Positions 1 to 64,000 of a stretch of DNA of 64,000 nt are shown in pieces; the first letter of the stretch is position 1; the number at the start of each line of letters is the position of its first letter. The notes under the pieces are model-generated. The model worked only from the letters and a program-made list of their open reading frames with translations. It was not told where the DNA came from and ran no database searches. Source of the stretch: Halobacterium sp. R2-5 (lineage in GTDB: Archaea; Halobacteriota; Halobacteria; Halobacteriales; Halobacteriaceae); NCBI RefSeq assembly GCF_011734195.1, contig NZ_JAANTH010000001.1, positions 1,488,001-1,552,000 on the forward strand. Direction: 5' to 3'. The position numbers were made by a program, and so were the translations under genes.

Positions 1-1
1 C

Positions 2-247
2 GAACGTGACGGGGAAGTGGAAGAACCCGAACTCCCGGTGTCGGTCGGCGCCGCCGATGGCTCGGGAACGCTCGCGCGCTTCGAGGACGTGGCCGGCGAG
101 TGGCGCTGGCGGCTCCGCCACCGCAACGGCAACGTCATCGCCACCGGCGGCGAGGGGTACACTCGCAAGTACAACGCCAGGAAGGGGCTGCGCAGCGTCG
201 TAGCGAACGCACCCGGCGCGGACGTCGTCGACGAGTCGCTGGACTGA
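2..247 (+). CDS. DUF1508 (YegP-like) protein, 5'-truncated by window edge
   Basis: The reading frame is open to the left edge and ends at TGA 245-247, so only the C-terminal part is visible. The central segment (WRWRLRHRNGNVIATGGEG, then a YTRKYNARKG stretch) has the pattern of the DUF1508/YegP fold: a beta-hairpin with W-R-R, G-x-V/I-A and Y, then N-x-x-x-G before a conserved helix. Haloarchaeal members are usually small proteins with one or two such domains; no biochemical role is established. A GTG at 17 could be an internal start, but the frame continues upstream of it, so I treat the gene as partial. Confidence 0.7.
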   Translation, partial: ERDGEVEEPELPVSVGAADGSGTLARFEDVAGEWRWRLRHRNGNVIATGGEGYTRKYNARKGLRSVVANAPGADVVDESLD

Positions 248-338
248 CGAGAACCCGCGTTAAGCACCGCCTAGGTAGCGATTTTCGCCGCCTCGACCGC
301 CCGACGACGCCGCACGGCCGAGGCCAGCGGAACGCTCA

Positions 339-363
339 GTAACGACCGTTACGGAGTATATTA
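339..363 (+). promoter_or_regulatory. Inverted repeat plus TATA-like box upstream of the 59-aa gene
   Basis: GTAACG (339-344), a 2-nt spacer and CGTTAC (347-352) form a perfect inverted repeat directly before an AGTATATTAC stretch (355-364). The next start codon is at 397, 33-42 nt downstream of the TATA-like element. A repeat abutting a TATA box is a plausible operator position, but no regulator is assigned. Confidence 0.4.
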
Positions 364-396
364 CATTGGGGGGCCCGCCGTTTTCTACGCGCATCG

Positions 397-576
397 ATGA
401 GCTCGACTGCCGGACGCAGCCAGGGCGAACCGCCGATTACCGCGACCGTCGTCACCTACGAAGACCAGGAAGACGAGTGCACGCTCCACCCCGCGAACCC
501 CGACGAGCACGAGCGCACGACGGCGTGGATCTCGGCGAAGAGCGACTCGTACGTCCCGCTCTCGTCGTGTCGCTGA
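397..576 (+). CDS. Small haloarchaeal protein (DUF7511-like), 59 aa
   Basis: ATG 397 to TGA 574-576 encodes 59 residues. The core ITATVVTYED, then DECTLHP, then TTAWISAKSDSYVPL matches a small haloarchaeal-only family (DUF7511 type): a beta-strand pair, a D-E-C-T-L-x-P motif and a W-I-[ST]-A motif. Its function is unknown. The codons have strong third-position GC. The next gene is convergent, with its stop at 598-600, 21 bp away. A palindrome and TATA-like box lie 33-58 nt upstream. It may be a small DNA- or protein-binding factor, but nothing in the sequence shows this. Confidence 0.65.
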   Translation: MSSTAGRSQGEPPITATVVTYEDQEDECTLHPANPDEHERTTAWISAKSDSYVPLSSCR

Positions 577-597
577 CGCCGCACACGCCGACCGCAG

Positions 598-2778
598 TTA
601 CCGCTTCTCTTCTTCGGCGCCGGTAGCCACGCGGAACTCCGCGAGCCACTCCTCGATGTCGTCGGTCGTCGTTACGGGCGGTGAGCATGCGCGCCGACAG
701 ACGTAGGCGGCGGGCCCGTCCTCGGCATCCCGCGCCGCCCAGATCGGCGGCGCGTCCGCAATAGCGAGGTCGGCGAGCCACTCGTCCAACTCGGACTCCG
801 TGCGCGGCCGGACGGACAGCAGGCGATGCGGCAGGTAGGCGCCGCCGACCGTCGCGCGCCACGAGTCCGGGAGCCGCTCCGCGGCGGCCGTGACCTCCAG
901 CAGGCCGTGGACTCGGGTGTCTGCAGCGAGCGCGAGGGTCGCGTGACTCGTCGGCGTGTTCTCGACGCGACCGCCGTACCGGTCGAGCATCGCGGCCGCC
1001 GCGTCGCCGTACCCCGCCTCGGGGTCGAAGGCGTCCAGCGCGAGCAGCGTCTCCGCGGCGACGCCGACCGGCGACGGCGTCGGGCCGTCCGCGACGTCCT
1101 GCGAGCGCACGTCCACGTCCTCGACGGACTCCGGCGTCTGATAGAGCACGCCGGTCTCGGCGTCGTAGCACTCCGCGAGCAGCGCGTCCGCGAGGTCGAG
1201 CGCGAACCCGAGGTGCGCGCGGTCGCCGGTCGCCTCGTAGGTCGCGAGCGCGCCCGCCGCGAGGTACGCGTAGTCCTCGGCGTACCCCACGCCGGCGACG
1301 TCTCCCCCGATGACGCGCCGCGAGAGCCGCTCGCCGTCCCACAGCGTCTCCCGGACGTACTCGACGGCGTCGGCAGCGCGCTCGGCGTACTGCTCGCCGA
1401 GCGCGAGGCCGGCTTCCGCGTACGCCTCCGCCATCAGGCCGTTCCAGCCCGCGAGCACCTTCTCGTCGCGGGCGGGGCGTGGCCGGTCCTCGCGAGCGAC
1501 GCGTAGGCGCTGTTCGGCGGCCGCGAGCAGGTCGGCGATCTCGTCCTCGGAGCGGTCGAACTCCCCAGCGAGGTCGCTCGGGGTCGCGGAGACGGTGAGC
1601 ACGGTCTGTCCGTCCTCGAAATTGCCCGCGGCGTCGACGCCGTAGCGCGCGCAGAAGAGGTCCGCGAGCGCGTCGTCGGGCGCGTCGGCGGGCGCCTCGG
1701 TGGCGTACTCGCTCACGGCGTCCGCGACTTCCTCGGGCGTCCAGACGTAGAACGCGCCCTCCTCGTGCTCACCGTCCGGCTCCCCGGGCGACGGGCTGCG
1801 CGCGTCCAGCGTCGCGTAGAAGCCGCCCTCGGGGTGGCCGAGTTCGCGGTCGACGAACTCCAGGGTCTCCTCGACCACGTCGGCGTACCGCTGGTCGCCG
1901 AACAGGCGGTAGCCGTCGACGTAGAGCGCGGCGAGCGCCGCCTGGTCGTACAGCATCTTCTCGAAGTGCGGCACCGTCCAGTCGGCGTCCGTGCAGTAGC
2001 GGTGGAAGCCGCCGCCGAGGTGGTCGAACAGGCCGCCGTCGGCCATCGCGTCGAGCGCGTTGCGGGCCGCGCCGCCGTACCGCGTATCGGCCGCCTCTCT
2101 CCGGTGGTGCGCTCGCAGCAGCGCGTTCACGCGGCTCGCTTGCGGGAACTTCGGCGCGCGCCCGAACCCGCCGTGGTCCCGGTCGGCGGCGCGAACGAGC
2201 GCGTCCGCGGCGTCCAGCAGCGGGCTGTCGTCGCCGCCCTCGATAGGGTCGGGAACGGACTCCAGTTCGCCCCTGGCGGTGCTCATCCACTGGTCGGCCC
2301 GATCTTCGAGCTCCTCGCGGTTCTCCTGCCACTCCTCGGTGACGCGCTTCGTCAGCGGGAGGAACCCGGGCTGGTTGCGCTTGGCGTGCTTCGGGAAGTA
2401 CGTCCCGACGTAGAACGGCTTTTTCTCGGGCGTGAGGAACGCCGACAGCGGCCAGCCGCCGCCACCGCGGACGGCCTGACAGACGGTCATGTACAGCGAG
2501 TCGACGTCCGGGCGCTCCTCGCGGTCGACTTTGATGGGGACGAAGTGCTCGTTCAGGACTTCGGCGACCTCGGGGTCGGAGAAGGACTCCTCCTCCATGA
2601 CGTGACACCAGTGGCACGCCGAGTAGCCGACGGAGAGGAAGATCGGGACGTCGCGCTCGCGGGCGGCCTCGAACGCCTGTTCGTCCCACGGCTGCCAGTT
2701 CACGGGGTTGTCGGCGTGCTGGCGGAGGTACGGGCTCGCCGCCTCGTCGAGGCGGTTGCGGGCGGTGGGGTCGCTCAT
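598..2778 (-). CDS. Thioredoxin-like DUF255 / YyaL (SSP411) family protein
   Basis: 726 aa, a normal length for this family (about 600-750). The N-terminal thioredoxin-like domain carries NPVNWQPWDEQAFEAA and then CHWCHVMEEESF with its CxxC, both typical of DUF255. The rest is an (alpha/alpha)6-barrel-like region related to N-acylglucosamine 2-epimerases (for example HFEKMLYDQAALAALY). I start at ATG 2776-2778 (MSDPTARNRLDE), because the family conserves N-R-L-x-x-x-S-P-Y-L just after the N-terminus; the upstream in-frame extension has no family resemblance. It is a cytosolic protein of uncertain role. It stands divergent from purD and is probably monocistronic. Confidence 0.9.
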   Translation of the reverse strand: MSDPTARNRLDEAASPYLRQHADNPVNWQPWDEQAFEAARERDVPIFLSVGYSACHWCHVMEEESFSDPEVAEVLNEHFVPIKVDREERPDVDSLYMTVCQAVRGGGGWPLSAFLTPEKKPFYVGTYFPKHAKRNQPGFLPLTKRVTEEWQENREELEDRADQWMSTARGELESVPDPIEGGDDSPLLDAADALVRAADRDHGGFGRAPKFPQASRVNALLRAHHRREAADTRYGGAARNALDAMADGGLFDHLGGGFHRYCTDADWTVPHFEKMLYDQAALAALYVDGYRLFGDQRYADVVEETLEFVDRELGHPEGGFYATLDARSPSPGEPDGEHEEGAFYVWTPEEVADAVSEYATEAPADAPDDALADLFCARYGVDAAGNFEDGQTVLTVSATPSDLAGEFDRSEDEIADLLAAAEQRLRVAREDRPRPARDEKVLAGWNGLMAEAYAEAGLALGEQYAERAADAVEYVRETLWDGERLSRRVIGGDVAGVGYAEDYAYLAAGALATYEATGDRAHLGFALDLADALLAECYDAETGVLYQTPESVEDVDVRSQDVADGPTPSPVGVAAETLLALDAFDPEAGYGDAAAAMLDRYGGRVENTPTSHATLALAADTRVHGLLEVTAAAERLPDSWRATVGGAYLPHRLLSVRPRTESELDEWLADLAIADAPPIWAARDAEDGPAAYVCRRACSPPVTTTDDIEEWLAEFRVATGAEEEKR

Positions 2779-2878
2779 ACCGGACGGTCGGGCCGCCGGC
2801 GGGTAAAACCCACTCTCGCGGCGACCGCCCGACAGGGAATACACGAACGCGTACAACACCGCCGCCATAGAGGGGAAG

Positions 2879-2885
2879 ATTTACA
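2879..2885 (+). promoter_or_regulatory. TATA-like box of purD
   Basis: ATTTACA is centred 28 nt before the purD ATG (2910), the spacing expected for a leaderless haloarchaeal transcript that starts at or next to the start codon. No ribosome binding site is visible between them. Confidence 0.55.
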
Positions 2886-2909
2886 CTTGTTTGCTCACTC
2901 TCTGCGAGT

Positions 2910-4196
2910 ATGACAGAACGAGTCCTGCTGGTCGGCGGCGGCGGTCGCGAGCACGCCATCGCCGACGCGCTGGCCGGCGAGTGCGAACTGTACGCGGCCG
3001 CGGGCAACCGCAACCCGGGCGTCGCCGAGCTCGCCGACGAGTTCCGCGAGCTCGACACCGAGTCCCCGCAGGCGGTCGTCGCGTACGCCGAGGACGTGGA
3101 CGCGACGCTCGCCGTCGTCGGTCCGGAGGGACCGCTCGCCGCCGGCGTCGTGGACGCGCTCGACGACGAGGATGTCTACGCGTTCGGCCCGAAGCAGGCC
3201 GACGCCCGCATCGAGACGGACAAGACGTTCCAGCGGGAGTTCATGGCCGACCACGACATCCCGGGGCAGGCCGACTTCGAGACGTTCGACGACCCGGACG
3301 CAGCCGCCGACTACGTCGAGAGTGTGGACGGCGACGTCGCGGTCAAGCCCGCCGGACTGACGGGCGGGAAGGGCGTCCGCGTCACCGGCGACCAGGTGTC
3401 GAAGGCGGAGGCCGCCGACTACGTCCGGTCCTCGGAGCACGACGAGTGGGTCGTCGAGGAGCGCCTCGTCGGCGAGGAAGTCACGGTGCAGGCGTTCGTC
3501 GCGAACGGCGACGTCCGCCCGACGCCGGTCGCCCACGACCACGGCCGCGCGCTCGAAGGCGACGAGGGCGCGAACACGGGCGGGATGGGGAGCTACACGG
3601 GCCCGGACTGGACGCTCCCGTTCGTCACCGACGACGACTACGAGGCCTGCGTGGACACCCTCGAAGCGGTCGTGGACGCGCTCCCGTCCTATCGCGGCGT
3701 CCTCTACGGCCAGTTCATGCTCACGAGCGACGGCCCGAAGGTCGTGGAGTTCAACGCGCGCTTCGGCGACCCCGAGGCGCTGAACACGCTCCCGACGATG
3801 GAGACCCCGCTGCTGGACGTGCTCACGGCCGCCCGCGACGACGACCCGCTCCCGGACCCCGAGTTCGCGGACGTCGCGACCGTCTGCAAGTACGTCGTCC
3901 CCGAGGGCTACCCGACGGACCCCGAGGGCGGCACGCGCGTCACTATCGACGCCGCGGACCTCGACGACGCGAAGCTGTTCTACGCGAGCGTCGACGCCCG
4001 CGAGGACGGCATCTACACCACGACCTCGCGGTCGTACGCGGTCGTCGGGTTCGGCTCCTCGATTCCCGACGCCGAAGCGGAGGCCACCGAGGCGCTCGGC
4101 GACCTCCCCGAGGGCCTGCGCGTGCGCCGCGACATCGGCACGAAGCAGCTCCTGCAGGCGCGCATCGACCACATGAAGCAGGTCCGCGATTCGTAG
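2910..4196 (+). CDS. purD: Phosphoribosylamine--glycine ligase (GAR synthetase)
   Basis: 428 aa, full length. It catalyses ATP-dependent joining of glycine to 5-phosphoribosylamine, the second step of de novo purine synthesis, in the cytosol. The N-terminal VLLVGGGGREHAIADAL is the family signature. It is followed by an ATP-grasp domain with KTFQREFMADHDIP, VKPAGLTGGKGV, VVEERLVGEEVTVQAF, ANTGGMGSYTG and the metal-binding VVEFNARFGDPE. It is a single-gene unit, followed by a convergent membrane-protein gene whose stop starts at the next base (4197). Confidence 0.97.
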   Translation: MTERVLLVGGGGREHAIADALAGECELYAAAGNRNPGVAELADEFRELDTESPQAVVAYAEDVDATLAVVGPEGPLAAGVVDALDDEDVYAFGPKQADARIETDKTFQREFMADHDIPGQADFETFDDPDAAADYVESVDGDVAVKPAGLTGGKGVRVTGDQVSKAEAADYVRSSEHDEWVVEERLVGEEVTVQAFVANGDVRPTPVAHDHGRALEGDEGANTGGMGSYTGPDWTLPFVTDDDYEACVDTLEAVVDALPSYRGVLYGQFMLTSDGPKVVEFNARFGDPEALNTLPTMETPLLDVLTAARDDDPLPDPEFADVATVCKYVVPEGYPTDPEGGTRVTIDAADLDDAKLFYASVDAREDGIYTTTSRSYAVVGFGSSIPDAEAEATEALGDLPEGLRVRRDIGTKQLLQARIDHMKQVRDS

Positions 4197-4814
4197 CTAT
4201 CGAAATCTGCGCCGCAGGAACGAGACGGCACCGCGCAGGTAGTCCGTTCCGAAGACGGCGAGCAGCAGGCCGCCCACGGTGTTGAACACGAGGTCGGTGA
4301 CGATGTCGTCGACGCCCCGTACGGCGAGCGGCGCCTCGACGCCGACGGCGCGGGCGAGCTCGCCGGACCCGAACTCCAGGAACTCCCAGAAGACGCCCGC
4401 CGCGAGCACGAACACGACGATGAACAGCCCGCGGAACGGCCCGTCGACGTCGATGTCCTCGGAGTGCTCCTCGAACGTCCGCAGGGCGACGTAACCGATG
4501 CCCGCGACGACCACCGCCGAGACCGTGTGCGTGACGCTGTCGTACCAGCCGAACCAGTCGTACGGGCCGAGCGACCCGACGGTGTGCAGGAAGATGGACA
4601 GCGTGATCCAGAGCGCGAGCGCCGGGTCCATGGAGTAGCCGTACTCGCGGCGCACGGCTGCGGGCAGCAGCGTCACCGCGAGGCCGACCGCGACCCCGAG
4701 CGCCAGCCCGAGCTGGAAGACCACGAGCGTGTAGACGAGCAGCGCGACCAGCACCGCCTGCATCGCGCGCACCGCGAGGCGCTTGCGGTTCTCGGGGAGG
4801 TCGAGGTCGGTCAC
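4197..4814 (-). CDS. Integral membrane protein, DUF2238/VanZ-like pattern
   Basis: 205 aa with about five membrane helices. Polar motifs lie between them: WYDSVTHTVSA, GVFWEFLEF and RGVDDIVTDLVFNTVGG. The H/E/D-D pattern with a final N-x-x-G resembles DUF2238/YjdF-like membrane proteins; function unknown. I choose GTG 4814, which overlaps the stop of the upstream gene by four bases (GTGA at 4811-4814) and indicates translational coupling. With its partner it forms a two-gene membrane unit. Confidence 0.7.
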   Translation of the reverse strand: MTDLDLPENRKRLAVRAMQAVLVALLVYTLVVFQLGLALGVAVGLAVTLLPAAVRREYGYSMDPALALWITLSIFLHTVGSLGPYDWFGWYDSVTHTVSAVVVAGIGYVALRTFEEHSEDIDVDGPFRGLFIVVFVLAAGVFWEFLEFGSGELARAVGVEAPLAVRGVDDIVTDLVFNTVGGLLLAVFGTDYLRGAVSFLRRRFR

Positions 4815-5389
4815 GTCTCGTTCACCGTCGGTTCCTCGTGGGTGCCGTCGGCGTCCGCTCGCTTGAAGTACAGTTCGAACGCGCCGCCGACCGCGAACGC
4901 GACGAGCGTGACGTAGGCGAAGTCCCACTGGAGGTCCGCCTGACTCACGATGTAGCTCGTGCCGAGCCACTGGTCGGCGTAGTACTGCAGGATGGTCCAC
5001 AGGCCCTGGAGGGCCATCGTCGTCAGTACGGCGAACGCGATGGAGAACCGTCGGCTCATCTCCACGTCCGTGTACGCGTCCAGTTCCGCGACTGTGACCA
5101 GCGCGACGGCGACGACGGCGACGTACGCGGTGAGATCTTGGTGGAGGCCGAGCGCCTGTCCGACTAACGCGGTCGCGCCGACAGCGAGCACCGGCCACGG
5201 GACGAGCAGCCGCCAGTCCCGGAGCGCGAGCGCGGGTAGCGCGGCGACGGCGACGAACCCGGCTGCGAGGACGAACCAGACGTAGCGACCGGTGACGAGG
5301 CTCCGGACCGCGGTGAGCGCGACTACGCTGAGCAGCACCCACCCCGCGACGGCGTTCGTTCGCTCGCTGGCTTCGCGAAGTACCGACAC
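4811..5389 (-). CDS. Integral membrane protein, six predicted helices
   Basis: 192 aa from GTG 5389; a TTG at 5407 is an alternative start. GTG is preferred because a TTTTA element near 5412-5416 lies about 26 nt upstream, as in leaderless genes. Six hydrophobic segments are separated by short acidic loops, and the C-terminus is charged (FELYFKRADADGTHEEP). I do not recognise the family. It is coupled by a 4-nt overlap to a DUF2238-like membrane protein and the two probably act together. Confidence 0.6.
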   Translation of the reverse strand: MSVLREASERTNAVAGWVLLSVVALTAVRSLVTGRYVWFVLAAGFVAVAALPALALRDWRLLVPWPVLAVGATALVGQALGLHQDLTAYVAVVAVALVTVAELDAYTDVEMSRRFSIAFAVLTTMALQGLWTILQYYADQWLGTSYIVSQADLQWDFAYVTLVAFAVGGAFELYFKRADADGTHEEPTVNET

Positions 5390-5493
5390 ATCTCCGCTTG
5401 GACGCAATCGGGTAAAACTATGGTGTGAGTACCCGGCAGAACAGCCTCCTTACTCGCGGTAAGCCGCGGTTTCAGTCGAGTCGAGCCGGCGAG

Positions 5494-5832
5494 TCAGTCC
5501 TGCCAGCGGCGCGCGAGGTACCCCACGGCCGAGGCCGCGACGGCGGCGGCCGCAAGCCTGACGAAGCGACCGTTCGAGTCGTCGTCGCTCGGCGACTCGG
5601 TCCGCGTGCGGCGGCCGGACGTGTCGTCGACTGTCGTCGCGTCACCTCCCCCGGAGCCGGTGCCGTTCGGTCCGAGCCGCCGCACGAGGTACGCGGCACC
5701 GAGTAGGACCGCGGCAGCGAGCAGGCGACCCCACGGCCCGCCGCTCGGTCCGCGACCCGGATGAGCGGTCGTGGAGGGGTCGTCCGGCAGCGTTCTCTGC
5801 GACGGCCGCGACCCCGTGGGGAGAACGTCCAT
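5494..5832 (-). CDS. Small membrane protein with two helices, unknown
   Basis: 112 aa from ATG 5832. A disordered N-terminus rich in Pro, Ser and Gly precedes one helix (GRLLAAAVLLGAAYLVRRLG), then a polar G/S/T/D linker, then a second helix (FVRLAAAAVAASAVGYLARR). It was recognised by composition only. Both helices end in positive residues, suggesting both termini are cytoplasmic. No close family is recognised; short two-helix proteins of this sort are common and poorly characterised in haloarchaea. Confidence 0.5.
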   Translation of the reverse strand: MDVLPTGSRPSQRTLPDDPSTTAHPGRGPSGGPWGRLLAAAVLLGAAYLVRRLGPNGTGSGGGDATTVDDTSGRRTRTESPSDDDSNGRFVRLAAAAVAASAVGYLARRWQD

Positions 5833-5987
5833 ATCGACGGGAGGACCTCCGCTCGCATTGTTATTGTGTGCGCTTCGCCGGACAAAGTGTACGTTACGGG
5901 ACGGCTCGAGCGCGGAGCGGAACACCGCTTGGACGGCTTGACTGTGCAGGGTGACCGCGTATTCCGGCCGGCGGTGTAGGTAGCTCA

Positions 5988-6509
5988 ATGGCAGCTCCCG
6001 AACTGCGCGCGACGAGCGACGAGCGCGAGGCGAGTACGGGCGTCCGCGACGTCCTGCAGTGGGCGAAGAACGGCGCCGTCGGCGGCGGGATAGCGACGCT
6101 CGTGATGTCGGCGTACCGGCTGCCGGTCGCGGACTCGCTGCCGCCGACCGCGGAGTTCTGGGCGGAGTACGTCTCCGGCGGCGAGCCCGATGACCACCCC
6201 GTCGCGGCGCTGTTGCTCCACCTCGTCTACGGCGCGGGCGGCGGTGCGGCGTTCGCCGTGCTGTTCGAGCGATTCCGCGACGACGCCGGGTCAGACAGCA
6301 AACTGGAAGCGGGCGGCGTCGTTCTCGGGGCGCTGTACGGACTCGTGCTCTCCGCGGTCGGCGAGCGCGTGATGCTCGGGTGGCTGCTCGACACGGACCT
6401 CGACGCCACCGAGTCGCTGGTGTTCCACGTCAGCCACCTCGTCTACGGGCTCTCACTGGGGTCGTGGCTGGCCGCCGAGGCGACGCCCGACGGCGCGGGT
6501 GGCGACTGA
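5988..6509 (+). CDS. Haloarchaeal integral membrane protein
   Basis: 173 aa with four hydrophobic segments. After a soluble N-terminus there is AVGGGIATLVMSAYRLPVA, then PVAALLLHLVYGAGGGAAFAV, then GGVVLGALYGLVLSAVGERVML, then FHVSHLVYGLSLGSWLA. The repeated H-L-V-Y-G motif in helices 2 and 4 suggests an internal duplication. The Gly-rich small-residue helices resemble other uncharacterised haloarchaeal membrane proteins (DUF1440/DUF6789 type). A lone gene next to a convergent 88-aa gene. Function is not assigned. Confidence 0.65.
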   Translation: MAAPELRATSDEREASTGVRDVLQWAKNGAVGGGIATLVMSAYRLPVADSLPPTAEFWAEYVSGGEPDDHPVAALLLHLVYGAGGGAAFAVLFERFRDDAGSDSKLEAGGVVLGALYGLVLSAVGERVMLGWLLDTDLDATESLVFHVSHLVYGLSLGSWLAAEATPDGAGGD

Positions 6510-6510
6510 G

Positions 6511-6777
6511 TCACTCGGCGATCTTCTCGACGATCTCGTCGGCCTGCTCGCGCGCTTTCTCCTCGCCGACGTGCTTGTCGACGAGCACGGACTGGACTTC
6601 CCAGTCGCCGTCCTCGCGTTCCCCCATCCGCACCTCGCTGCCCTCGGAGACGGAGTCGGAGACCTCGTCCGCCCAGTCGGGCGTCCGAATCGTCTCGAAC
6701 TGGTCCGGGTCGCGGTACCGCACGTGGACGTAGTCGTCCTCGGTCTCGACGGACTCGGGTTCCGGAGTGTTCGGCAT
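6511..6777 (-). CDS. Conserved small acidic haloarchaeal protein
   Basis: 88 aa from ATG 6777. It is strongly acidic with no hydrophobic segment. Its features are YVHVRYRDPDQFETIRTPDWA, a GSEVRMGEREDGDWEVQSVL strand pair and an amphipathic C-terminal helix (KAREQADEIVEKIAE). The pattern suggests a small beta-sheet with a terminal helix. I know similar haloarchaeal hypothetical proteins but no function. The stop is convergent with the upstream membrane protein gene, one base apart. Confidence 0.65.
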   Translation of the reverse strand: MPNTPEPESVETEDDYVHVRYRDPDQFETIRTPDWADEVSDSVSEGSEVRMGEREDGDWEVQSVLVDKHVGEEKAREQADEIVEKIAE

Positions 6778-6924
6778 GTGGTATCGTTCGACGACCGAGC
6801 GGAAAAGTCGACGGGCCGCCGGAACCGGCCGCCGCAGGGCAGTCTGCGCCGGGGTCGCCGCGAGTGCGCGGAGGCGTGCCGCGACGTGAGCTAACGGCGC
6901 GAGACTCCTCGCGCAGAGCGACCC

Positions 6925-7461
6925 CTACTGCCGCTCGGGCGGCAGGTCGTCGAATCGCTCGCCGAGCGTCGGCACGCGGTCGGCGGACTCGATGACGGAG
7001 AACTCACCGCTGGACTCGAGCACGACAGCGTCGACCTCGCTCGTGTCCGCGAACCCCTTCTTGCGGACGGCCGCGTGGATTTCGGACTTCGTCACGCGCT
7101 CGCTGCGGAGCTCGCCTTCGACGAAGTCGTCCTGGAAGTACACCAGTGCCGGGGGGTTAGTTACGCCGCGCTGGACGCCCGGCCACCGAACCTGCACCCA
7201 CGTGACGATGTACTGGAGGGCGATGAGCAGCGCGAACGCCGCGAGCGCCTCCGCGAGCGCGACCCGTCGCGCCGTGAGCGCGCGGCCGAACACGGAGCCG
7301 ATAGCGACGGTGACGATGAAGTCGAACGCGTTCATGTCCGAGAGCGTCCGGCTCCCGGACAGACGGAGGAACGTGATGAGCGCGACGTACATCGCGACGC
7401 CGACGACGACGATGCGAACGATAGGCGTCGAACCGCCGAAGTAGAAGGTTGGGCTACTCAT
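6925..7461 (-). CDS. DUF421 (YetF) family membrane protein
   Basis: 178 aa. Three N-terminal helices are followed by a cytoplasmic alpha/beta domain. Hallmarks of DUF421/YetF are RLSGSRTLSDMNAFDFIVTVAIGS after helix 2, then NPPALVYFQDDF and ESEIHAAVRKKG-like text in the soluble domain (here KSEIHAAVRKKGFADTSEVDAVVLE). The molecular function is unknown; Bacillus relatives are spore membrane proteins. The start ATG 7459-7461 overlaps the 3' end of the channel gene by 8 nt, so the two are probably co-transcribed and translationally linked. Confidence 0.85.
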   Translation of the reverse strand: MSSPTFYFGGSTPIVRIVVVGVAMYVALITFLRLSGSRTLSDMNAFDFIVTVAIGSVFGRALTARRVALAEALAAFALLIALQYIVTWVQVRWPGVQRGVTNPPALVYFQDDFVEGELRSERVTKSEIHAAVRKKGFADTSEVDAVVLESSGEFSVIESADRVPTLGERFDDLPPERQ

Positions 7462-8455
7462 TGTTGACGGGGGGCCAGTACCAGGCGTCGGCGCGCACGG
7501 CGCCGAGGAGCGTCCGGCGGCGCTCGCCGAGGTCGTCGACGGCGGCCGCGAACTCCCCGTCGTCGACCGTGGGAATGCCCGCCCGGCGGAGTCGGTCGAG
7601 GTCCGGCGGCTTCGGCGCCTCCTCGGCCGGTTCGATGAACGCGTTGTCCAGCGTCTCGGTGTAGTTCTTCGCGGCGCTGCGGCCGCTCTCCACGAGCGCC
7701 TCGTTGAGCCGGTCGTCCTCCGGCACGCCGAATCGCAGCAGCGTCAGCGCCTCGTCGAAGACCGCGACCGCCATCGGCGAGGACTTCGACGCCTCGTCGC
7801 TGTGGTAGTAGTGCAGAATCGGGTACGCCTTGTGCTGGGCCGCGAGCGTGTCCAGGTCGGACGCCAGCGAGTTCACCGGGAGTTCGAGCGGGCGGAAGCC
7901 GTCGTCTCCCCACCCGGTCTCCACGACGTCCTCGCCGTCCTCCCCGAGTCCCGAGACGCTGCTGGCGAACGAACGCTTCTCGACGACTGCGCTGAGCACG
8001 GACAGCACGTACGAGACCGCCATCGTCACCGACAGCATCCCGGTGGCGGTGGTCAGCGACGCGGCGAACTCCCACAGCGCGGTCGACGGGTAGTAGTCGC
8101 CGTTCCCCATGGTGAACATCGAGTACGCGACGAAGTAGCTCCGGTTCGCCCACGTAACCGGGCTGTCGCCCCGGGAGTAGACGAGCGCGCTCTCGGCGCC
8201 GCCGAACACGAGCGTCCACCCGACCCAGATGAGTCCGACCCACACGACGAGCGTCAGCACGAGAATGAGCGGGCCGGCGAGGCTGAGCGACCGCGAATCC
8301 CCGTCACCGACCGTCCGGAGGGCGTGCCAGGCGGCCGTCGACAGCCGCGCGGACAGCGGGCCGGCGCCGCCGTCGACCCAGAGCGCGGTCCAGAGCATGT
8401 CCACGAGGGTGACGACGAGCACGACGACACCGACGACGAGGAACGCGAGATTCAT
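7454..8455 (-). CDS. Two-helix-type potassium channel family protein, atypical filter
   Basis: 333 aa. An N-terminal helix (residues 4-26), a second helix (60-84), a pore loop and a last helix (126-156) resemble Ion_trans_2 channels. The selectivity-filter position reads T115-M-G-N-G-D-Y, where canonical K+ channels have T-x-G-Y-G-D. A long acidic cytoplasmic domain (160-333) follows, with no recognisable RCK or CNBD motif. The gene overlaps a DUF421 gene by 8 nt. It is placed in the cytoplasmic membrane. Ion selectivity is uncertain because of the Tyr-to-Asn change in the filter. Confidence 0.75.
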   Translation of the reverse strand: MNLAFLVVGVVVLVVTLVDMLWTALWVDGGAGPLSARLSTAAWHALRTVGDGDSRSLSLAGPLILVLTLVVWVGLIWVGWTLVFGGAESALVYSRGDSPVTWANRSYFVAYSMFTMGNGDYYPSTALWEFAASLTTATGMLSVTMAVSYVLSVLSAVVEKRSFASSVSGLGEDGEDVVETGWGDDGFRPLELPVNSLASDLDTLAAQHKAYPILHYYHSDEASKSSPMAVAVFDEALTLLRFGVPEDDRLNEALVESGRSAAKNYTETLDNAFIEPAEEAPKPPDLDRLRRAGIPTVDDGEFAAAVDDLGERRRTLLGAVRADAWYWPPVNNE

Positions 8456-8638
8456 GGCTGTGACCGAGTACGCGGGCTCGCCGCAGTGGCGTCACGCGCC
8501 ACGCTCGACGCGTCAAGCAGCGCGAGCGGCGCCGAGAGCGACGCTATCGTGCGCTCGACGACTGGACAGTGAGTCGACATCTGCTGCGGACTACGACGCT
8601 TAGAGCAAAAAGCGCGAGACTGGCGACTGCAAGCCCGC

Positions 8639-9745
8639 CTAGACTTCCTCGTTCGGAGTGGTCCGGGGCGAGGCCTCCGGCCGGGTGAGCGTCGCGACGT
8701 CCGTCTCGAACCGGGTGGCCTGTTCGAGGCGAATCCGGCGCGCCTCGCTCTCGCTGACCTGCTTCGGGCCGGCGATCTTCGGGGACAGCGGATCGTACGC
8801 CGAGCTGTCGAAGCCGAGCCGGTCGAGGTACTCCCGAACGGGTGTCGGCTCCAGCCCGAAGTTGATGGCCGCCCTGCTCAGCCCGCACAGCGTCGGGTAC
8901 TCCGGGACGCCGATGTGGTCGTCGTAGACGCCGGGGGCGCCGACTTCCACGGGCTTGTCCTCGGTCTCTTCGACGAGGCGCCGGACGTCCGTCGCGAGCT
9001 GCAGGACCTCCGAGGGGAGCGCCGCGTCGGGCGCGCGCCACTCCACGGTCGGCTGGCACTCCCGCAGCCGGACCGGGTTCAACACGGTGTCCTCGGGTTC
9101 GAAGTGCTCCTCGACGGTCCCCGGCGAGACGCCGCGCTCCGCGGCCAGGGCCTTGAACGACTCGTACGCGTCGTCGACCCGCCGCCGCCACTCGCCGAGC
9201 GAGTCCGCGTACTTCCAGAGCTCGCAGAACTCGTGGAAGTCCGCGCCGCACTTCCGCCGGTAGGCGTGCGCTCGCGCCGACGACCGGACGCCCTCGCCGC
9301 AGTAGTACGGGGACGTGCTCACGAGCGCGAGCGCCGGGTCGACGGCCGTCAGCAGGTTCAGTTGTTCGAGCGGATCGCCCTTCTCGAAGTGGACGTGCGT
9401 GCCCGCGCAGTTCTTCGCGCTCCGCACGCCGTCGCCGTAGATTCGCTCGAACAGCCGGCCGCGCTCGGTGTCCGCGTCCGCCGCCGCCGCCGTCAGCGGC
9501 GTGCCCAGCGGAACGAGGTGCTGGTCGCGGATCTCTGCCTTCCGGATGGCCGCGCGGAGGACTTCCTGCAGGTCGCGCCGGAGCGCCGCCTCCGACGCCC
9601 GCGGTTCGGTCTGCGCTTCCAGCAGCGGGGGAACGAATTCGGGTTCGATACGGTCGTGTGCGTCGGCGACGTGTCTCCCGTCGCTCAAGTTACCGTACTG
9701 GTCGACGACCCAGAGCTCTAACTCGACTCCCGTGGTAAGTGTCAT
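8639..9745 (-). CDS. Glutamate-cysteine ligase (GCS2) family protein
   Basis: 368 aa from ATG 9745 (MTLTTGVELELWVVDQYG); upstream in-frame codons have no family match. The fold is carboxylate-amine ligase (GCS2): the N-terminal GVELELWVVD corresponds to the conserved G-x-E-x-E strand. Later motifs are AGTHVHFEKGD, the S-x-x-Y region and CQPTVEWRAPD. Family members join glutamate to an amine such as cysteine, using ATP. It differs from the main haloarchaeal GshA in its N-terminal text, so the substrate is left open. No coupled gene. Confidence 0.75.
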   Translation of the reverse strand: MTLTTGVELELWVVDQYGNLSDGRHVADAHDRIEPEFVPPLLEAQTEPRASEAALRRDLQEVLRAAIRKAEIRDQHLVPLGTPLTAAAADADTERGRLFERIYGDGVRSAKNCAGTHVHFEKGDPLEQLNLLTAVDPALALVSTSPYYCGEGVRSSARAHAYRRKCGADFHEFCELWKYADSLGEWRRRVDDAYESFKALAAERGVSPGTVEEHFEPEDTVLNPVRLRECQPTVEWRAPDAALPSEVLQLATDVRRLVEETEDKPVEVGAPGVYDDHIGVPEYPTLCGLSRAAINFGLEPTPVREYLDRLGFDSSAYDPLSPKIAGPKQVSESEARRIRLEQATRFETDVATLTRPEASPRTTPNEEV

Positions 9746-9943
9746 GGGTGTGTGTTGTCCGCAGTTGACCGGCTCACCGCCCTCACAGCGGAAGGTGACG
9801 GCCACGGCGGTTTTGCGCGCTCCCTACATGTGCAGCCTCTTTACGTGGGGTCGGCAACGGACTCCGACGATCGTTCCCCACAAAAGGCGAGACGGCGTCG
9901 TCGTGGCGCGGACACGTGTCGCGGGAAGGGAACGTCGGCGGGG

Positions 9944-10609
9944 TCAGTTCACTTCGGCGAGCGGGAAGTCCGCCGAGACCACGTTCGAGATCATCGCCCG
10001 ATGGGCCCGCGAGAGCCGCTCGGAGAGCGCCTGGTGGGTGACGTCGAACTCGTCGGCGAGCTCCTCCAGCGTGACCCCGCGCGGGATGTCGTAGAACCCG
10101 CGCTGGAGCGCCGTCTCCAGAGTGACGTACTGCTTCTGGCTGAGGCCGTACTGCCGCGAGCGCACCGCGACGGTCGGGTCGTAGATCGACTCGATTTCGA
10201 CGGGGACGCCGCAGTCCCGGCAGTTCTCGTACCAGTCGCCCATCGCGTCCCGCTCGGCGAACAGCACGCGGAACGACCACTCGCCGTCGAACGCCTGCGT
10301 CCGCAGCGTGGTGCCGTGGTTCCAGAACAGCTCCCGGAGGCGGTCGGCGGTCTCCTCCGTCCACTCGACGCGGTAGACACACTCGTTCTCGAGGGTCGCC
10401 AGCGGGGTGACGTCCGCGATGGTGTCGTCCGCCCGGAGCACCGGCCCGATGTCGTCGTCGCCGCCCTCGAACGCCAGCACCGGCATGACGTCGTCCGGCT
10501 CCGTCGTCACGGTGCGCATCACGTCGACCCGAATCCCCGGGATGGTGTCGAGCGTGTCGCTGAGCGCGAGTTCCTCGGCCGGCACGGCGACTTCGACGAT
10601 AGACGTCAT
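9944..10609 (-). CDS. Bat-type helix-turn-helix transcriptional regulator
   Basis: 221 aa. Residues 1-150 form a haloarchaeal sensor-like domain (beta-strand rich, starting IVEVAVPAEELAL) with a short C-x-x-C (ENCRDCG). Residues 163-215 are the HTH_10 (bacterio-opsin activator) domain: LSQKQYVTLETALQRGFYDIPRGVTLEELADEF split by the recognition segment VTHQALSERLSRAHR. It should bind DNA and regulate transcription; the target is unknown. The gene stands alone and its upstream region contains one arm of a 12-bp inverted repeat (10657-10668). Confidence 0.88.
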   Translation of the reverse strand: MTSIVEVAVPAEELALSDTLDTIPGIRVDVMRTVTTEPDDVMPVLAFEGGDDDIGPVLRADDTIADVTPLATLENECVYRVEWTEETADRLRELFWNHGTTLRTQAFDGEWSFRVLFAERDAMGDWYENCRDCGVPVEIESIYDPTVAVRSRQYGLSQKQYVTLETALQRGFYDIPRGVTLEELADEFDVTHQALSERLSRAHRAMISNVVSADFPLAEVN

Positions 10610-10975
10610 CGCTTTCCCTCCCCCGTCGTCGACGTCGTCGAGACTGGGCGGCGGTTCAGTGTAGCGCGCGAACCCGGTCCCAGCCCGCGTACGGTACTCC
10701 TCCTCGTGGCTCCTCTCAGTGTGTCCATTGTTCAGCCCTGCGGGGTTCCAGCTACCCGCGCTACGTTCAATGTTATTTGGCGGTGATTCGCAGGAAAGGC
10801 CGCGCTACACTGCGGTTTCGGCCGCTACTAGACCGTCCGTACAACCGTCAAACACGCTGCGTGCGCAAGTAAGGTCCCCCTGTGAGTGACGCGACTCCGC
10901 CGCGAGAGGCCGTCAGACGCCACCGGGCCGTGAACTAACACAACCGTCTTTCGGGTGGTCGCCGTACGTCCACGT
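10610..10975. other. Gene-free intergenic region with a 12-bp inverted repeat
   Basis: I see no credible gene in these 366 bases between two divergent genes. CAGTGTAGCGCG (10657-10668) and its exact reverse complement CGCGCTACACTG (10801-10812) flank 132 nt. A relatively AT-rich patch (10769-10790) lies between the arms. The rest has no clear promoter for either neighbour. Confidence 0.5.
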
Positions 10976-11338
10976 ATGACATCTGACGACGAGCCGCGAG
11001 AGGCCAGCACGAGCGGCGACGAGAACAACCGCGAGCAGGGCGTCGTGCTCGGCGACCTCGACGACGCTCTGGAGAGCCACGACTACCCGGTCTCGTCGTC
11101 GGAACTCGTCGACGAGTACGGCGACTGCGAGATCGAGATGTCGGGCGGCTCCCAGCGCCTCGAGGAGGTCCTCGGCCTCCTCGACGAGGACGAACAGGAG
11201 TTCCAGGACCCGGAGTCGGCCCGCCAGATGATCTACAGTCTCGTCGGCACGGAGGGGATCGGCCGCGAAAACTACAGCGACCGCGGCGGGGACACGCCCG
11301 AGGAAGGCGACGTCGCCTACGAAGACGAGTCGTTCTGA
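10976..11338 (+). CDS. DUF5789 family protein
   Basis: 120 aa from ATG 10976. An acidic disordered N-terminus precedes the DUF5789 core: DYPVSSSELVDEYGDCEIEM, then GGSQRLEEVLGLL, then FQDPESARQMIYSLVGTEGIGRENYSDRGG. The order of a Y-P-V-[ST]-x-x-E-L-I/V-x-x-Y-G motif followed by L-x-x-[VI]-L and I-Y-x-x-[VL]-G is typical of this haloarchaeal family, which resembles winged-helix-like small proteins. Function unknown. It is followed 42 bp later by a rubredoxin-like gene in the same direction, so co-transcription is possible. Confidence 0.85.
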   Translation: MTSDDEPREASTSGDENNREQGVVLGDLDDALESHDYPVSSSELVDEYGDCEIEMSGGSQRLEEVLGLLDEDEQEFQDPESARQMIYSLVGTEGIGRENYSDRGGDTPEEGDVAYEDESF

Positions 11339-11380
11339 GCCAGCACCAGCTTGATACACGTCGGCGTAGTATCAGGACAC

Positions 11381-11734
11381 ATGGAAAACCCCGATAGCGA
11401 CGCTCCCGAGACCGTCAGCATGGAGACCGGCGACACGGTGTACGACACCCGCGGCCACATCATCGGCATGATTAGCGAGTTCACCGACGAGGGGTTCACC
11501 GTCGAGTTCATCGACGCCGGGCCGACTGTCGAGGAAGACGAGCAGACCGGCGAGCCCGAGAACCACGGCGACGAGGACGAGGAAGACATCCCGGGCAAGG
11601 AGTTCGGGGAGGGCTACCTGATGTGGCGCTGCGAGGACTGCGGCGAGATGGGCGAACTCGAGGACAGCATCCCGGAGGAGTGCCCGAACTGCGGCGCGCC
11701 GAAAGAACACATCCACCAGGCCCAGGAGGACTGA
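11381..11734 (+). CDS. Rubredoxin-like zinc-ribbon protein (DUF7130-like)
   Basis: 117 aa from ATG 11381 (MENPDSDAPE). The first part is a PRC-barrel-like beta segment (GDTVYDTRGHIIGMISEF, then GFTVEFIDAG), joined by an acidic linker to a C-terminal ribbon with two CxxC knuckles: WRCEDCGEMGEL and CPNCGAPKEH. The ribbon resembles rubredoxin/rubrerythrin metal sites. Electron transfer or metal binding is plausible but not shown. It lies downstream of the DUF5789 gene in the same direction. An upstream in-frame GTG at 11351 is not used because the extension is not family-like. Confidence 0.75.
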   Translation: MENPDSDAPETVSMETGDTVYDTRGHIIGMISEFTDEGFTVEFIDAGPTVEEDEQTGEPENHGDEDEEDIPGKEFGEGYLMWRCEDCGEMGELEDSIPEECPNCGAPKEHIHQAQED

Positions 11735-11758
11735 GCGCCGCACTCCCGCTGTCTTCGG

Positions 11759-12457
11759 CTACGTTCGCACCGGGTACCGCCGCTTGAACTTGTGGATGTA
11801 GCCGTAGGCCCGCTGGAGCACGCGCTGGAACTGCCCGTCGCGAATCCGGGGCTCCACGCGGCCGTCGCGTATCGCGTCGACGACCGACTCGGGGGTCAGC
11901 GCGTCGGCGTGGATGCGCGTGTAGGCCCGCCCCGCCTCGAACGGGAAGTGGGCGTCGCTGCCCGCGACGACGGGGAGTCCGAGTCGCTCCCCGAGGTCCC
12001 GAATCTGCTGGAGGTTCCCGGGGTGTTTGCCGCTGACCTCGACGGCGTCGAAGTCGACGCCGCTCTCGTGGACGCTGCCGTGCCGGTAGGGGTGGGGGAC
12101 GATGGCCGCGCAGTCCGCGGCGTGCGCGACGTCCACGACCTCGCCCGGCGTGAGCTCCCGAGGCCGCGTCCGCGAGGGCGGATCGGGTCCCACGACGAGC
12201 ACGTGGCCCTGCGTCGTGGACACCTCGATGCCCGGGATGAAGAGGGGACGCCCCGAGGTCCGGCCGACGTCCGCGTAGTAGTCGTGGTTCGTCAGCGCCA
12301 CCCCGTCGATGCCCCGCCGCCGGCTCGCCACCCCGAGAAGCTCCGCGCCGATCGGGTCGTAAGCCGTCGGCTCGCCCTCCCACGAGTGGAAGAACCGCGT
12401 GTGGGCGTGGAGGTCAACGTCGAACGCCCGACTACTCCCGCCATCGTTCCCCGTCAT
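11759..12457 (-). CDS. PHP-domain metal-dependent phosphoesterase
   Basis: 232 aa. PHP-fold metal ligands are visible: the N-terminal DLHAHTRFFHSW (D-x-H-x-H), ALTNHDYYAD, then IPGIEVST, VPHPYRHGS and the late SDAHFPFE. The family hydrolyses phosphoesters, often nucleotides, in the cytosol. The C-terminus (YGYIHKFKRRYPVRT) is basic. The gene overlaps the lipid-kinase gene upstream of it by four bases (ATGA at 12454-12457), so the pair is translationally coupled and may process a shared phospho-substrate. Confidence 0.85.
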   Translation of the reverse strand: MTGNDGGSSRAFDVDLHAHTRFFHSWEGEPTAYDPIGAELLGVASRRRGIDGVALTNHDYYADVGRTSGRPLFIPGIEVSTTQGHVLVVGPDPPSRTRPRELTPGEVVDVAHAADCAAIVPHPYRHGSVHESGVDFDAVEVSGKHPGNLQQIRDLGERLGLPVVAGSDAHFPFEAGRAYTRIHADALTPESVVDAIRDGRVEPRIRDGQFQRVLQRAYGYIHKFKRRYPVRT

Positions 12458-13377
12458 GGTCCCCTGGGTGCAGGCTCGTAGCCGTCGCCGACCGCCACCT
12501 CCAGCACGCCCGGGTCCGCGTGCATCGACAGCGACCGCCGCTGGACGATTTCGCCGTCGAGGCTGAACCGGGTCACCTCCGGGTCCCGCAGCGTGACTTC
12601 GAGCGCCGGCGCCTGGAACCGCTCGACGTGCTCGGAGTCCCGGCCGAACAGCTTCCCGGCGACCGCGTCACCCATCAAGTCGAGCTTCCCCACGTCCTCC
12701 ACGACGGTCAGGTCGAGCAGGCCGTCCTCGGCGTTCGCGGGCGTCTCTCCGCCCGTGACGAACCGCCGCGTGTTCCCGACCAGCACCAGCATCGCGTCGC
12801 CGGCCCACGCGGTCGACTCCCGGCCGTTCTCGTAGACGTCGACTGCCAGCGGCAGCGAGTCGAACTCCGCGACCGAGCGCAGCGTCGTGACGACGTACGC
12901 CAGCACCCCCAGCCGGCGCTTCAGGTCGTCGGAAGTGTCGCCGCTGGACTCCGCGGTCAGTCCCGCGATACAGGAGTTCACGAACAGGTGTTCGTCCGTC
13001 CGCGCGATGTCGATGCGCCGGCGCTCCCCGAGCTCCACGGCGTCGAACGCCTCGTCGATGCCCGTCACGCCGATGTGCTTCGCGAAACTGTTGCCCGTGC
13101 CGACCGGGACCACCGCGAACGTGACGCTGTCCAAGGCGTCGGCGTCGTCGATGCCGCGCAGCACCTCGTTTACGGTGCCGTCTCCGCCCGCCGCGACGAC
13201 GGTCGACGCGCCCGCGCTCGCGGCGTCCCGGGCGAACTCCACGGCGTCGCCCGCGCTCGCCGTCTCGCGCAGCGCGTACCCCAGCTGATTTGCGTGATTG
13301 CGAACGTCCTCGACGTGCTGTCCGTCCCCGCTGTTCGGATTGACGATGACGACCGTCTCCGGCGAGTCGGCTGACAT
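12454..13377 (-). CDS. Diacylglycerol kinase-like lipid kinase
   Basis: 307 aa from ATG 13377 (MSADSPETVVIVNPNSG). It is a DAGK-catalytic-domain protein of the YegS/DgkB/BmrU type: VIVNPNSGDGQ, the nucleotide-binding VVAAGGDGTVNEVLRG, then VPVGTGNSFAKHIG, and a C-terminal beta domain ending FSLDGEIVQRR. It phosphorylates a membrane lipid alcohol; in archaea a role in ether-lipid turnover is plausible. Coupled by a 4-nt overlap to the PHP gene. The FNT gene starts divergently 168 bp away. Confidence 0.88.
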   Translation of the reverse strand: MSADSPETVVIVNPNSGDGQHVEDVRNHANQLGYALRETASAGDAVEFARDAASAGASTVVAAGGDGTVNEVLRGIDDADALDSVTFAVVPVGTGNSFAKHIGVTGIDEAFDAVELGERRRIDIARTDEHLFVNSCIAGLTAESSGDTSDDLKRRLGVLAYVVTTLRSVAEFDSLPLAVDVYENGRESTAWAGDAMLVLVGNTRRFVTGGETPANAEDGLLDLTVVEDVGKLDLMGDAVAGKLFGRDSEHVERFQAPALEVTLRDPEVTRFSLDGEIVQRRSLSMHADPGVLEVAVGDGYEPAPRGP

Positions 13378-13545
13378 TGTGAAACTGGCTCCGCCCAGAG
13401 CGAGCCACAGCGCGCTCGGCCGCTCCGGGACGGTCGGCTCTACTGCTTCGACGGCGGGCACGACCTTCGTTATAGAGAGTGTACGCGGCGTCCGCCGGCG
13501 GAACGGAGACGCACACTTTTCGGCGAATCCGACGACCACCTAGTC

Positions 13546-14325
13546 GTGGCCAGCGCACCAGACCCCGCGGAGATTTTCGACCGTTCGGTCGACGAGGGCG
13601 AGCGGCGGCTCACGCAGTCGACCGGTGAGCTCGCCGCGACGAGCTTCATCGCCGGGTTCACCGTCGTCGTCGGCATCGCCGCGCTCGGCGTCACGCACGC
13701 GATGGTCGACGGGGAGGTCGCGCGCATCGCCGGCGCGCTCGCGTTCGCCCCCGCGCTCGTGTTCCTCGTCGTCGGGCGGACCGAGCTGTTCAACGAGAAC
13801 TTCTTCGACCCGACCGCCGCGGCCGTCGACTCCGACGACGGGTGGCTCGTCCGGCCGCTCCTCCGACTCTGGGTGTTCACGTTCGTCTTCAACTTCATCG
13901 GCGGCGCGCTGCTCGCCGCGTTCGTCGCCATCGAGGGCGCGCTCCCCGCCGGCTCCGCGGAAGCGCTCGCGACCGTCGGGGCGGAGATCGCTCACCGCGA
14001 GGCTCACGGCGTGTTCGGCAGCGCGGTCCTCGGCGGCACCATCGTCGCGATGCTGTCTTTCCTCCTACAGGCCGTCGACTCCTCGGGCAGCCGCATCGCG
14101 CTCTCGTTCATGGTCGGCTTCCTGCTCGCGCTCGGGCCGTTCGACCACGTCGTCGTCACCGGCCTCCACCTCCTGTTCGGGATGCTGTTCGGTGCCGCCA
14201 TCGGCTACGGCGAACTCGTCACGACCACGGCCGTCTCGCTCGCGGGCAACGTCGTCGGCGGGCTCGGTCTCGTGACAGTCTCGCACGTCGAACAGGTGCG
14301 GGGCGCCCGCGACTCCGAGCTCTGA
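13546..14325 (+). CDS. Formate/nitrite transporter (FNT) family protein
   Basis: 259 aa from GTG 13546. It has six membrane helices with the FNT fold. Features are the N-terminal helix with AATSFIAGFTVVVGIAALGV, the RTELFNENFF loop (FNT proteins conserve a G-x-x-L-F-T-x-N-x-x-loop) and later LGPFDHVVVTGLHLLFGM. FNT channels pass formate, nitrite or similar small monovalent anions across the membrane; the substrate cannot be told here. A TTTT box near 13514-13519 lies about 28 nt upstream, consistent with a leaderless GTG start. Confidence 0.82.
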   Translation: MASAPDPAEIFDRSVDEGERRLTQSTGELAATSFIAGFTVVVGIAALGVTHAMVDGEVARIAGALAFAPALVFLVVGRTELFNENFFDPTAAAVDSDDGWLVRPLLRLWVFTFVFNFIGGALLAAFVAIEGALPAGSAEALATVGAEIAHREAHGVFGSAVLGGTIVAMLSFLLQAVDSSGSRIALSFMVGFLLALGPFDHVVVTGLHLLFGMLFGAAIGYGELVTTTAVSLAGNVVGGLGLVTVSHVEQVRGARDSEL

Positions 14326-14326
14326 G

Positions 14327-15157
14327 TCAGGCTTCCGCGAGCCACGACGCCTCGATCTCACGCAGCGAATCGCCGAGCTTTCGCGCCTCGTAGCCGAAGA
14401 TGTCGGCGTACCCGCACTCGGACATCAGAACCGGGTAGAAGTCGTCCTCCGCGACGAGGTCCTCGTCGTCGACGCGCGCGAACACGGTGCCCCGCGGCAC
14501 GAGCTCGAAGTTCTCCACGTACAGCTCCGCGTCCGCGCCGATAGGCTTCGGGACTGCCCCCGTCATGTGGTAGAATCGCGGGGAGCTCCTCGGTGGGCTG
14601 CCCGGCAGCGCGCCGACCCGCCGCAGGAACGCCAGCGCCTGCCGTTCGGCGGCCGCAGCGGCCGCGTCCGTGCCCTGGATGCCGACCTCGATCTCGACCA
14701 CGCAGCCACACGAGGTCACCGTCCCCTCGTTGACGCCCGAGTGGTCGACGACGTGCCGGACCGGCAGCTTCGACGCGAGTTCGTACTCGGCGGGCTGGGA
14801 GCGGTGGACGAGCGCGAACGGCTCCGGGCAGGAGTGCGTGCCGTGTATCGACAGCGTCACCAGCGAATCGAGCACGTCGCAGAGCTCGTCCGCGAGTCGG
14901 TGCTCGCGGTCGCCGTCCGGGTCTCCCGGGAACACCCGGTTGAGGTCCGAATCGAGGAATCGCCGGTCGGCCGCGACCGCCGCCGGATTCGCGACGACGA
15001 ACGCCACGCCGCGCTGGAGGTCCAGGTCCGCCTCGCGGAGCCGCTCGACGGCGCGGACGCCACTCGGCTCGTCCCCGTGGATGCCGCCGACGACCGCCAC
15101 CTCGGGTTCACCCGGGCCCGCGACGGTCACCTCCGGCGGTACGTACTCGTCGGTCAT
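14327..15157 (-). CDS. Succinylglutamate desuccinylase/aspartoacylase family protein
   Basis: 276 aa from ATG 15157. The M14-like zinc amidohydrolase site is visible: GGIHGDEPSG (H-x-x-E), DLNRVFPGDP (arginine and substrate contacts) and SIHGTHSCPEPF (third zinc histidine). A C-terminal beta domain ends EDDFYPVLMSECGYADIFG. Such enzymes remove acyl or amide groups from amino-acid conjugates. It is shorter than the second aspartoacylase-like gene at 21021-22043. The convergent FNT gene ends one base away. A DUF1328 gene lies upstream on the same strand after a 38-bp gap. Confidence 0.82.
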   Translation of the reverse strand: MTDEYVPPEVTVAGPGEPEVAVVGGIHGDEPSGVRAVERLREADLDLQRGVAFVVANPAAVAADRRFLDSDLNRVFPGDPDGDREHRLADELCDVLDSLVTLSIHGTHSCPEPFALVHRSQPAEYELASKLPVRHVVDHSGVNEGTVTSCGCVVEIEVGIQGTDAAAAAAERQALAFLRRVGALPGSPPRSSPRFYHMTGAVPKPIGADAELYVENFELVPRGTVFARVDDEDLVAEDDFYPVLMSECGYADIFGYEARKLGDSLREIEASWLAEA

Positions 15158-15195
15158 AGTGCTCGAAGAAGGGGACACGCCCCCAGTACGGGCCG

Positions 15196-15426
15196 TCAGA
15201 GGAAGAACGTGACGATGGCCAGCACCACGAAGATGATGACCAGCCACTTCGCGATGCTCATGCTCAGGCCGGCGATGCCGCGCGCCCCGAGCACGGCCGC
15301 AACCAACGCGAGAACGAGGAACAGAATTGCCAGCCCGATGAGGTCACCCCCGAACTGGAGCGGCGTGAACTGTCCGAGCAACGTGGTGATTCCCGCGTCC
15401 ATCACGGCCGACGGTGTGAGCGCCAT
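15196..15426 (-). CDS. DUF1328 family small membrane protein
   Basis: 76 aa from ATG 15426. Two hydrophobic segments, [19 protein letters not shown] and [16 protein letters not shown], are separated by [13 protein letters not shown]. This A-x-x-x-G-[FI]-x-G-[IL] hairpin is the DUF1328/YtjA signature of tiny membrane proteins, whose role is unknown. An upstream in-frame start at 15465 is rejected because the family begins close to the first helix. It probably forms a small unit with the aspartoacylase-like gene downstream. Confidence 0.85.
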
Positions 15427-15486
15427 ACTCTCACGACGACGTCCGAACACTTTGTTAACACACACGTACGCGCCGGAATCCCGGGG

Positions 15487-16377
15487 TTACTCGGGACCGT
15501 CGACCGTAAACCGCCCCCGCAAATCGTACTCTGGCGCCGGACTGATGGTGATGCCGGCGTCCTCCAGCCGGGATTTCACCGCGCGGGAGAACGCGGAGCG
15601 GGCGTCGAGAACATCGCCCGGGCGCGGGCGCTCCAGCCAGTAGTGGACGCGAATAACGACCACGCCTTCGGCGAGATTGTCGACGTACGCGCTCGGTGCC
15701 GGCGAGTCCAGCACGCTGTCGAGCCCCGCGGCGGCCGCCGCGACGTGACGAACCGCCTCGTCGACGTCGTCGTCGTAGTCGATTTCGACCCGTTCGACGA
15801 TGCGCTGCTCGGCACGCCCGTACGGTCGGACGATGGCGTCGCTGGTCAGCTGCGTGTTCGGTACCGTGACGAGCTCGCCGTCGACGGTCTCGATACGGGT
15901 CGCGCGCAGCTGTATCGAGCGCACGACGCCCTCGTAGTCGCCCCACTCGATGTAGTCGCCGACGCTGAACTCCGGGTCGAGGACGAGCACGAGGCCGCTG
16001 ACCAGCGACCCGATGACCGATTGCGCGGCGATGCCGATGGCGAGCGTACCCGCGGCCACGACGAGCGCGGAGTCCCCGAGCGCGTCACCGTAGCCCGCGA
16101 GGCTCGCGCCGACGACGCCCGCGACGAGGAACACGACGAGCCGGACGTACCGCTGCAGTGCGTCCTGAATGGTGGGGTTGTTCTGGTTTCGGTGTCGGAC
16201 CACGCGGCCGATCAGCGGCTCCACGACGAACCACCCGAGCGCCGCGGTGACGAGGAACCCCGCGAGGAACCACGCGACGTGGACCGCGAGCGGCCACACG
16301 TCGACGAGCTCGTCGGGACCGACCTCGGATGTCGTGGTGACCGGCGTCGAGGCGACCGCGAGGACGTCGCCGAACAT
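15487..16377 (-). CDS. Small-conductance mechanosensitive channel (MscS family)
   Basis: 296 aa from ATG 16377. Three N-terminal helices end in the pore helix DSALVVAAGTLAIGIAAQSVIGSLVSG, followed by the MscS beta domain hallmarks DPEFSVGDYIEWGDYEGVVRSI and TRIETVDGELVTVPNTQL, then a C-terminal alpha/beta domain. It opens on membrane tension and releases solutes during hypo-osmotic shock. It is transcribed away from the ferritin-like gene. The in-frame region upstream of 16377 runs antisense through the ferritin-like gene and is not coding. Confidence 0.92.
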   Translation of the reverse strand: MFGDVLAVASTPVTTTSEVGPDELVDVWPLAVHVAWFLAGFLVTAALGWFVVEPLIGRVVRHRNQNNPTIQDALQRYVRLVVFLVAGVVGASLAGYGDALGDSALVVAAGTLAIGIAAQSVIGSLVSGLVLVLDPEFSVGDYIEWGDYEGVVRSIQLRATRIETVDGELVTVPNTQLTSDAIVRPYGRAEQRIVERVEIDYDDDVDEAVRHVAAAAAGLDSVLDSPAPSAYVDNLAEGVVVIRVHYWLERPRPGDVLDARSAFSRAVKSRLEDAGITISPAPEYDLRGRFTVDGPE

Positions 16378-16503
16378 GACAGTCACTCCACTCCCTGATA
16401 TCGCCCGCGAGCCAATGTTATGCGGGCCGTACGCGCGCAAGCGCTGCTCCGCGCCGGTAAACCTACACACGGTTCTATACGTCTCGCTCCCGTACTCGAA
16501 GCC

Positions 16504-16959
16504 ATGACCAACGAGGAGGTCACTCGACTGCTTCGGAAGGCGTACGGTGACGAAATCGAGACCGTGATGAACTATCTCTCGAACTCGATCGCGCTCGACG
16601 GCGTGCGCGCCGAGGAGATCAAGGAGTCCCTCCAGGCGGACATCCAGGAGGAACTCGGACACGCGGAGGAGCTCGGCGAACGCCTCAAGCAGTTCGACCA
16701 GCTCCCCCCGGGCTCCATGGCGTTCGAAGCCCACCAGGAGTCCCTCCAGCCGCCCGAGGACACCACCGACGTCCCCTCGGTCATCGACGGCGTCATCGAG
16801 GCCGAGGAGGACGCCATCGAGACGTACCGCGAGCTCATCGACGCCGCCGAAGACGCGAACGACCCCGTCACGGAGGACCTCGCCGTCACGATCCTCGGCG
16901 ACGAGGAAGCCCACCGCGCGGAGTTCCGCGGCTTCCGCAAGGAGTACAGCCAGGACTAG
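16504..16959 (+). CDS. Ferritin-like / bacterioferritin-type diiron protein
   Basis: 151 aa from ATG 16504. It is a four-helix bundle. Diiron ligands are visible as Glu in GDEIETVMNYL, the EELGHAEELGERL E-x-x-H, Glu in EAEEDAIETYREL and EEAHRAEFRGF (E-x-x-H). Length fits the haloarchaeal ferritin-like group, which stores iron or handles peroxide. It is a cytosolic single gene, divergent from mscS. Confidence 0.82.
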   Translation: MTNEEVTRLLRKAYGDEIETVMNYLSNSIALDGVRAEEIKESLQADIQEELGHAEELGERLKQFDQLPPGSMAFEAHQESLQPPEDTTDVPSVIDGVIEAEEDAIETYRELIDAAEDANDPVTEDLAVTILGDEEAHRAEFRGFRKEYSQD

Positions 16960-17004
16960 TCGGTTTCGCGCTCCTTTTGCCGGCGGCGGCCATCAGCGGA
17001 GGAC

Positions 17005-17199
17005 ATGAACGTCGCTTTCGTGGTCGCCGCGACGCTGACCGGCGTGGTCGTCGGCGCCGTGTTCGCCTCCCTCCGCATTCCGATTCCCGCGCCGCCGTCG
17101 CTGGCTGGCGTCATGGGCATCGTCGGCATCTGGTTGGGCTACCGGCTCGTCAAGTACTTCGACGTCGGTTTCGACCTGCTCGACGCACTCGGCGTGTAG
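17005..17199 (+). CDS. XapX-domain small membrane protein
   Basis: 64 aa from ATG 17005. Two hydrophobic helices lie around the conserved turn: TGVVVGAVFASLRIPIPAPPSLAGV, then GIVGIWLGYRLV. The R-[IVL]-P-x-P-A-P-P-x-[LI]-x-G motif is the XapX signature. Function unknown. It follows the ferritin-like gene by 45 bp in the same direction. It is convergent with sdhA, 133 bp away. Confidence 0.88.
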   Translation: MNVAFVVAATLTGVVVGAVFASLRIPIPAPPSLAGVMGIVGIWLGYRLVKYFDVGFDLLDALGV

Positions 17200-17332
17200 G
17201 CTGACAGGCGGCGTCTCGGCGCTCGCGGACCGGCGCGCCGCCGTTTCGCTTCTCCGGCCCGCGACAGTGCTCAGCACACGCCACGGGCTGGTCGCGCTCT
17301 CGCAGATAAAGATTCGCAGAAGGTCGGTGGGC

Positions 17333-19165
17333 TCAGTACGAGCGCTCTTTCGGCTCGTACGTCTGCTCGTCGCCCTCGAGGATGACCGGGCGGTACCAGA
17401 GCTCGGGCTCGCCGTCGTTCCACGAGACGAGCGTGTGCTTGAGGTACTCGTCGTCCTTGCGCTCCTGGTGCTCTTTGCGCCAGTGCGCGCCGCGGAACTC
17501 GTCGCGGGCGAGCGCGCCCATCGTGATTGCCTCCGCGACGTCCAGCAGGTTCCGCGTCTCGATGGTGTGCTGGAGGTCGGTGTTGAACGTCCGGGACTTG
17601 TCCGCGACGTAGACGTCCTGGTAGCGCTCGCGGGCGTCCTGGATGTCTTCGAGCGCCTGCTTCAGAGCGCCTTCCTCGCGGAACACGTTGACGTTCTCCG
17701 TCATCGACTCCTGGAGGTCCGAACGCACGTCGGCGTGGTTGACGCCGTCCTCGCGTTCGAGCAGCGTCTCGATGCGCGCGCGCTCGGACTCGGCGGTCGC
17801 CTCGACGATCGCCTTCGGGTCGCTGTCGGGGTGTTCGACGGCGCCGCCGTCTACGGCGGCGTCGCGAGCGCCGGGTGCGCCGACGGGGACGCCGAGGTCC
17901 TCGCGTTCGGCGTCCGGTTCGGGCCCGGTCTGGATCTTCGGCTCCGGCATGTCGGCGCCCGCCGCGTGCCGGCCGGCGCGCGCGCCGTACACGAGCAGTT
18001 CGGGGAGCGCGTTCCCGCCGAGACGGTTGCCGCCGTGGAGGCTCACGCAGGCGCACTCGCCGGCCGCGTAGAGGCCGTCGATGCACGTCTCGCCGTGCTC
18101 GTCGACCTCGATGCCGCCCATCGCGTAGTGCTGGCCGGGCTTGACCGGCATCGGCTCCTCCAATCCGTCGACGCCCTCGAAGTCCCGCGCGAGGTGGAGG
18201 ATGTTCTCCAGGCGGTCGGTGATGCGCTCCTCGCCGAGGTGGCGCATGTCGAGGTAGACGTACTCGTCCTCGATGCCGCGGCCCTCTTGGACCTCGGTGA
18301 GTTCGGCGCGCGCGACGACGTCCCGAGACGCGAGCTCGCCGTCGTTGGTCGCGTACCCGTACTCGAACATGAAGCGCTCGCCCTCGGAGTTGTAGAGGAT
18401 ACCACCCTCCCCGCGGACCCCCTCGCTGATGAGGACGCCCGTGGAGGGGAGCGTCGTCGGGTGGAACTGAATCATCTCCATGTCCTCCATCGGAACGCCG
18501 GCGCGGTACGCGAGCGCGACGCCGTCACCGGTGTTGGCGACGGCGTTCGTCGTGTGATCGTACGCCTGCCCGGGACCGCCGGTCGCGAGAATCACGCCGT
18601 CGTGGGCGCGGAAGCCCGCGATTTCGCCGGACTGGACGTCCCACGCGACGACGCCGTGACAGTCGCGCTCGTTCGGGTCGTCCTCGTCGGTGACCGCGAG
18701 CTGGCTGACGTACCACTCGTCGTACACTTCGATGCCTCGCTTAACCACTTGCTCGTACAGCGTGTGGAGCATGTGGTGGCCGGTTTCGGCGCCCGCGTAC
18801 GTCGTCCGCGGGAACGAGAGGCCGCCGAACGGCCGCTGGCTGACGGTGCCGTCGTCCTCGCGGGAGAACGGCATCCCCCAGTGTTCGAGCTGGATGACCT
18901 CCTCGGGCGCGTCCTGCGCGAACGTGTCGACTGCGGGGGCGTCCGCGAGGTAGTCCGACCCCTTCATCGTGTCGTACGCGTGGTCCTGCCAGGAGTCGCC
19001 GTCGCGGAGCGCGGCGTTGATGCCGCCCTCCGCGGCGCCCGTGTGCGAGCGCACCGGGTGGAGTTTCGTCACTATCGCTACGTCCGCGCCTTCCTCGTGG
19101 GCGGCGATCGCGGCGCGGAGGCCCGCGCCACCGCCGCCGACTACGATTACGTCGTGCTCGTACAT
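17333..19165 (-). CDS. sdhA: Succinate dehydrogenase flavoprotein subunit
   Basis: 610 aa. It oxidises succinate to fumarate in the TCA cycle at the inner face of the membrane. The FAD-binding start DVIVVGGGGAGLRAAIAA, the covalent FAD histidine segment RSHTGAAEGGINAAL, GGPGQAYDHTTNA, the catalytic region MEMIQFHPTTLPSTGVLI and the GGNRLGGNALPELLVYG segment are all present. It is the last gene of the operon sdhC-sdhD-sdhB-sdhA, starting one base before the sdhB stop codon begins (1-nt spacing). The order CDBA is the usual haloarchaeal one. Confidence 0.97.
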   Translation of the reverse strand: MYEHDVIVVGGGGAGLRAAIAAHEEGADVAIVTKLHPVRSHTGAAEGGINAALRDGDSWQDHAYDTMKGSDYLADAPAVDTFAQDAPEEVIQLEHWGMPFSREDDGTVSQRPFGGLSFPRTTYAGAETGHHMLHTLYEQVVKRGIEVYDEWYVSQLAVTDEDDPNERDCHGVVAWDVQSGEIAGFRAHDGVILATGGPGQAYDHTTNAVANTGDGVALAYRAGVPMEDMEMIQFHPTTLPSTGVLISEGVRGEGGILYNSEGERFMFEYGYATNDGELASRDVVARAELTEVQEGRGIEDEYVYLDMRHLGEERITDRLENILHLARDFEGVDGLEEPMPVKPGQHYAMGGIEVDEHGETCIDGLYAAGECACVSLHGGNRLGGNALPELLVYGARAGRHAAGADMPEPKIQTGPEPDAEREDLGVPVGAPGARDAAVDGGAVEHPDSDPKAIVEATAESERARIETLLEREDGVNHADVRSDLQESMTENVNVFREEGALKQALEDIQDARERYQDVYVADKSRTFNTDLQHTIETRNLLDVAEAITMGALARDEFRGAHWRKEHQERKDDEYLKHTLVSWNDGEPELWYRPVILEGDEQTYEPKERSY

Positions 19166-19166
19166 G

Positions 19167-20036
19167 TTACCAGAATTTGAGGTTCTGCTTGACCGCTTCT
19201 CGTTTCAGCTCTTGGATGTGCTCGGTGAGCGGGATGTCCTTCGGGCAGACGTTCGTACACGAGAACTGGGTCTGGCAGCGCCAGACGCCGTGCTCGTCCT
19301 CGATGATCTCGAGGCGCTCCTGGCGCTTCTGCTCGCCCTCGCGCTCGTCCATGTAGAACCGGTAGGCCTTGTTGATGGCCGCCGGGCCGAGGTACTTGTT
19401 GTCGCCGGCTGCGATGTTACACGAGGACATGCAGGCGCCACACCAGATGCAGCGCGTCGAGAGCTTGATGTTCTCGCGGTTCTCGCGGTCCTGGCGCTGC
19501 TCTTCGAGCTCGCCGTCCGGCGTCTCGTCGGGGTCGAAGAACGGGTCGACGGACTCCATCTGGTCGTAGAAGTGGTCCATCTCCACGACGAGGTCCTTCA
19601 CGACCTCCTGGTGGGGCAGCGGCTCGACCCGCACGGGCCCGTCGAGGTCCGCGATCTGGGTCTGGCAGCCGAGGCGCTGGCGACCGTTGACGAAGAACGC
19701 GTCCGACCCACAGACCGCCTGCCGGCAGGAGTGCCGGAAGGTGAGACTGGAGTCGTACTCGTCGCGCGCGTAGATGAGCGCGTCCAGCACGGTCATCCCC
19801 TTCTCGAAGGGCACGGTGAAGGAGTCGAAGCGCGGCTCCTCTTTGCCCTCGATCTCGGGGTCGTAGCGGAAGACCTTCAGCTCGACAGTCTCGCCCTGGA
19901 TCTCGTTGGCGGCGGCCGCTTCGTCGGCCTCCCGTTGGTCCTTTTTCGCCTGCTTTTTCTCCATCCGCCGCTGCTGGGGCGACGTCGAGGAGGGCTGTTC
20001 GGTCTCGGTCTCGGTTTCGGGTGTCTGCGTACTCAT
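19167..20036 (-). CDS. sdhB: Succinate dehydrogenase iron-sulfur subunit
   Basis: 289 aa from ATG 20036. An acidic and then Lys/Gln-rich N-terminal extension (residues 1-45) precedes the ferredoxin domain. The [2Fe-2S] site reads HSCRQAVCGSDAFF...LGC with Asp in the third ligand position, as in E. coli SdhB. The [4Fe-4S] site is CIWCGACMSSCN and the [3Fe-4S] site is CQTQFSCTNVCP. It carries electrons from SdhA to quinone. One base separates its stop from sdhD's context on one side and sdhA on the other, so translation is tightly linked. Confidence 0.96.
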   Translation of the reverse strand: MSTQTPETETETEQPSSTSPQQRRMEKKQAKKDQREADEAAAANEIQGETVELKVFRYDPEIEGKEEPRFDSFTVPFEKGMTVLDALIYARDEYDSSLTFRHSCRQAVCGSDAFFVNGRQRLGCQTQIADLDGPVRVEPLPHQEVVKDLVVEMDHFYDQMESVDPFFDPDETPDGELEEQRQDRENRENIKLSTRCIWCGACMSSCNIAAGDNKYLGPAAINKAYRFYMDEREGEQKRQERLEIIEDEHGVWRCQTQFSCTNVCPKDIPLTEHIQELKREAVKQNLKFW

Positions 20037-20037
20037 G

Positions 20038-20400
20038 TTAGAACCCCGCGAGCGTGTTCGCGACGCGAATTCCCTGCGCGACGAGCAGGAGGCCGGCGAC
20101 GCCGAGGACGACCTGCACGGCACGCTTCTGTGTACCGTCGATGCCCTGGTTTACGAGCGCGTTGTAGATACCGTTGACGCCGTGGAACGTCGCGGTCACG
20201 AGGAACAGCACCATCGTGAGGTAGTAGCCGACGTTTTCCATGCGCGCCTGGCTGCCCGCGAACTCGATCTCGTAGGCGTGCGTGACGAAGTGCAGTTGGA
20301 AGAAGTGGAACGCCAGCACGACCACGAGGAACGCCGCCGTGACGCGCTGGAGCAGCCACGCTGTCGAGCTCGTGTTGAACGAGGAGTATCTCTCTGCCAT
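20038..20400 (-). CDS. sdhD: Succinate dehydrogenase membrane anchor subunit D
   Basis: 120 aa from ATG 20400. Three helices: WLLQRVTAAFLVVVLAFHFFQLHFV, then NVGYYLTMVLFLVTATFHGVNGIYN, then AVQVVLGVAGLLLVAQGIRV. The S-S-x-x-W-x-x-Q-R-[VI]-[ST] start and the helix-2 H-G-x-x-G motif are typical of archaeal SdhD, with histidines positioned to contact heme or quinone. It sits between sdhC (2-nt gap) and sdhB (1-nt gap). Confidence 0.9.
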   Translation of the reverse strand: MAERYSSFNTSSTAWLLQRVTAAFLVVVLAFHFFQLHFVTHAYEIEFAGSQARMENVGYYLTMVLFLVTATFHGVNGIYNALVNQGIDGTQKRAVQVVLGVAGLLLVAQGIRVANTLAGF

Positions 20401-20402
20401 GG

Positions 20403-20795
20403 TTAGAACGCCCCCGAGACGAACGTCGGCACGCTCGCGACGACGATGACGCCGGTCAGCACGAGCGACGCGTAGAAGCTCTTGTCCTGCGATTCCAGAC
20501 CCACGCCGAGGTCGACGAACAGCAGCCGGATGCCGTTCAGGATGTGGAAGACGGCGACCGCCAGCAGTCCGACTTCCAGCAGCCGGACCAGCGCCAGGCC
20601 TTCCAGTCCGCTCAGCGTGTCGTTGTACACCGCGGCGCCCTGCATGGACGTGCTCAGGACGGCGATGTGGGTGAACAGGTAGCCGATGAGCACCCACCCC
20701 GTAAACTTGTGAAACACCCAGGCCCACATCCCGGCCGTGAACTCCCGCCACCGGCCGAAGTCCTCGATGAGGCCTCGGTCGTACGACTGACTCAT
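20403..20795 (-). CDS. sdhC: Succinate dehydrogenase cytochrome b subunit C
   Basis: 130 aa, the first gene of the operon. Features: [37 protein letters not shown] split by the first helix, a second helix with [20 protein letters not shown], and a third with [18 protein letters not shown]. The H-[KR]-[FVI]-[TS]-G motif and the H-x-x-N-G-x-R motif are SdhC hallmarks and carry candidate heme histidines. A TATA-like CATAGAA on the opposite strand (20823-20829) lies about 30 nt upstream and would start the operon transcript. Confidence 0.92.
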
Positions 20796-20822
20796 ACCAT
20801 TCGGAGCGTGTGGTCCCTCCGC

Positions 20823-20829
20823 ACATAGA
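20823..20829 (-). promoter_or_regulatory. Candidate TATA box of the sdhCDBA operon
   Basis: On the minus strand this reads TTCTATG, 28-34 nt before the sdhC start (20795). It is a plausible but weak archaeal TATA element. The rest of the 225-bp gap to 21020 shows no gene. Confidence 0.35.
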
Positions 20830-21020
20830 AGTTACTACACGGGCGCGTCACGCGACTCGAACCCGCGAGCGACTGCGAACACGTTCGCCCGGCGGCGCGC
20901 GGACTGTTCGGGCCGAAGAGCGAAAGCGGGAGTGGGAGTGCTACTGCGTCGGGCTTCGAGAATGGTGCCGCCGCCCGCGACCCACGTGTCGCCGGCGCGT
21001 GCGTAGAACAGCGCTCCAGG

Positions 21021-22043
21021 CTACGGCCGGGGTGCCCGGGAGCGCTCGGCGCGGTCGCGCTCGTAGGCTCGCTGGGTCGCCGCGTCGAGTTCCACGAGGT
21101 GGACGATGGGGTTGCCCGGGTAGACCACGGGGTTCTCCAGCATCCCGACGAGCAGCCCCGTGAACGGCGCTTCGACCTCCAAGACGTCGGTCTTGAACGG
21201 GTTCGAGATGGTGCAGATGACCTCGCCCTCGTGGACGAGGTCGCCGCGCGTGTGCCGCATCTCCACGAGGCCGCCGTCGTCTGCGCGAATCCACGTCTTC
21301 TGGTCGCTGGTGACGATGGTCCGCCAGCCCGGCCAGCGGACGGCGTCCGTCGGATAGACGCGGAAGTCCGCGAGCACGCTCTCCACGCCGTCGAGCGCGC
21401 GGTCGATGAGGTGGCGCTGGAAGCGGTGCGCCTCCCCCATCTCGACTGTGATAGTCGGAACGCCGGTCTCGGAGGCCTCGCGACGGAGCGTCCCGCTGGC
21501 TCCCTCGCTGTCGATGATGACGTTCGCCCCGAACGCCCGCGCCACTCGGACGACGTCCTCGTCGGCCATGTCCGCGCGGACGTGGAGCATGTTCGTGCGC
21601 CCGCGGGTCGACGTGTGGAAGTCCAGCCCGAGGTCGCAGGGCTCGATGAAGTTCCGGAAGATCTGGTCGGCCATCCGCTTCGCGCTCGTCGACCCCTCGT
21701 TGCCGGGGAACGAGCGGTTGAGGTCGCGGTCGTACACCGGGAGGTACCGCTCCTGCGTGACGAACCCGGGGACGTTCAGCACCGGCATGCAGACGAGCGT
21801 CCCGTTGAGGTTCGCGTGCGACCACTCGTGGGCGACCTCCCGCACCACCTCGATGCCGTTCAGCTCGTCGCCGTGGGAGGCCGCCGAGAGGAAGACGGTC
21901 GGCCCGGGCTGTTCGCCGTTCACGATAGTGACCGGGATGCGGACCGGGTCGCCGAGGTACGTCTCGCTGACGCTGAACCGGAAGTTGACACGCTCTCCCG
22001 GGTCCACTCGGCCGCCGTTGTACGTGAACGCCCCGTCGGTCAT
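21021..22043 (-). CDS. Succinylglutamate desuccinylase/aspartoacylase family hydrolase (M14-like)
   Basis: 340 aa from ATG 22043 (MTDGAFTYNGG). Zinc ligands are H and E in SAASHGDELNGIEV and H in LGLDFHTSTRGRTN; DRDLNRSFPGNEGS gives the arginine segment; VEMGEAHRF is near the catalytic Glu. The C-terminal beta domain reads EVEAPFTGLLVGMLENP. Known relatives hydrolyse N-acyl amino acids. It is divergent from a RimK/aspartyl-protease-like fusion gene with only 93 bp between starts, a pairing found in small-molecule amidoligase systems, so it may cut peptides made by RimK (inference). Confidence 0.85.
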   Translation of the reverse strand: MTDGAFTYNGGRVDPGERVNFRFSVSETYLGDPVRIPVTIVNGEQPGPTVFLSAASHGDELNGIEVVREVAHEWSHANLNGTLVCMPVLNVPGFVTQERYLPVYDRDLNRSFPGNEGSTSAKRMADQIFRNFIEPCDLGLDFHTSTRGRTNMLHVRADMADEDVVRVARAFGANVIIDSEGASGTLRREASETGVPTITVEMGEAHRFQRHLIDRALDGVESVLADFRVYPTDAVRWPGWRTIVTSDQKTWIRADDGGLVEMRHTRGDLVHEGEVICTISNPFKTDVLEVEAPFTGLLVGMLENPVVYPGNPIVHLVELDAATQRAYERDRAERSRAPRP

Positions 22044-22136
22044 GGCCCGTGGTTCGCGTCCGACACGTAAAACTGGGGCGTCCGAGCCGTCGGAATCACC
22101 GGCACCGTTTAGTCGCGTCCGAGCGACTTCTAGGAC

Positions 22137-23465
22137 ATGACAGAACCCGTCTCGGTGGGCGTCCTCAGTCTCCACAACAGCAAGGAGACGAAAGCGATTC
22201 TGAACGCGGTGGAGGCCCTCGGCCACACGGGCGTGTGGCTGCGCGAGGACAACATCTGCGTGGACATCGAGGACAACGAAGCCGTGCTGGACCCGCACGT
22301 CGACGTCATCGCGAACCGCATGTTGCTCTCGAAGACCGAGCAGCCCGCCGAGCTGCTCGGGCTGGCGCTGTCGCTGAGCCAGCTCCGCCCGATGCTGAAC
22401 CGCCCGCGGAACGTGCTCACGGCGTTCCACAAGTTCGCGACCGCGACCACGCTCGCGAGCAGCGACGTCCGGCTCCCGAACGCCACGCTCGCGCTGGATT
22501 CCACGCGGCTGAACGACGAGAAGGCCAAGTACGGCGACGAGGTCGTCTACAAAACCGCCATCGGCACGCACGGCGGCGGCACGTGGAAGATCGGCGCCGA
22601 CGAGCGCGTCAACCCCCGCGTCGGCAACCGCTACGCGTTCCTCCAGGAGCTCGTCGAGCGCGACAGCGACCGCCACCGCGACCTCCGCGTGTACGTCGTC
22701 GACGACCGCATCGTCGGCACGATGCGGCGGTACGCCCCCGAGAACGACTGGCGGACGAACGTCGCGCTCGGCGGCGACGTCGAGGGCGTCGACGACATCC
22801 CGGACGACGCGGCGGAGATGGCCCTCGAGGCCGCGGACCTGGTCGGCCTCGACTACGCGGGCGTCGACCTCGTCGAAGGGACGGACGGCTGGCACCTCCT
22901 CGAAGTGAACCCCACCGCGGGATTCAAAGGGCTGTTCGAGGCGACCGGCGTCAGTCCCGCGCCGCACGTCGCGAAGCTCGCCATCGAGACCGCGGGCGGC
23001 GAGGTCGACGACGACGAAGTCGCCGGCCTCGCGAAGACCCTCGACGACTCGCTGCCCGAGACCGCCGGGCCGACCCCGGAGCCGGCCGCCGAGGACACCG
23101 CGACCATCGGCTACACGGAGGACGTGCTCGTCTCCGGGACGAGCGGCACCGAGCGCGTCGTCGCGAAGTCCGACACGGGCGCCGCGCGCACGAGCATCGA
23201 CACCCGGCTCGCCGCGGAGATCGGCGCCGGCCCCATCAAGTCCATGACGAAGGTGCGCTCGGGCAGCGTCAAGTCCGGGAAGGCCCGCCCGGTCGTGGAC
23301 ATCGTCGTCGGCGTCGGCGGCGACCGACACACCGTCGCCGCCTCCCTGGAGGACCGCGGCCACATGGACTACCAGCTGCTGCTCGGCCGCGACATCCTCC
23401 AGGAGTACCAGGTGGACGTCCGGCGCCGCAGCGACGCCAGCACCCCCGACGCCGACGAGGAGTGA
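22137..23465 (+). CDS. RimK-type ATP-grasp ligase fused to a retropepsin-like (RimB) domain
   Basis: 442 aa. Residues 1-285 are a RimK-type ATP-grasp amidoligase: preATP-grasp domain, KTAIGTHGGGTWKIG phosphate-binding loop (139-153), FLQELVERD, DLRVYVVDDRIVGTMRR and the metal-binding LLEVNPTAGFKG (254-264). After an acidic linker, residues 325-430 form a retropepsin-like domain of the 'ATP-dependent zinc protease' family with the DTGA motif (D346) and LLGRDIL. RimK enzymes add glutamate or other amino acids to an alpha-amino acid or protein tail. The ligase and the candidate hydrolase sit in one chain. Confidence 0.87.
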   Translation: MTEPVSVGVLSLHNSKETKAILNAVEALGHTGVWLREDNICVDIEDNEAVLDPHVDVIANRMLLSKTEQPAELLGLALSLSQLRPMLNRPRNVLTAFHKFATATTLASSDVRLPNATLALDSTRLNDEKAKYGDEVVYKTAIGTHGGGTWKIGADERVNPRVGNRYAFLQELVERDSDRHRDLRVYVVDDRIVGTMRRYAPENDWRTNVALGGDVEGVDDIPDDAAEMALEAADLVGLDYAGVDLVEGTDGWHLLEVNPTAGFKGLFEATGVSPAPHVAKLAIETAGGEVDDDEVAGLAKTLDDSLPETAGPTPEPAAEDTATIGYTEDVLVSGTSGTERVVAKSDTGAARTSIDTRLAAEIGAGPIKSMTKVRSGSVKSGKARPVVDIVVGVGGDRHTVAASLEDRGHMDYQLLLGRDILQEYQVDVRRRSDASTPDADEE

Positions 23466-23568
23466 TCCCACCCACTGACGTAACCACAACCACTCACTAA
23501 GGCGTTTCTCAGAAACCGGTTCCGGGCACGCGACAGATTCTTACATCGCGCAGTCATCCCCGTACCTG

Positions 23569-24663
23569 ATGGCGTTCTCCGAACGTGTGGCGTCGCGAAC
23601 GACCGCCCTCGACTTCCCGGGCGACGTCACCGGCGCGGTAGGGGATTCGGTTACGGTCGTCCCCGTCGTGGTCGCGCTCGCAGCGCTCACCGACGTTGCG
23701 CTGGCGCCCGTGCTCGTCTGGTTCGGCGTCTTCCAGGTGGTGTGGGGCGTCCGCTACGGCGTCCCTGTCTCCGTCGAGCCGATGAAGGCGCTGGCGGCGC
23801 TCGCGATCGCGGGGTCGCTGTCCGCGAGCGGGCTCGCGGCCGCCGGCCTGCTCGCCGGCGGGACGCTGCTCCTCGCTGGCGCCACGGGCACGCTCGCGCG
23901 CGTCACGGCATTCGTCGGCCAGCCGGTCGTTCGCGGCGTCCAGCTCGCGGTCGCGCTCGTGCTCTTCGAGACCGCGTTCGGGCTCGCGACGACGGACATC
24001 GCGCTCGCCGCTGGAGCCGTCGCCGTCGCCGCGGTCGTCGCCGTCGTCTCCGTCCGCGCCAGCGCACTCGCCGTCGTCGCCGCGGGTGCTGCTATCGCAC
24101 TCGCGGAGACAGGGGGCCTCTCACCGACGGTCCCGGCGTTCGCGTTCGCGCTCCCCGCGCCCGGCGTCTTCCTCGACTACGGCACCGCGCAGGCCGCCGT
24201 CGGCCAGCTCGCGATGTCCGTCGGGAACGCGGCGGTCGCGACCGCGCTCTTACTCGGCGAGTACTTCGACGCCGAAGCCACCGCCGACGACCTCGCGGCG
24301 AGCATGGGCGCGATGAACCTGCTCGCGGTGCCGCTCGGGGCGATTCCGATGTGCCACGGGAGCGGCGGCGTCGCCGGCAAGTACGCGTTCGGCGCGCGCA
24401 CCGCCGGCGCGAACGCCGTGCTCGGCGCGCTGTACGTGCTCGCGGCCGTGCTCGCCGTAGGTGTCGTCGCTGCGTTCCCCGTGGCGATGCTCGGCGTCGT
24501 GCTCGCCGCCGTCGCCGCCCAGCTCGCACACACCAGCCTCGACACCGAGCGCTACGCGCTCACCATCGGCGTCGGCGTGCTCGGACTGCTCGCGGGCGTC
24601 GGCGTCGCGTTCGTCGCCGGCCTGCTCGCCGACCACGCCGCCCGCCGACTCTACCCCTCGTAG
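23569..24663 (+). CDS. MOT1-type molybdate/sulfate transporter
   Basis: 364 aa with about ten helices, almost wholly hydrophobic. The MOT1 family motifs are FGVFQVVWGVRYGVPVSVEPMKALAALAI (split by the first conserved loop) and PMCHGSGGVAGKYAFGARTAG. MOT1 proteins import molybdate with high affinity; some relatives may carry sulfate. Molybdenum would serve haloarchaeal enzymes such as nitrate or DMSO reductases (not in this window). Its 3' end overlaps the convergent glycosylase gene by 13 bp. Confidence 0.85.
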   Translation: MAFSERVASRTTALDFPGDVTGAVGDSVTVVPVVVALAALTDVALAPVLVWFGVFQVVWGVRYGVPVSVEPMKALAALAIAGSLSASGLAAAGLLAGGTLLLAGATGTLARVTAFVGQPVVRGVQLAVALVLFETAFGLATTDIALAAGAVAVAAVVAVVSVRASALAVVAAGAAIALAETGGLSPTVPAFAFALPAPGVFLDYGTAQAAVGQLAMSVGNAAVATALLLGEYFDAEATADDLAASMGAMNLLAVPLGAIPMCHGSGGVAGKYAFGARTAGANAVLGALYVLAAVLAVGVVAAFPVAMLGVVLAAVAAQLAHTSLDTERYALTIGVGVLGLLAGVGVAFVAGLLADHAARRLYPS

Positions 24664-25226
24664 GCGCGCCAGACGTACAGCGACGCGTACGAGCGGTACG
24701 GCTGCCAGCGCGTCGCGATGTCACGCATCTTCGCGCGCGTGAGGTTCTCCTCGAACAGCAGCTGCATCCCCTTTCGGATGCCGAGGTCGCCGACCGGAAA
24801 GACGTCCTCGCGGCCGAGCCCGAACATGAGGAACATCTCCGCGGTCCAGTTCCCGACACCCGTGATCTCGGTGAGCTCGTCGCGCACGTCGTCGTCGCTG
24901 CGGTCCGCGAAGTACGCGCGGTCGTAGCCGTGCTCGCGGAACGCCTCGGCGACGTTCCGAACGTACCGCACTTTCTGCGTGGAGAGCCCGGCGTCCCGGA
25001 GCACCTCGGTGTCGGCGCTGGCGACGCTCTCGGGCGTCATCTCGACGCTGTCGAACAGCCGGCCCTGGATGGCCGCCGCGGCGTCCATCGACACTTGCTG
25101 GCGGACGATAGACACGACGAGGCGCTCGAACGGGTCGTCAGCGGGGTCGAGCGCGAGTTCGCCGTGCTCCTCGACGAGCGGCCCGAGGTCGGGGTCGTCC
25201 CGCAGGACGTCGTGTGCTGCTGGCAT
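24651..25226 (-). CDS. DNA-3-methyladenine glycosylase, AlkA/HhH-GPD family
   Basis: 191 aa. It excises alkylated bases to start base excision repair. The HhH-GPD core is complete: FERLVVSIVRQQVSMDAAAAI, the hairpin LTEITGVGNWTAEMFLMFGL (helix-hairpin-helix) and the catalytic aspartate in FPVGDLGIRKGMQLLF. The final YRSYASLYVWR is typical of AlkA-type enzymes. It lacks the extra N-terminal domain of E. coli AlkA, as is common in archaea. Confidence 0.9.
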   Translation of the reverse strand: MPAAHDVLRDDPDLGPLVEEHGELALDPADDPFERLVVSIVRQQVSMDAAAAIQGRLFDSVEMTPESVASADTEVLRDAGLSTQKVRYVRNVAEAFREHGYDRAYFADRSDDDVRDELTEITGVGNWTAEMFLMFGLGREDVFPVGDLGIRKGMQLLFEENLTRAKMRDIATRWQPYRSYASLYVWRAYEG

Positions 25227-25251
25227 GGACGGGCGAAGTGGTCGGAGGAAT

Positions 25252-25677
25252 CTACGCGTTTCGCCCCGCGAGCAGGAAGCCCGCGAGCGCGCCGACGCCC
25301 GCGTACACTGCGGGCGAGACGGCGTTCACGAGGTACGGGCCGACGAGCCGAATCCCGAGCGCCTCTCCGAACGGCGCGCCGACAGTCGTGGCGGTGAGCA
25401 GCGGGTAGCTGACGACGACGCCGACGCCCGCGCAGCCGCCGACGACGGCCGCGAGCCGCGTCGGCGACTCGCCCGCGTCCATCTGCCACGCGCCGTACAG
25501 CGGCAGCCCCGGAATCACGGCGAGCGAGACGAGCGTCGACGCGAGCGTCTGGAGGACGAACAGCGGTGGCGCCGTCGTGAAGCTCCCCGAGAGGGACGCT
25601 GTGACGAAAAGCCGGACCAGCGTGTGCGCGACTCCGGCGAGGAGACCGAGGAGGGCGGCACGTTCTGCGTCGTTCAC
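25252..25677 (-). CDS. Membrane protein, about four helices, unknown
   Basis: 141 aa from GTG 25677 (read as Met; next residues NDAERAALLG). Four hydrophobic segments: ALLGLLAGVAHTLVRLFV, LQTLASTLVSLAVIPGLPLYG, RLAAVVGGCAGVGVVVSYPLL and YLVNAVSPAVYAGVGALAGFLLAG. No motif points to a function. It follows the larger membrane protein gene at 25728-26834 by 50 bp on the same strand, and both may be co-transcribed with the glycosylase 25 bp downstream. Confidence 0.6.
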   Translation of the reverse strand: MNDAERAALLGLLAGVAHTLVRLFVTASLSGSFTTAPPLFVLQTLASTLVSLAVIPGLPLYGAWQMDAGESPTRLAAVVGGCAGVGVVVSYPLLTATTVGAPFGEALGIRLVGPYLVNAVSPAVYAGVGALAGFLLAGRNA

Positions 25678-25727
25678 GGCCCGGGGTTCTCCCGGCCGTG
25701 TCAAGAGCGTTGCGCAGCGGGCTGGAG

Positions 25728-26834
25728 TTACTCCCAGTCGATGTCCTCCGTCCGGTCGGTGTCCCGGAGGATGAACGGCCCGATGGCGAGCGTCCGCCTC
25801 GCCACGGTCGCGATGCGGAGGACGTGCGCGGTCAGCAGGAAGAACGGCACGAGCGTGATGGTCACGCCCGCCGAGAGCACCCACACGAGGCCGTCGACGC
25901 CGAGGTAGGTTCCCGGGAACGACGTCGGTGACACGTAGAACTGGACGAGGAACGCCACGGTCAGCGCGGGGAGCGCGGCGTACAGTATCAGCCGCGAGAG
26001 GTTCACCAGCTCCCACTGGAAGTACAGCGTCTTGAAGTGCTCGCGGGCCGGTCCGAAGAACTCCAGCACGTCCACGAGGTCGTCGATGGCCGCCCTGGCG
26101 TCCGCGTCGAGTTCGTCGCCGTGTTTCTCGCGGAGCCGCTCGGCCTCGTAGATCTTCCACGAGTAGTTGAAGTCGAGCGCGGAGTACACCACGTCGAACT
26201 CGCCGAACGTGGCGTCTTCCAGCCCGTCGCCGATTCGCTCGGCCTGGTCCGTGAGGCTATCGACGTACGCGTGGACTCGCTCGCGGGTCGTCTCGTCGTC
26301 GAACTCGTCTGCGGCCTCCCGGAGGTCCTCGGCGCGGGTCTTGGCTCCGGCGACGAGCGCCTCCAGGAACGACGACGGGTCGGGCGGCGCCGGCGAGACG
26401 TCGAGCCGGGACTCCACGTCGTCCCGGAAGTCGATGGCGCCCTGCATCCGTTCCCGCTGGTCGCCGAGCGGCCCGAGTTCCTGCGAGAGCACCAGTTGCG
26501 TGAACGTGACGACGAGGGTGACGCCGGTGACGACGGCGCCGATGAGCGGCGAGAACACCCACCACAGCGTCGACTGCGACGTGACGAGCCGGCGCATCGG
26601 CGTGACGTCGAGGAAGCTCGTGAGCACGATGGCCGCGAACACGGTCACCGAGAACAGCGCCGTGACGCGCCAGCGGTCGGCGCTCAACAGCAGCCACGCT
26701 CGTAATCGCCCGCCACGAAGACGGCCGCTCATCGTGTCACTCGACGTGTCGCCGGCGCTGTCGTCGCTGTCCGAGTCACCGCCGTCTGCGAGCGCCCCCC
26801 ACTCGGGCGACGACGCTCGCGATTCGTCTGTCAT
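25728..26834 (-). CDS. Haloarchaeal membrane protein with large internal soluble domain
   Basis: 368 aa from ATG 26834. An acidic disordered N-terminus (about 40 residues) precedes two helices (VTALFSVTVFAAIVLTSFL and FSPLIGAVVTGVTLVVTFTQLVL). A long helical soluble region with many Glu/Asp/Arg follows (QELGPLGDQRERMQGAIDF onward), then two helices (LYAALPALTVAFLVQFYV and LVWVLSAGVTITLVPFFLL). The layout 2TM-helical domain-2TM resembles bestrophin-like or DUF-type haloarchaeal proteins, but I see no channel signature, so function is not assigned. Confidence 0.65.
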   Translation of the reverse strand: MTDESRASSPEWGALADGGDSDSDDSAGDTSSDTMSGRLRGGRLRAWLLLSADRWRVTALFSVTVFAAIVLTSFLDVTPMRRLVTSQSTLWWVFSPLIGAVVTGVTLVVTFTQLVLSQELGPLGDQRERMQGAIDFRDDVESRLDVSPAPPDPSSFLEALVAGAKTRAEDLREAADEFDDETTRERVHAYVDSLTDQAERIGDGLEDATFGEFDVVYSALDFNYSWKIYEAERLREKHGDELDADARAAIDDLVDVLEFFGPAREHFKTLYFQWELVNLSRLILYAALPALTVAFLVQFYVSPTSFPGTYLGVDGLVWVLSAGVTITLVPFFLLTAHVLRIATVARRTLAIGPFILRDTDRTEDIDWE

Positions 26835-27080
26835 TAGTTCTGAACAGACGAGCATGGCAGATACCTCTGGTGGGGTGGCGGAACCAACGGGAGAGTACGA
26901 TACGCCCAGCTGGTTACAAAACTGAACGTGCGTTCCCGCGTTCGCGTCTCGCTCACAGGGCGGTTATATCGCCCGAACGAGCGCCGAGCACCGGACGCAT
27001 TTCCACGCGTGTAAACCCGTGAGACGTTCACACTCGGCGATAGGGAAAGCTTCAACGGGGCTCCCGGTGGTGGTACTACC

Positions 27081-29048
27081 ATGGACGTTGATGACATCGA
27101 GACAGTCGCGGTGCTCGGCGCCGGGAACATGGGCCACGGCATCGCGGAGGTGGCGGCGCTCGCGGGCTTCGACGTGAACCTGCGGGACATCAAAGAGGAG
27201 TTCGTGCAGAACGGCTACGACCAGATCGAGTGGTCGCTCGGCAAGCTCGCCGAGAACGACCAGATCAGCGACGAGGAGTCGGAGGCCGCCCTCGAGCGCG
27301 TGACGCCGTACGTCGACTTCGAGGACGCCGTCGAGGACGCCGACTTCGTCGTCGAGGCGGTCCCGGAGAAGATGGACATCAAGCGGGACGTCTACGAGGA
27401 GCTCGAGCAGTACGCGGCCGACGACGCCGTGTTCGCGACGAACACCTCGAGCCTCTCCATCACGGAGCTCTCGGAGGTCACCGAGCGCCCCGAGCGCTTC
27501 TGCGGGATGCACTTCTTCAATCCGCCGGTGCGCATGGACCTCGTGGAGGTCATCTCCGGCGAGCACACCGACGACGACGTGCTCGACCTCACGGAGGACC
27601 TCGCCGAGGCGATGGGGAAGACGCCCGTGCGCGTCCGCAAGGACTCCCCGGGCTTCATCGTCAACCGCGTGCTCGTCCCGCTGCTGAACGAGGCCGCGTG
27701 GCTCGTCCACGACGACGTCGCCACCGTCGAGGAGGTCGACTCCACGACGAAGTACGACATCGGGCTGCCGATGGGCGCGTTCGAGCTCGCCGACCAGGTC
27801 GGCATCGACGTCTCCTACGACGTCCTCGACTACATGGAGGGCGTGCTCGGCGAGACGTACGCGCCGTGCCCGCTGCTCGTCGACAAGGTCGAGGCCGAGG
27901 ACCTCGGGAAGAAGACCGGGAAGGGGTTCTACGACTACGAGAACGGCGGCGCCGAAGTCCCGACCGACCAGATTCGCGACGACGTCGCGGACCGCCTCGT
28001 CGCCGTGATGGCCAACGAGGTCGCGAAGCTCGTCGGCGGCGACGTCGCCAACCCCGCGGAGATCGACGAGGCCGTCCAGCTCGGCGCGGGCTACCCCGAG
28101 GGCCCCGCCAAGATGGCCGACGAGGCCGGCGTCGAACACCTCTACGAGACGCTCGCGAACGCCTACGAGGAGACGGGCGCAGAGCGGTACGAGCCCGCCG
28201 ACGAACTCGAGCGTCTCGCTGAGGCAGGAGAGGGCTTCTACGGCGCCGAAGAGGAGGGTGAGGCCGCGTCCTACGAGAACCTCGACGTGACAGTCGACGG
28301 CAACGTCGGCCACGTCGAACTCGACCGCCCGCACCGCATGAACACCATCAGCGAGGGCCTCCTCGACGAGCTCGGTGACGCCGTCGACGCGCTCGAAGCC
28401 GACGACGACGTGCGCGCCATCCTCCTCACGGGCGCCGGCGAGAAGGCGTTCTCCGCGGGCGCGGACGTCACGTCGATGGCGGGCAGCGCCGACCCCCTCG
28501 ACGCCGTCGAGCTCTCCCGGAAGGGCCAGCAGACGTTCGGCAAGCTCGAAGCCGCGGACGTGCCCGTCGTCGCGGGCATCGACGGCTACTGTCTCGGCGG
28601 CGGGATGGAGCTCTCGATGTGCGCGGACCTCCGCGTCGCCAGCGAGCGCAGCGATCTCGGCCAGCCCGAGCACAACCTCGGCCTGCTCCCGGGGTGGGGC
28701 GGCACCCAGCGCCTCAAGCACATCGTCGGCGAGGGCCGCGCGAAGGAGATCATCTTCACCGCGGACCGCTACGACGCCGCGGAGATGGAGGAGTACGGCT
28801 TCGTGAACGAGGTCGTCGGCAACGACGACCTCGAAGACCGCGCGTGGGAGCTCGCCCGCGACCTCGCCGCCGGCCCGCCCGTCGCCCAGAAGTACACGAA
28901 GCGCGCGATGCTCGCGGGGCGGGACTCCACGGACGCCGGCCTCGAGTCCGAGGCGCAGGCGTTCGGCCAGCTGATGAACACCCAGGACCTCATGGAGGGC
29001 GTCGCGGCGTTCACGAGCGACCGCGACCCCGAATTCGAGGGGCACTGA
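27081..29048 (+). CDS. 3-hydroxyacyl-CoA dehydrogenase / enoyl-CoA hydratase fusion
   Basis: 655 aa with two enzymes of beta-oxidation in one chain. Residues 1-380: NAD-dependent 3-hydroxyacyl-CoA dehydrogenase with AVLGAGNMGHGIAEVAALAG, the catalytic GMHFFNPPVRMDLVEVI (His) and KDSPGFIVNRVLVPLLNEA, followed by its C-terminal domain in two copies. Residues 395-655: enoyl-CoA hydratase with VELDRPHRMNTIS, the oxyanion-hole GEKAFSAGADVT, and ELSMCADLRVASERSDLGQPE containing the catalytic Glu region. The order (dehydrogenase first) is opposite to bacterial FadB and is usual for archaea. It acts in the cytosol on short or medium acyl-CoA. Confidence 0.93.
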   Translation: MDVDDIETVAVLGAGNMGHGIAEVAALAGFDVNLRDIKEEFVQNGYDQIEWSLGKLAENDQISDEESEAALERVTPYVDFEDAVEDADFVVEAVPEKMDIKRDVYEELEQYAADDAVFATNTSSLSITELSEVTERPERFCGMHFFNPPVRMDLVEVISGEHTDDDVLDLTEDLAEAMGKTPVRVRKDSPGFIVNRVLVPLLNEAAWLVHDDVATVEEVDSTTKYDIGLPMGAFELADQVGIDVSYDVLDYMEGVLGETYAPCPLLVDKVEAEDLGKKTGKGFYDYENGGAEVPTDQIRDDVADRLVAVMANEVAKLVGGDVANPAEIDEAVQLGAGYPEGPAKMADEAGVEHLYETLANAYEETGAERYEPADELERLAEAGEGFYGAEEEGEAASYENLDVTVDGNVGHVELDRPHRMNTISEGLLDELGDAVDALEADDDVRAILLTGAGEKAFSAGADVTSMAGSADPLDAVELSRKGQQTFGKLEAADVPVVAGIDGYCLGGGMELSMCADLRVASERSDLGQPEHNLGLLPGWGGTQRLKHIVGEGRAKEIIFTADRYDAAEMEEYGFVNEVVGNDDLEDRAWELARDLAAGPPVAQKYTKRAMLAGRDSTDAGLESEAQAFGQLMNTQDLMEGVAAFTSDRDPEFEGH

Positions 29049-29071
29049 CACGGCCACGGGAGAACGACACG

Positions 29072-29077
29072 TTTAAA
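29072..29077 (+). promoter_or_regulatory. TATA box of tRNA-Glu
   Basis: TTTAAA inside the palindrome GTTTAAAC (29071-29078) lies 28-33 nt before the tRNA 5' end at 29105, the expected distance for an archaeal promoter. Confidence 0.6.
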
Positions 29078-29104
29078 CTATTCTCCCGGGTACGAACGAG
29101 TGTC

Positions 29105-29179
29105 GCTCGGTTGGTGTAGTCCGGCCAATCATGTTGGCCTTTCGAGCCGACGACCAGGGTTCAAATCCCTGACCGAGCA
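29105..29179 (+). tRNA. tRNA-Glu (anticodon TTC)
   Basis: 75 nt with a full cloverleaf. The acceptor stem pairs GCTCGGT (29105-29111) with ACCGAGC (29172-29178), with A at the discriminator position. The anticodon stem TTGGC/GCCGA encloses a seven-base loop CTTTCGA with anticodon TTC. The T-arm is CAGGG/CCCTG with loop TTCAAAT. No intron, and CCA is not encoded. Its 3' end is repeated 114 bp downstream (see the repeat entry). Confidence 0.95.
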
Positions 29180-29296
29180 CTTTTCGAACGGAGTGAGAAA
29201 AGCGCGCAGCGAAGGGTTCGAACCCTACCAGTCGCGCGCAGCGAACGCAGTGAGCGAGCACGTCTGGTATCGGTTCAAATCCCTGACCGAGCACTT
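29158..29296 (+). repeat. Direct duplication of the tRNA-Glu 3' end with intervening tRNA-like debris
   Basis: The 25-bp stretch ending the tRNA plus 3 bases (29158-29182) occurs again, identical, at 29272-29296. Between them are a hairpin-like CTTTTC...GAAAAG (29179-29201), another T-arm-like segment AGGGTTCGAACCCT (29213-29226), and two copies of GCGCGCAGCGA (29202-29212 and 29234-29243 region). The arrangement looks like an attL/attR-type duplication or a scar left by an element that integrated into the tRNA, but no integrase is present. From 29297 to 29393 I see nothing coding. Confidence 0.55.
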
Positions 29297-29393
29297 CTCT
29301 GCTACTCACACCGGGCAGCGACGCACGTGTCGCTGCGCATTCGTCGTCAACTCGGGCAGTTGCCGAAAGCCGCGACGGATCGGAAGCTAACGC

Positions 29394-29401
29394 ATATATC
29401 C
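29394..29401 (+). promoter_or_regulatory. TATA-like box of the TFS-like gene
   Basis: A CATATATC stretch is centred about 27 nt before ATG 29425, consistent with a leaderless transcript. There is no ribosome binding site. Confidence 0.5.
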
Positions 29402-29424
29402 GACAACGTGTACGCCTACTTTGT

Positions 29425-29742
29425 ATGCAATTCTGCGACGGGTGTGGTTCGATGATGCGCACGGACGGCGACACGTGGGTGTGTCGCTCTTGCGGGAACG
29501 AGGAGCCGCGGGACTCGCAAGCAGAAGCGGAGATGACGACCAAGGATGGACAGCGGGACGACGGAGCACCCGCTGTCGCCGACGCGACCCAGGATTCCAC
29601 CGAGACGATGCAGGAGCCCTGTCCGGCGGACGACTGCGACAGCGACCGCGCCCACTACGAGATGATCCCGAAGCCGGGCGGCTCCTACGAGGTTCGGCTG
29701 TTCACCTGCGTCGAGTGCGGCCACAAGTGGCGCGACTCCTGA
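29425..29742 (+). CDS. Transcription factor S-like (RPB9/TFIIS-type) zinc-ribbon protein
   Basis: 105 aa. The N-terminal ribbon MQFCDGCGSMM...WVCRSCG (Cys 4, 7, 20, 23) is the archaeal TFS/RPB9 start. After a disordered linker rich in Asp, Thr and Gln, the C-terminal ribbon has C66-P-A-D-D-C71 and FTCVECGHKWRDS (Cys 95 and 98). Genuine TFS has an Asp-Glu pair in the C-ribbon hairpin that drives RNA cleavage; here the hairpin reads KPGGSYEVRL, without the D-E dipeptide, and the first knuckle is CX4C. It is therefore probably a paralogue that binds RNA polymerase without cleavage-stimulating activity. Confidence 0.75.
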   Translation: MQFCDGCGSMMRTDGDTWVCRSCGNEEPRDSQAEAEMTTKDGQRDDGAPAVADATQDSTETMQEPCPADDCDSDRAHYEMIPKPGGSYEVRLFTCVECGHKWRDS

Positions 29743-29928
29743 CGGCGCATCTCGCGAACCCCGCCGCGTACATATCGCACAGACTGCCACATCAGACGCA
29801 CAACTCCCGGGGTAGTCGGTCTCGAGTGGAGGTTCTCGGTAACCCCAGACACCCGACTCGCACACCTACTTACCAGTCCGGCCGTTCGAGCAACGGACCT
29901 CGTCCGAATCCAGGAGTCGTGCTAGCAA

Positions 29929-30492
29929 CTACCGGGAGAGATCGAGTTCCATCTCGCGTTCGGCGCCGCCGTTGACGGTGTGGAAGCCGACGGACTGGTA
30001 GAGGTTGTTGGCGACGCGGTTGGTCCGTCCGACGGTGAGCCAGACGCACTCGACGCCGCGGCTGCGGCCGTGGCCGAGCAGCGTCCGGAGCAGTCGGGAG
30101 CCGATACCGGCGAGCTGGTATTCGGGCGCGACGAAGATGGCGAGCTCGGCTTTCGCGTCGTCGATGGGGACGAGGACGGCGTGGCCGACCGGGGCCCCGT
30201 CGTGCCAGGCGGCGACGTTCGTGCCCTCGTCGAGCAGCGTGTCCAGCCACTCGCGTCGCCGCCGGTCGTCGGCGGGCGGGATACCCTGCGCGCGACTCTG
30301 CGCGTCGAACCCGGCGTACATCGACGCCAGTTCGTCGAAGTCGTCGGGGCCGCTCGTGCGAATCTCGACGCGTCTGTCCTCCCCGTCGCGGAACGTCTCT
30401 GGCGGGGTCGGGAAGCGGTCGGTCGCCGGCCCGACGTCGTCGGCGTCGACGCCGCCTGTGGGACCCGTCGCCTGCGTTGTGTAGGATGTCAT
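29929..30492 (-). CDS. GNAT family N-acetyltransferase
   Basis: 187 aa from ATG 30492. After a 45-residue disordered start, the GNAT fold begins at VEIRTSGPDDFDELASMYAGF. Beta strands with GHAVLVPIDDAKAELAIFVAPEYQLAGIGSRLLRTLL contain the acetyl-CoA motif A (Q-x-x-G-I-G), and YQSVGFHTVNGG is the usual C-terminal strand. It would acetylate an amine with acetyl-CoA; the substrate is unknown. Single gene, divergent from the HAD gene. Confidence 0.85.
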   Translation of the reverse strand: MTSYTTQATGPTGGVDADDVGPATDRFPTPPETFRDGEDRRVEIRTSGPDDFDELASMYAGFDAQSRAQGIPPADDRRRREWLDTLLDEGTNVAAWHDGAPVGHAVLVPIDDAKAELAIFVAPEYQLAGIGSRLLRTLLGHGRSRGVECVWLTVGRTNRVANNLYQSVGFHTVNGGAEREMELDLSR

Positions 30493-30710
30493 GGTTGGGT
30501 GGGGCTGGCCGCGCATCGGGCGTCCACGTCGTCGCGTCGCCGCGAAGCCGTCGCGTCGGTGCTTCGAATACTAGTAGCGGGTCCGAGGCCGGAAAACGCG
30601 CGGGCGATTCTAATTTTCTGGGAACGCGAGCGCGCCGCGGTCGCGGCTGCTGGTCGTCGAGCGACGGAGGGACCGTGACTGCTAACACGCTGTCCGGTGA
30701 AGCCTCGGGC

Positions 30711-31409
30711 ATGCGCTACGAGGCGGTGTTCTTCGATCTGGACAACACGCTCTACTCGTACCCGGAGTGCAACGAGGCCGGGAAAGCGGCGGCGCTTCGG
30801 GAGGCCCGCGAGCTCGACTACGACCTCTCCCGGGAGGCGTTCGACGACCTCTACACGGCGGGGCGCCGGGAGGTCAAGCGCGAGCTCGCGGGGACGGCGT
30901 CCTCTCACGAGCGCTTCCTCTACTTCAAGCGCGCGCTGGAGATTCACACCGGGACCCACCAGTCGCGGGACGCGCTCGCGCTCGGCGACGCCTACTGGGA
31001 CGCGTACGTCGAAGAGATGACGCTGTTCGACGGCGTCCGGGAGACGCTCGCCGACCTGCGGGACGCTGGCGTGGACGTCGCCATCGTGAGCAACCTCACG
31101 ACGCGCATCCAGCTGGCGAAGATCGACGCGCTCGGCATCGGACCGGACGTCGACTTAGTGTTGACTTCCGAGGAGACGGGGCGCGAGAAGCCCGCCAGCG
31201 ACATGTTCACGCTACCGCTCGCGAAACTCGACCGGCGGCCGAGCGAGACGGTGATGGTCGGCGACGACGTGGACACCGACATCGAGGGCGGGAACGCGGT
31301 GGGACTGACGACCGTGCTGTTCAACGGCGACGCCGGAGACGCGACCGGGCACCGGCGGCCCGACCACCAGATTGATGCTTTCCGCGAGGTCTTAGAGGTG
31401 GTACTGTAA
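30711..31409 (+). CDS. HAD-superfamily phosphatase
   Basis: 232 aa from ATG 30711 ([16 protein letters not shown]). HAD motif I is FFDLDNTLY (two Asp), motif [11 protein letters not shown], motif III Lys in [10 protein letters not shown], motif [14 protein letters not shown] helical cap lies between I and II. It removes phosphate from a small phospho-compound. A GTG at 30675 is an alternative start. The stop codon and the next start share one base (TAATG at 31409), so it is translationally coupled to the class II aldolase and they probably serve one pathway. Confidence 0.87.
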
Positions 31410-32035
31410 TGCTCGCTCGTGAACGCGTCGCGGTCGTCGACTACGCGCCGTCGCTGGCGGAGCTGACGCCCGGACGCACCGGCAACCTGAGTGTTCGACG
31501 CGAGGACGAGTTCGCCGCCACCCCCACAGGCGTCCCCTACGACGGGTTCGACCCCGCGGACGTCCCCGTGGTCTCGCTGGACGGCGAGGTAGTCGCCGGC
31601 GACATGAAGCCGACCAGCGAGGTGCCGATGCACACCGGCATCTACCGCCGGCTGGACGCGGGCGCCATCGTCCACACGCACTCGACGTGGGCGACGACGC
31701 TCGCGGTGCTCGGCGAGGAACTCCCGCCCGTCCACTACATGATCACCGCCGTCGGGCGGAAGGTTCCCGTGGCGGACTACGCGCCGTACGGCACGGACGA
31801 CCTCGCGGAGCTAGTCGTCGAGGAGATGGAGGCCGCGGACTCGCGGGCCTGTATCCTGGGCCACCACGGCCTCGTCGTCACCGGCGACGACCTCGCGGAA
31901 GCCGTCGAGAACACGTTCGTCGTGGAGAACCTCTGTCGCGTCTACCTGCAGGCGCGCCAGCACGGCGAACCCGACGAGCTCACCGCGGAGCAGCTCGCGA
32001 CCGTCGAGACGAAGTTCGAGTCGTACGGCCAGTAG
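31409..32035 (+). CDS. Class II aldolase (fuculose-phosphate aldolase-like)
   Basis: 208 aa. It is a class II aldolase/adducin fold with zinc ligands His in [10 protein letters not shown] (H-x-H) and [11 protein letters not shown], and substrate contacts TGNLSVR and the Glu-containing [10 protein letters not shown]. Relatives cleave L-fuculose-1-phosphate to DHAP and lactaldehyde; MtnB and 5-deoxyribulose-1-phosphate aldolases share the fold. Being coupled to an upstream HAD phosphatase suggests either sugar phosphate or 5-deoxy-pentose salvage. Cytosolic. Confidence 0.82.
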
Positions 32036-32086
32036 CTGCCGCTGGAGGAGTTGTCGATAGAGGGAGGAGGGACGTGTCGGTTCCGC

Positions 32087-32287
32087 TCACGCGTTGTTCA
32101 TCCGGGTCTTCGTGGTGGCGCCGCAGGCGCGGCACTCCGCGACGCGGTACGGCTCGCGAGAGAACTCCGCGTTCTGGTCGTCGTCGCTCTCCGTGAGGAT
32201 GTCGATGGACACCTCGTGGGGCTGTTCGCGCCGGCAGTCCGGGCACTGTTCGACGATGCCGTCGGATTGGATGTTCTTGCTCGCCAT
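32087..32287 (-). CDS. Small zinc-ribbon protein (DUF7835-like)
   Basis: 66 aa from ATG 32287. Two CxxC knuckles: EQCPDCRREQPHEV and AECRACGATTKTR, separated by about 35 residues including REPYRVAEC. The pattern is a haloarchaeal zinc beta-ribbon family with unknown function, possibly nucleic-acid binding. It is convergent with the aldolase gene and divergent from the ligase-like gene. Confidence 0.78.
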   Translation of the reverse strand: MASKNIQSDGIVEQCPDCRREQPHEVSIDILTESDDDQNAEFSREPYRVAECRACGATTKTRMNNA

Positions 32288-32421
32288 CGGACTCTGCCTC
32301 ACCCGTTCCTAGTGTCTCCACCCTCTTCCGATGTGTGCCTAAGTGGTTAGGGAGTGGTTACTACCAGGCCACGAACAGGCCGGGCGAACGCTTACGGCGC
32401 GCCAGCCGATACCGGTACTGA

Positions 32422-33246
32422 ATGCGTGAATTCCCGCCGTTGCCGGCAGTCTCCGACGCGGCGCCGTCGCTGCTCGACGGCCACCTCTGGCTCCAGGAGT
32501 GGGTTAACGGGGGGTTACTCCGCGTCCAGTTGCGCGACTCCGGACTCCTCCGCTTCGGCGACGGCGAGCGCGTCTTCGTCGCCGACGACGTGCCGCCGGG
32601 CTACCGGTACGCCGTCAGGTGCGTGCGCGAGCGCTTCGACCGCGACCCCCTCCGCGCCGCCCTCGACGACGTCGAGTCCGCGGTCTTCTACGGCGTCGCG
32701 ACCCGACAGGACCCCCTCGACTACGACTGGTCCGAGCTCCCGGGGTTCCTCGGGTTCGACGTCTACCACGCCGAGGACGACAGTTTCCTCCCGCCGGACG
32801 CCGTCGAACAGCTCTACGAGCGGCTCGGGCTCGCGCCGCTGCCCGCCGTCGCGAAGGAAGTCCGCGGCGTCGACTTCGACCCCGCGGCCTACGACATCCC
32901 GGACTCCGCTTACCGCGACGGCTCGGCAGCCGGCGTGCTCGTGCGGAACAAGACCGGCGACCGCGCAGTTCTCCGCGCGGACTCGCTCGACTCGCCCGAC
33001 CCGGTCGCGTTCGACACCGACCCAACTGACCTCGCCGAGCGACTCGTCACGGAAGCTCGGGTCGAACGCGCGAGCGACGCTGCTGCTGGCGACCCGCCCG
33101 CTATCGACGAGGTGGTCGACCGCGTGCTGGAACTCCTCGCCCGCGAGGAGTACGCCCGGGTGTTCGCCGACGACGCCGGCGTCGACGTCGAGGCGTTCCA
33201 GGCCGCGGCGGCCGACCGCACGCGTCGCCTGCTGGACGGGCGGTAG
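32422..33246 (+). CDS. RNA/DNA ligase-fold protein lacking the catalytic lysine
   Basis: 274 aa. The order of motifs fits the nucleotidyltransferase fold of Rnl-type ligases: motif I region LWLQEWVNGGLLRV (residues 22-35), motif III-like VFYGVA and LPGFLGFDVYHAED, FLPPDAVEQLYERLGL, motif IV-like AGVLVRNKTGD and motif V-like RAVLRAD. In active ligases motif I is [E]K-x-[DN]-G with the AMP-accepting Lys; here the position is Trp27 (E26-W27-V-N-G), motif IV Glu is Ala and motif V Lys is Arg. A C-terminal helical extension (200-274) follows. Probably catalytically inactive as a ligase. Confidence 0.5.
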   Translation: MREFPPLPAVSDAAPSLLDGHLWLQEWVNGGLLRVQLRDSGLLRFGDGERVFVADDVPPGYRYAVRCVRERFDRDPLRAALDDVESAVFYGVATRQDPLDYDWSELPGFLGFDVYHAEDDSFLPPDAVEQLYERLGLAPLPAVAKEVRGVDFDPAAYDIPDSAYRDGSAAGVLVRNKTGDRAVLRADSLDSPDPVAFDTDPTDLAERLVTEARVERASDAAAGDPPAIDEVVDRVLELLAREEYARVFADDAGVDVEAFQAAAADRTRRLLDGR

Positions 33247-33298
33247 CGCGCTCCGCGAATCCGTGCCCTGAAGCCGTCCGGGCGCCTACGCTGGCCTG

Positions 33299-35011
33299 AT
33301 GACGCGTCGCTTCCGCTGGGACCGCCCGCTCGGTGATGCATCGGTCACCGTCACGCGCGTCGTCGGCGACCACGAGCTCGCAGACAGCGACCGACAGCGG
33401 CGCTACACGCTCTCCGCCGACGTCGACTTCGGCGTCGTCGCCACCGATAACTGCGAGACGGAGTGGGAGAACGGAACGCTGTGGGCCACCGTCACAGACG
33501 GCGCAGGACTCGCGCGAGTTCGACTCCGAACCGGCGACGAGAGCGCGTTCGTCCGCCTCCCTGGCCCCGATTTCGACGACCGACTCGACGGGTCCGTCGA
33601 CGGAAACGCGGGTGCGGCACGGGACGTGCTCTCCGCGTTCGACTCCGCCGTCTCGATCCTGTTCGCGTGCGGGCCGTTCCTCGACGTCGAGGGGTTCGTC
33701 GCGCTCGCAGACGCGGTCGCGGGTGCGAGCGATCACGCCTCCGACGCGATTCACGCGACTCGCTACGACTTCGTGCGGACCGCGGCGACGACGGACGCGG
33801 GCCTGCGAGTCGACACCGACGAGGAGTTCGAGGCGCTCGTCGACGGGCTGGACGCAGTCGACGCCATCGGCGACGTGAACGTTCTCGACGCGCTCGCTGA
33901 CGTAACCGCGGTCGCACACGACTCCGCCGGCGAGACGCGGCGCTTCCTCGACGACCTCGGCTACGACCTGGTGCTGCTCGCCGAGCGCGACGACGGCCGC
34001 TTCCTCGCGGCCTACCTCGCGCAGGTCGCCCGCACGTCGGGCGTCCCGGACGCGAAGCAGGCGGCCGCGCGGCGCGCCGCGAACACCGACCACGCCGACT
34101 TCGAGGACGCGAAGGCCGCCGCCGAGCGCGCGGACTACTGGGACCGCGGCGCGGCGTGGCGGGACGCCGTCCTCCCCGCGGCGAGCGAAGCGTTCCCGAC
34201 GTTCGCGTACGTGCTCGCGAACGCGCTCTACTGGACGGGCGAAGTCGGTCGCTCGGACTCCCGGACCGACGAACTCCTCCACGAGGGCGCGGCTGCAGCA
34301 GCCCAGACGATCGACCTGGAGTGGGTGGCGAGTCACGCGAAGTACGAGCGCGCTCGCGCGGCCGCTCACCGCCACCGCAGCAAGCGCAACCACGCGCTCG
34401 CGCTCGCGAACTTCGAGGCCGCCCGCGAGGTCGCCGAGTCGCACTCGTTCCTCGACGCGTGGGAGCCGACGTACAGCCGCGCTATCGTCCGGTCGAACCA
34501 GCTGTCCGCCCGCAGCGACCACGAGGCGGCGATTCGCGTTCTCGACGACGCCCTCGACGACCTCCGCGAACAGGGCGTCCCCGAGGACCGGTTCGCGGAG
34601 ATGCGCGACCACCTCGTCGGGCAGCGCCACGAGCGCCGGGCCATTATTGCGGACGGCGACGACGACCGACTCGCGCACCTGGAGGCCGCCCTCGACCGCT
34701 ACGAAGCGGTCGGGTTCGAGCGCTCGGTCGCGCGCATCCAGGACAAGCTGGACGACGTCGAGAGCGGAGAAACGGAGTCCGCGAGCGAGTCGGGCGGGCG
34801 AACAGTCGACGCGCGCCCGCAGCCGCTCCGTCCCGCGCCGGACGCGGGGCCGAGCCTCGCGGACATCCCGGACCTCCACGACTTCCTCACGGAACCGGAC
34901 CCGACAGCGGTCGGGAGCGCCGACCCCGGCGTGCTGCCGGACGAGCGGGGCGACCCGCCCGCCGACGACCCCGGCGCGCCGGGCCGCGACAGTGACCCGC
35001 GCTACCGCTGA
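33299..35011 (+). CDS. Large acidic haloarchaeal protein with TPR-like helical region, unknown
   Basis: 570 aa. Residues 1-90 are beta-rich (VTVTRVVGDHELADSD; LSADVDFGVVATD). Residues 95-260 are helical. Residues 270-480 hold helix pairs resembling TPR-like repeats (ASEAFPTFAYVLANALYWTGE; HALALANFEAAREVAESHSF; AIRVLDDALDDLREQGVPEDR; HLEAALDRYEAVGFERSV). The last 80 residues are Pro/Asp-rich and disordered. No enzyme motif or signal peptide is seen. It follows the ligase-like gene by 52 bp in the same direction, so they may be an operon. Confidence 0.6.
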   Translation: MTRRFRWDRPLGDASVTVTRVVGDHELADSDRQRRYTLSADVDFGVVATDNCETEWENGTLWATVTDGAGLARVRLRTGDESAFVRLPGPDFDDRLDGSVDGNAGAARDVLSAFDSAVSILFACGPFLDVEGFVALADAVAGASDHASDAIHATRYDFVRTAATTDAGLRVDTDEEFEALVDGLDAVDAIGDVNVLDALADVTAVAHDSAGETRRFLDDLGYDLVLLAERDDGRFLAAYLAQVARTSGVPDAKQAAARRAANTDHADFEDAKAAAERADYWDRGAAWRDAVLPAASEAFPTFAYVLANALYWTGEVGRSDSRTDELLHEGAAAAAQTIDLEWVASHAKYERARAAAHRHRSKRNHALALANFEAAREVAESHSFLDAWEPTYSRAIVRSNQLSARSDHEAAIRVLDDALDDLREQGVPEDRFAEMRDHLVGQRHERRAIIADGDDDRLAHLEAALDRYEAVGFERSVARIQDKLDDVESGETESASESGGRTVDARPQPLRPAPDAGPSLADIPDLHDFLTEPDPTAVGSADPGVLPDERGDPPADDPGAPGRDSDPRYR

Positions 35012-35014
35012 CTG

Positions 35015-35356
35015 TTAACCGTGTTCTAAGACGGGCGTCTCGGCACCTCCCTGTGCGTGGTCGACGCGTACGCGCTCGACCTCGTCGATGCCGAACCCGT
35101 CGGCTAACGCGTCGCGGGCCGCTTCCTCGCCGTCCTCGTCTGCGGGCGCGTCGACGGCGACGGTCGCGGTCGCGTCGATCTGGAGGTCGTTCAGCCGCGG
35201 GCGGAGGTCCGTGACGTCGACCGACTCGACGGCCACGACGGCGCCGACACCTTCGAGGACGGTCGCAGCGCCGCACTCCAGGTCGCCGGCTGCGTCGCGC
35301 GGTACGTGCATCGTGAGGTCCGCGACGAGGCGGACCTCCTGGCTGGCAGTTGCCAT
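35015..35356 (-). CDS. Conserved small haloarchaeal protein, unknown
   Basis: 113 aa from ATG 35356 (MATASQEVRLVADLTMHV). Predicted alternating strands and helices: VRLVADLTMHVPRDAAGDL, GVGAVVAVESVDVTDLRPRLNDLQIDATATVAV (split by a turn), then helix EEAARDALADGFGIDEVERV. The layout suggests a small alpha/beta domain, perhaps a pairing fold. Its 5' leader can form four helices ending one base before the start codon (see the regulatory entry). It is convergent with the 570-aa gene. Confidence 0.6.
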   Translation of the reverse strand: MATASQEVRLVADLTMHVPRDAAGDLECGAATVLEGVGAVVAVESVDVTDLRPRLNDLQIDATATVAVDAPADEDGEEAARDALADGFGIDEVERVRVDHAQGGAETPVLEHG

Positions 35357-35446
35357 AGGCTCCCGCCGAGAGTCGAACTCGGCGCCGGCAGGGCCGGCGG
35401 CCACGGGCTGTCGGGAGCGACAGCCCGCGCTCGCCACTCGGAGCCA
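35357..35446 (-). promoter_or_regulatory. Candidate structured 5' leader with four helices, tRNA-like layout
   Basis: Read on the minus strand, GGCTCC (35445-35440) can pair with GGAGCC (35363-35358) and enclose three hairpins: a perfect 9-bp stem with loop CTCC (35426-35405), a 6-bp GCCGGC stem with a 3-nt loop (35398-35384), and GCCGAG/CTCGGC with loop TTCGACT, matching the T-loop consensus (35383-35365). The closing stem covers the only Shine-Dalgarno-like GGGAG (35364-35360), three bases before ATG 35356. Not a functional tRNA (no D arm or 7-base anticodon loop). A regulatory role is inference. Confidence 0.35.
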
Positions 35447-35814
35447 CGAGAAGTTCGCGCAGTCGCCGCCGAGAGGTCGACGGCAGCCGCGTCCTCCCCG
35501 TGGTTCGACGCCGCTTCACGCGGCGAGGGCGGACGCGGACTGCGCGTTCGGGCGATACCCCGAGACCGCGACCCCCACGAGCGCCCCGGCGGACGGTCCG
35601 CTGCTGGAGCGGGCGTCCGGCGCGTGGAGTGGTGCGGTCATCGGTGTGTCACCCGGGGGTGGCTCGGTCGCTCCGAGCCGTTCGACTTGTCAATCTCCGT
35701 CCGGTACAATAAGTTTTGTTGACGTTTGGCCCGCGTTCACACGGCCGTCTACTGCGCGCTCGCGAAACAACGGCGGCAGTAGATTGATGAAGCGCGCACC
35801 CGGATTCGTGTCTA
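35447..35814. other. Gene-poor intergenic region
   Basis: No confident gene lies in these 368 bases. On the minus strand a 41-codon reading frame (35516-35641) with typical codon choice precedes the structured leader. A relatively AT-rich patch (35685-35722, with ACAATAAGTTTTGTTG) probably holds promoter elements for one or both flanking genes. The rest looks non-coding. Confidence 0.4.
35516..35641 (-). CDS. Possible 41-aa small protein or leader peptide
   Basis: ATG 35641 to TGA 35518-35516. The 41 codons have nearly all G or C in third position, as in neighbouring genes, and the product is Ala/Ser/Pro-rich (MTAPLHAPDARSSSGPSAGA, then a second half with SGYRPNAQ). It lies about 70 nt before the structured leader of the 113-aa gene on the same strand. 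Translation is uncertain; composition alone in GC-rich DNA is weak evidence. Confidence 0.2.
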   Translation of the reverse strand: MTAPLHAPDARSSSGPSAGALVGVAVSGYRPNAQSASALAA

Positions 35815-36237
35815 ATGACTGACGAACCGCTGCGAGCGACGGTCACCCAGCGCGGCGTCCTCTTCTCGCCGGTCGACGGTGACGTCCTCGTCGTTCGGCG
35901 TGACTCGGACGGCGGCTGGGAGCTCCCCGGCGGTCGCCTCGACAGCGACGAGACCGCCCGCGCCGGCGTGTGGCGGGAGATCCGCGAAGAAACCGCTCTC
36001 GACGCCGACGTGGTGACGCCGGTGGACACGCTCGCCTGGCACAACGACGACGGCGACGGCCGCTTCGCGGTCTACTACTACTGCCGGGCCGACGACCGAA
36101 CGGTGTCGCTGTCTCCCGAACACGACGACCACGAGTGGCTGCCGCCCGCGGACGCCTGCCGGCGACTCAGCGACCCACAGGCGGCCGCCGTCGACGCCGC
36201 GATAGCTGCTCGCGAAGCCGCCGTCGAAGCGGAGTGA
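35815..36237 (+). CDS. Nudix hydrolase
   Basis: 140 aa. The Nudix box is complete: GGRLDSDETARAGVWREIREET, split here as GGRLDSDE and ARAGVWREIREET, matching G-x5-E-x7-R-E-U-x-E-E. The upstream strand has VLVVRRDSDGGWELPGG. It hydrolyses a nucleoside diphosphate linked to some moiety, using Mg2+. Substrate unknown. A single gene. The next start (acs) is 160 bp downstream. Confidence 0.92.
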   Translation: MTDEPLRATVTQRGVLFSPVDGDVLVVRRDSDGGWELPGGRLDSDETARAGVWREIREETALDADVVTPVDTLAWHNDDGDGRFAVYYYCRADDRTVSLSPEHDDHEWLPPADACRRLSDPQAAAVDAAIAAREAAVEAE

Positions 36238-36365
36238 CGGCGAGTGAGTCTCAGACGCCGCCGTTGATGCGTTCGCGGCCCCGTCGGTCTGCCGTCCAGA
36301 TCGGCTCGATGTCGCAACTCGGGACCGTCGTGTCACTCCCTCTCCGGGGGGTGGTAGGGCGAACG

Positions 36366-36371
36366 TTTATT
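36366..36371 (+). promoter_or_regulatory. TATA box of the first acs gene
   Basis: TTTATT preceded by CGAACG is 27-32 nt before the ATG at 36398, the correct distance for a leaderless archaeal promoter. Confidence 0.6.
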
Positions 36372-36397
36372 CTCGGGAAGCCGTAGATTCCATACGA

Positions 36398-38350
36398 ATG
36401 CCGGGCGACGAGTCGTGGCATAGCGCGGTCGCCGACGAGCCGGTCGTACCGCCGGCGTCGTTCGTCGAGCAGGCGAACGTCGCCGACGCGGACGTCCGCG
36501 AGAACTTCGAGCGCGAGCACCCGGCGTGCTGGGAGCGCGCCGCCGACCTCCTGGACTGGAGCACCGACTACGACACCGTCCTCACCGAGGACGGCCCGCC
36601 GTTCCGGTGGTTCGAGGGCGGGCGACTGAACGCGAGCTACAACTGCGTCGACCGCCACCTCGACGAGCGCAAGAACCAGGTCGCGTTGACCTGGGAGGGC
36701 CGGCTCGGCGAGTCGCGGTCGTACTCGTACCTGGACCTCTACCGGGAGGTCAACGAGTTCGCGGCCGCGCTCCGGGGACTGGGTGTCGAGGAGGACGACA
36801 TCGTCACCCTCTACATGCCCGTCGTTCCGGAGCTCCCGGTCGCCATGTTGGCGTGCGCGCGCATCGGCGCGCCCCACTCCGTCGTCTTCGCGGGCTTCTC
36901 CGCGGACGCCCTCGCGACCCGCATGGAGGACGCCGACTCGGAGTACCTCGTGACCTGCGACGGCTACTACCGCCGCGGCGCGCCCGTCCACCAGAAGAAC
37001 AAGGCGGACAACGCGGCGATGGCCCTCGACGACGGCGTGGAGGCGACGGTGGTCGTCGACCGCCTGGGAGACGACACGCCGCTGGCCGACGACGAGTACG
37101 ACTACGGCGAACTCGTCACCGAGCACCGCGGCGAGACGGTCGAGCCCGTCGAGCGGGACGCCACGGACCAGCTGTTCCTCATCTACACCTCTGGGACGAC
37201 CGGTGAGCCGACCGGAGTACGGCACACGACGGGCGGCTACTTGTCGTACGCGGCGTGGACGAGCCACGCCGTCCTGGACATCAAGCCCGAGGACACGCAC
37301 TGGTGTTCGGCCGACATCGGCTGGATCACCGGCCACTCGTACACGGTGTACGGACCGCTCGCACTCGGCACGACGACGATGCTGTACGAGGGCACCCCGG
37401 ACCACCCGGAGAAGGACCGCGTCTGGGAGCTCATCGAGCGCAACGCCGTCGACGTCTTCTACACGGCCCCGACCGCGATCCGCGCGTTCATGAAGTGGGG
37501 CGAGGAGCACCCGGGCAGCCACGACCTCTCGAGCCTGCGGCTGCTGGGGACGGTCGGCGAACCCATCAACCCGCGCGCGTGGAAGTGGTACTACACCCAC
37601 ATCGGTGACGAGGACTGTCCGGTGGTAGACACGTGGTGGCAGACCGAGACCGGCGGCATGATGGTCTCGACGCTGCCCGCAGTGGACGACATGAAGCCGG
37701 GGTCGGCGGGCCAACCGCTCCCGGGTGTCGACGCGCGCGTCGTGGACATCGACGGCGAGCCGGTCGAGCCCGGAGAGACGGGCTACCTCGCGCTCACGGG
37801 CCCGTGGCCGGGGATGCCGCTGTCGATGGTCGAGCACGAGGACTGGTTCGCCGAGCACGCCTCCGTGGTCCCGGACCTCTCGGACTACGACTGGGCGTAC
37901 TTCACGGAGGACAGCGCGACCGTCGACGAGGACGGCTACATCACCGTGCTCGGGCGCGTCGACGACGTCATCAACGTCTCCGGGCACCGCTTCGGGACGA
38001 TGGAGATCGAGTCCGCCATCGCGGACGTCTCGGGGGTCGCCGAGGCCGCGGTCGTCAGCGGCCCGCACGACCTGAAGGGGCAGGCGGTGTACGCGTACGT
38101 CAGCGCCACCGAGGAGGACGAGGGCGCGCTCCGCGAGCGCATCGCGGGCGCCGTCGAGGACGCCATCGGTCCCATCGCGGTCCCCGACGTGGTCGTGTTC
38201 ACGTCGGAGCTGCCGAAGACCCGGTCCGGGAAGATCATGCGTCGGCTGCTCGAGGACATCGCCAACGGCGACGACCTCGGCGACACCAGTGCGCTCCGCA
38301 ACCCCGAGGTCGTCGGCGAACTCGAGTCCGCGCTCCCCGACCGCGGCTGA
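36398..38350 (+). CDS. acs: Acetyl-CoA synthetase (AMP-forming), copy 1
   Basis: 650 aa. It activates acetate (or a related short acid) with ATP and CoA via acetyl-AMP. Family landmarks: SFVEQANVADADV start, GGRLNASYNCVDRHL, the ANL adenylation core, GWITGHSYTVYGPL, GTVGEPINPRAWKWYY, DTWWQTETGGMM, the hinge DGYITVLGRVDDVINVSGHR, and the C-terminal catalytic lysine in LPKTRSGKIMRRLL. The ATP-binding A3 loop reads TSGTTGEPTGVRH, where copy 2 has the usual GKPKGVKH. Copy 2 is 2.1 kb downstream with a Bat-type regulator between. Confidence 0.95.
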   Translation: MPGDESWHSAVADEPVVPPASFVEQANVADADVRENFEREHPACWERAADLLDWSTDYDTVLTEDGPPFRWFEGGRLNASYNCVDRHLDERKNQVALTWEGRLGESRSYSYLDLYREVNEFAAALRGLGVEEDDIVTLYMPVVPELPVAMLACARIGAPHSVVFAGFSADALATRMEDADSEYLVTCDGYYRRGAPVHQKNKADNAAMALDDGVEATVVVDRLGDDTPLADDEYDYGELVTEHRGETVEPVERDATDQLFLIYTSGTTGEPTGVRHTTGGYLSYAAWTSHAVLDIKPEDTHWCSADIGWITGHSYTVYGPLALGTTTMLYEGTPDHPEKDRVWELIERNAVDVFYTAPTAIRAFMKWGEEHPGSHDLSSLRLLGTVGEPINPRAWKWYYTHIGDEDCPVVDTWWQTETGGMMVSTLPAVDDMKPGSAGQPLPGVDARVVDIDGEPVEPGETGYLALTGPWPGMPLSMVEHEDWFAEHASVVPDLSDYDWAYFTEDSATVDEDGYITVLGRVDDVINVSGHRFGTMEIESAIADVSGVAEAAVVSGPHDLKGQAVYAYVSATEEDEGALRERIAGAVEDAIGPIAVPDVVVFTSELPKTRSGKIMRRLLEDIANGDDLGDTSALRNPEVVGELESALPDRG

Positions 38351-38401
38351 CCAGTTTCGACTTCCTACACGAGCACGAAACACTACTGGAAGGATAGGTG
38401 C

Positions 38402-38415
38402 GATAGTTAACTATC
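38402..38415. promoter_or_regulatory. Perfect 14-bp palindrome upstream of the Bat-type regulator
   Basis: GATAGTTAACTATC is fully self-complementary and lies 63-76 nt before the regulator's ATG (38478) and 52 nt after the acs stop. It is a good candidate operator, perhaps for autoregulation, by the encoded protein (inference). Confidence 0.45.
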
Positions 38416-38477
38416 TCTACCGGATAGAATCCTCTCACGAAAGTTTCTTGGTTCGCGTTCTCGTCCGTTCACGAAAC

Positions 38478-40271
38478 ATGGCAGTCGAATCGACGGAGTC
38501 GCTGCCGGCGGACTCCTACCGGCGGCTCAGGCGAGCGACGGAGACCCACCGCGAGGAGCTGGTGGTGCGGCTCGCGGGCGAGGTCGGGCTTCGCCCCGCG
38601 GAAATCGCACGCGTGCGGCCCGCGGACGTCACCAGCCACGAGCACGAGGACGGCGACCACTACTTCCTCCAGGTCAGAGACGAGGACGGCGACGTCGCGC
38701 GCGAGGCGTACCTGCCCGCGGACGTCGAGCACGACCTGCGGCAGTACGTCCGCACGGTCGGTGTCGACGACGACGAGCGCCTCGTAGACGTGTCGCCGCG
38801 GCGCGTCCAGATGGTCGTCTCGGAGGTCGGCGACCGCGCGGCCGACCGCACCGGCGACCGCGCGCTGCGCGACGCGTCCACGCGGACGCTCCGCCGGCGT
38901 TTCGCCCGCGAGGTGCTCGCCGAGGGCGTCGACCCGCGTGCGGTCGCGGCGGTCGGCGGCTGGGAGCGGCTCGCGAGCCTCGACCCGTTCGTCGACCACG
39001 CGGACCGAGCGGACGTCGCCGCCGCGTTCGCGGACACCGACCTCGCGCCGGCGCGCCAGACCGAGGAACCGGCGCCGGCCCGCGACGCGCGCTTCGACGC
39101 GGCGTTCGACAGCGTGCGGGCCGTCGGGGACGCGCTCGCGGACGTCTCCACCCGAGACGGCGTCGAGCGCCGGACGTGCGAGACGCTCGTCGAGGACGAC
39201 GCCTACGCGTTCGCGTGGACAGCGCGGTACAGCGGCGGGACGCTGCGCGCGGAGACGCACGTTGGCGCGGACGCAGCCCTCGACGTGACCGCGGAGGGCG
39301 GCGCCGTCGGCGAGGCGCTCTCCACGGGGAGCGTGCACGCGACCGACGACGTCAGCGACGACGCGGCGTTCGCGGACTGGCGCGCGGTCGCCGACGCGGC
39401 GGGGTTCGACGCGGCCGCCGTCGTCCCGGTCGACGACGGCGAGACGACGTACGGCGTGCTCGGCGTCGGCGTCGACGGCGAATTCTCGGACCGCGAGCGC
39501 GACCTGCTCGCAGACCTCGGGCGGCGCGTCGGCCGCACCGTCACGGTCGTTCAGCAGCGCCAGCTCCTGCTCGCGGACACGGTCCTGGAGCTGGCGTTCG
39601 AGACGACGGGCGAGCGGTCGCTGTTCGCCGCAGCGGCCGCCGAGCACGGCTGCACGTTCGAGCTGGACGGCGTCGTTCCCGGCGAAGAACACTCCCTGCT
39701 GTACTTCGTACGCCTGTCTGGCGCGCCCACGGAGGCCGTGCTGTCGTGGGCCGAAGACCGGCCCGCGGTCGCGGACGGCCGGCTGGTCAGGGACTACGGC
39801 GACGAGTCGCTGCTAGAGCTCGCCGTCTCCGGCCCCGACCTCGCGAAGGCGCTGACCGACCACGGCGCGTCCGTGCGCGAGCTGGAAGCGACGCCGAGCG
39901 AGCAGCGCGTCGTCGCGGACGTCACCACTGACACGGACGTGCGCGCGCTGGTCGCCGACGTCTCGGACGCGTTCCCGGACGTGGAGCTCGTTTCGAAGCG
40001 CGAACGCGACCAGCCGGACGAGACGTCGCCGGCGTTCCGTGCCTCGCTCCACGAATCGTTGACCGACAAGCAGGCGTCCGTGCTGCGCGCGGCCTACCAC
40101 GCCGGCTACTTCGAGTGGCCCCGCGGCAGCACGGCCGAGGAGCTCGCGGACGCCATCGGCATCACGTCCCCGACCTTGCACAACCACCTGCGACGCGCCC
40201 AGCAGAAGCTCCTCACGGCGTTCTTCTCCGAGGACGGCGGCCGCACGGACGCCGAGTGGCCCGAGAACTAG
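38478..40271 (+). CDS. Bat-type regulator with degenerate recombinase-like domain, GAF and HTH
   Basis: 597 aa. Residues 12-185 resemble a tyrosine recombinase catalytic domain: EVGLRPAEIARVRPADV (Arg39) and TRTLRRRFAREVLAEGVDPRAVAAVGGW-type text (R136/R139), but the H-x-x-R motif has Arg136 for His and the catalytic Tyr position is Phe171 (LDPFVDHA). Residues about 205-345 are a GAF sensor (VDDGETTYGVLGVGV), then a Bat coupling domain, and residues 537-590 are HTH_10 (LTDKQASVLRAAYHAGYF; ITSPTLHNHLRRAQQKLL). It should sense a ligand and bind DNA. Its place between two acs genes suggests control of acetate use. Confidence 0.85.
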   Translation: MAVESTESLPADSYRRLRRATETHREELVVRLAGEVGLRPAEIARVRPADVTSHEHEDGDHYFLQVRDEDGDVAREAYLPADVEHDLRQYVRTVGVDDDERLVDVSPRRVQMVVSEVGDRAADRTGDRALRDASTRTLRRRFAREVLAEGVDPRAVAAVGGWERLASLDPFVDHADRADVAAAFADTDLAPARQTEEPAPARDARFDAAFDSVRAVGDALADVSTRDGVERRTCETLVEDDAYAFAWTARYSGGTLRAETHVGADAALDVTAEGGAVGEALSTGSVHATDDVSDDAAFADWRAVADAAGFDAAAVVPVDDGETTYGVLGVGVDGEFSDRERDLLADLGRRVGRTVTVVQQRQLLLADTVLELAFETTGERSLFAAAAAEHGCTFELDGVVPGEEHSLLYFVRLSGAPTEAVLSWAEDRPAVADGRLVRDYGDESLLELAVSGPDLAKALTDHGASVRELEATPSEQRVVADVTTDTDVRALVADVSDAFPDVELVSKRERDQPDETSPAFRASLHESLTDKQASVLRAAYHAGYFEWPRGSTAEELADAIGITSPTLHNHLRRAQQKLLTAFFSEDGGRTDAEWPEN

Positions 40272-40285
40272 CTCGTGGTCGGGTT

Positions 40286-40451
40286 GCTAACTGTTTAGTG
40301 ACCGCCGATGGACCGTCGCCCTTCGAGTACTTTGTGGCAGGACTGTTGAGTAGTTAGCAGACGGATATTCCGGTCGGAGCGCCCCTACGGCGCGTTTCGT
40401 CGTTCGTTTCCAGCGCCGCCCGTGTTAGCATAATTAGCGTCGGTACTTAAC
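40286..40451. promoter_or_regulatory. Cluster of CTAA/TTAG half-sites and TATA box upstream of acs copy 2
   Basis: GCTAACTGTTTAG (40286-40298) is an imperfect inverted repeat; TAGTTAG lies at 40351-40357; TTAGC-ATAA-TTAGC (40425-40438) is a direct repeat; and a TTAAC element (40447-40451) is about 25 nt before the ATG at 40474. The half-sites resemble those in the palindrome at 38402-38415, suggesting shared binding by the regulator encoded between the acs genes. No binding data; inference from sequence repetition only. Confidence 0.4.
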
Positions 40452-40473
40452 ACGCATGTCGTAAACGATTGTG

Positions 40474-42477
40474 ATGGATATGTCCGACCAAGATTCCGAC
40501 GTGGAGCTCGAGGCCCGACTCCCCGAGGGGGAGGTCTTCGAGCCCCCGGAGTCGTTCGTCGAGCAGGCGAACGTCTCCGACCCCGGCATCTACGACGAGT
40601 TCGAAGAGAACTGGCCGGAGTGCTGGGAGCGCGCCGCCGACCACCTCACGTGGGACGAGGAGTACGACACCGTCCTCGACGACTCCGAACCCCCGTTCTA
40701 CGAGTGGTTCACTGGCGGCGAACTGAACGCGAGCTACAACTGCATCGACCGGCACGTAGAGGACGGCCGCGGCGACGAAGTAGCCATCGAGTGGGTAGGC
40801 GAACCCACCGACGAGACGCGGACCTACACGTACTCGGAGCTCCAGCGCGAGGTCGAGGAGTTCGCGGCCGCGCTCCGGGACCGCGGCGTGGAGGAGGACG
40901 ACATCGTCACCCTCTACATGCCGATGATTCCGGAACTCCCGATCGCCATGTTGGCGTGCGCGCGCATCGGTGCGCCCCACTCCGTCGTCTTCGCGGGCTT
41001 CTCCGCGGACGCCCTCGCGACCCGGATGAACTCCGCGGACTCGGAGTACCTCGTGACCTGCGACGGCTACTACCGCCGCGGCGACCCGCTCGACCACCTC
41101 GACAAGGCCAACGAGGGCCTCGAGGGCGTCGACCACGAGGTCAGCGACGTGTTCGTCGTCGACCGCCTCGGCGACGACGGCTTCGGCCACGACCTCGCGG
41201 ACAACCAGACCGACTACGACGACCTCGTCGCGGAGTACGAGGGCGCCGAAGTCGAGCCGGTGTCCCGGGACGCCGAGGACATGCTGTTCCTGATGTACAC
41301 GTCGGGGACCACCGGGAAGCCGAAGGGCGTCAAGCACACGACGGGCGGGTATCTGTCGTACGCGGCGTGGACGAGCCACGCCGTCCTGGACATCAAGCCC
41401 GAGGACACGTACTGGTGTTCGGCCGACATCGGCTGGATCACCGGCCACTCGTACATCGTCTACGGACCGCTCGCGCTCGGCACCACCTCCGTGATGTACG
41501 AGGGCACCCCGGACTACCCCGAGAAGGACCGCCTCTGGGAGATCGTCGAGGACTACGACGTCACCCAGCTGTACACCGCGCCCACGGCGATTCGCGCGTT
41601 CATGAAGTGGGGCAAGCAGTACCCCGACCAGCACGACCTCTCGAGCCTGCGGCTGCTGGGGACGGTCGGCGAACCCATCAACCCGCGCGCGTGGAAGTGG
41701 TACTACACCCACATCGGTGACGAGGACTGTCCGGTGGTAGACACGTGGTGGCAGACCGAGACCGGCGGCATGATGGTGACCACCCTGCCCGGCGTCGGCG
41801 ACATGAAACCCGGCTCCGCGGGCCCGCCGCTCCCGGGCATCGACGCGAACATCGTCGACACCACGGGCGAGAAGATCAGCGCCGGCGAGGCCGGCTACCT
41901 CACGATCGACAACCCGTGGCCCGGGATGCTGCGGACGCTGTACGACAACGACGAGCGCTTCGTCGACGAGTACTGGACCGAGTACTCGGACACGGACAGC
42001 AGTGACTCCGAGGACTGGGTGTACTTCCCCGAAGACGGCGCGAAGATCGACGAGGACGGCTACATCACCGTGCTCGGGCGCGTCGACGACGTCGTCAACG
42101 TCTCCGGGCACCGCCTCGGGACGATGGAGATCGAGTCCGCCATCGTCGGCGTCGAGGGCGTCGCGGAAGCCGCCGTCGTCGGCGGCGACCACGACATCAA
42201 GGGTGAAGCCGTCTACGCGTACGTCATCACGGAGGACGGCTACGACGGAGACGAGGACCTCCGCGAGCGCATCGTCGCCGGTGTCGAGGACGCCATCGGC
42301 CCCATCGCGCGCCCGGAGGAAGTCGTGTTCACGTCGGAGCTGCCGAAGACCCGGTCCGGGAAGATCATGCGTCGGCTGCTCGAGGACATCGCCAACGGCG
42401 AGGAGCTCGGCAACACGTCGACGCTGCGGAACCCCGACGTCGTCGAGGACATCCAGGCGAAGGTCTCCGACGACTAA
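40474..42477 (+). CDS. acs: Acetyl-CoA synthetase (AMP-forming), copy 2
   Basis: 667 aa from ATG 40474; ATG 40480 (MSDQDSD) is an equally good start. Same landmarks as copy 1: FVEQANVSDPGI, GGELNASYNCIDRHV, the A3 loop TSGTTGKPKGVKHT with both usual lysines, GWITGHSYIVYGPL, GTVGEPINPRAWKWYY, DTWWQTETGGMMVTT, and LPKTRSGKIMRRLL with the acyl-adenylate lysine. It lies upstream of an Na+/solute symporter unit, so acetate uptake and activation sit together. Long blocks are identical in DNA to copy 1, indicating recent exchange between the copies. Confidence 0.95.
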   Translation: MDMSDQDSDVELEARLPEGEVFEPPESFVEQANVSDPGIYDEFEENWPECWERAADHLTWDEEYDTVLDDSEPPFYEWFTGGELNASYNCIDRHVEDGRGDEVAIEWVGEPTDETRTYTYSELQREVEEFAAALRDRGVEEDDIVTLYMPMIPELPIAMLACARIGAPHSVVFAGFSADALATRMNSADSEYLVTCDGYYRRGDPLDHLDKANEGLEGVDHEVSDVFVVDRLGDDGFGHDLADNQTDYDDLVAEYEGAEVEPVSRDAEDMLFLMYTSGTTGKPKGVKHTTGGYLSYAAWTSHAVLDIKPEDTYWCSADIGWITGHSYIVYGPLALGTTSVMYEGTPDYPEKDRLWEIVEDYDVTQLYTAPTAIRAFMKWGKQYPDQHDLSSLRLLGTVGEPINPRAWKWYYTHIGDEDCPVVDTWWQTETGGMMVTTLPGVGDMKPGSAGPPLPGIDANIVDTTGEKISAGEAGYLTIDNPWPGMLRTLYDNDERFVDEYWTEYSDTDSSDSEDWVYFPEDGAKIDEDGYITVLGRVDDVVNVSGHRLGTMEIESAIVGVEGVAEAAVVGGDHDIKGEAVYAYVITEDGYDGDEDLRERIVAGVEDAIGPIARPEEVVFTSELPKTRSGKIMRRLLEDIANGEELGNTSTLRNPDVVEDIQAKVSDD

Positions 42478-42499
42478 CCACGCACTTCGTTTTCGCACT

Positions 42500-42550
42500 G
42501 ACACACTCACTGAGACGACACACTGACTACAACGACACACCGCAAACTAT
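42500..42550 (+). repeat. Three imperfect 17-nt repeats at the symporter start
   Basis: GACACAC begins at 42500, 42517 and 42534, an exact period of 17. The first two units match at 13 of 17 positions; the third is less similar and runs into the ATG at 42549. Placement in the leader suggests a regulatory or spacer function. Confidence 0.4.
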
Positions 42551-42956
42551 GACAGACAACGACACGCAAGACACGACCGACGCGTCGACCGCCGAACCGG
42601 ACGGCGGCGCGGTGGCTGGCAGGCGCCAGTCACAGGAGAGCACGGACTATCTCACGTCCGAAGTGAACCTGCTGCAGCCGAGCACGCCGTTCATGCGCGA
42701 CCACCTCCGCGTCATCTGGACGGGGTTCGTCGTCTGGGCGGTCATCGTCTTCGGCCCGGTGACCGCGACGGCGGTCGCCCCCGGCGTGATGACGACGACG
42801 ATGCCGATCATCGGCTTCCCGCTGCACTACTTCCTCGTCGCCATCGGCGCGCCCGGCGGCGCGCTGATTCTCGCGTTCTGGTACGCGCGCAAGCGCGACG
42901 CCCTAGACGAGAAGTACGGCATCGACCACGGGACTGACGGAGGGGTCTCCGAATGA
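42549..42956 (+). CDS. DUF4212 family symporter small subunit
   Basis: 135 aa. A disordered N-terminus of about 45 residues is followed by two helices: VIWTGFVVWAVIVFGPVTATAV and FPLHYFLVAIGAPGGALILAFWY. The P-L-x-[YW]-F-L-x-x-x-x-x-x-x-x-F-[IVL]-x-L-x-x-x-Y pattern and the C-terminal YARKRDALDEKYGI are DUF4212 hallmarks. This family always accompanies a sodium:solute symporter. The stop overlaps the next start by four bases (ATGA at 42953-42956). Confidence 0.9.
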   Translation: MTDNDTQDTTDASTAEPDGGAVAGRRQSQESTDYLTSEVNLLQPSTPFMRDHLRVIWTGFVVWAVIVFGPVTATAVAPGVMTTTMPIIGFPLHYFLVAIGAPGGALILAFWYARKRDALDEKYGIDHGTDGGVSE

Positions 42957-44647
42957 CGGACGTATTCTCAGTCGCGGGCAGCGCGGTCGCACAGTCCGGC
43001 CTCCTCCCCGAGGGGCTGAACGTCTCGTTCAAGGCGCTGCCCGCCGTCATGGTGACGGCGATGCTGCTGCTGTTCCTCGTCATCGGCTACGTGTTCAAGG
43101 TCGCCGACACCGAGGGCATGTGGGTCGCCGGGCGCTCCATCGGGAACGTCGAGAACGGCATGGCCATCGGCGCGAACTGGATGTCCGCGGCGTCCTATCT
43201 CGGCATGGCGGCGCTCATCGCCACGTCCGGGTTCTACGGGCTCTCGTTCGTCGTCGGCTGGTCGACCGGGTACTTCATCCTGCTCATCTTCATGGCCGCC
43301 CAGATGCGGCGGTTCGGGAAGTACACCGCGCCGGACTTCGTCGGCGACCGCTTCAACTCCGACACCGCGCGCGCCATCGCCGCGGTCACCACGTTCCTCA
43401 TCGGGTTCGTGTACGCCATCGGGCAGGCCCGCGGCATGGGCCTCGTCGGCCTCTACATCTTCGGCGACATCGGCCTCCCCGGGCTCTCCGGCTACCAGTC
43501 GATGGTCGTCCTCATGATGGCCATCACGGTCGGGTACCTCACGCTCTCGGGGATGCTCGGCGCGACGAAGAACATGGCCGTCCAGTACGTCATCCTCATC
43601 CTGGCGTTCCTCTCGGCGGTGTACGTCGTCGGGTTCGTCAACGGCTACTCGACCGTGCTCCCGCAGATCGAGTACGGCGCGATGTTCAGCCAGTTGGCCA
43701 GCGAGTTCAGTGAGCCGTTCGTCAACGGCGGCTTCTACCTCTGGATAGCCACCGCGTTCTCACTCGTCGTGGGGACGTGTGGGTTGCCACACGTGCTCGT
43801 GCGGTTCTACACCGTGGAGAACGAGCGCACCGCCCGCTGGTCGACCGTCTGGGGGCTCGGCTTCATCCTCCTGCTGTACCTCGGGTCGCCCGCGCTCGCG
43901 GCGTTCGGTACCGACCTCTACGCAGAGAACATCGGTCCGGTGTACGGCGACCCCGGCATGACGACCGCCGCCGGTGACGTCATCGTCGTGCTCGCCGCGC
44001 AGCTGTCGAACCTCCCGACGTGGTTCGTCGGCCTCGTCGCGGCCGGCGGCATCGCGGCCGCCATCGCGACGGTCGCCGGCCTGTTCATCGCGGGCTCGTC
44101 GGCGATCTCCCACGACATCTACGCGAACATCATCAACGAGGACGCCACGCAGCGCCAGCAGGTGCTCGTCGGCCGCCTCAGCATCGTCGCGCTCGGCGTC
44201 ATCACGACGCTCGCCGCGCTCGACCCCGCGGCGCCCATCGCGGCGCTCGTGTCGTACGCGTTCTCGCTGGCCGGCGCCGTGCTGTTCCCGATGTTCTTCC
44301 TCGGGCTCTGGTGGGAGAACACGAACCGCCAGGGCGCCCTCGCGGGCATGACCACCGGGCTCACCATCTGGGCGATCCCGATGATCAACGAAGTGCTACC
44401 GGCGTACGGCTTCTTCAGCGGCGCGACGAACGCCAACGGCGTGCTGTCCGCGGCCATCGCGCAGTGGGTGCCCGCAATCGGCTCCGCGCTCGTCGCGGTG
44501 CCGATCGTGTTCGCGGTGACTATCGCCGTCTCGCTGGTAACGTCCGAGCCGGACATGGAGACCAAGAAGATGGTCCGGCAGTGCCACAGCCCCGAGCCGA
44601 TGCGCAAGCAGCAGAGCGCCGAAGACGCAGTGAGCTCTGACGACTAA
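42953..44647 (+). CDS. Sodium/solute symporter (SSS family, acetate permease-like)
   Basis: 564 aa with about thirteen helices. SSS features: the N-terminal VIGYVFKVADTEGMWVAGRSIGNVENGMAIGANWMSAASYLG region, split by helix 1, the Na+ region around GTCGLPHVLVRFYTVENERTAR, and GSSAISHDIYANII. It resembles the ActP/VC_2705 branch that imports short carboxylates such as acetate or lactate with sodium. Position after two acs genes supports acetate, though lactate is equally possible. Translationally coupled to DUF4212 upstream and UspA downstream (TAATG at 44647). Confidence 0.9.
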   Translation: MTDVFSVAGSAVAQSGLLPEGLNVSFKALPAVMVTAMLLLFLVIGYVFKVADTEGMWVAGRSIGNVENGMAIGANWMSAASYLGMAALIATSGFYGLSFVVGWSTGYFILLIFMAAQMRRFGKYTAPDFVGDRFNSDTARAIAAVTTFLIGFVYAIGQARGMGLVGLYIFGDIGLPGLSGYQSMVVLMMAITVGYLTLSGMLGATKNMAVQYVILILAFLSAVYVVGFVNGYSTVLPQIEYGAMFSQLASEFSEPFVNGGFYLWIATAFSLVVGTCGLPHVLVRFYTVENERTARWSTVWGLGFILLLYLGSPALAAFGTDLYAENIGPVYGDPGMTTAAGDVIVVLAAQLSNLPTWFVGLVAAGGIAAAIATVAGLFIAGSSAISHDIYANIINEDATQRQQVLVGRLSIVALGVITTLAALDPAAPIAALVSYAFSLAGAVLFPMFFLGLWWENTNRQGALAGMTTGLTIWAIPMINEVLPAYGFFSGATNANGVLSAAIAQWVPAIGSALVAVPIVFAVTIAVSLVTSEPDMETKKMVRQCHSPEPMRKQQSAEDAVSSDD

Positions 44648-45114
44648 TGTACGACAACATCCTCGTTCCGACGGACGGTAGTGCGGCATCCCGCAGCGCG
44701 GTCGACCAGGCCGTCGACCTCGCAGAGAAGTACGACGCGACCGTACACGCGCTGTACGTCTTCGACATCGACGCCACGAACCTCGCGCTCGGCACCGAGC
44801 AGGTCGAGCGCATCCGCCGCGGAAAGCTCGACGAGATGCCAGAGGTGCGCGAGAAAGCCGACGAGGCGACCGGCTACGTCGCCCGCATCGCCGGCGACCA
44901 CGGCGTGCCCGTCGAGGAGCACGTCACCGCCGGCGAGCCCGCGCGCGCCATCCGGAAGTTCGTCGAGGACAACGACGTCGACCTCGTCGTGATGGGGAGT
45001 CACGGGCGCTCCGGGCTCTCCCGCGTCGTCCTCGGCAGCGTCGCCGAGAAAGTGCTGCGTCGCACCCGGCTACCGGTGCTGGTCGTCGACGCCAGCGGAG
45101 ACAACGAGGACTGA
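44647..45114 (+). CDS. Universal stress protein UspA family
   Basis: 155 aa. A UspA fold: MYDNILVPTDGSAASRSAVDQAV at the start and the nucleotide-binding MGSHGRSGLSRVVLGSVAEKVL (G-2x-G-9x-G-[ST]) at the end. Members bind ATP and often regulate a partner membrane transporter. The ATG shares one base with the symporter stop (TAATG), so it is translated with the symporter and probably modulates it. Confidence 0.9.
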   Translation: MYDNILVPTDGSAASRSAVDQAVDLAEKYDATVHALYVFDIDATNLALGTEQVERIRRGKLDEMPEVREKADEATGYVARIAGDHGVPVEEHVTAGEPARAIRKFVEDNDVDLVVMGSHGRSGLSRVVLGSVAEKVLRRTRLPVLVVDASGDNED

Positions 45115-45164
45115 GACACCGATATGAACGCGACGACAAAACAGACGGCGACGGGGGCCGACCG

Positions 45165-45377
45165 GTGAGCGTCCTCAACGCCATCCGCGACCACGTCGTC
45201 GAACACCACGACGGCATGCTGTTCGACATGGTGTTCGCCGTCGGGTGGGTGACGATCGTCTCGCTGCTGTTCGAGACGTTCGACGCGCCCCAGCTGGTGT
45301 ACTACGGCGCGCTCGCGGCCGGCGTCGTCGCCTACTTCGGGTTCGTCTACTCGCTGAAGCTCGCGAAAGAACAGTAG
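45165..45377 (+). CDS. Small haloarchaeal two-helix membrane protein
   Basis: 70 aa from GTG 45165. Two hydrophobic segments: MLFDMVFAVGWVTIVSLLF and LVYYGALAAGVVAYFGFVYSLKLAK. It follows UspA by 50 bp and probably belongs to the symporter transcript. A 14-codon frame (45124-45168) ends in a GTGA overlap with this start, which could couple its translation. Function unknown. Confidence 0.6.
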   Translation: MSVLNAIRDHVVEHHDGMLFDMVFAVGWVTIVSLLFETFDAPQLVYYGALAAGVVAYFGFVYSLKLAKEQ

Positions 45378-45388
45378 CCCGACCGCCG

Positions 45389-45394
45389 TTTTTT
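45389..45394 (+). terminator. Oligo-T terminator after the symporter operon
   Basis: Six consecutive T residues after a GC-rich GACCGCCG stretch, 12 bases past the stop of the 70-aa gene. Archaeal termination commonly uses such T-tracts. It overlaps the first stop base of the convergent DoxX gene. Confidence 0.4.
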
Positions 45395-45948
45395 CACCCG
45401 AGGATGTACCGCATCCAGGGGTAACGCTCGACGAGCGTCTCGCCGCCGACGTCGTAGTTCTCGACGTAGGAGTCCAGCCCGAGGATGCGCCCGGCGCCGA
45501 ACGCCGCCACGGAGAGGAACACGAGCATGTACGCGAAGTCGCCGTTGATGTAGCCGTGGGCGACGTCCCAGTTGCCGAGGTAGAACATGAGCATCATGAA
45601 CGCGCCCCAGAACGCCGCGAGGCGGGTCAGGAGGCCCACGATGAGGCCGAGGCCGATGAGGACTTCTCCCCACGGGACGGCGACGTTCACGAAGTCGACG
45701 AACCACGGCGTCTCGCCCATCGCGACGAAGAGGTCCGCGACCGGACTGCCGTTCGCGGGCGGCGCGTTCTGCAGGTAGCCGGCGGCGCTGAAGCTGCCGG
45801 ACAGCACTTTGTCGGCGCCGCTCCAGAGGAACGCGACGCCCATCATCAGCCGGAGCGCGAGGATGAACCAGACGCTCAGCGAGTGGAGTTTCCCGGTGGC
45901 CGTGAAGCCGCCGACCGTGCTCTCGAGTCTGTGTTCTCGGGTGGACAT
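45394..45948 (-). CDS. DoxX family membrane protein
   Basis: 184 aa with four helices. DoxX features: WFILALRLMMGVAFLWSGADKVL, then a loop and FVNVAVPWGEVLIGLGLIVGLLTRLAAFWGAFMMLMFYLG, and NGDFAYMLVFLSVAAFGAGRILGLD. DoxX proteins associate with quinol oxidation or membrane redox enzymes in some organisms; the role here is not clear. Its promoter region contains an inverted GTTTG...CAAAC repeat and an AT-rich TATA-like stretch about 34-41 nt upstream. Confidence 0.88.
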   Translation of the reverse strand: MSTREHRLESTVGGFTATGKLHSLSVWFILALRLMMGVAFLWSGADKVLSGSFSAAGYLQNAPPANGSPVADLFVAMGETPWFVDFVNVAVPWGEVLIGLGLIVGLLTRLAAFWGAFMMLMFYLGNWDVAHGYINGDFAYMLVFLSVAAFGAGRILGLDSYVENYDVGGETLVERYPWMRYILG

Positions 45949-46519
45949 GAGTGTTTGAAACCAAACTCCCCACCCCCATTAAAACAATGGCTGGTTCTCG
46001 GGATATTGGAGGACTACACGCCGAATCTGGTTTCTCGCGATTCATTCACGCGCGCGTCGGCCCCCGAAAGTTCTCGCACAGTCGCCGGAAGACCTACGAA
46101 TTACCAGATATCGATACAGTGTGTATAAATTATATAGATCCCGACTGGAGCGCTCTGCCGGATCGAGGAGTGGGCGGCCGGCGGTCCGACAGCTCGGCCA
46201 CAGGTGGCAAAGCGGGTGCGAGAGGACTCGCTCCGAGTTCGAGATCTCGCACGCAGTTCGGTTGTCGTTCTGGAGTTCAGAGACGACGATACACCGTCAA
46301 TAGGTAGATATTCCACCTAGCTACACTGCTTCAAACTGTCCCTCATGCCCGAGTTCACGACTTCGGAATCTATCCGAGCGCCGTCCGCAGTCCGGGACGA
46401 GTTAGCTCGCGCAGCCAGTGGGTATGCTCGAACTAGCCCCCGCGATTTCGCATAACTATGGATATGCTACGCGGAAAATACCAGATGTTGGACTATACTG
46501 CGTGGCGGGCGGGTGAGCC
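45949..46519. other. AT-rich gene-free stretch with promoter-like elements
   Basis: 571 bases, clearly more AT-rich than its surroundings and without a credible gene. GTTTGaaacCAAAC (45953-45966) is an inverted repeat near the DoxX start, with a TTTTAAT-like minus-strand box (45982-45990). A TATAAATTATATAG run (46125-46138) is a strong TATA-like element with no gene behind it. TAGGT/ACCTA inverted arms (46301-46305, 46315-46319) occur further on. It marks the boundary of the sugar-acid island. Confidence 0.5.
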
Positions 46520-47563
46520 CTATTCGAGGGACTTCAGCATCCCCTTGAGGTAGCCGACCGTGTACGAGCGGCCGAGCGTGCTGCCGAACTCCCAGTCGGT
46601 CTCGCCCTCCATCAGCGGGACGTGGTCCGGAGTCATCACGCCCGTGAACCCGACCTCGTCGAGGGCCTTCACGACCTCGTACTCGTCGAAGTTTCCGGCC
46701 TCGTCGTCGACGAACGTCTCGTGGAACTCGGGGACGGTGCCGACGACGTCCCGGAAGTGCGCGTAGACGATGTCGTCGCCGCCGAAGTGCCGGATGACGT
46801 CGGGGAGGTCCTCGCCCATCTCCGACCAGCAGCCCATCCCGAGTTTGAGGCCGTGGTTGTCGCTGGGGTGGACGTCGAGCGCGCGCTCGAAGTTCTCGCG
46901 GTTCCGGAACAGGAGCGGAATCCCGAACAGCTGTTCGACGGGCGGGTCGCTGGGGTGGACGCCGAGTTTCACGCCCGCTTCCTCAGCGACGGGGACGACC
47001 TCGTGGAGGAACTCCTCGTAGCGCTCCCACATCTCTTCCTCCGTGACTTCGCGGTCGGGGCCGCTGCGGGAGTCCTCGTCGAAGTCGTCGATATAGAACG
47101 CCGAGGCCTTCGCGTCGCCGCGGATCGAGTGCTCGCGCGTGGTGCGGACCGCGCCGTCGGGCGGGTGGCCGCTGTACCCGAGCACGTGGATGCCCGCCGC
47201 GCCCATGTTCCGGATGGTCTCCGTGACGACGTCGAGTTGGGCCTGACGGTCGCCGTCGTTCAGGAGGATCTCGTAGAGGGGGACCGGCATCTTCTCGACG
47301 CCGTACAGCCGGAGGCCGGCGTCGTTCGCCCGGTCCCGCAGGTCGACGAGTTCGGCCTCGGACCACGCCTCGCCGAGCGGGAGCGCCGAGTCGAACCCCT
47401 CGTGGCGGTGGGGTGTGAGCAGCACGTCGTCGACGCCGAGCTGGGCGGCGAACCGCAGGAAGTCCTCAGTCGCGGGCTTGTACGTGCCGATAGCGACGCG
47501 CATCGTCTTCGGGTCGGCCTGGACGGCCTCGTGTGAGTCCTCGCCGTCGTTCCTGGATGCCAT
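46520..47563 (-). CDS. Mannonate dehydratase-like protein (UxuA family)
   Basis: 347 aa, TIM-barrel. Family features: VGTYKPATEDFLRFAAQLGVDDVLL-type start (here IGTYKPATEDFLRFAAQ), GVEKMPVPLYEILLN, VHPSDPPVEQLFGIP, LGMGCWSEMG (metal-site Cys), YAHFRDVVGTVPEFHETFVDDEAGNFDE and MTPDHVPLM. UxuA removes water from D-mannonate to give 2-keto-3-deoxy-gluconate. It is the outermost gene of the sugar-acid cluster and has its own promoter (CCTTTAACC on the minus strand, centred about 28 nt upstream). An inverted repeat lies 97-120 nt upstream. Confidence 0.85.
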   Translation of the reverse strand: MASRNDGEDSHEAVQADPKTMRVAIGTYKPATEDFLRFAAQLGVDDVLLTPHRHEGFDSALPLGEAWSEAELVDLRDRANDAGLRLYGVEKMPVPLYEILLNDGDRQAQLDVVTETIRNMGAAGIHVLGYSGHPPDGAVRTTREHSIRGDAKASAFYIDDFDEDSRSGPDREVTEEEMWERYEEFLHEVVPVAEEAGVKLGVHPSDPPVEQLFGIPLLFRNRENFERALDVHPSDNHGLKLGMGCWSEMGEDLPDVIRHFGGDDIVYAHFRDVVGTVPEFHETFVDDEAGNFDEYEVVKALDEVGFTGVMTPDHVPLMEGETDWEFGSTLGRSYTVGYLKGMLKSLE

Positions 47564-47587
47564 AACTCACCGAAGGCAGGTCCGTCG

Positions 47588-47594
47588 GTTAAAG
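47588..47594 (-). promoter_or_regulatory. TATA-like box of the mannonate dehydratase gene
   Basis: On the minus strand CCTTTAACC is centred about 28 nt before the start at 47563, consistent with leaderless transcription. Confidence 0.5.
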
Positions 47595-47659
47595 GTTTAG
47601 CCGGGCCCCCGCCGGCTCCGACCGAGCGAACGCACGGAGTGACCTGACCACATCGAAAT

Positions 47660-47683
47660 AATAACAAAAGTACGACTGTTATT
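47660..47683. promoter_or_regulatory. Inverted repeat upstream of the mannonate dehydratase gene
   Basis: AATAACA (47660-47666) and TGTTATT (47677-47683) are exact inverted arms with 10 nt between. The gap between this gene and the IclR regulator gene (47564-47838) has no gene. The site is a good candidate operator for the IclR regulator encoded next to it (inference). A second weaker pair, GACAT/ATGTC, is at 47746-47761. Confidence 0.4.
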
Positions 47684-47838
47684 TCTTGTCTCTGGAGGTG
47701 GTCCCAGTTCAGATAGAAACGGAGCGAGGCCGGACATGTGCGTTCGACATACTCGAATGTCCTGATTACGCTACGGGTAGACACGGCCTAGCTTCGACGA
47801 GGTTGACACGCGGACGGAAATGACCGGAATCCGGCGGG

Positions 47839-48615
47839 TTACGAGTGCGCGATGTTGAGTTCGAGTTCGTTCGCCGCGCCGAGCAGGAGGTCCGGGAGCG
47901 CTTCCTCGAAGCGCTCGCCCTTCAGCCGGTGGCTGGGGCCGGTGACGCTGAGGCCGCCGATGACGTCGCCGTCCGGGTCGCAGATGGGGACGCCGGCGGC
48001 GTGCGTACCCTGGAGCGACTCCTCGCGGTTGAACGCGTAGCCACGCTCGCGGACTACTTCGAGTTCCTCGCGCAGTTCCTCGGGGTCGGTGATCGTGTGC
48101 TCGGTCACGGGCTCGAAGGACATGCGTTCGAGCATGTCGAATAGCTCCGGCTCGGGGAGTTCGGAGAGAATCGCCTTGCCGGCCGAGGCCGCGTACAGCG
48201 GGATGCGACTCCCGATACCGGGGTCGGTCCGGACCGCGTGGTCGCCGACCGAGCGCGCGAGGTACACCGCCATCCCGTGTTCCTCGACGAAGAACTGTGC
48301 GCGCTCGCCGGTCTCCTCGGCGATCTCCTCGACCTTCTCCCGGACGAGGTCGTACCCCCGGTAGCTGTTGCGCGCGGTCACGCCGACGTCGAGGAACTGG
48401 AGGCCGACGTAGTAGCCGTCGTCGCGCTCGACGACGTACTCCAGGTCTTCGAGCGTCCGCAAGTGCCGGTGGACAGTGCTCTTCGCGTAGTCGAGGTCCG
48501 CCGCGAGGTCCGCCAGCGACGTGCCCTGCTCGTCCGTGATGTATTCGACGATGTCGAACATCGTGCGCGCCGTCTGCACCGAGTCGGTCGGAGCGGCCCC
48601 GTTCGGTTCGTTCAT
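47839..48615 (-). CDS. IclR family transcriptional regulator
   Basis: 258 aa from ATG 48615 (MNEPNGAAPTDSVQTARTMF). The N-terminal winged helix has TSLADLAADLDYAKSTVHRHLRTLEDLEYV; the C-terminal effector domain has ARNSYRGYDLVREKVEEIAEETGER, IPLYAASAGKAILSEL and RGYAFNREESLQGTHAAGVPI. IclR proteins respond to small carbon compounds, often sugar acids. It is divergent from an MFS transporter, with 125 bp between starts, which is the usual setting for a local regulator of this catabolic cluster. Confidence 0.93.
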   Translation of the reverse strand: MNEPNGAAPTDSVQTARTMFDIVEYITDEQGTSLADLAADLDYAKSTVHRHLRTLEDLEYVVERDDGYYVGLQFLDVGVTARNSYRGYDLVREKVEEIAEETGERAQFFVEEHGMAVYLARSVGDHAVRTDPGIGSRIPLYAASAGKAILSELPEPELFDMLERMSFEPVTEHTITDPEELREELEVVRERGYAFNREESLQGTHAAGVPICDPDGDVIGGLSVTGPSHRLKGERFEEALPDLLLGAANELELNIAHS

Positions 48616-48640
48616 GGACGGGCGGTGCCCTTCCACCGAC

Positions 48641-48716
48641 AAAAATCATTCGACGGAGTCGAACGGCTACCCGGCCCACGTTCGGGCGCACGGTTCTCCC
48701 CCAAGGATACTTTTAA
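48641..48716. promoter_or_regulatory. Divergent promoters of the IclR and MFS genes
   Basis: On the minus strand GATTTTTG (48641-48648) is 26-33 nt before the IclR start (48615). On the plus strand TACTTTTAA (48708-48716) is 25-33 nt before the MFS GTG (48741). Both fit leaderless archaeal promoters. Confidence 0.55.
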
Positions 48717-48740
48717 TTCAGCGACGCGCGAGTCTCAGGT

Positions 48741-49991
48741 GTGGTCACACCGTCGTCGATAGCGGGTGAGGACTCGGGAATCCTAGCGGAGCGTCCGTTC
48801 CAGTTGCTGCTGCTCATCAACGTCCTCCCGCCGCTGGGCACCGCGCTGCTCTCCCCGGTGCTGGGCTCGCTGGTCGAGCCGCTTGGCGCGACGACGGCGA
48901 ACGTCGGCCTCCTGATGTCCGCGTTCACCGCGCCCGCCATCTTCGTCATCCCCATCGCGGGCGTCGTCTCGGACCGGTACGGCCGCCGCCCGGTACTCAT
49001 CTTCGGACTGCTGTGGTTCGGGCTCACCGGCACGGCGATCGCGCTCGTCTCGACGTTCGAGGCCGCGCTCGCGCTCCGCTTCCTGCAGGGCGTCGGCTTC
49101 GCCGCGCTCACGCCCATCATCATCACCAGCCTCGGCGACCTCTACACCGGCACCAAGGAGGCCACCGCCCAGGGGCTGCGGTTCTCCGGCTCGGGGCTCT
49201 CCCAGACGGTGTTCCCGCTCGCCGCGGGCGTGCTCGTCGGCTTCGCGTGGCAGTACCCGTTCCTCCTGTACGCCGTCGCGTTCCCCATCGCGGCCGTCGT
49301 CTACGTCGCCTTCGAGGAGCCCCTCGACTCGACCGCTGACGACGACTCGGAGGCGGGCTTCCGCGAGCAGCTCGCGGACCTGCGCACGCTCGTCGCTCAC
49401 CGGCGCGCGTGGACGATGGTCATCGCCCGCGGCTCCGCGAACCTCGCGTGGTTCGGCTTCCTCACGTACAACTCCATCCTCGTCGTGGACGTGCTCGGGG
49501 GCACGCCCGCCCAGGCGGGGCTGCTCGCGGCACTCGCGAGCCTCACGTACGCGCTCGCGGCCTCCCAGGCCGGCCGCATCGCCGACCTCTTCGACGACCG
49601 CCTCTACCCGCTGCTCGCGACGAACGCGTCGATGGGGCTGGGACTCGCGCTCGTCTTCCTCGCGCCGTCCCTGCTCGTTGCGGGCGTCGGCGTGGTGTTC
49701 ATGGGCGTCGGCTTCGGGCTCGTGCTCTCCATCTACCGCAGCGTCATCACCACACTCGCGCCGCCCGAGCTGCGCGGCGGCCTCGTCAGCCTGAGCGAGG
49801 GCAGCGGCCGCGCCGCGGCGACCGCGACGCCGATTCTGATGGGCGCCGCCATCGCGGTCGCCACCGCCTACCTCGGCTTCGAGGAGGCCGTACGCGCGGT
49901 CGGCATCGGCACGGGGCTGCTCGGCGCGGGCACGGGCATCGTCTGCCTGCTCGCGATGAGCGCGGCGCCGCCGATTCGCATGGACGACTGA
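48741..49991 (+). CDS. MFS transporter
   Basis: 416 aa from GTG 48741. Twelve membrane helices. The loop between helices 2 and 3 carries GVVSDRYGRRPVLIFGL, the MFS signature G-x-x-x-D-R-x-G-R-R. Helix 4 and following have FLQGVGFAALTPIIITSLGD. It is probably an uptake or export system for a small organic acid, in line with divergent IclR control and following catabolic genes. It is 45 bp upstream of the D-2-hydroxyacid dehydrogenase gene, so they are likely co-transcribed. Confidence 0.88.
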   Translation: MVTPSSIAGEDSGILAERPFQLLLLINVLPPLGTALLSPVLGSLVEPLGATTANVGLLMSAFTAPAIFVIPIAGVVSDRYGRRPVLIFGLLWFGLTGTAIALVSTFEAALALRFLQGVGFAALTPIIITSLGDLYTGTKEATAQGLRFSGSGLSQTVFPLAAGVLVGFAWQYPFLLYAVAFPIAAVVYVAFEEPLDSTADDDSEAGFREQLADLRTLVAHRRAWTMVIARGSANLAWFGFLTYNSILVVDVLGGTPAQAGLLAALASLTYALAASQAGRIADLFDDRLYPLLATNASMGLGLALVFLAPSLLVAGVGVVFMGVGFGLVLSIYRSVITTLAPPELRGGLVSLSEGSGRAAATATPILMGAAIAVATAYLGFEEAVRAVGIGTGLLGAGTGIVCLLAMSAAPPIRMDD

Positions 49992-50036
49992 GTCGGGACC
50001 CCGGGAACTTTGTCCGCCCCCCGCGATGCTCGGAGC

Positions 50037-50996
50037 ATGACGCAGACAGACGTCGCGGTGCTCGACCACGACGCCCACGGCATCCCGGCCGCCGACTACG
50101 CCGACCTCCTCGACAGGCGCCTCCCCGACTACACCGTCCACCTCGCGTCGACGCCCGACGAGCGACGCGACCTAATCGCAGAGGCCACCGTCGTCGCGGG
50201 CAAGGAAATCAGCGTCGAAGAATTGGAAGCCGCGGAGAACCTCCGGCTGTTCGCGTGCAACTCCGCGGGCGTCGACCACCTCCCGCTGGACGAGCTCGCC
50301 GAACGCGGCGTCGCCGTCACGAACGCCTCTGGCGTCCACGGTCCGAACATCGCCGAGCACGTCATCGGCTGGGTGCTCACGTTCGCACGCCGACTCGACG
50401 AGGGGCGGCGGCGGCAGGAGCGCCGCGAGTGGCGGCGCTTCCAGTCGTTCACCGAGCTCGCGGGCAGCACCGTCACCGTCGTCGGCCTCGGCGCCATCGG
50501 CGAGGCGGTCGTCCAGCGCTTCGACGGCTTCGACGTCGACACCGTCGGCGTCCGCCACACCGTCTCGAAGGGCGGTCCAACGGACGAAGTGGTCGGCTAC
50601 GACGACCTGCCAGACGTCCTCCCGGAGACGGACGTGCTCGTGCTCGCGTGCCCGCTCACGGAGACGACCGAGGGACTCGTGGGCGAGACGGAATTCGACG
50701 CGCTGCCGACGGACGCCGTCGTCGTGAACGTCGCGCGCGGCGGCGTCGTCGACACGGCCGCGCTCGTCGCGGCGGTGCGCGGGAACAAGATCCACGGCGC
50801 CGGCCTCGACGTCACCGACCCCGAGCCGCTGCCGAGCGACCACGACCTCTGGGGGTTCGAGAACGTCTTCCTCACGCCGCACGTCGCCGGCCACACGCCC
50901 AAATACTGGGAGCGCCGCGCGGACATCCTCGTGGAGAATCTGGCGAACGTCGCGGAGACGGGCGAGTACAGCGACCTCAGGAATCAGGTCGTCTGA
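50037..50996 (+). CDS. D-isomer-specific 2-hydroxyacid dehydrogenase
   Basis: 319 aa from ATG 50037. The NAD domain has TVVGLGAIGEAVVQRF. Catalytic residues are visible: Arg in VVNVARGGVVDTAAL, Glu in GLDVTDPEPLPSD and His in VFLTPHVAGHTPKYWE. The enzyme reduces a 2-keto acid to a D-2-hydroxy acid or the reverse; candidates are lactate/pyruvate, glycerate/hydroxypyruvate or glyoxylate. It lies between the MFS transporter and a convergent acyl-CoA dehydrogenase (stop codons adjacent at 50996/50997). Confidence 0.9.
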   Translation: MTQTDVAVLDHDAHGIPAADYADLLDRRLPDYTVHLASTPDERRDLIAEATVVAGKEISVEELEAAENLRLFACNSAGVDHLPLDELAERGVAVTNASGVHGPNIAEHVIGWVLTFARRLDEGRRRQERREWRRFQSFTELAGSTVTVVGLGAIGEAVVQRFDGFDVDTVGVRHTVSKGGPTDEVVGYDDLPDVLPETDVLVLACPLTETTEGLVGETEFDALPTDAVVVNVARGGVVDTAALVAAVRGNKIHGAGLDVTDPEPLPSDHDLWGFENVFLTPHVAGHTPKYWERRADILVENLANVAETGEYSDLRNQVV

Positions 50997-52157
50997 CTAC
51001 TGATAGGCCTGCAGCCCGGTGAGGTCCTCGCCGATGATGAGCGTGTGGATGTCGTGGGTGCCCTCGTACGTGTAGACGGTCTCCATGTTCGCCATGTGGC
51101 GCATCGGCGAGTAGTCCGCGGTGATGCCGTTGCCGCCGAGCATCTCGCGGGCGATGCGGGACTGGTCGCGGGCCATCCGGACGTTGTTGCGCTTGGCCAT
51201 CGAGACGTGCTGGGGGCGCATCTCCCCCTCCTCCTTGAGTTCCGCGAGCCGGTGGGCGAGCAGCTGCGCGAGCGTGATCTGGGTCGCCATCTCCGCGAGC
51301 TTCTGCTGTTGCATCTGGAAGCCGCCGATGGGCTTGCCGAACTGCTCGCGGTCTGTCGCGTACTGCCGTGCGGTCTCGAAGCAGTCCTGGGCGGCGCCGA
51401 TCGCGCCCCAGGCGATGCCGTAGCGGGCCTGCGTGAGACACGACAGCGGCCCCTTCATCCCGGAGACGCCGGGCAGGCGGTTCTCCTCGGGGATGCGGAC
51501 GTCCTGCAGGCTGATCTCGCCCGTGATGGACGCGCGCAGGCTGAGCTTCTCGTCGATCTTGTTCGTGGTGACGCCGTCGCGGTCGGTCTCCACGAGGAAC
51601 CCGCGGACGGGCGTGTCGTCCTCGCTATGGTCTTTCGCCCAGACGACCGCGACGTCAGAGATGGGGGAGTTCGTGATCCACGTCTTCGAGCCGTTCAGGA
51701 CGTACTCGTCGCCGTCCTTCTCGGCGCGCGTCTCCATCGCCGAGGGGTTCGAGCCGTGCTCGGGCTCCGTGAGGCCGAAGCAGCCCACGGCCTCGCCGGC
51801 GCCGAGTTTCGGCAGCCACTCGTCTTTCTGCTCGTCGCTGCCGAACGCGTGAATCGGGTACATCACGAGCGCGCCCTGCACGCTCGCCATCGAGCGCAGC
51901 CCCGAGTCGCAGGCCTCCAGTTCGCGCATCAGCAGGCCGTACGCGGTCTCGCTGACGTTCGGCAGGCCGTAGCCCTCGAGGTTCGGCGCGTAGAACCCCA
52001 TCTCCCCCATCTTCGGAATGATCTCCTCGGGGAACGTCCCGTCGATCCAGTGCTGGCCGATGTCCTCCACCTCGCCGTCGATGAACGAGCGCGCGGCGTC
52101 GACGAGCATCCGCTCCTCCTCGGTCAGCGACGACTCTAAGTCGAAGTAGTCGAGCAT
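50997..52157 (-). CDS. Acyl-CoA dehydrogenase, glutaryl-CoA dehydrogenase-like
   Basis: 386 aa from ATG 52157. Features: LRSMASVQGALVMYPIHAFGSDEQKDEWLP (split), GCFGLTEPEHGSNPSAMETRA, FAD-binding KTWITNSPISDVAVVWA, and the catalytic Glu region ETVYTYEGTHDIHTLIIG. The overall match is to the GcdH branch, which oxidises glutaryl-CoA and may decarboxylate it; other substrates in haloarchaea are possible. It is on the same strand as and 51 bp after the two enolase-superfamily genes, so it looks like the third gene of that operon. Its function within a sugar-acid cluster is unexplained. Confidence 0.88.
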   Translation of the reverse strand: MLDYFDLESSLTEEERMLVDAARSFIDGEVEDIGQHWIDGTFPEEIIPKMGEMGFYAPNLEGYGLPNVSETAYGLLMRELEACDSGLRSMASVQGALVMYPIHAFGSDEQKDEWLPKLGAGEAVGCFGLTEPEHGSNPSAMETRAEKDGDEYVLNGSKTWITNSPISDVAVVWAKDHSEDDTPVRGFLVETDRDGVTTNKIDEKLSLRASITGEISLQDVRIPEENRLPGVSGMKGPLSCLTQARYGIAWGAIGAAQDCFETARQYATDREQFGKPIGGFQMQQQKLAEMATQITLAQLLAHRLAELKEEGEMRPQHVSMAKRNNVRMARDQSRIAREMLGGNGITADYSPMRHMANMETVYTYEGTHDIHTLIIGEDLTGLQAYQ

Positions 52158-52207
52158 ACCTCGCCGTAACGCCCCCACCAATAAATAACCCTACTGCCCG
52201 GCCGCGC

Positions 52208-53425
52208 TCAGAAGCCGTCGGTCCCTTCGAGCAGGTGTTCCTCGACGACGTCCTCGTCGAGTTCGATGCCGAGGCCGGGCTCCTCGGGCACCTCGATGCG
52301 GCCGTCCCGAATCAGGGGCTCGTCGCGCGCGAGCAGGTCGTCCCACCACTCGACTTCCAGCGCGTGGTACTCCAGCAGGTCGAAGTTCGGCGTCGCCGCA
52401 CCGAGGTGGACACAGGCCATCGTCCCGACGGGGCTGCAGACGTTGTGCGGGGACATCGGGATGTAGTTCTCCTCCGCGCGGTCGGCGACTCGCATCGTCT
52501 CCGTGAGCCCGCCGACCGTCGTCGGGTCCGGGGTGACGACGTCGACGCCGTGGTTGTAGATGAGGTCCGAGAGCTCGAACACGCGGAACCGGTTCTCGCC
52601 GGTCGCGACGGGCGTCCGGGTGGCCTGCGTGACCTCCTTCTGGGCGTCCATGTTCTCCGGCGGCACGAGGTCTTCGAGCCACATCAGGTCGAACTCCTCT
52701 AGCTCGTAGGCCAGACGCTTCGCGCTCTCGACGGAGTAGTCCCAGTGGCAGTCGAACGCCAGGTCGACGTCGTAGCCGATCTCCTCGCGGACCGCTTCGA
52801 CGATTTCTTTCTTCTCGCGGATGGCGGCGTTCGTCAGCCGGCCGTTGTACGAGTCGTTTTCGTTGTCCGCGGGGAGGTCGAGGTCGAACTTGATGGCGTC
52901 GAAGCCCATGTCCGTGACGCGCGCGGCCTCCGCGGCGTACGCCTCGGGCGTGTACGCCTCCGCCTGCGCGTAGTCGGTCGCGCCGTCCTCGACGGCGTAC
53001 GCCTCGCCGGCGTGGCAGTCGCAGTACAGCCGCACTTCGTCGCGGTACTTCGACCCGAGCAACTGGTAGACCGGGAGGTCGAGAATCTTTCCGGCGGCGT
53101 CCAGCAGCGCCACCTCGATGCCGGAGGCCGCGGTGACGACCTTCCCGGTGGTGCCGCCGTGGCCGGACATCTCCTGGAAGATGTACCGCACGAGGCGCTC
53201 GACGTCGAGGGGGTTCTCCCCGACGAGGAACCGGTTGGTGTACTCCACCAACTCGGGGATGCCGCCGCCCCGGTAGGACTCGCCGATGCCGGTGACGCCG
53301 GCGTCGGTCTCGACCTTGATGAGGTTCCACTCGAAGTTTCCTTCGACGACGCACGCGTCGATGCTCGTGATCTCCACGTCTCGGTCCGGGTCGCGGGTCT
53401 GAATCTGGTCTGAGAAGTCTCTCAT
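52208..53425 (-). CDS. Enolase-superfamily sugar-acid dehydratase (gluconate/galactonate type)
   Basis: 405 aa from ATG 53425. Mandelate-racemase-subgroup residues: Lys in AIKFDLDLP, Asp and His in LAFDCHWDYS, Glu in MWLEDLVPPENMDA, Glu in TPVATGENRF and His in MSPHNVCSPVG. The WLED-x-x-PPEN motif and D-x-H are typical of haloarchaeal gluconate/galactonate dehydratases and related L-rhamnonate/L-fuconate enzymes, which yield 2-keto-3-deoxy acids. The start overlaps the stop of the next gene by four bases (ATGA at 53422-53425). Confidence 0.85.
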   Translation of the reverse strand: MRDFSDQIQTRDPDRDVEITSIDACVVEGNFEWNLIKVETDAGVTGIGESYRGGGIPELVEYTNRFLVGENPLDVERLVRYIFQEMSGHGGTTGKVVTAASGIEVALLDAAGKILDLPVYQLLGSKYRDEVRLYCDCHAGEAYAVEDGATDYAQAEAYTPEAYAAEAARVTDMGFDAIKFDLDLPADNENDSYNGRLTNAAIREKKEIVEAVREEIGYDVDLAFDCHWDYSVESAKRLAYELEEFDLMWLEDLVPPENMDAQKEVTQATRTPVATGENRFRVFELSDLIYNHGVDVVTPDPTTVGGLTETMRVADRAEENYIPMSPHNVCSPVGTMACVHLGAATPNFDLLEYHALEVEWWDDLLARDEPLIRDGRIEVPEEPGLGIELDEDVVEEHLLEGTDGF

Positions 53426-54531
53426 TCGTCTCTGAATCTCTCGAGGGCGTCCTCGTCGAGGGGGACGCCGTGGCCGGGACGGTCGGGGAGGTCGATCATG
53501 CCGTCGTCGTCGGGCTCCACGGGGTCGGCGACGACGTCGTCGAACGCCTTCACGTCCATGTCGCGGTAGAAGTACTCCACCCAGAGGCCGTTCTCGATGG
53601 CCCCGAGCAGGGAGGCGTGGATGTTCCAGTTGTAGTGGGGCGCGATGGGGATGTCGTAGGCGGCGGCGTGGTGGGCGATCTTCAGCCACTCCGTGATGCC
53701 GCCACAGACCGTGACGTCGGGCTGGAGGATGGTCGCGGCGCCCTCGTCGGCGAGGCGAGCGAAGTTGTGCCGCGTGCCCTCCAGTTCGCCCGTGGCGACC
53801 GGGTAGTCGAGGGCGTCGTTGACCTCCGCCATCGTGTCCACGCGGTCGATCATCACCGGTTCCTCGATGAAGTACGGGTCGTGGGGCGCGAACTTCCGGC
53901 AGTTCCGCAGCGCCTCGGTCGTCGACTCCCAGACGCCGTTGGCGTCCAGCAGGAGCGTGCGCTCGTCGCCAATCTCGTCACGGACGGCGGCGACGCGGTC
54001 GGCCTCCTCGTCGGCGGAGCGCCGACCGACTTTCATCTTCACGACGTCGTGGCCCTCGTCGAGGTAGCGCCGCATCTCGCCGCGAAGGCCCTCGTGGCCC
54101 TTGTCGTCGCGGTAGTAGCCGCCGCTGGCGTACGACGGCACGCGCTCGCTGTGCCCGCCGAGGAGCTTGTGCAGCGGCTCGCCCGCGGCCTTCCCTTTCA
54201 CGTCCCAGAGCGCGATGTCCACCGTGGAGATGGCCCGCAGCAGCAGGCCCGTCCGGCCGATCTGGACGGTGCCGTTGTACATCTCGTGCCAGAGTCGCTC
54301 CGTGTCCCGCGGGTCCTCGCCGACGAGCATCGGTTCGAGCAGCGACTCGACGGCGTCGGCGATGAGGCCCGCGCCCTCGTAGCCAAGCGAGTAGCCGACC
54401 CCCTCGTGGCCGGTGTCCGTCCGCACGTACGTAATCGCGTGGTCGCGGTACGTGAGCGTGCGGTTGGAGAACGAGACCGGGGTCTCCAGGGGCAGCTTGA
54501 TCGGGAACGACTCGACCGCTGTGATCTCCAT
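53422..54531 (-). CDS. Enolase-superfamily (mandelate racemase/muconate lactonising type) enzyme
   Basis: 369 aa from ATG 54531. A second enolase-superfamily enzyme of the mandelate racemase subgroup: Lys in VVKMKVGRR, Asp in LLLDANGVWES, Glu in YFIEEPVMID, Glu in ATGELEGTRHNF and His in APHYNWNIHASL. Only modest similarity to the partner gene, which it overlaps by 4 nt as first gene of the operon. Likely a dehydratase or epimerase for a related sugar acid. A divergent lactate-racemase-like gene starts 93 bp upstream. Confidence 0.85.
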   Translation of the reverse strand: MEITAVESFPIKLPLETPVSFSNRTLTYRDHAITYVRTDTGHEGVGYSLGYEGAGLIADAVESLLEPMLVGEDPRDTERLWHEMYNGTVQIGRTGLLLRAISTVDIALWDVKGKAAGEPLHKLLGGHSERVPSYASGGYYRDDKGHEGLRGEMRRYLDEGHDVVKMKVGRRSADEEADRVAAVRDEIGDERTLLLDANGVWESTTEALRNCRKFAPHDPYFIEEPVMIDRVDTMAEVNDALDYPVATGELEGTRHNFARLADEGAATILQPDVTVCGGITEWLKIAHHAAAYDIPIAPHYNWNIHASLLGAIENGLWVEYFYRDMDVKAFDDVVADPVEPDDDGMIDLPDRPGHGVPLDEDALERFRDE

Positions 54532-54623
54532 AAAGGGAGCGGCGACGCACGCACGTAAGTAGGCGATTGTATCGGCAACACTCACACCCACAGTATTAGT
54601 GGCGTCCCCCCGACGGGCCGCAC

Positions 54624-55922
54624 ATGGAGTTCCCCGACCGCAGCGACGTCGACCACCTCATCGACCCGCAGCCGCTCCCCGAGTTCGCCCGGGTGCGCTA
54701 CGAGCCCGAGAGCGACTCGCTGGACGACCCAGTCGGCGCGGCGCGGGCCGAACTCGACGCGCTCGACGTGGACGACCTCGACGACGGCGCGACGGTCGCG
54801 GTGGGCGTCGGGAGTCGCGGCATCCACCGCATCGACGACGTCGCGCGCGCCGTCGTCGCCGACCTCGACGAGCGCGGCCTCGACCCCGTCGTCGTCCCCG
54901 CGATGGGGAGCCACGGCGGCGCGACGCCCGAAGGCCAGCGCGAGATACTGGAGTCCCTCGATATCACCGAGGACAGTGTGGGCGCGCCGATAGACGCGCG
55001 GATGGACGCCGAGGAACTGGACGCGGTGACGGTCGGCGACACGGACGTGCCCGTGTACTTCTCGACGGCCGCCCTGGAAGCCGACGCCGTGCTCGTCGTG
55101 AACCGCGTGAAAGCCCACACTAACTTCACGGGGAACATCGAGAGCGGGCTCGCGAAGATGACCGTCGTCGGCCTCGGGAAGCAGCGCGGCGCGAAGTCGT
55201 TCCACTCGACGGCCATCGCGGAGGGCTACGTGGAGACGCTGACCGCCGCGCTGGACGTCATCGAGTCCTCGGTACCCCTGCTCGGCGGGGTCGCCCTCGT
55301 GGAGAACTTCGAGGAGGAGCTCTCGCACGTCGAGGGCGTGCCCGCCGGGTCGTTCCTCGACCGCGAGCCCGAACTGCTGGAGCGCGCGTACGACGAGATG
55401 GCGACGCTGCCCGTCGACGACGTCGACCTGCTGGTCGTCGACGAGATCGGCAAGGAGATCTCGGGGGCGGGCATGGACACGAACGTCATCGGGCGCTACC
55501 GCGTGCTGAACGCCCCCGACCCCGAGACGCCCGACATCGACCTCATCTACGTGCGCGGGCTCACCGAGGCGACGAAGGGCAACGGTAACGGTATCGGGCT
55601 CGCGGACCTCACGCGGCAGGCCGCCGTCGACCAGCTAGATCTGAAGAAGACGTACGCGAACGCGCTCACGAGCGGGTCGCTCGCGAAGTCCAAGCTCCCC
55701 GTGGTCGCGCCCGACGACGAGTTCGCGCTCCGCACGGCGCTGGCGGCGCTCGGCGGCTACGACCCGGAGACAGTGCGCGTCCTCTGGATTCGGAACACGG
55801 AGGAGCTCGAGGAGCTCCGTGTCTCGGCGGCCGTCGTCGACGATCTCCCGGAGTCCGCGACCGTCGTCGGCGACGAGGCGCTGGCCTTCGAGGACGGCGA
55901 GGCGCAGTTCACGGACGCGTAG
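54624..55922 (+). CDS. Lactate-racemase (LarA/DUF2088)-like protein
   Basis: 432 aa. DUF2088-type landmarks: VVPAMGSHGGATPEGQ (92-106), the motif NRVKAHTNFTGNIESGLAKM (160-179) and VGLGKQRGAKSFHST (182-196), then DLLVVDEIGKEISGAGMDTN. Lys 163, 178, 186 and His 97, 165, 194 are candidates for cofactor attachment and catalysis. LarA uses a nickel-pincer cofactor to racemise lactate, and relatives epimerise malate, gluconate or similar acids at C2. No larB, larC or larE lies in the window, so cofactor genes would be elsewhere. First gene of a plus-strand cluster with SDR, cupin and FAH genes. Confidence 0.75.
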   Translation: MEFPDRSDVDHLIDPQPLPEFARVRYEPESDSLDDPVGAARAELDALDVDDLDDGATVAVGVGSRGIHRIDDVARAVVADLDERGLDPVVVPAMGSHGGATPEGQREILESLDITEDSVGAPIDARMDAEELDAVTVGDTDVPVYFSTAALEADAVLVVNRVKAHTNFTGNIESGLAKMTVVGLGKQRGAKSFHSTAIAEGYVETLTAALDVIESSVPLLGGVALVENFEEELSHVEGVPAGSFLDREPELLERAYDEMATLPVDDVDLLVVDEIGKEISGAGMDTNVIGRYRVLNAPDPETPDIDLIYVRGLTEATKGNGNGIGLADLTRQAAVDQLDLKKTYANALTSGSLAKSKLPVVAPDDEFALRTALAALGGYDPETVRVLWIRNTEELEELRVSAAVVDDLPESATVVGDEALAFEDGEAQFTDA

Positions 55923-55975
55923 CGCCGATTGCCTTTACGGAAACGTTTTCCCGGTGCCCTCTGATTGCCACTCAC

Positions 55976-56764
55976 ATGGACCTAGAGATAGACGGCAACG
56001 CGGCGCTCGTCACGGCATCGTCCAGTGGACTCGGAAAAGCGTCGGCGAAGGCGCTCGCGCAGGAGGGCGCGAACGTCGTCATCAACGGCCGCGACGAGGA
56101 CCAGCTCGAGGAAGCCCGCGAAGAGATCGAGGCAGTCGCCGAGGGCGAGGTCGTCGCCCAGCCCGGCGACCTCACGGACGCCGAGGACGCGAAGACGCTC
56201 GTCGAGACCACCGTCGACGAGTTCGGTACGATCGACCACCTCGTGACGAGCGCGGGCGGCCCGCCGTCGGGCGCGTTCCTCGACACGGACGACGACGACT
56301 GGGAGCACGCCTACCAGCTCCTCGTGATGAGCGTCGTGCGACTGGCCCGGGAGGCCGCGCCCCACCTCGAGGAGGGCGACGGTGGCACCATCGTCAACAT
56401 CACGTCCCGGACCGTCAAGGAGGCCAAGGAGAACCTCGTGCTGTCGAACTCCGTCCGCATGGGCGTCATCGGTCTGGAGAAGACGCTCTCGAAGGAGTTC
56501 GCGCCCGAGGTGCGCGCGAACGCCGTGCTGCCGGGCTCCCACGAGACGGCGCGCATCGAGAACCTCATCGACAGCGCCATCGAGCGCGGCGACTACGAGG
56601 ACTACGAGGACGGGCTGGCCGCGTGGTCGGACAACCCCCTCGAACGCATCGGCGACCCGATGGAGCTCGGGAACACGGTCGCGTTCCTGAGTTCGCCGAA
56701 GTCCGGGTACATCAACGGCGCCGCGCTCCCCATCGACGGCGGCTCCATCGGGGCGAACCTATGA
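55976..56764 (+). CDS. SDR-family oxidoreductase with altered catalytic residues
   Basis: 262 aa. The NAD(P) motif is TASSSGLGKASAKAL, with the NGRD-type loop for cofactor choice, and LVTSAGG. Classical SDRs have Ser-x12-Tyr-x3-Lys; here Ser144 (VNITSRT) is followed by Ser157 and Arg161 (VLSNSVRMGVIGLEK) in place of Tyr and Lys. The same text occurs in a known atypical SDR subfamily, so it is probably not a mutation of one gene. It may oxidise a 2-keto-3-deoxy acid before the FAH-type hydrolase. It overlaps the cupin gene by 4 nt (ATGA at 56761-56764). Confidence 0.82.
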   Translation: MDLEIDGNAALVTASSSGLGKASAKALAQEGANVVINGRDEDQLEEAREEIEAVAEGEVVAQPGDLTDAEDAKTLVETTVDEFGTIDHLVTSAGGPPSGAFLDTDDDDWEHAYQLLVMSVVRLAREAAPHLEEGDGGTIVNITSRTVKEAKENLVLSNSVRMGVIGLEKTLSKEFAPEVRANAVLPGSHETARIENLIDSAIERGDYEDYEDGLAAWSDNPLERIGDPMELGNTVAFLSSPKSGYINGAALPIDGGSIGANL

Positions 56765-57108
56765 AGCCCGTGAAGTTCGACGACGCGGAGACGTACGAGC
56801 CCGAAGAGGGCTGGCGCCGCGTCGCGATGGCGGGCAGCGACCAGTTCTCCTTCGAGTGGTTCGAGAAGCCGCCGGGCCACAGCTCGCCGATGCACGACCA
56901 CGAGAACGAGCAGGTGTGTCTCTGCCTGGAGGGCGAGCTCACGGTCGCCACCGAGGACAGCGAGGTCACGCTGCAGCCGAACGACTCGGTGCTGCTCGAA
57001 TCGAACGAGACCCACCGCGTCGAGAACACCGGCGACGAGCGCGCGGTCGGCCTGGACGTGTTCGCGCCCGGGCGCTCGTTCGACTTCTGGACGGACCGCG
57101 AGGAATGA
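56761..57108 (+). CDS. Small single-domain cupin protein
   Basis: 115 aa. One cupin barrel: motif 1 SSPMHDHENEQVCLCLEGEL (two His and Glu for metal) and motif 2 NETHRVENTGDERAV (His). Overlaps neighbours on both sides by ATGA/ATGA, so it is fully embedded in the operon. Single-domain cupins in such clusters act as sugar isomerases, mutarotases or ligand sensors; which one is unclear. Confidence 0.82.
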   Translation: MKPVKFDDAETYEPEEGWRRVAMAGSDQFSFEWFEKPPGHSSPMHDHENEQVCLCLEGELTVATEDSEVTLQPNDSVLLESNETHRVENTGDERAVGLDVFAPGRSFDFWTDREE

Positions 57109-57926
57109 AGTACCTCGCACGCACCGCGACCGGCGACCCGCTGCTCGGCGGCGAGGACGGCTACGTCCGGCTGGACGCGGTCGAACCGGGCCTCGACAGC
57201 GTCCGGGACGCGCTCCCGCGCGCTGCGGACGGGACGCTCGGCGACGTGTCGGACGCGCCCGCCGAGCCCGTGCCCGCCGAGGACATCACGTTCGGCGCGC
57301 CGCTCGCGGAGTTCGGGAAGCTCTGGGGCATCGGCCTGAACTACGAGGAGCACGCCGGCGACCTCGACGAACAGCGCCCAGAGGAGCCCGCGAGCTTCAT
57401 GAAGCCCTCGACGGTCCCCACGGGACCGGGCGGCCCGATCCGGCTCCCCCCGGAGTCGCAGAGCGAGCGCGTCACCGCCGAGGCCGAACTCGGCGTCGTG
57501 ATGGGACGCACCTGTCGGAACGTCGACGAGGCGGACTTCGAGGACGTAATCGCGGGGTTCCTCCCCGTCATCGACATGACGGCGGAGGACGTCCTCCAGC
57601 GGAATCCGCGGTTCCTCACGCGCGCGAAGAGCTACGACACGTTCCTCGTGCCCGGCGCCGCGCTCGCGGTGCCCGAGGAGCCCCTGGACCTCACGTCGCT
57701 GTCCGTGCGGACGGAGGTCAACGGGAGCGTGGAGGCCGAAAACGAGATTCGGAATATGCTGTTCCCGCCGGAGGAAATCGTCTCGTTCCACTCGGACGTG
57801 ATGACCCTCGAACCCGGCGACCTGTTCAGCACGGGAACGCCGGGTGCGGCGCACATCGAGCCCGGCGACGACGTGCGGGCCGTCGTCGAGTCCATCGGCA
57901 CCGCCGAGGCGCCGGTGACCCGGTAA
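57105..57926 (+). CDS. Fumarylacetoacetate hydrolase (FAH) family enzyme
   Basis: 273 aa from ATG 57105. FAH-family text: FGKLWGIGLNYEEHAGDLDE, metal-site VTAEAELGVVMGR (E-x-E), a GFLPVIDMTAEDV segment, TRAKSYDTFLVPGA, and STGTPGAAHIEPGD. These enzymes cleave C-C bonds of beta-diketo acids. Beside enolase-superfamily dehydratases and an SDR it fits a 2,4-diketo-3-deoxy-sugar-acid hydrolase, as in the diketo-hydrolase route of L-rhamnose/L-fucose degradation, giving pyruvate plus a hydroxy acid (lactate for 6-deoxy sugars). Last gene of the operon. Confidence 0.85.
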   Translation: MKYLARTATGDPLLGGEDGYVRLDAVEPGLDSVRDALPRAADGTLGDVSDAPAEPVPAEDITFGAPLAEFGKLWGIGLNYEEHAGDLDEQRPEEPASFMKPSTVPTGPGGPIRLPPESQSERVTAEAELGVVMGRTCRNVDEADFEDVIAGFLPVIDMTAEDVLQRNPRFLTRAKSYDTFLVPGAALAVPEEPLDLTSLSVRTEVNGSVEAENEIRNMLFPPEEIVSFHSDVMTLEPGDLFSTGTPGAAHIEPGDDVRAVVESIGTAEAPVTR

Positions 57927-57940
57927 CGGCCAGCGGGAAT

Positions 57941-57948
57941 TTTTATAA
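57941..57948 (+). promoter_or_regulatory. TATA box of the second UspA gene
   Basis: TTTTATAA is 25-32 nt before the GTG at 57973, and no ribosome binding site is seen, which supports the GTG as a leaderless start. Confidence 0.6.
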
Positions 57949-57972
57949 CGAGCGGCTGTGTGTGTCGGTACC

Positions 57973-58401
57973 GTGTACCGAGTACTCTTGCCAGTCGGTG
58001 ACAACACGGACCGCGCGTTGAACGCCGCCGAGGCCGCCGGGGACTTCCCGAACGCCGAGGAAGAAGTCGAGGTCGTCATCCTGAACGTCTTCGAGGAGTT
58101 CGAAGTCAGCGGCGAGGCCGGCCAGGTCAACTCCGAGGACGTCTGGGACGAGACGAACTACCCGGAGAGCGTCGACGCCGCCGAGGAGTACCTCGAGTCG
58201 AGAGTGGCGTCGGTGTCGAAGCGCCGCGAGCACGGCGACGTCGCCGAGGAAGTGCTCGCGGTCGCCGAGGAGATCGGCGCCGACAACATCGTGATGGGCG
58301 GCCGCCAGCGGAGCCCCACCGGGAAGGTGCTGTTCGGGAGCACTACGCAGTCGGTGATGCTGTCGGCGTCCTGTCCGGTGACCGTGTCGCTCGGGGAGTG
58401 A
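57973..58401 (+). CDS. Universal stress protein UspA family
   Basis: 142 aa from GTG 57973; an upstream ATG-less frame from 57958 is not needed. VYRVLLPVGDNTDRALNAAEAA at the start and NIVMGGRQRSPTGKVLFGSTTQSVML at the end (the G-x2-G-x9-G-[ST]-like ATP loop, with GGRQRSPTGKVLFGS). It precedes a TAXI-type TRAP transporter. As with the UspA after the symporter, a nucleotide-sensing regulator beside a transporter is likely. Confidence 0.87.
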   Translation: MYRVLLPVGDNTDRALNAAEAAGDFPNAEEEVEVVILNVFEEFEVSGEAGQVNSEDVWDETNYPESVDAAEEYLESRVASVSKRREHGDVAEEVLAVAEEIGADNIVMGGRQRSPTGKVLFGSTTQSVMLSASCPVTVSLGE

Positions 58402-58412
58402 ACTCCTGTCAG

Positions 58413-58424
58413 TTTATTTATTTT
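58413..58424 (+). terminator. T-rich terminator-like run after uspA
   Basis: TTTATTTATTTT lies 12 bases after the uspA stop, consistent with an archaeal T-tract terminator, separating it from the TRAP transporter transcript. Confidence 0.4.
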
Positions 58425-58492
58425 AGTCGACGGTTTCGGACGGGAGTTGCGTTTTTCCATACACGGACACAGTGAAACAAACAGATAGATTG

Positions 58493-58497
58493 TTAAA
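58493..58497 (+). promoter_or_regulatory. TATA-like box of the TRAP binding-protein gene
   Basis: TTAAA is 27-31 nt before the ATG at 58524, supporting this ATG rather than a downstream one as the leaderless start. Confidence 0.5.
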
Positions 58498-58523
58498 GGT
58501 CGAACGGTTTGTCAGGGACGAAC

Positions 58524-59654
58524 ATGGTGGACGAAAGCATGAAGCGACGTAAGTTCCTGTACGGTACAGCTGCAGCGGGCATCGCGGGCATCGCTGGATG
58601 TAGTGGAGACGGCAGCGGCGACGGCGACGGCGACGGTGGCGGCGACACGACCACCGAGAGCGGCGGCGGTGGCGACACCACGACCGAGGGAGGCGACAAC
58701 GGCGGCAGCGAGAGCCTCTCGCTGCGCGTCGGGACCTCCGCCGGTGGGACGCAGGACGTCGGGCTCGCCGTAGAGCGCGCCGTCAGCCAGGAAAGCGACA
58801 CCCTCGACTACTCGACCATCGAGAGCCCCGGCTACATCGGGACCATCTACCGGATGGCCCAGAACCAGTTCAACGCCGGCATCACCGACAACAACTCGCT
58901 GAACAAGGCCCTCGACGACCGCGGCCGGTTCTCCGAGCAGTCGGTCTCCCGCATCCCCCAGTACGGGTTCGGCGCGTTCCCGTACAGCATCTACGTCGTC
59001 GCCCGCGACGGCACGGACATCGAGACGTTCGACGACCTCGCCGGCAAGAACGTCTACCCCGCCGAGCCGGGCTACTCGACGCGCGCGACGACGCTCGACG
59101 TCTGGTCGCAGGACCCGACGGCGGACGTCTACGACCAGATGAACATCCAGAACATGGGCGTCGGTGACGCGCCCGGTGCGATGGAGGAAGGCACCATCGA
59201 CGCGTCCATCGCGTACGGCGCTCCGGGCGTCCGGTACACCGGCTTCGTGCAGGAGATGGCCTCCCGCGTCGACCTCCACTACGTCGAACCGACGGACGCG
59301 CTCATCGAGTCCGCGGAGTCGTACTCCGGCGCCGGTACCACTCGGACGCCCTACGAGGACTGGCAGATCGCGGGTGCGGACATCGGCACCGACGAGGTGT
59401 TCACCTGGGACCTCGAGGTCAACTACACGTTCAACCCCGAGGCCAACCCCGACGCAGTCTACGAGCTGTGCCGCGTCGTCCACGAGCACAACGACGTCGT
59501 CAACAACGGCGAAGCGCAGTTCAACGACTACGACTCCGCCGAGGAGATGCTCGCCTACGCCCAGGAGCGCATCCCCGTCCACCCCGGCGCTGTCCAGTAC
59601 TACAAGGACAACGACGCCTGGGACGACAGCCTCACAGAGGGCGAGACGGCGTAA
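58524..59654 (+). CDS. TRAP transporter substrate-binding lipoprotein, TAXI family
   Basis: 376 aa from ATG 58524; MKRRKFLYG at 58539 is an alternative start. A Tat signal (KRRKFLYG twin-Arg) with lipobox IAGIAGC anchors it outside the membrane by a lipid-modified Cys. A Gly/Asp/Thr-rich spacer (residues 27-70) is followed by the TAXI domain: SLRVGTSAGGTQDVGLAVERAVS, YIGTIYRMAQNQFNAGITDN, DLAGKNVYPAEPGYST and DEVFTWDLEVNYTFN. It captures a small organic acid and delivers it to the fused permease downstream. Confidence 0.9.
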   Translation: MVDESMKRRKFLYGTAAAGIAGIAGCSGDGSGDGDGDGGGDTTTESGGGGDTTTEGGDNGGSESLSLRVGTSAGGTQDVGLAVERAVSQESDTLDYSTIESPGYIGTIYRMAQNQFNAGITDNNSLNKALDDRGRFSEQSVSRIPQYGFGAFPYSIYVVARDGTDIETFDDLAGKNVYPAEPGYSTRATTLDVWSQDPTADVYDQMNIQNMGVGDAPGAMEEGTIDASIAYGAPGVRYTGFVQEMASRVDLHYVEPTDALIESAESYSGAGTTRTPYEDWQIAGADIGTDEVFTWDLEVNYTFNPEANPDAVYELCRVVHEHNDVVNNGEAQFNDYDSAEEMLAYAQERIPVHPGAVQYYKDNDAWDDSLTEGETA

Positions 59655-59732
59655 TCCCCTCCGCGCGGCGTAGTCCCCTCACCCGAATCGGAACCCAATC
59701 AATATTTTACTGCAAGCAAACCACACCCAAAC

Positions 59733-61724
59733 ATGGATACACAATCTGAACGAGAGACCGGGCCCTCGGGGTGGCTGCGTGGCCTCGACATCAGCGTCAC
59801 GCTCGTAGCCCTCCTGTTCTGGGTAACCGTCCTCTGGTGGGCGTACACCCAACAGTGGTCGACGGTCAAGTACGCCGTCCTGTTCGTCGGCGGCATCATG
59901 ACGGTGTACGCCCTCAACGAAACCCGCGAATCGCTCGAAGAAGGCAGCCGGATAGACGCCCTGGTGTTGCTGCCGTCGGCCGGCGTGCTCATCACGGCGT
60001 CCTTTTACTTCTTCCTGAACTTCGAGATGGTCTACCTCCTGCGTCAGGGGTTCGCCAGCGAGCACGAGTACATGCTCGCGCGGCTCATCATCATCTCGCT
60101 GCTGTACCTCACGTGGCGCGAGTTCGGGAACCTCTTCCTCGGACTCGTCATCGGCGTGATGCTGTACGCGATGTTCGGCGACGCCGTCCCCGGCGTACTC
60201 GGACACGCGGGAATGAGCCAACTGACCCTCCTGCAGGCGACGGTCACTGACCTGTACGGGTTCTACGGCTCGCTCACGCAGCTGACCGCGTCCTGGATCG
60301 CGCCGTTCCTCCTGTACGCGGGACTGCTGTTCGCGTACGGCGCGTTCGACCTGATCCTCCGCCTCGCTATCGTCGCGGCCGGGCGCATTCGGTCGGGCGT
60401 GGCACAGACGGCCGTGCTCTCCTCGGCCGTCATCGGCTCCATCAACGGCTCGTACACCGCGAACGCCGCCATGACGGGGTCGTTCACGATTCCGACGATG
60501 AAGGAGAGCGGGATGTCCGGCCACCGCGCGGCCGGCATCGAAGCCGTCGCGTCGACCGCGGGACAGGTGCTCCCGCCGGTCATGGGCGCGTCCGCGTTCG
60601 TGATGGCGTCCTACCTCGGCGTGGCGTACCTCAACATCGTCGTCGCCGGGCTCGTGCCGGCAGCGATTCTGGTCACGTCGATCGCCATCGCAGTCCACTA
60701 CACCGCGATCAGCGACTCCAGCGACCAGGACATGGAGTTCTCGGAGTTCTTCGACGAACCGCTCACGCGCAACGAGAAGATCGCCGAGGCGCTCCGGTTC
60801 GGCATCCCGTTCGGCGTCCTCATCTACTACCTCGGCTTCGCCCAGTACACGGTGATGACGTCCGCGATGTACACCGTGTTCGCGATGATCATCACGGGCG
60901 TCGTGATGCCGCCGTTCCAGCGACTCGTCGACGGGTCGGACATCTCCCCCGTATCGGAGTTCGTCACGCAGTTCAAGAACACCGTTCACGGCTTCCGGCG
61001 GGGCGCCATCATCCTCGCGCCCATCGCCATCATCCTCGTGGTCATCAGCGGCGTCGTGAACCTGTTCTCGACGACCGGTGTCCCCGCGAAGATCGCGCTG
61101 CTGATGATCAACCTCTCCGGCGGCGTCCTGCTGTTCGCAGTGCTGCTCGGGATGGCCGTCGCTATCGTGATGGGCGTCGGGATGCCGACGGTGGCCGCCT
61201 ACGTCATCGTGGCCATCCTCATTGTCCCGACGTTCGTCTCCGAGTTCGGCGTCGCGGAGATCACCGCCCACTACACGATGTTCTACGCGGCCATCCTGGC
61301 GGGCATCACACCGCCGGTGGCGACAGCGGCCGTCGTCGCGGCGGGCATCGCGGAGGCGAACTTCTGGCGGACTTGCGGGGCGGCGCTGAAAATCGCCGCG
61401 CCGCTGTTCGTCCTGCCGATCGCGTTCGTCTACAACCCCGCGATGATTTCGATGACCCCGGGCCTCGAGACGCTCTTCGTCGGCTTCCTGGTCGTGATGG
61501 GCGCCATCTCCATCATCTACGGGCTGAACTACCCGTTCAAGCTGTCCATCGGACGCAAAATCCTCCTCCGGAGCGCGCTCGCGGTGCTCGGCGTGCTCAT
61601 CATGACGTACCCGATGCCGCTCGCGAAGATTGCGGGCATCGCCGTCTTCGTCGCCGTCTTCGTCGCCGAGAAGGTGATGGTCCGCGGCCTCAAGAACCCC
61701 CTCGGGAAGGAGGTGAAACAATGA
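59733..61724 (+). CDS. TRAP transporter fused permease (TAXI type)
   Basis: 663 aa with about sixteen helices; the small and large membrane subunits are fused. Landmarks are AVIGSINGSYTANAAMTGSFTIPTMKESGMSGHRAAGIEA, split by a helix, VLPPVMGASAFVMASYLG, LLGMAVAIVMGVGMPTVAAYV and GITPPVATAAVVAAGIAEANFW. It moves substrate with sodium or proton gradient using the TAXI binding protein. A separate TATA-like ATATTTTA (59702-59709) lies 24-31 nt before ATG 59733. Its stop overlaps the next start by 4 nt (ATGA at 61721-61724). Confidence 0.93.
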   Translation: MDTQSERETGPSGWLRGLDISVTLVALLFWVTVLWWAYTQQWSTVKYAVLFVGGIMTVYALNETRESLEEGSRIDALVLLPSAGVLITASFYFFLNFEMVYLLRQGFASEHEYMLARLIIISLLYLTWREFGNLFLGLVIGVMLYAMFGDAVPGVLGHAGMSQLTLLQATVTDLYGFYGSLTQLTASWIAPFLLYAGLLFAYGAFDLILRLAIVAAGRIRSGVAQTAVLSSAVIGSINGSYTANAAMTGSFTIPTMKESGMSGHRAAGIEAVASTAGQVLPPVMGASAFVMASYLGVAYLNIVVAGLVPAAILVTSIAIAVHYTAISDSSDQDMEFSEFFDEPLTRNEKIAEALRFGIPFGVLIYYLGFAQYTVMTSAMYTVFAMIITGVVMPPFQRLVDGSDISPVSEFVTQFKNTVHGFRRGAIILAPIAIILVVISGVVNLFSTTGVPAKIALLMINLSGGVLLFAVLLGMAVAIVMGVGMPTVAAYVIVAILIVPTFVSEFGVAEITAHYTMFYAAILAGITPPVATAAVVAAGIAEANFWRTCGAALKIAAPLFVLPIAFVYNPAMISMTPGLETLFVGFLVVMGAISIIYGLNYPFKLSIGRKILLRSALAVLGVLIMTYPMPLAKIAGIAVFVAVFVAEKVMVRGLKNPLGKEVKQ

Positions 61725-61963
61725 GCCCCCAACAGGAAGCCCCCGAAGACCAGGTCGACACGTCCGACGTCGGCGGCCTCGAGGAAGTCGTCCCGGAGCC
61801 GCTGATGCCGGTGTGGAAGCGCATCCAGCTGATTCAGGACTTCCGCGAAGCCCACAGCGACACCTACGTCAGGGTCCTGGAAGTGCTGACGGCGATCGCG
61901 CTCGCTGTCGGCTACGTCTGGTGGGTGTACCTCTACTTCCTCGGCGGCGGCGTCGCCCTGTAG
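61721..61963 (+). CDS. Single-helix protein coupled to the TRAP permease
   Basis: 80 aa. A soluble N-terminus (VGGLEEVVPEPLMPVWKRIQ) with an amphipathic segment and one C-terminal membrane helix (VLTAIALAVGYVWWVYLYFL). The start overlaps the permease stop by ATGA, so it is made with the permease. No known family is recognised; it could be an accessory subunit of the transporter. Confidence 0.65.
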   Translation: MSPQQEAPEDQVDTSDVGGLEEVVPEPLMPVWKRIQLIQDFREAHSDTYVRVLEVLTAIALAVGYVWWVYLYFLGGGVAL

Positions 61964-62065
61964 CCGGACGCCTCCGTTCTGTCTCCGTTTCTCACTCCCG
62001 TTCTTCTCGCCGCCGGCTCCGACTGCAGAACGGAGCGTGGAACCGCAGAATAGCGCGCCTGCTCG

Positions 62066-63535
62066 TTACTCGTGCCACTCGGCGGCGCGCTGGACGTCGT
62101 GCGGGATGTGGTTGTCCTGCTCGCGGACGTCGTCGAGGTACGAGCGCAGTTCGGGCGCAAACTCGGGGTGCGCGCAGTTCTCGATGATGCGCTCGGCGCG
62201 CTCGACGGGCGACAGCCCGCGGACGTCAGCGACGCCCTGCTCGGTGACGAACACGTCGACGTCGTGTTCGGTGTGGTCGACGTGGAACGCCATCGGGACG
62301 ACGCGGGAGACCTCGCCGCCCTTCAGGGTCGACGGGAGCGCGCAGACGGTCACCAGGGAGTTCCGGTTGAAGTCCGCGGAGCCGCCGACGCCGTTGATCA
62401 TCTGCTTGCCGCCGACGTGCGTGGAGTTGACGTTCCCGTAGATGTCGAACTCGATGGCGCTGTTGACGCCGACGACGCCGAACTGGTCGATGACGCCCGG
62501 GTGGTTCGAGACGTCCGCCGGCCGCAACACGACGTCCTCGGCGTACCGCTCGACGTTCTCGAAGAGTCGCTGCTGGCCCTCGTCGGTGAGCGCCATCGAC
62601 GTCGCGCTCGCGCACTCCAGGCGGCCGTCGTCGAGCATGTCGAGCAGGCCGTCCTGGATGAGCTCGCCGAAGTAGACGACGTCGCGGCCGCCGAAGTCGA
62701 GCTCCTTGAGTTCGCCCATCAGCGCGTTCCCGAGCGACCCGACGCCGAACTGGAGGTGGACGGCGTCCTCGAACACCGGCGAGCGCTCCATTTCGGCGTC
62801 GAGGAACTCGCCGAGGTTCTCCGCGATGGCGAGGTCGTCGTCGGTCGGGTCGCGGAACGTGTACGTGGAGTCCGCGGTGTCCGTCTCCACGACGCCCGCC
62901 AGCTTCTCGGGTTCGAAGCTGACGTGCGTGGTGCCGATGCGCTCGCCCGGGTCGGAGATGGGGACGGGGTCGCGGTTCGGCGGCGCGTCCGGGCGGTAGA
63001 TATCGTGGAGCGCCTGCAGTTCGAGCGGCTGGCGGCGGTTCAGCTCCACGTACAGCCTGTCGGCCGCCTCCACGAACGCGGGCACCTGGCCGAGCGACGT
63101 CGACGGCACGAACCAGTCCTCGCCGACGGCGACCGCTTCGACGACCGCGACGTCGGGGTCGACCATCCCGCCGTGCTGGACCTCGTCGCCGATGGAGGAG
63201 GCGTTCCGGTCGCTGAACGACACCTCGCGGCGGTTCGTCAGGTCGCGGGCGACCCGGGAGGACTGGTAGGAGAACCGCCGCTCGACGGCGCCGGACTCCA
63301 CGAGGTCGACGTCGATCTCGTCGCCGACGTTCCCGCTGTGGACGACCGTCAGCGCGAGGTCGCGGTCGTCGTCGGCGAGCGCGAGCGGAATCGCCTTCGG
63401 GTAGCCGACGCTCCCGAACCCGCTCGTGAGCACCGTCGCGTCCGCGTCGATGGCTCCCGCCGCAGTCGCCGCGTCGACGACCGGTAGGTCGCCGTGCAGC
63501 CGCTGCTCGACAGGTTTTTCGGGTGGGCCGGTCAT
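62066..63535 (-). CDS. Acetyl-CoA hydrolase/transferase family protein
   Basis: 489 aa from ATG 63535 (MTGPPEKPVEQRLHGDLPVV). ACH1/Cat1-type: ATVLTSGFGSVGYPKAIPLAL, LTVVHSGNVGDEIDVDLVE, HLQFGVGSLGNALMG, GVNSAIEFDIYGNVNSTHVGG (catalytic Glu) and VTEQGVADVRGLSPVERA. It transfers CoA between acetate and other acids or hydrolyses acetyl-CoA. An in-frame extension up to 63670 has no family match. It follows the TRAP unit convergently; relevance to acetate or succinate metabolism is possible. Confidence 0.9.
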   Translation of the reverse strand: MTGPPEKPVEQRLHGDLPVVDAATAAGAIDADATVLTSGFGSVGYPKAIPLALADDDRDLALTVVHSGNVGDEIDVDLVESGAVERRFSYQSSRVARDLTNRREVSFSDRNASSIGDEVQHGGMVDPDVAVVEAVAVGEDWFVPSTSLGQVPAFVEAADRLYVELNRRQPLELQALHDIYRPDAPPNRDPVPISDPGERIGTTHVSFEPEKLAGVVETDTADSTYTFRDPTDDDLAIAENLGEFLDAEMERSPVFEDAVHLQFGVGSLGNALMGELKELDFGGRDVVYFGELIQDGLLDMLDDGRLECASATSMALTDEGQQRLFENVERYAEDVVLRPADVSNHPGVIDQFGVVGVNSAIEFDIYGNVNSTHVGGKQMINGVGGSADFNRNSLVTVCALPSTLKGGEVSRVVPMAFHVDHTEHDVDVFVTEQGVADVRGLSPVERAERIIENCAHPEFAPELRSYLDDVREQDNHIPHDVQRAAEWHE

Positions 63536-63764
63536 CGCTCTCTCCCGTCGCTCGGCCGCCGCACGCGCTCGTTCGAGGCGATACAGCTGTCTGTAGCGGC
63601 CGGCGACCGACCGCCGCTCGTGTGATCTGGCATAGTGTGTGCGTGGCAGCGCGCGGAGGCGACGACGCACCGCCGGCTCCGCGTCTCCGCTCGTCGCCTG
63701 TCGTCTCGGGGTTCCCGCGCTGCGCTATTAAACCGTCGGGTCCCGGTCGGACCGACTGCCCGAG

Positions 63765-64000
63765 TTATTTCTGCGCGTACTCCTCGATGCGGGGTGTGAA
63801 CGTGTCCAGGAGTTCGGTCTCCTCGGCGACCCCGCGAACGCCGTGGCGGACGCCCGGCCCGACGATGAACGTGTCGCCGGCCTCCAGCACCGTCTCGTGG
63901 TCGCCGAACAGTTCGACGGCGCCGCTGACGACGTAGACCGTCTGCCGGGTCTCCTCGTGCTCGTGCTCGGGGAACACCGCGCCCTCGTCGACGGTGTAGT
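63765..64000 (-). CDS. Cupin-domain protein, 5'-truncated by window edge
   Basis: The frame is open to the right edge and ends at TAA 63767-63765, so only the C-terminal 77 residues are seen. Cupin text: FPEHEHEETRQTVYVVSGAVEL (two His and Glu) and VGPGVRHGVRGV (His). The protein probably begins beyond the window. Function not assigned. Confidence 0.75.
   Translation of the reverse strand, partial: YTVDEGAVFPEHEHEETRQTVYVVSGAVELFGDHETVLEAGDTFIVGPGVRHGVRGVAEETELLDTFTPRIEEYAQK

Follow-up and report, generated by a model that had tools for sequence, protein, structure and literature searches.

The gene at positions 38478-40271 (+) of the window, the 64,000-nucleotide stretch of Halobacterium sp. 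R2-5 DNA that was analyzed here, encodes a regulator (REG) that is likely, on the evidence of sequence comparison and structure modelling, to be an autoregulated activator of acetate use that was exapted from a now catalytically dead integrase. Integrases are DNA-recombining enzymes of viruses and mobile DNA. In haloarchaea the activation of acetate is a central node of carbon metabolism, and REG is proposed to act there as a one-component regulator that controls transcription of the genes for acetate uptake and activation. An initial annotation of this DNA had read the gene as a regulator built on an inactivated tyrosine recombinase-like domain and placed between two acs genes, and that reading is supported overall by the predicted fold, by the loss of catalytic residues, by synteny, and by cis elements that track REG. 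Three features described below were absent from it: the conservation of the locus, which corresponds to that of the acetate-induced transport operon of Haloferax volcanii, the dyads around the REG promoter, and the YTAG box of acs2.

The open reading frame delimited by the initial annotation is present, with its ATG at 38478, its stop codon ending at 40271 and a length of 597 aa; orthologues across Halobacteriales are of comparable length. Four domains are encoded in order on the same strand: an integrase-like domain (residues 8-185; 38499-39032), recognized by Pfam PF00589, PHROG integrase families 216/1, AlphaFold and Foldseek; a GAF domain (residues 225-352; 39150-39533; Pfam GAF_2, E 6e-10); a BAT domain (residues 367-522; 39576-40043; PF15915, E 1.2e-46, 158.8 bits vs a gathering score of 25.8); and an HTH_10 domain (residues 528-579; 40059-40214; PF04967, E 1.9e-22, 79.2 bits vs 23.1). 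Pfam thus recovers both the GAF and the HTH_10 domains that had been placed behind the recombinase-like part, and adds BAT. HTH_10 is the best-conserved domain of REG (mean identity of 76% to the window protein, with dN/dS near 0 within Halobacterium), and the Foldseek list obtained with the full-length model is headed by GAF structures. The window genome holds 18 matches to the REG protein, mostly to its BAT/HTH_10 parts; the neighbouring species by name are Halobacterium sp. KA-4 and CBA1126.

Residues 8-200 are assigned to integrase by PHROGs (216/1), and phmmer matches REG to the archaeal Xer structures 4a8e and 5hxy. The Pfam Phage_integrase match (PF00589, residues 9-172) is weak, at 27.6 bits against a gathering score of 27.1, and the fold was therefore checked by structure prediction, as the initial annotation had proposed. 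With 14 orthologous integrase-like domains as input, AlphaFold returned a model of the domain with pLDDT 83.4 and pTM 0.76, for which Foldseek against the PDB retrieved XerA, Cre, XerH, Tn1549 integrase and an integron integrase; the best match has E 9e-8 and TMq 0.63 (TMq range 0.53-0.65), and the best 50 of 323 matches are all tyrosine recombinases. The N-terminal part of REG is thus predicted by modelling to adopt the tyrosine recombinase catalytic fold, in common with the catalytic domain of XerA (5hxy, 4a8e). XerA has a core-binding domain as well; no Xer-type N-terminal SAM-like core-binding domain was found in REG by Pfam, its catalytic-type domain begins at residue 9, and its score for the XerA NCBIfam model (37.6; cut-off 220) places it below XerA membership.

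By profile search, the nearest relatives of the integrase-like domain are stand-alone haloarchaeal recombinases of ~200 aa, which like XerA, and unlike REG, keep the catalytic set and carry no sensor or HTH. A set of 16 such proteins (14 haloarchaeal and two from other members of the phylum) has the R-K-H-R-W/H-Y residues complete in 16/16, and none of 66 fused proteins has R-K-H-R-W-Y complete. In the alignment, the catalytic states of the window protein are R39 (Arg I), no beta-hairpin Lys, R136, R139 (Arg II), W162 and F171, and judged by its sequence REG would not qualify as an active tyrosine recombinase (R-K-H-R-(H/W)-Y). The alignment bears out that codon 136 (38883-38885, +) specifies Arg at the H-x-x-R position that is His in 16/16 stand-alone recombinases, and that codon 171 (38988-38990, +) specifies Phe at the position of the nucleophilic Tyr, though this latter substitution is confined to part of the family; loss of the beta-hairpin Lys is a third change, absent from the initial annotation. 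Among the fused proteins the Lys is lost in 64/66 and the His in 63/66 (replaced by Arg in 29 and Ser in 21), and the Tyr is kept in 40/66 and lost in 26 (8 Phe, 4 Leu and others), its state having changed at least eight times on the tree. Since Tyr still occurs in 40 of the 66, inactivity is marked across the family as a whole by the missing Lys and His, and Phe171 is a lineage feature. The fold, taken together with catalytic-residue loss relative to intact nearest relatives, supports the view of an inactivated recombinase domain.

Retention of the Tyr in those members, and of Arg II (66/66), Trp (64/66) and Arg I (59/66), would be expected if some strand cleavage or recombination persisted, at least in Tyr members, on the paired dyads described below, whose spacing of ~96 bp could suit promoter inversion or looping. 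We regard such residual catalysis as very improbable, given that no fused protein has the full set, that Lys and His are lost almost throughout, that the Tyr state changes repeatedly while the locus stays, and that the window protein itself carries Phe.

The fused proteins occupy one side of a branch with support of 96/88 in a first tree and 92/90 in a second; the exception in the first, a 354-aa integrase-like frame mislabelled as fused (L149), was left out of the second. The simplest account of this single clade is that the fusion happened once. A single-domain haloarchaeal tyrosine recombinase would have been captured by a GAF-BAT-HTH_10 regulator and would then have lost its catalytic ability, with the fold and many arginines retained. 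Six of these (Arg 25, 75, 108, 109, 120 and 139) are invariant in 40 orthologues. The integrase-like domain has a dN/dS of 0.1-0.4 in comparisons inside Halobacterium as well as inside other genera, below or similar to that of GAF, which argues that the domain is in use; it is also better conserved than GAF. The nearest relatives are likely recombinases of mobile elements (PHROG integrase families), as might be expected of a recent gene fusion or of a decaying mobile-element pseudogene with no role in acetate use, but the conservation found here already contradicts that account, to which we assign next to no probability: the fused proteins form an old single clade across Halobacteriales, with intact open reading frames, purifying selection and a conserved locus. 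A viral source was rejected after a DNA search, as one stand-alone recombinase (L115) has no relatives among the viral contigs and a single phage integrase matches at 25% identity. Upstream of the stand-alone gene at seven loci (L113, L115, L119, L121, L123, L124 and L125) lies an inverted repeat, CGACTT-N7-AAGTCG, which may serve the active enzymes as a core site or as an operator; the form GACTT-N7-AAGTC is found at 7/21 stand-alone recombinase genes.

REG lies between two co-directional genes for AMP-forming acetyl-CoA synthetases, in agreement with the initial annotation: acs1 (36398-38350, +; annotation and synteny) and acs2 (40477-42477, +; start uncertain within 40471-40480). Annotation and gene order identify the genes that follow as a DUF4212 small subunit (42549-42956, +), a sodium:solute symporter (SSS) of the VC_2705 type, ActP in H. 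volcanii (42953-44647, +), and a universal stress protein (USP; 44647-45114, +). Across 40 neighbourhoods the order acs-REG-acs-DUF4212-SSS-USP is kept with few exceptions, and in Haloferax alexandrinus, close to H. volcanii, it is found on a plasmid with REG between the two acs genes. In 121 of 195 Halobacteriales genomes 124 REG loci were counted, two of which are split or truncated genes; 100/124 REG genes are co-directional with DUF4212-SSS and lie 2.0-5.4 kb (median 4.0) before it, and several of the remaining loci are on contigs without a DUF4212 gene or in genomes without one. REG and DUF4212 are both present in 108 of the 195 genomes and both absent from 62, with one only in 13 and 12 (Fisher p 1e-25, a value that ignores the kinship of the genomes). 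The linkage of REG to genes of acetate uptake and activation is conserved. Two near-complete Halobacterium genomes (G027 and G056) jointly lack the fused REG and DUF4212.

Judged by gene order, the position of acs2 in the window is orthologous to that of H. volcanii acs7, and the order acs7-HVO_A0155-ssf(actP)-uspA28 equals that of acs2-DUF4212-SSS-USP. These four H. volcanii genes give one 4.6-kb transcript on acetate and none on glucose or casamino acids, and deletion of ssf (actP) lowers acetate uptake by 80% (PMC7746861). As acs7 is HVO_A0156 and acs8 is HVO_A0158 (PMC7746861), the H. volcanii REG is presumably HVO_A0157. The paper describing this operon (PMC7746861) does not mention the adjoining REG gene and uses the word 'regulator' 0 times, and the Haloferax acetate papers found name neither the adjoining REG nor a factor behind acetate induction of the operon. 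REG and the two kinds of conserved site described below would supply a named, testable candidate for this induction in a genetically tractable host. Among known RNA elements, Rfam contains none that matches at 35500-46000. An element upstream of acs1 (36359-36372; GCGAACGTTTATTC) is probably the acs1 TATA region, and AACGTTTATT recurs in 14/37 orthologous upstream regions.

Alignment of orthologous acs1-REG gaps revealed two 28-bp inverted repeats, GTTTCG-N16-CGAAAC, around the REG promoter. Site A (38354-38381) is perfect and lies 3 bp past the acs1 stop codon; site B (38450-38477; GGTTCG-N16-CGAAAC) has one mismatch, and its last base abuts the REG ATG. About half of the orthologous loci have paired dyads. 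The conserved part is the outer 6-bp arms, around a centre of 16 bp; a spacer of 15 is seen at the loci of one family (f8; probably Natrialbaceae, although this is a guess). Site A is the only perfect copy in the 2.98-Mb genome, and forms with at most one mismatch occur at six places, two of them at the REG promoter. Exact TTTCG-N16-CGAAA is present in 16/35 orthologous gaps vs at most 2 in 30 shuffles. A frozen pattern (score <=2, N15 or N16) was found in 35/38 validation gaps, some of them related to loci of the first set and a few of them the same loci again, and in 80/3000 random 190-bp pieces (2.7%). Dyads are rare upstream of acs1 (2/38) and acs2 (1/36). None (0/18) was found upstream of 18 paralogues of BAT type without the integrase-like domain (Int-less) elsewhere; three Int-less BAT/HTH_10 proteins of acs operons gave one weak match (score 2), no match at score <=1.5 occurs upstream of 21 Int-less BAT/HTH_10 proteins, and there is none at score <=1.5 near stand-alone recombinases in 20 loci. 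The site at 38402-38415 (GATAGTTAACTATC) that the initial annotation had singled out for binding studies does exist, but its dyad, GATAG-N4-CTATC, is exact in only 3/35 orthologous intergenic regions; kept only in close relatives, it was rejected as the main operator.

A REG dimer is proposed to bind both 28-bp dyads flanking its own promoter, which would result in autoregulation, with the integrase-like domain as a dimer or DNA-binding platform at the dyads. Another factor could be served by them, and orthology confounds the link between dyad and integrase-like domain. A more specific version, in which the dead integrase domain recognizes the dyads as a dimer, like a recombinase on its core site, so that REG bridges or loops its own promoter from sites ~96 bp apart while HTH_10 activates the acetate operon, is offered tentatively and is rather doubtful as a whole. 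The candidate repeat of the stand-alone recombinases has different arms and a 7-bp spacer, so that recombinase-like recognition is not supported by the dyads, and the integrase-like domain is acidic overall (net -4 to -5 per 100 aa; GAF and BAT are more acidic). If true, a metabolic regulator conserved throughout Halobacteriales would contain a former recombinase that now clamps a promoter at two sites.

The acs2 promoter has a conserved element of another kind (40434-40450, +), a TTAG box located 8 bp before a TATA-like CTTAA, within the interval 40286-40451 for which the initial annotation had likewise proposed binding studies. An extended form, GTTAGCATAATTAGCG (40424-40439, +), is conserved in an alignment of 9 Halobacterium loci. 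The general pattern YTAG-N7..9-YTTW, ~44 bp before the acs2 start codon, is present at 35/36 loci (shuffle mean 1.5), a count from the same 36 loci from which the pattern had been read off by inspection; applied unchanged to others, it occurs in 16/16 further acs2 promoters with REG and in 0/11 operons without REG (4 examined at acs2 and 7 at DUF4212, possibly a different promoter), in counts that take no account of relatedness. At the other two promoters the box is found in 0/35 (acs1-REG region) and 2/37. The ATAATTAG form was rejected as a universal acs2 site, being present in only 16/62, the general form being the shorter YTAG pattern. From this box, just upstream of TATA, the HTH_10 end of REG would most likely activate acs2-DUF4212-actP-usp, in response to a signal that GAF/BAT may read. 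Directly past the REG stop codon, a segment at 40286-40300 (GCTAACTGTTTAGTG) is conserved in several Halobacterium loci. In three related genomes (loci L159, L160 and L161) the acs2-DUF4212-SSS operon has no YTAG box and is preceded, at a distance of several kb, by a GAF-BAT-HTH regulator of the Int-less type, possibly a replacement of the regulator.

Control of the locus by REG is also compatible with a purely structural or dimerization role of the integrase-like part, with HTH_10 alone binding at the dyads as well as at the YTAG box. This is a quite possible arrangement, to which we give somewhat under an even chance: HTH_10 is the best-conserved domain, and in Bat, the founding member of the family, it is the C-terminal HTH that contains the DNA-binding motif (PMC1447603), but the YTAG box and the dyads are unrelated in sequence, which suits two DNA-binding modules, and the six arginines noted above are invariant. 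Less probable, and in our estimation unlikely, is that other, unlinked regulators bind the dyads and the acs2 box while REG controls distant genes or answers another signal. Haloarchaea have many regulators, as the 18 matches to REG in the window genome illustrate; on the other side, nearly every locus has dyads at its REG promoter, the dyads hardly occur elsewhere in the genome, and the YTAG box is missing from operons without REG. The reading of REG as the autoregulated activator of the acetate genes is preferred.

The domain architecture itself is not new: archaeal tyrosine recombinases of fam30-04, with Phage_integrase, BAT and HTH_10 and in some cases GAF_2, were listed in 2021 (PMC8371274), and their Pfam content, as given in the relevant passages of that source, equals that of REG. 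Those passages name the domains and do not refer to loss of catalysis, the acs locus, dyads or a regulatory role; novelty thus resides in function, inactivation and cis sites and not in the domain list. Like REG, Bat (the bacterio-opsin activator of Halobacterium) has a sensor part with GAF followed by a C-terminal HTH DNA-binding motif (PMC1447603, PMC3184054), and for bop a regulatory UAS 5' to the gene is described in outline (PMC1447603), the YTAG box being likewise 5' to acs2; Bat differs in having GAF and PAS/PAC domains without an integrase domain, and in targeting bop and not acs. Dedicated control of acetyl-CoA synthetase expression, as proposed for REG, is described for CrbS/R of Gram-negative bacteria (PMC5436829), a two-component system of proteins unrelated to REG. 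No published functional study of the REG protein was found in a search with little coverage of subscription journals, which is weak evidence of absence. REG would also be a clear example of how an integrase-type recombinase can be co-opted as one part of a transcription regulator of metabolism; single-domain relatives of its integrase-like part that look active are still there for comparison.

Some REG genes depart from the common structure. At three loci of Haloglomus and a related MAG (L096, L097 and L109) the REG frame is without the start of the integrase-like domain, and tblastn sees the sequence upstream; the gap in the frame may reflect a frameshift, an intervening sequence or a sequencing error. 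In a Halobacterium relative (G146, locus L044, ~8283-9672) the gene is interrupted near codon 167 by ~1.4 kb containing a 396-codon open frame that resembles an insertion-sequence transposase, making it a natural mutant in which the integrase-like part is cut off from the remaining REG domains.
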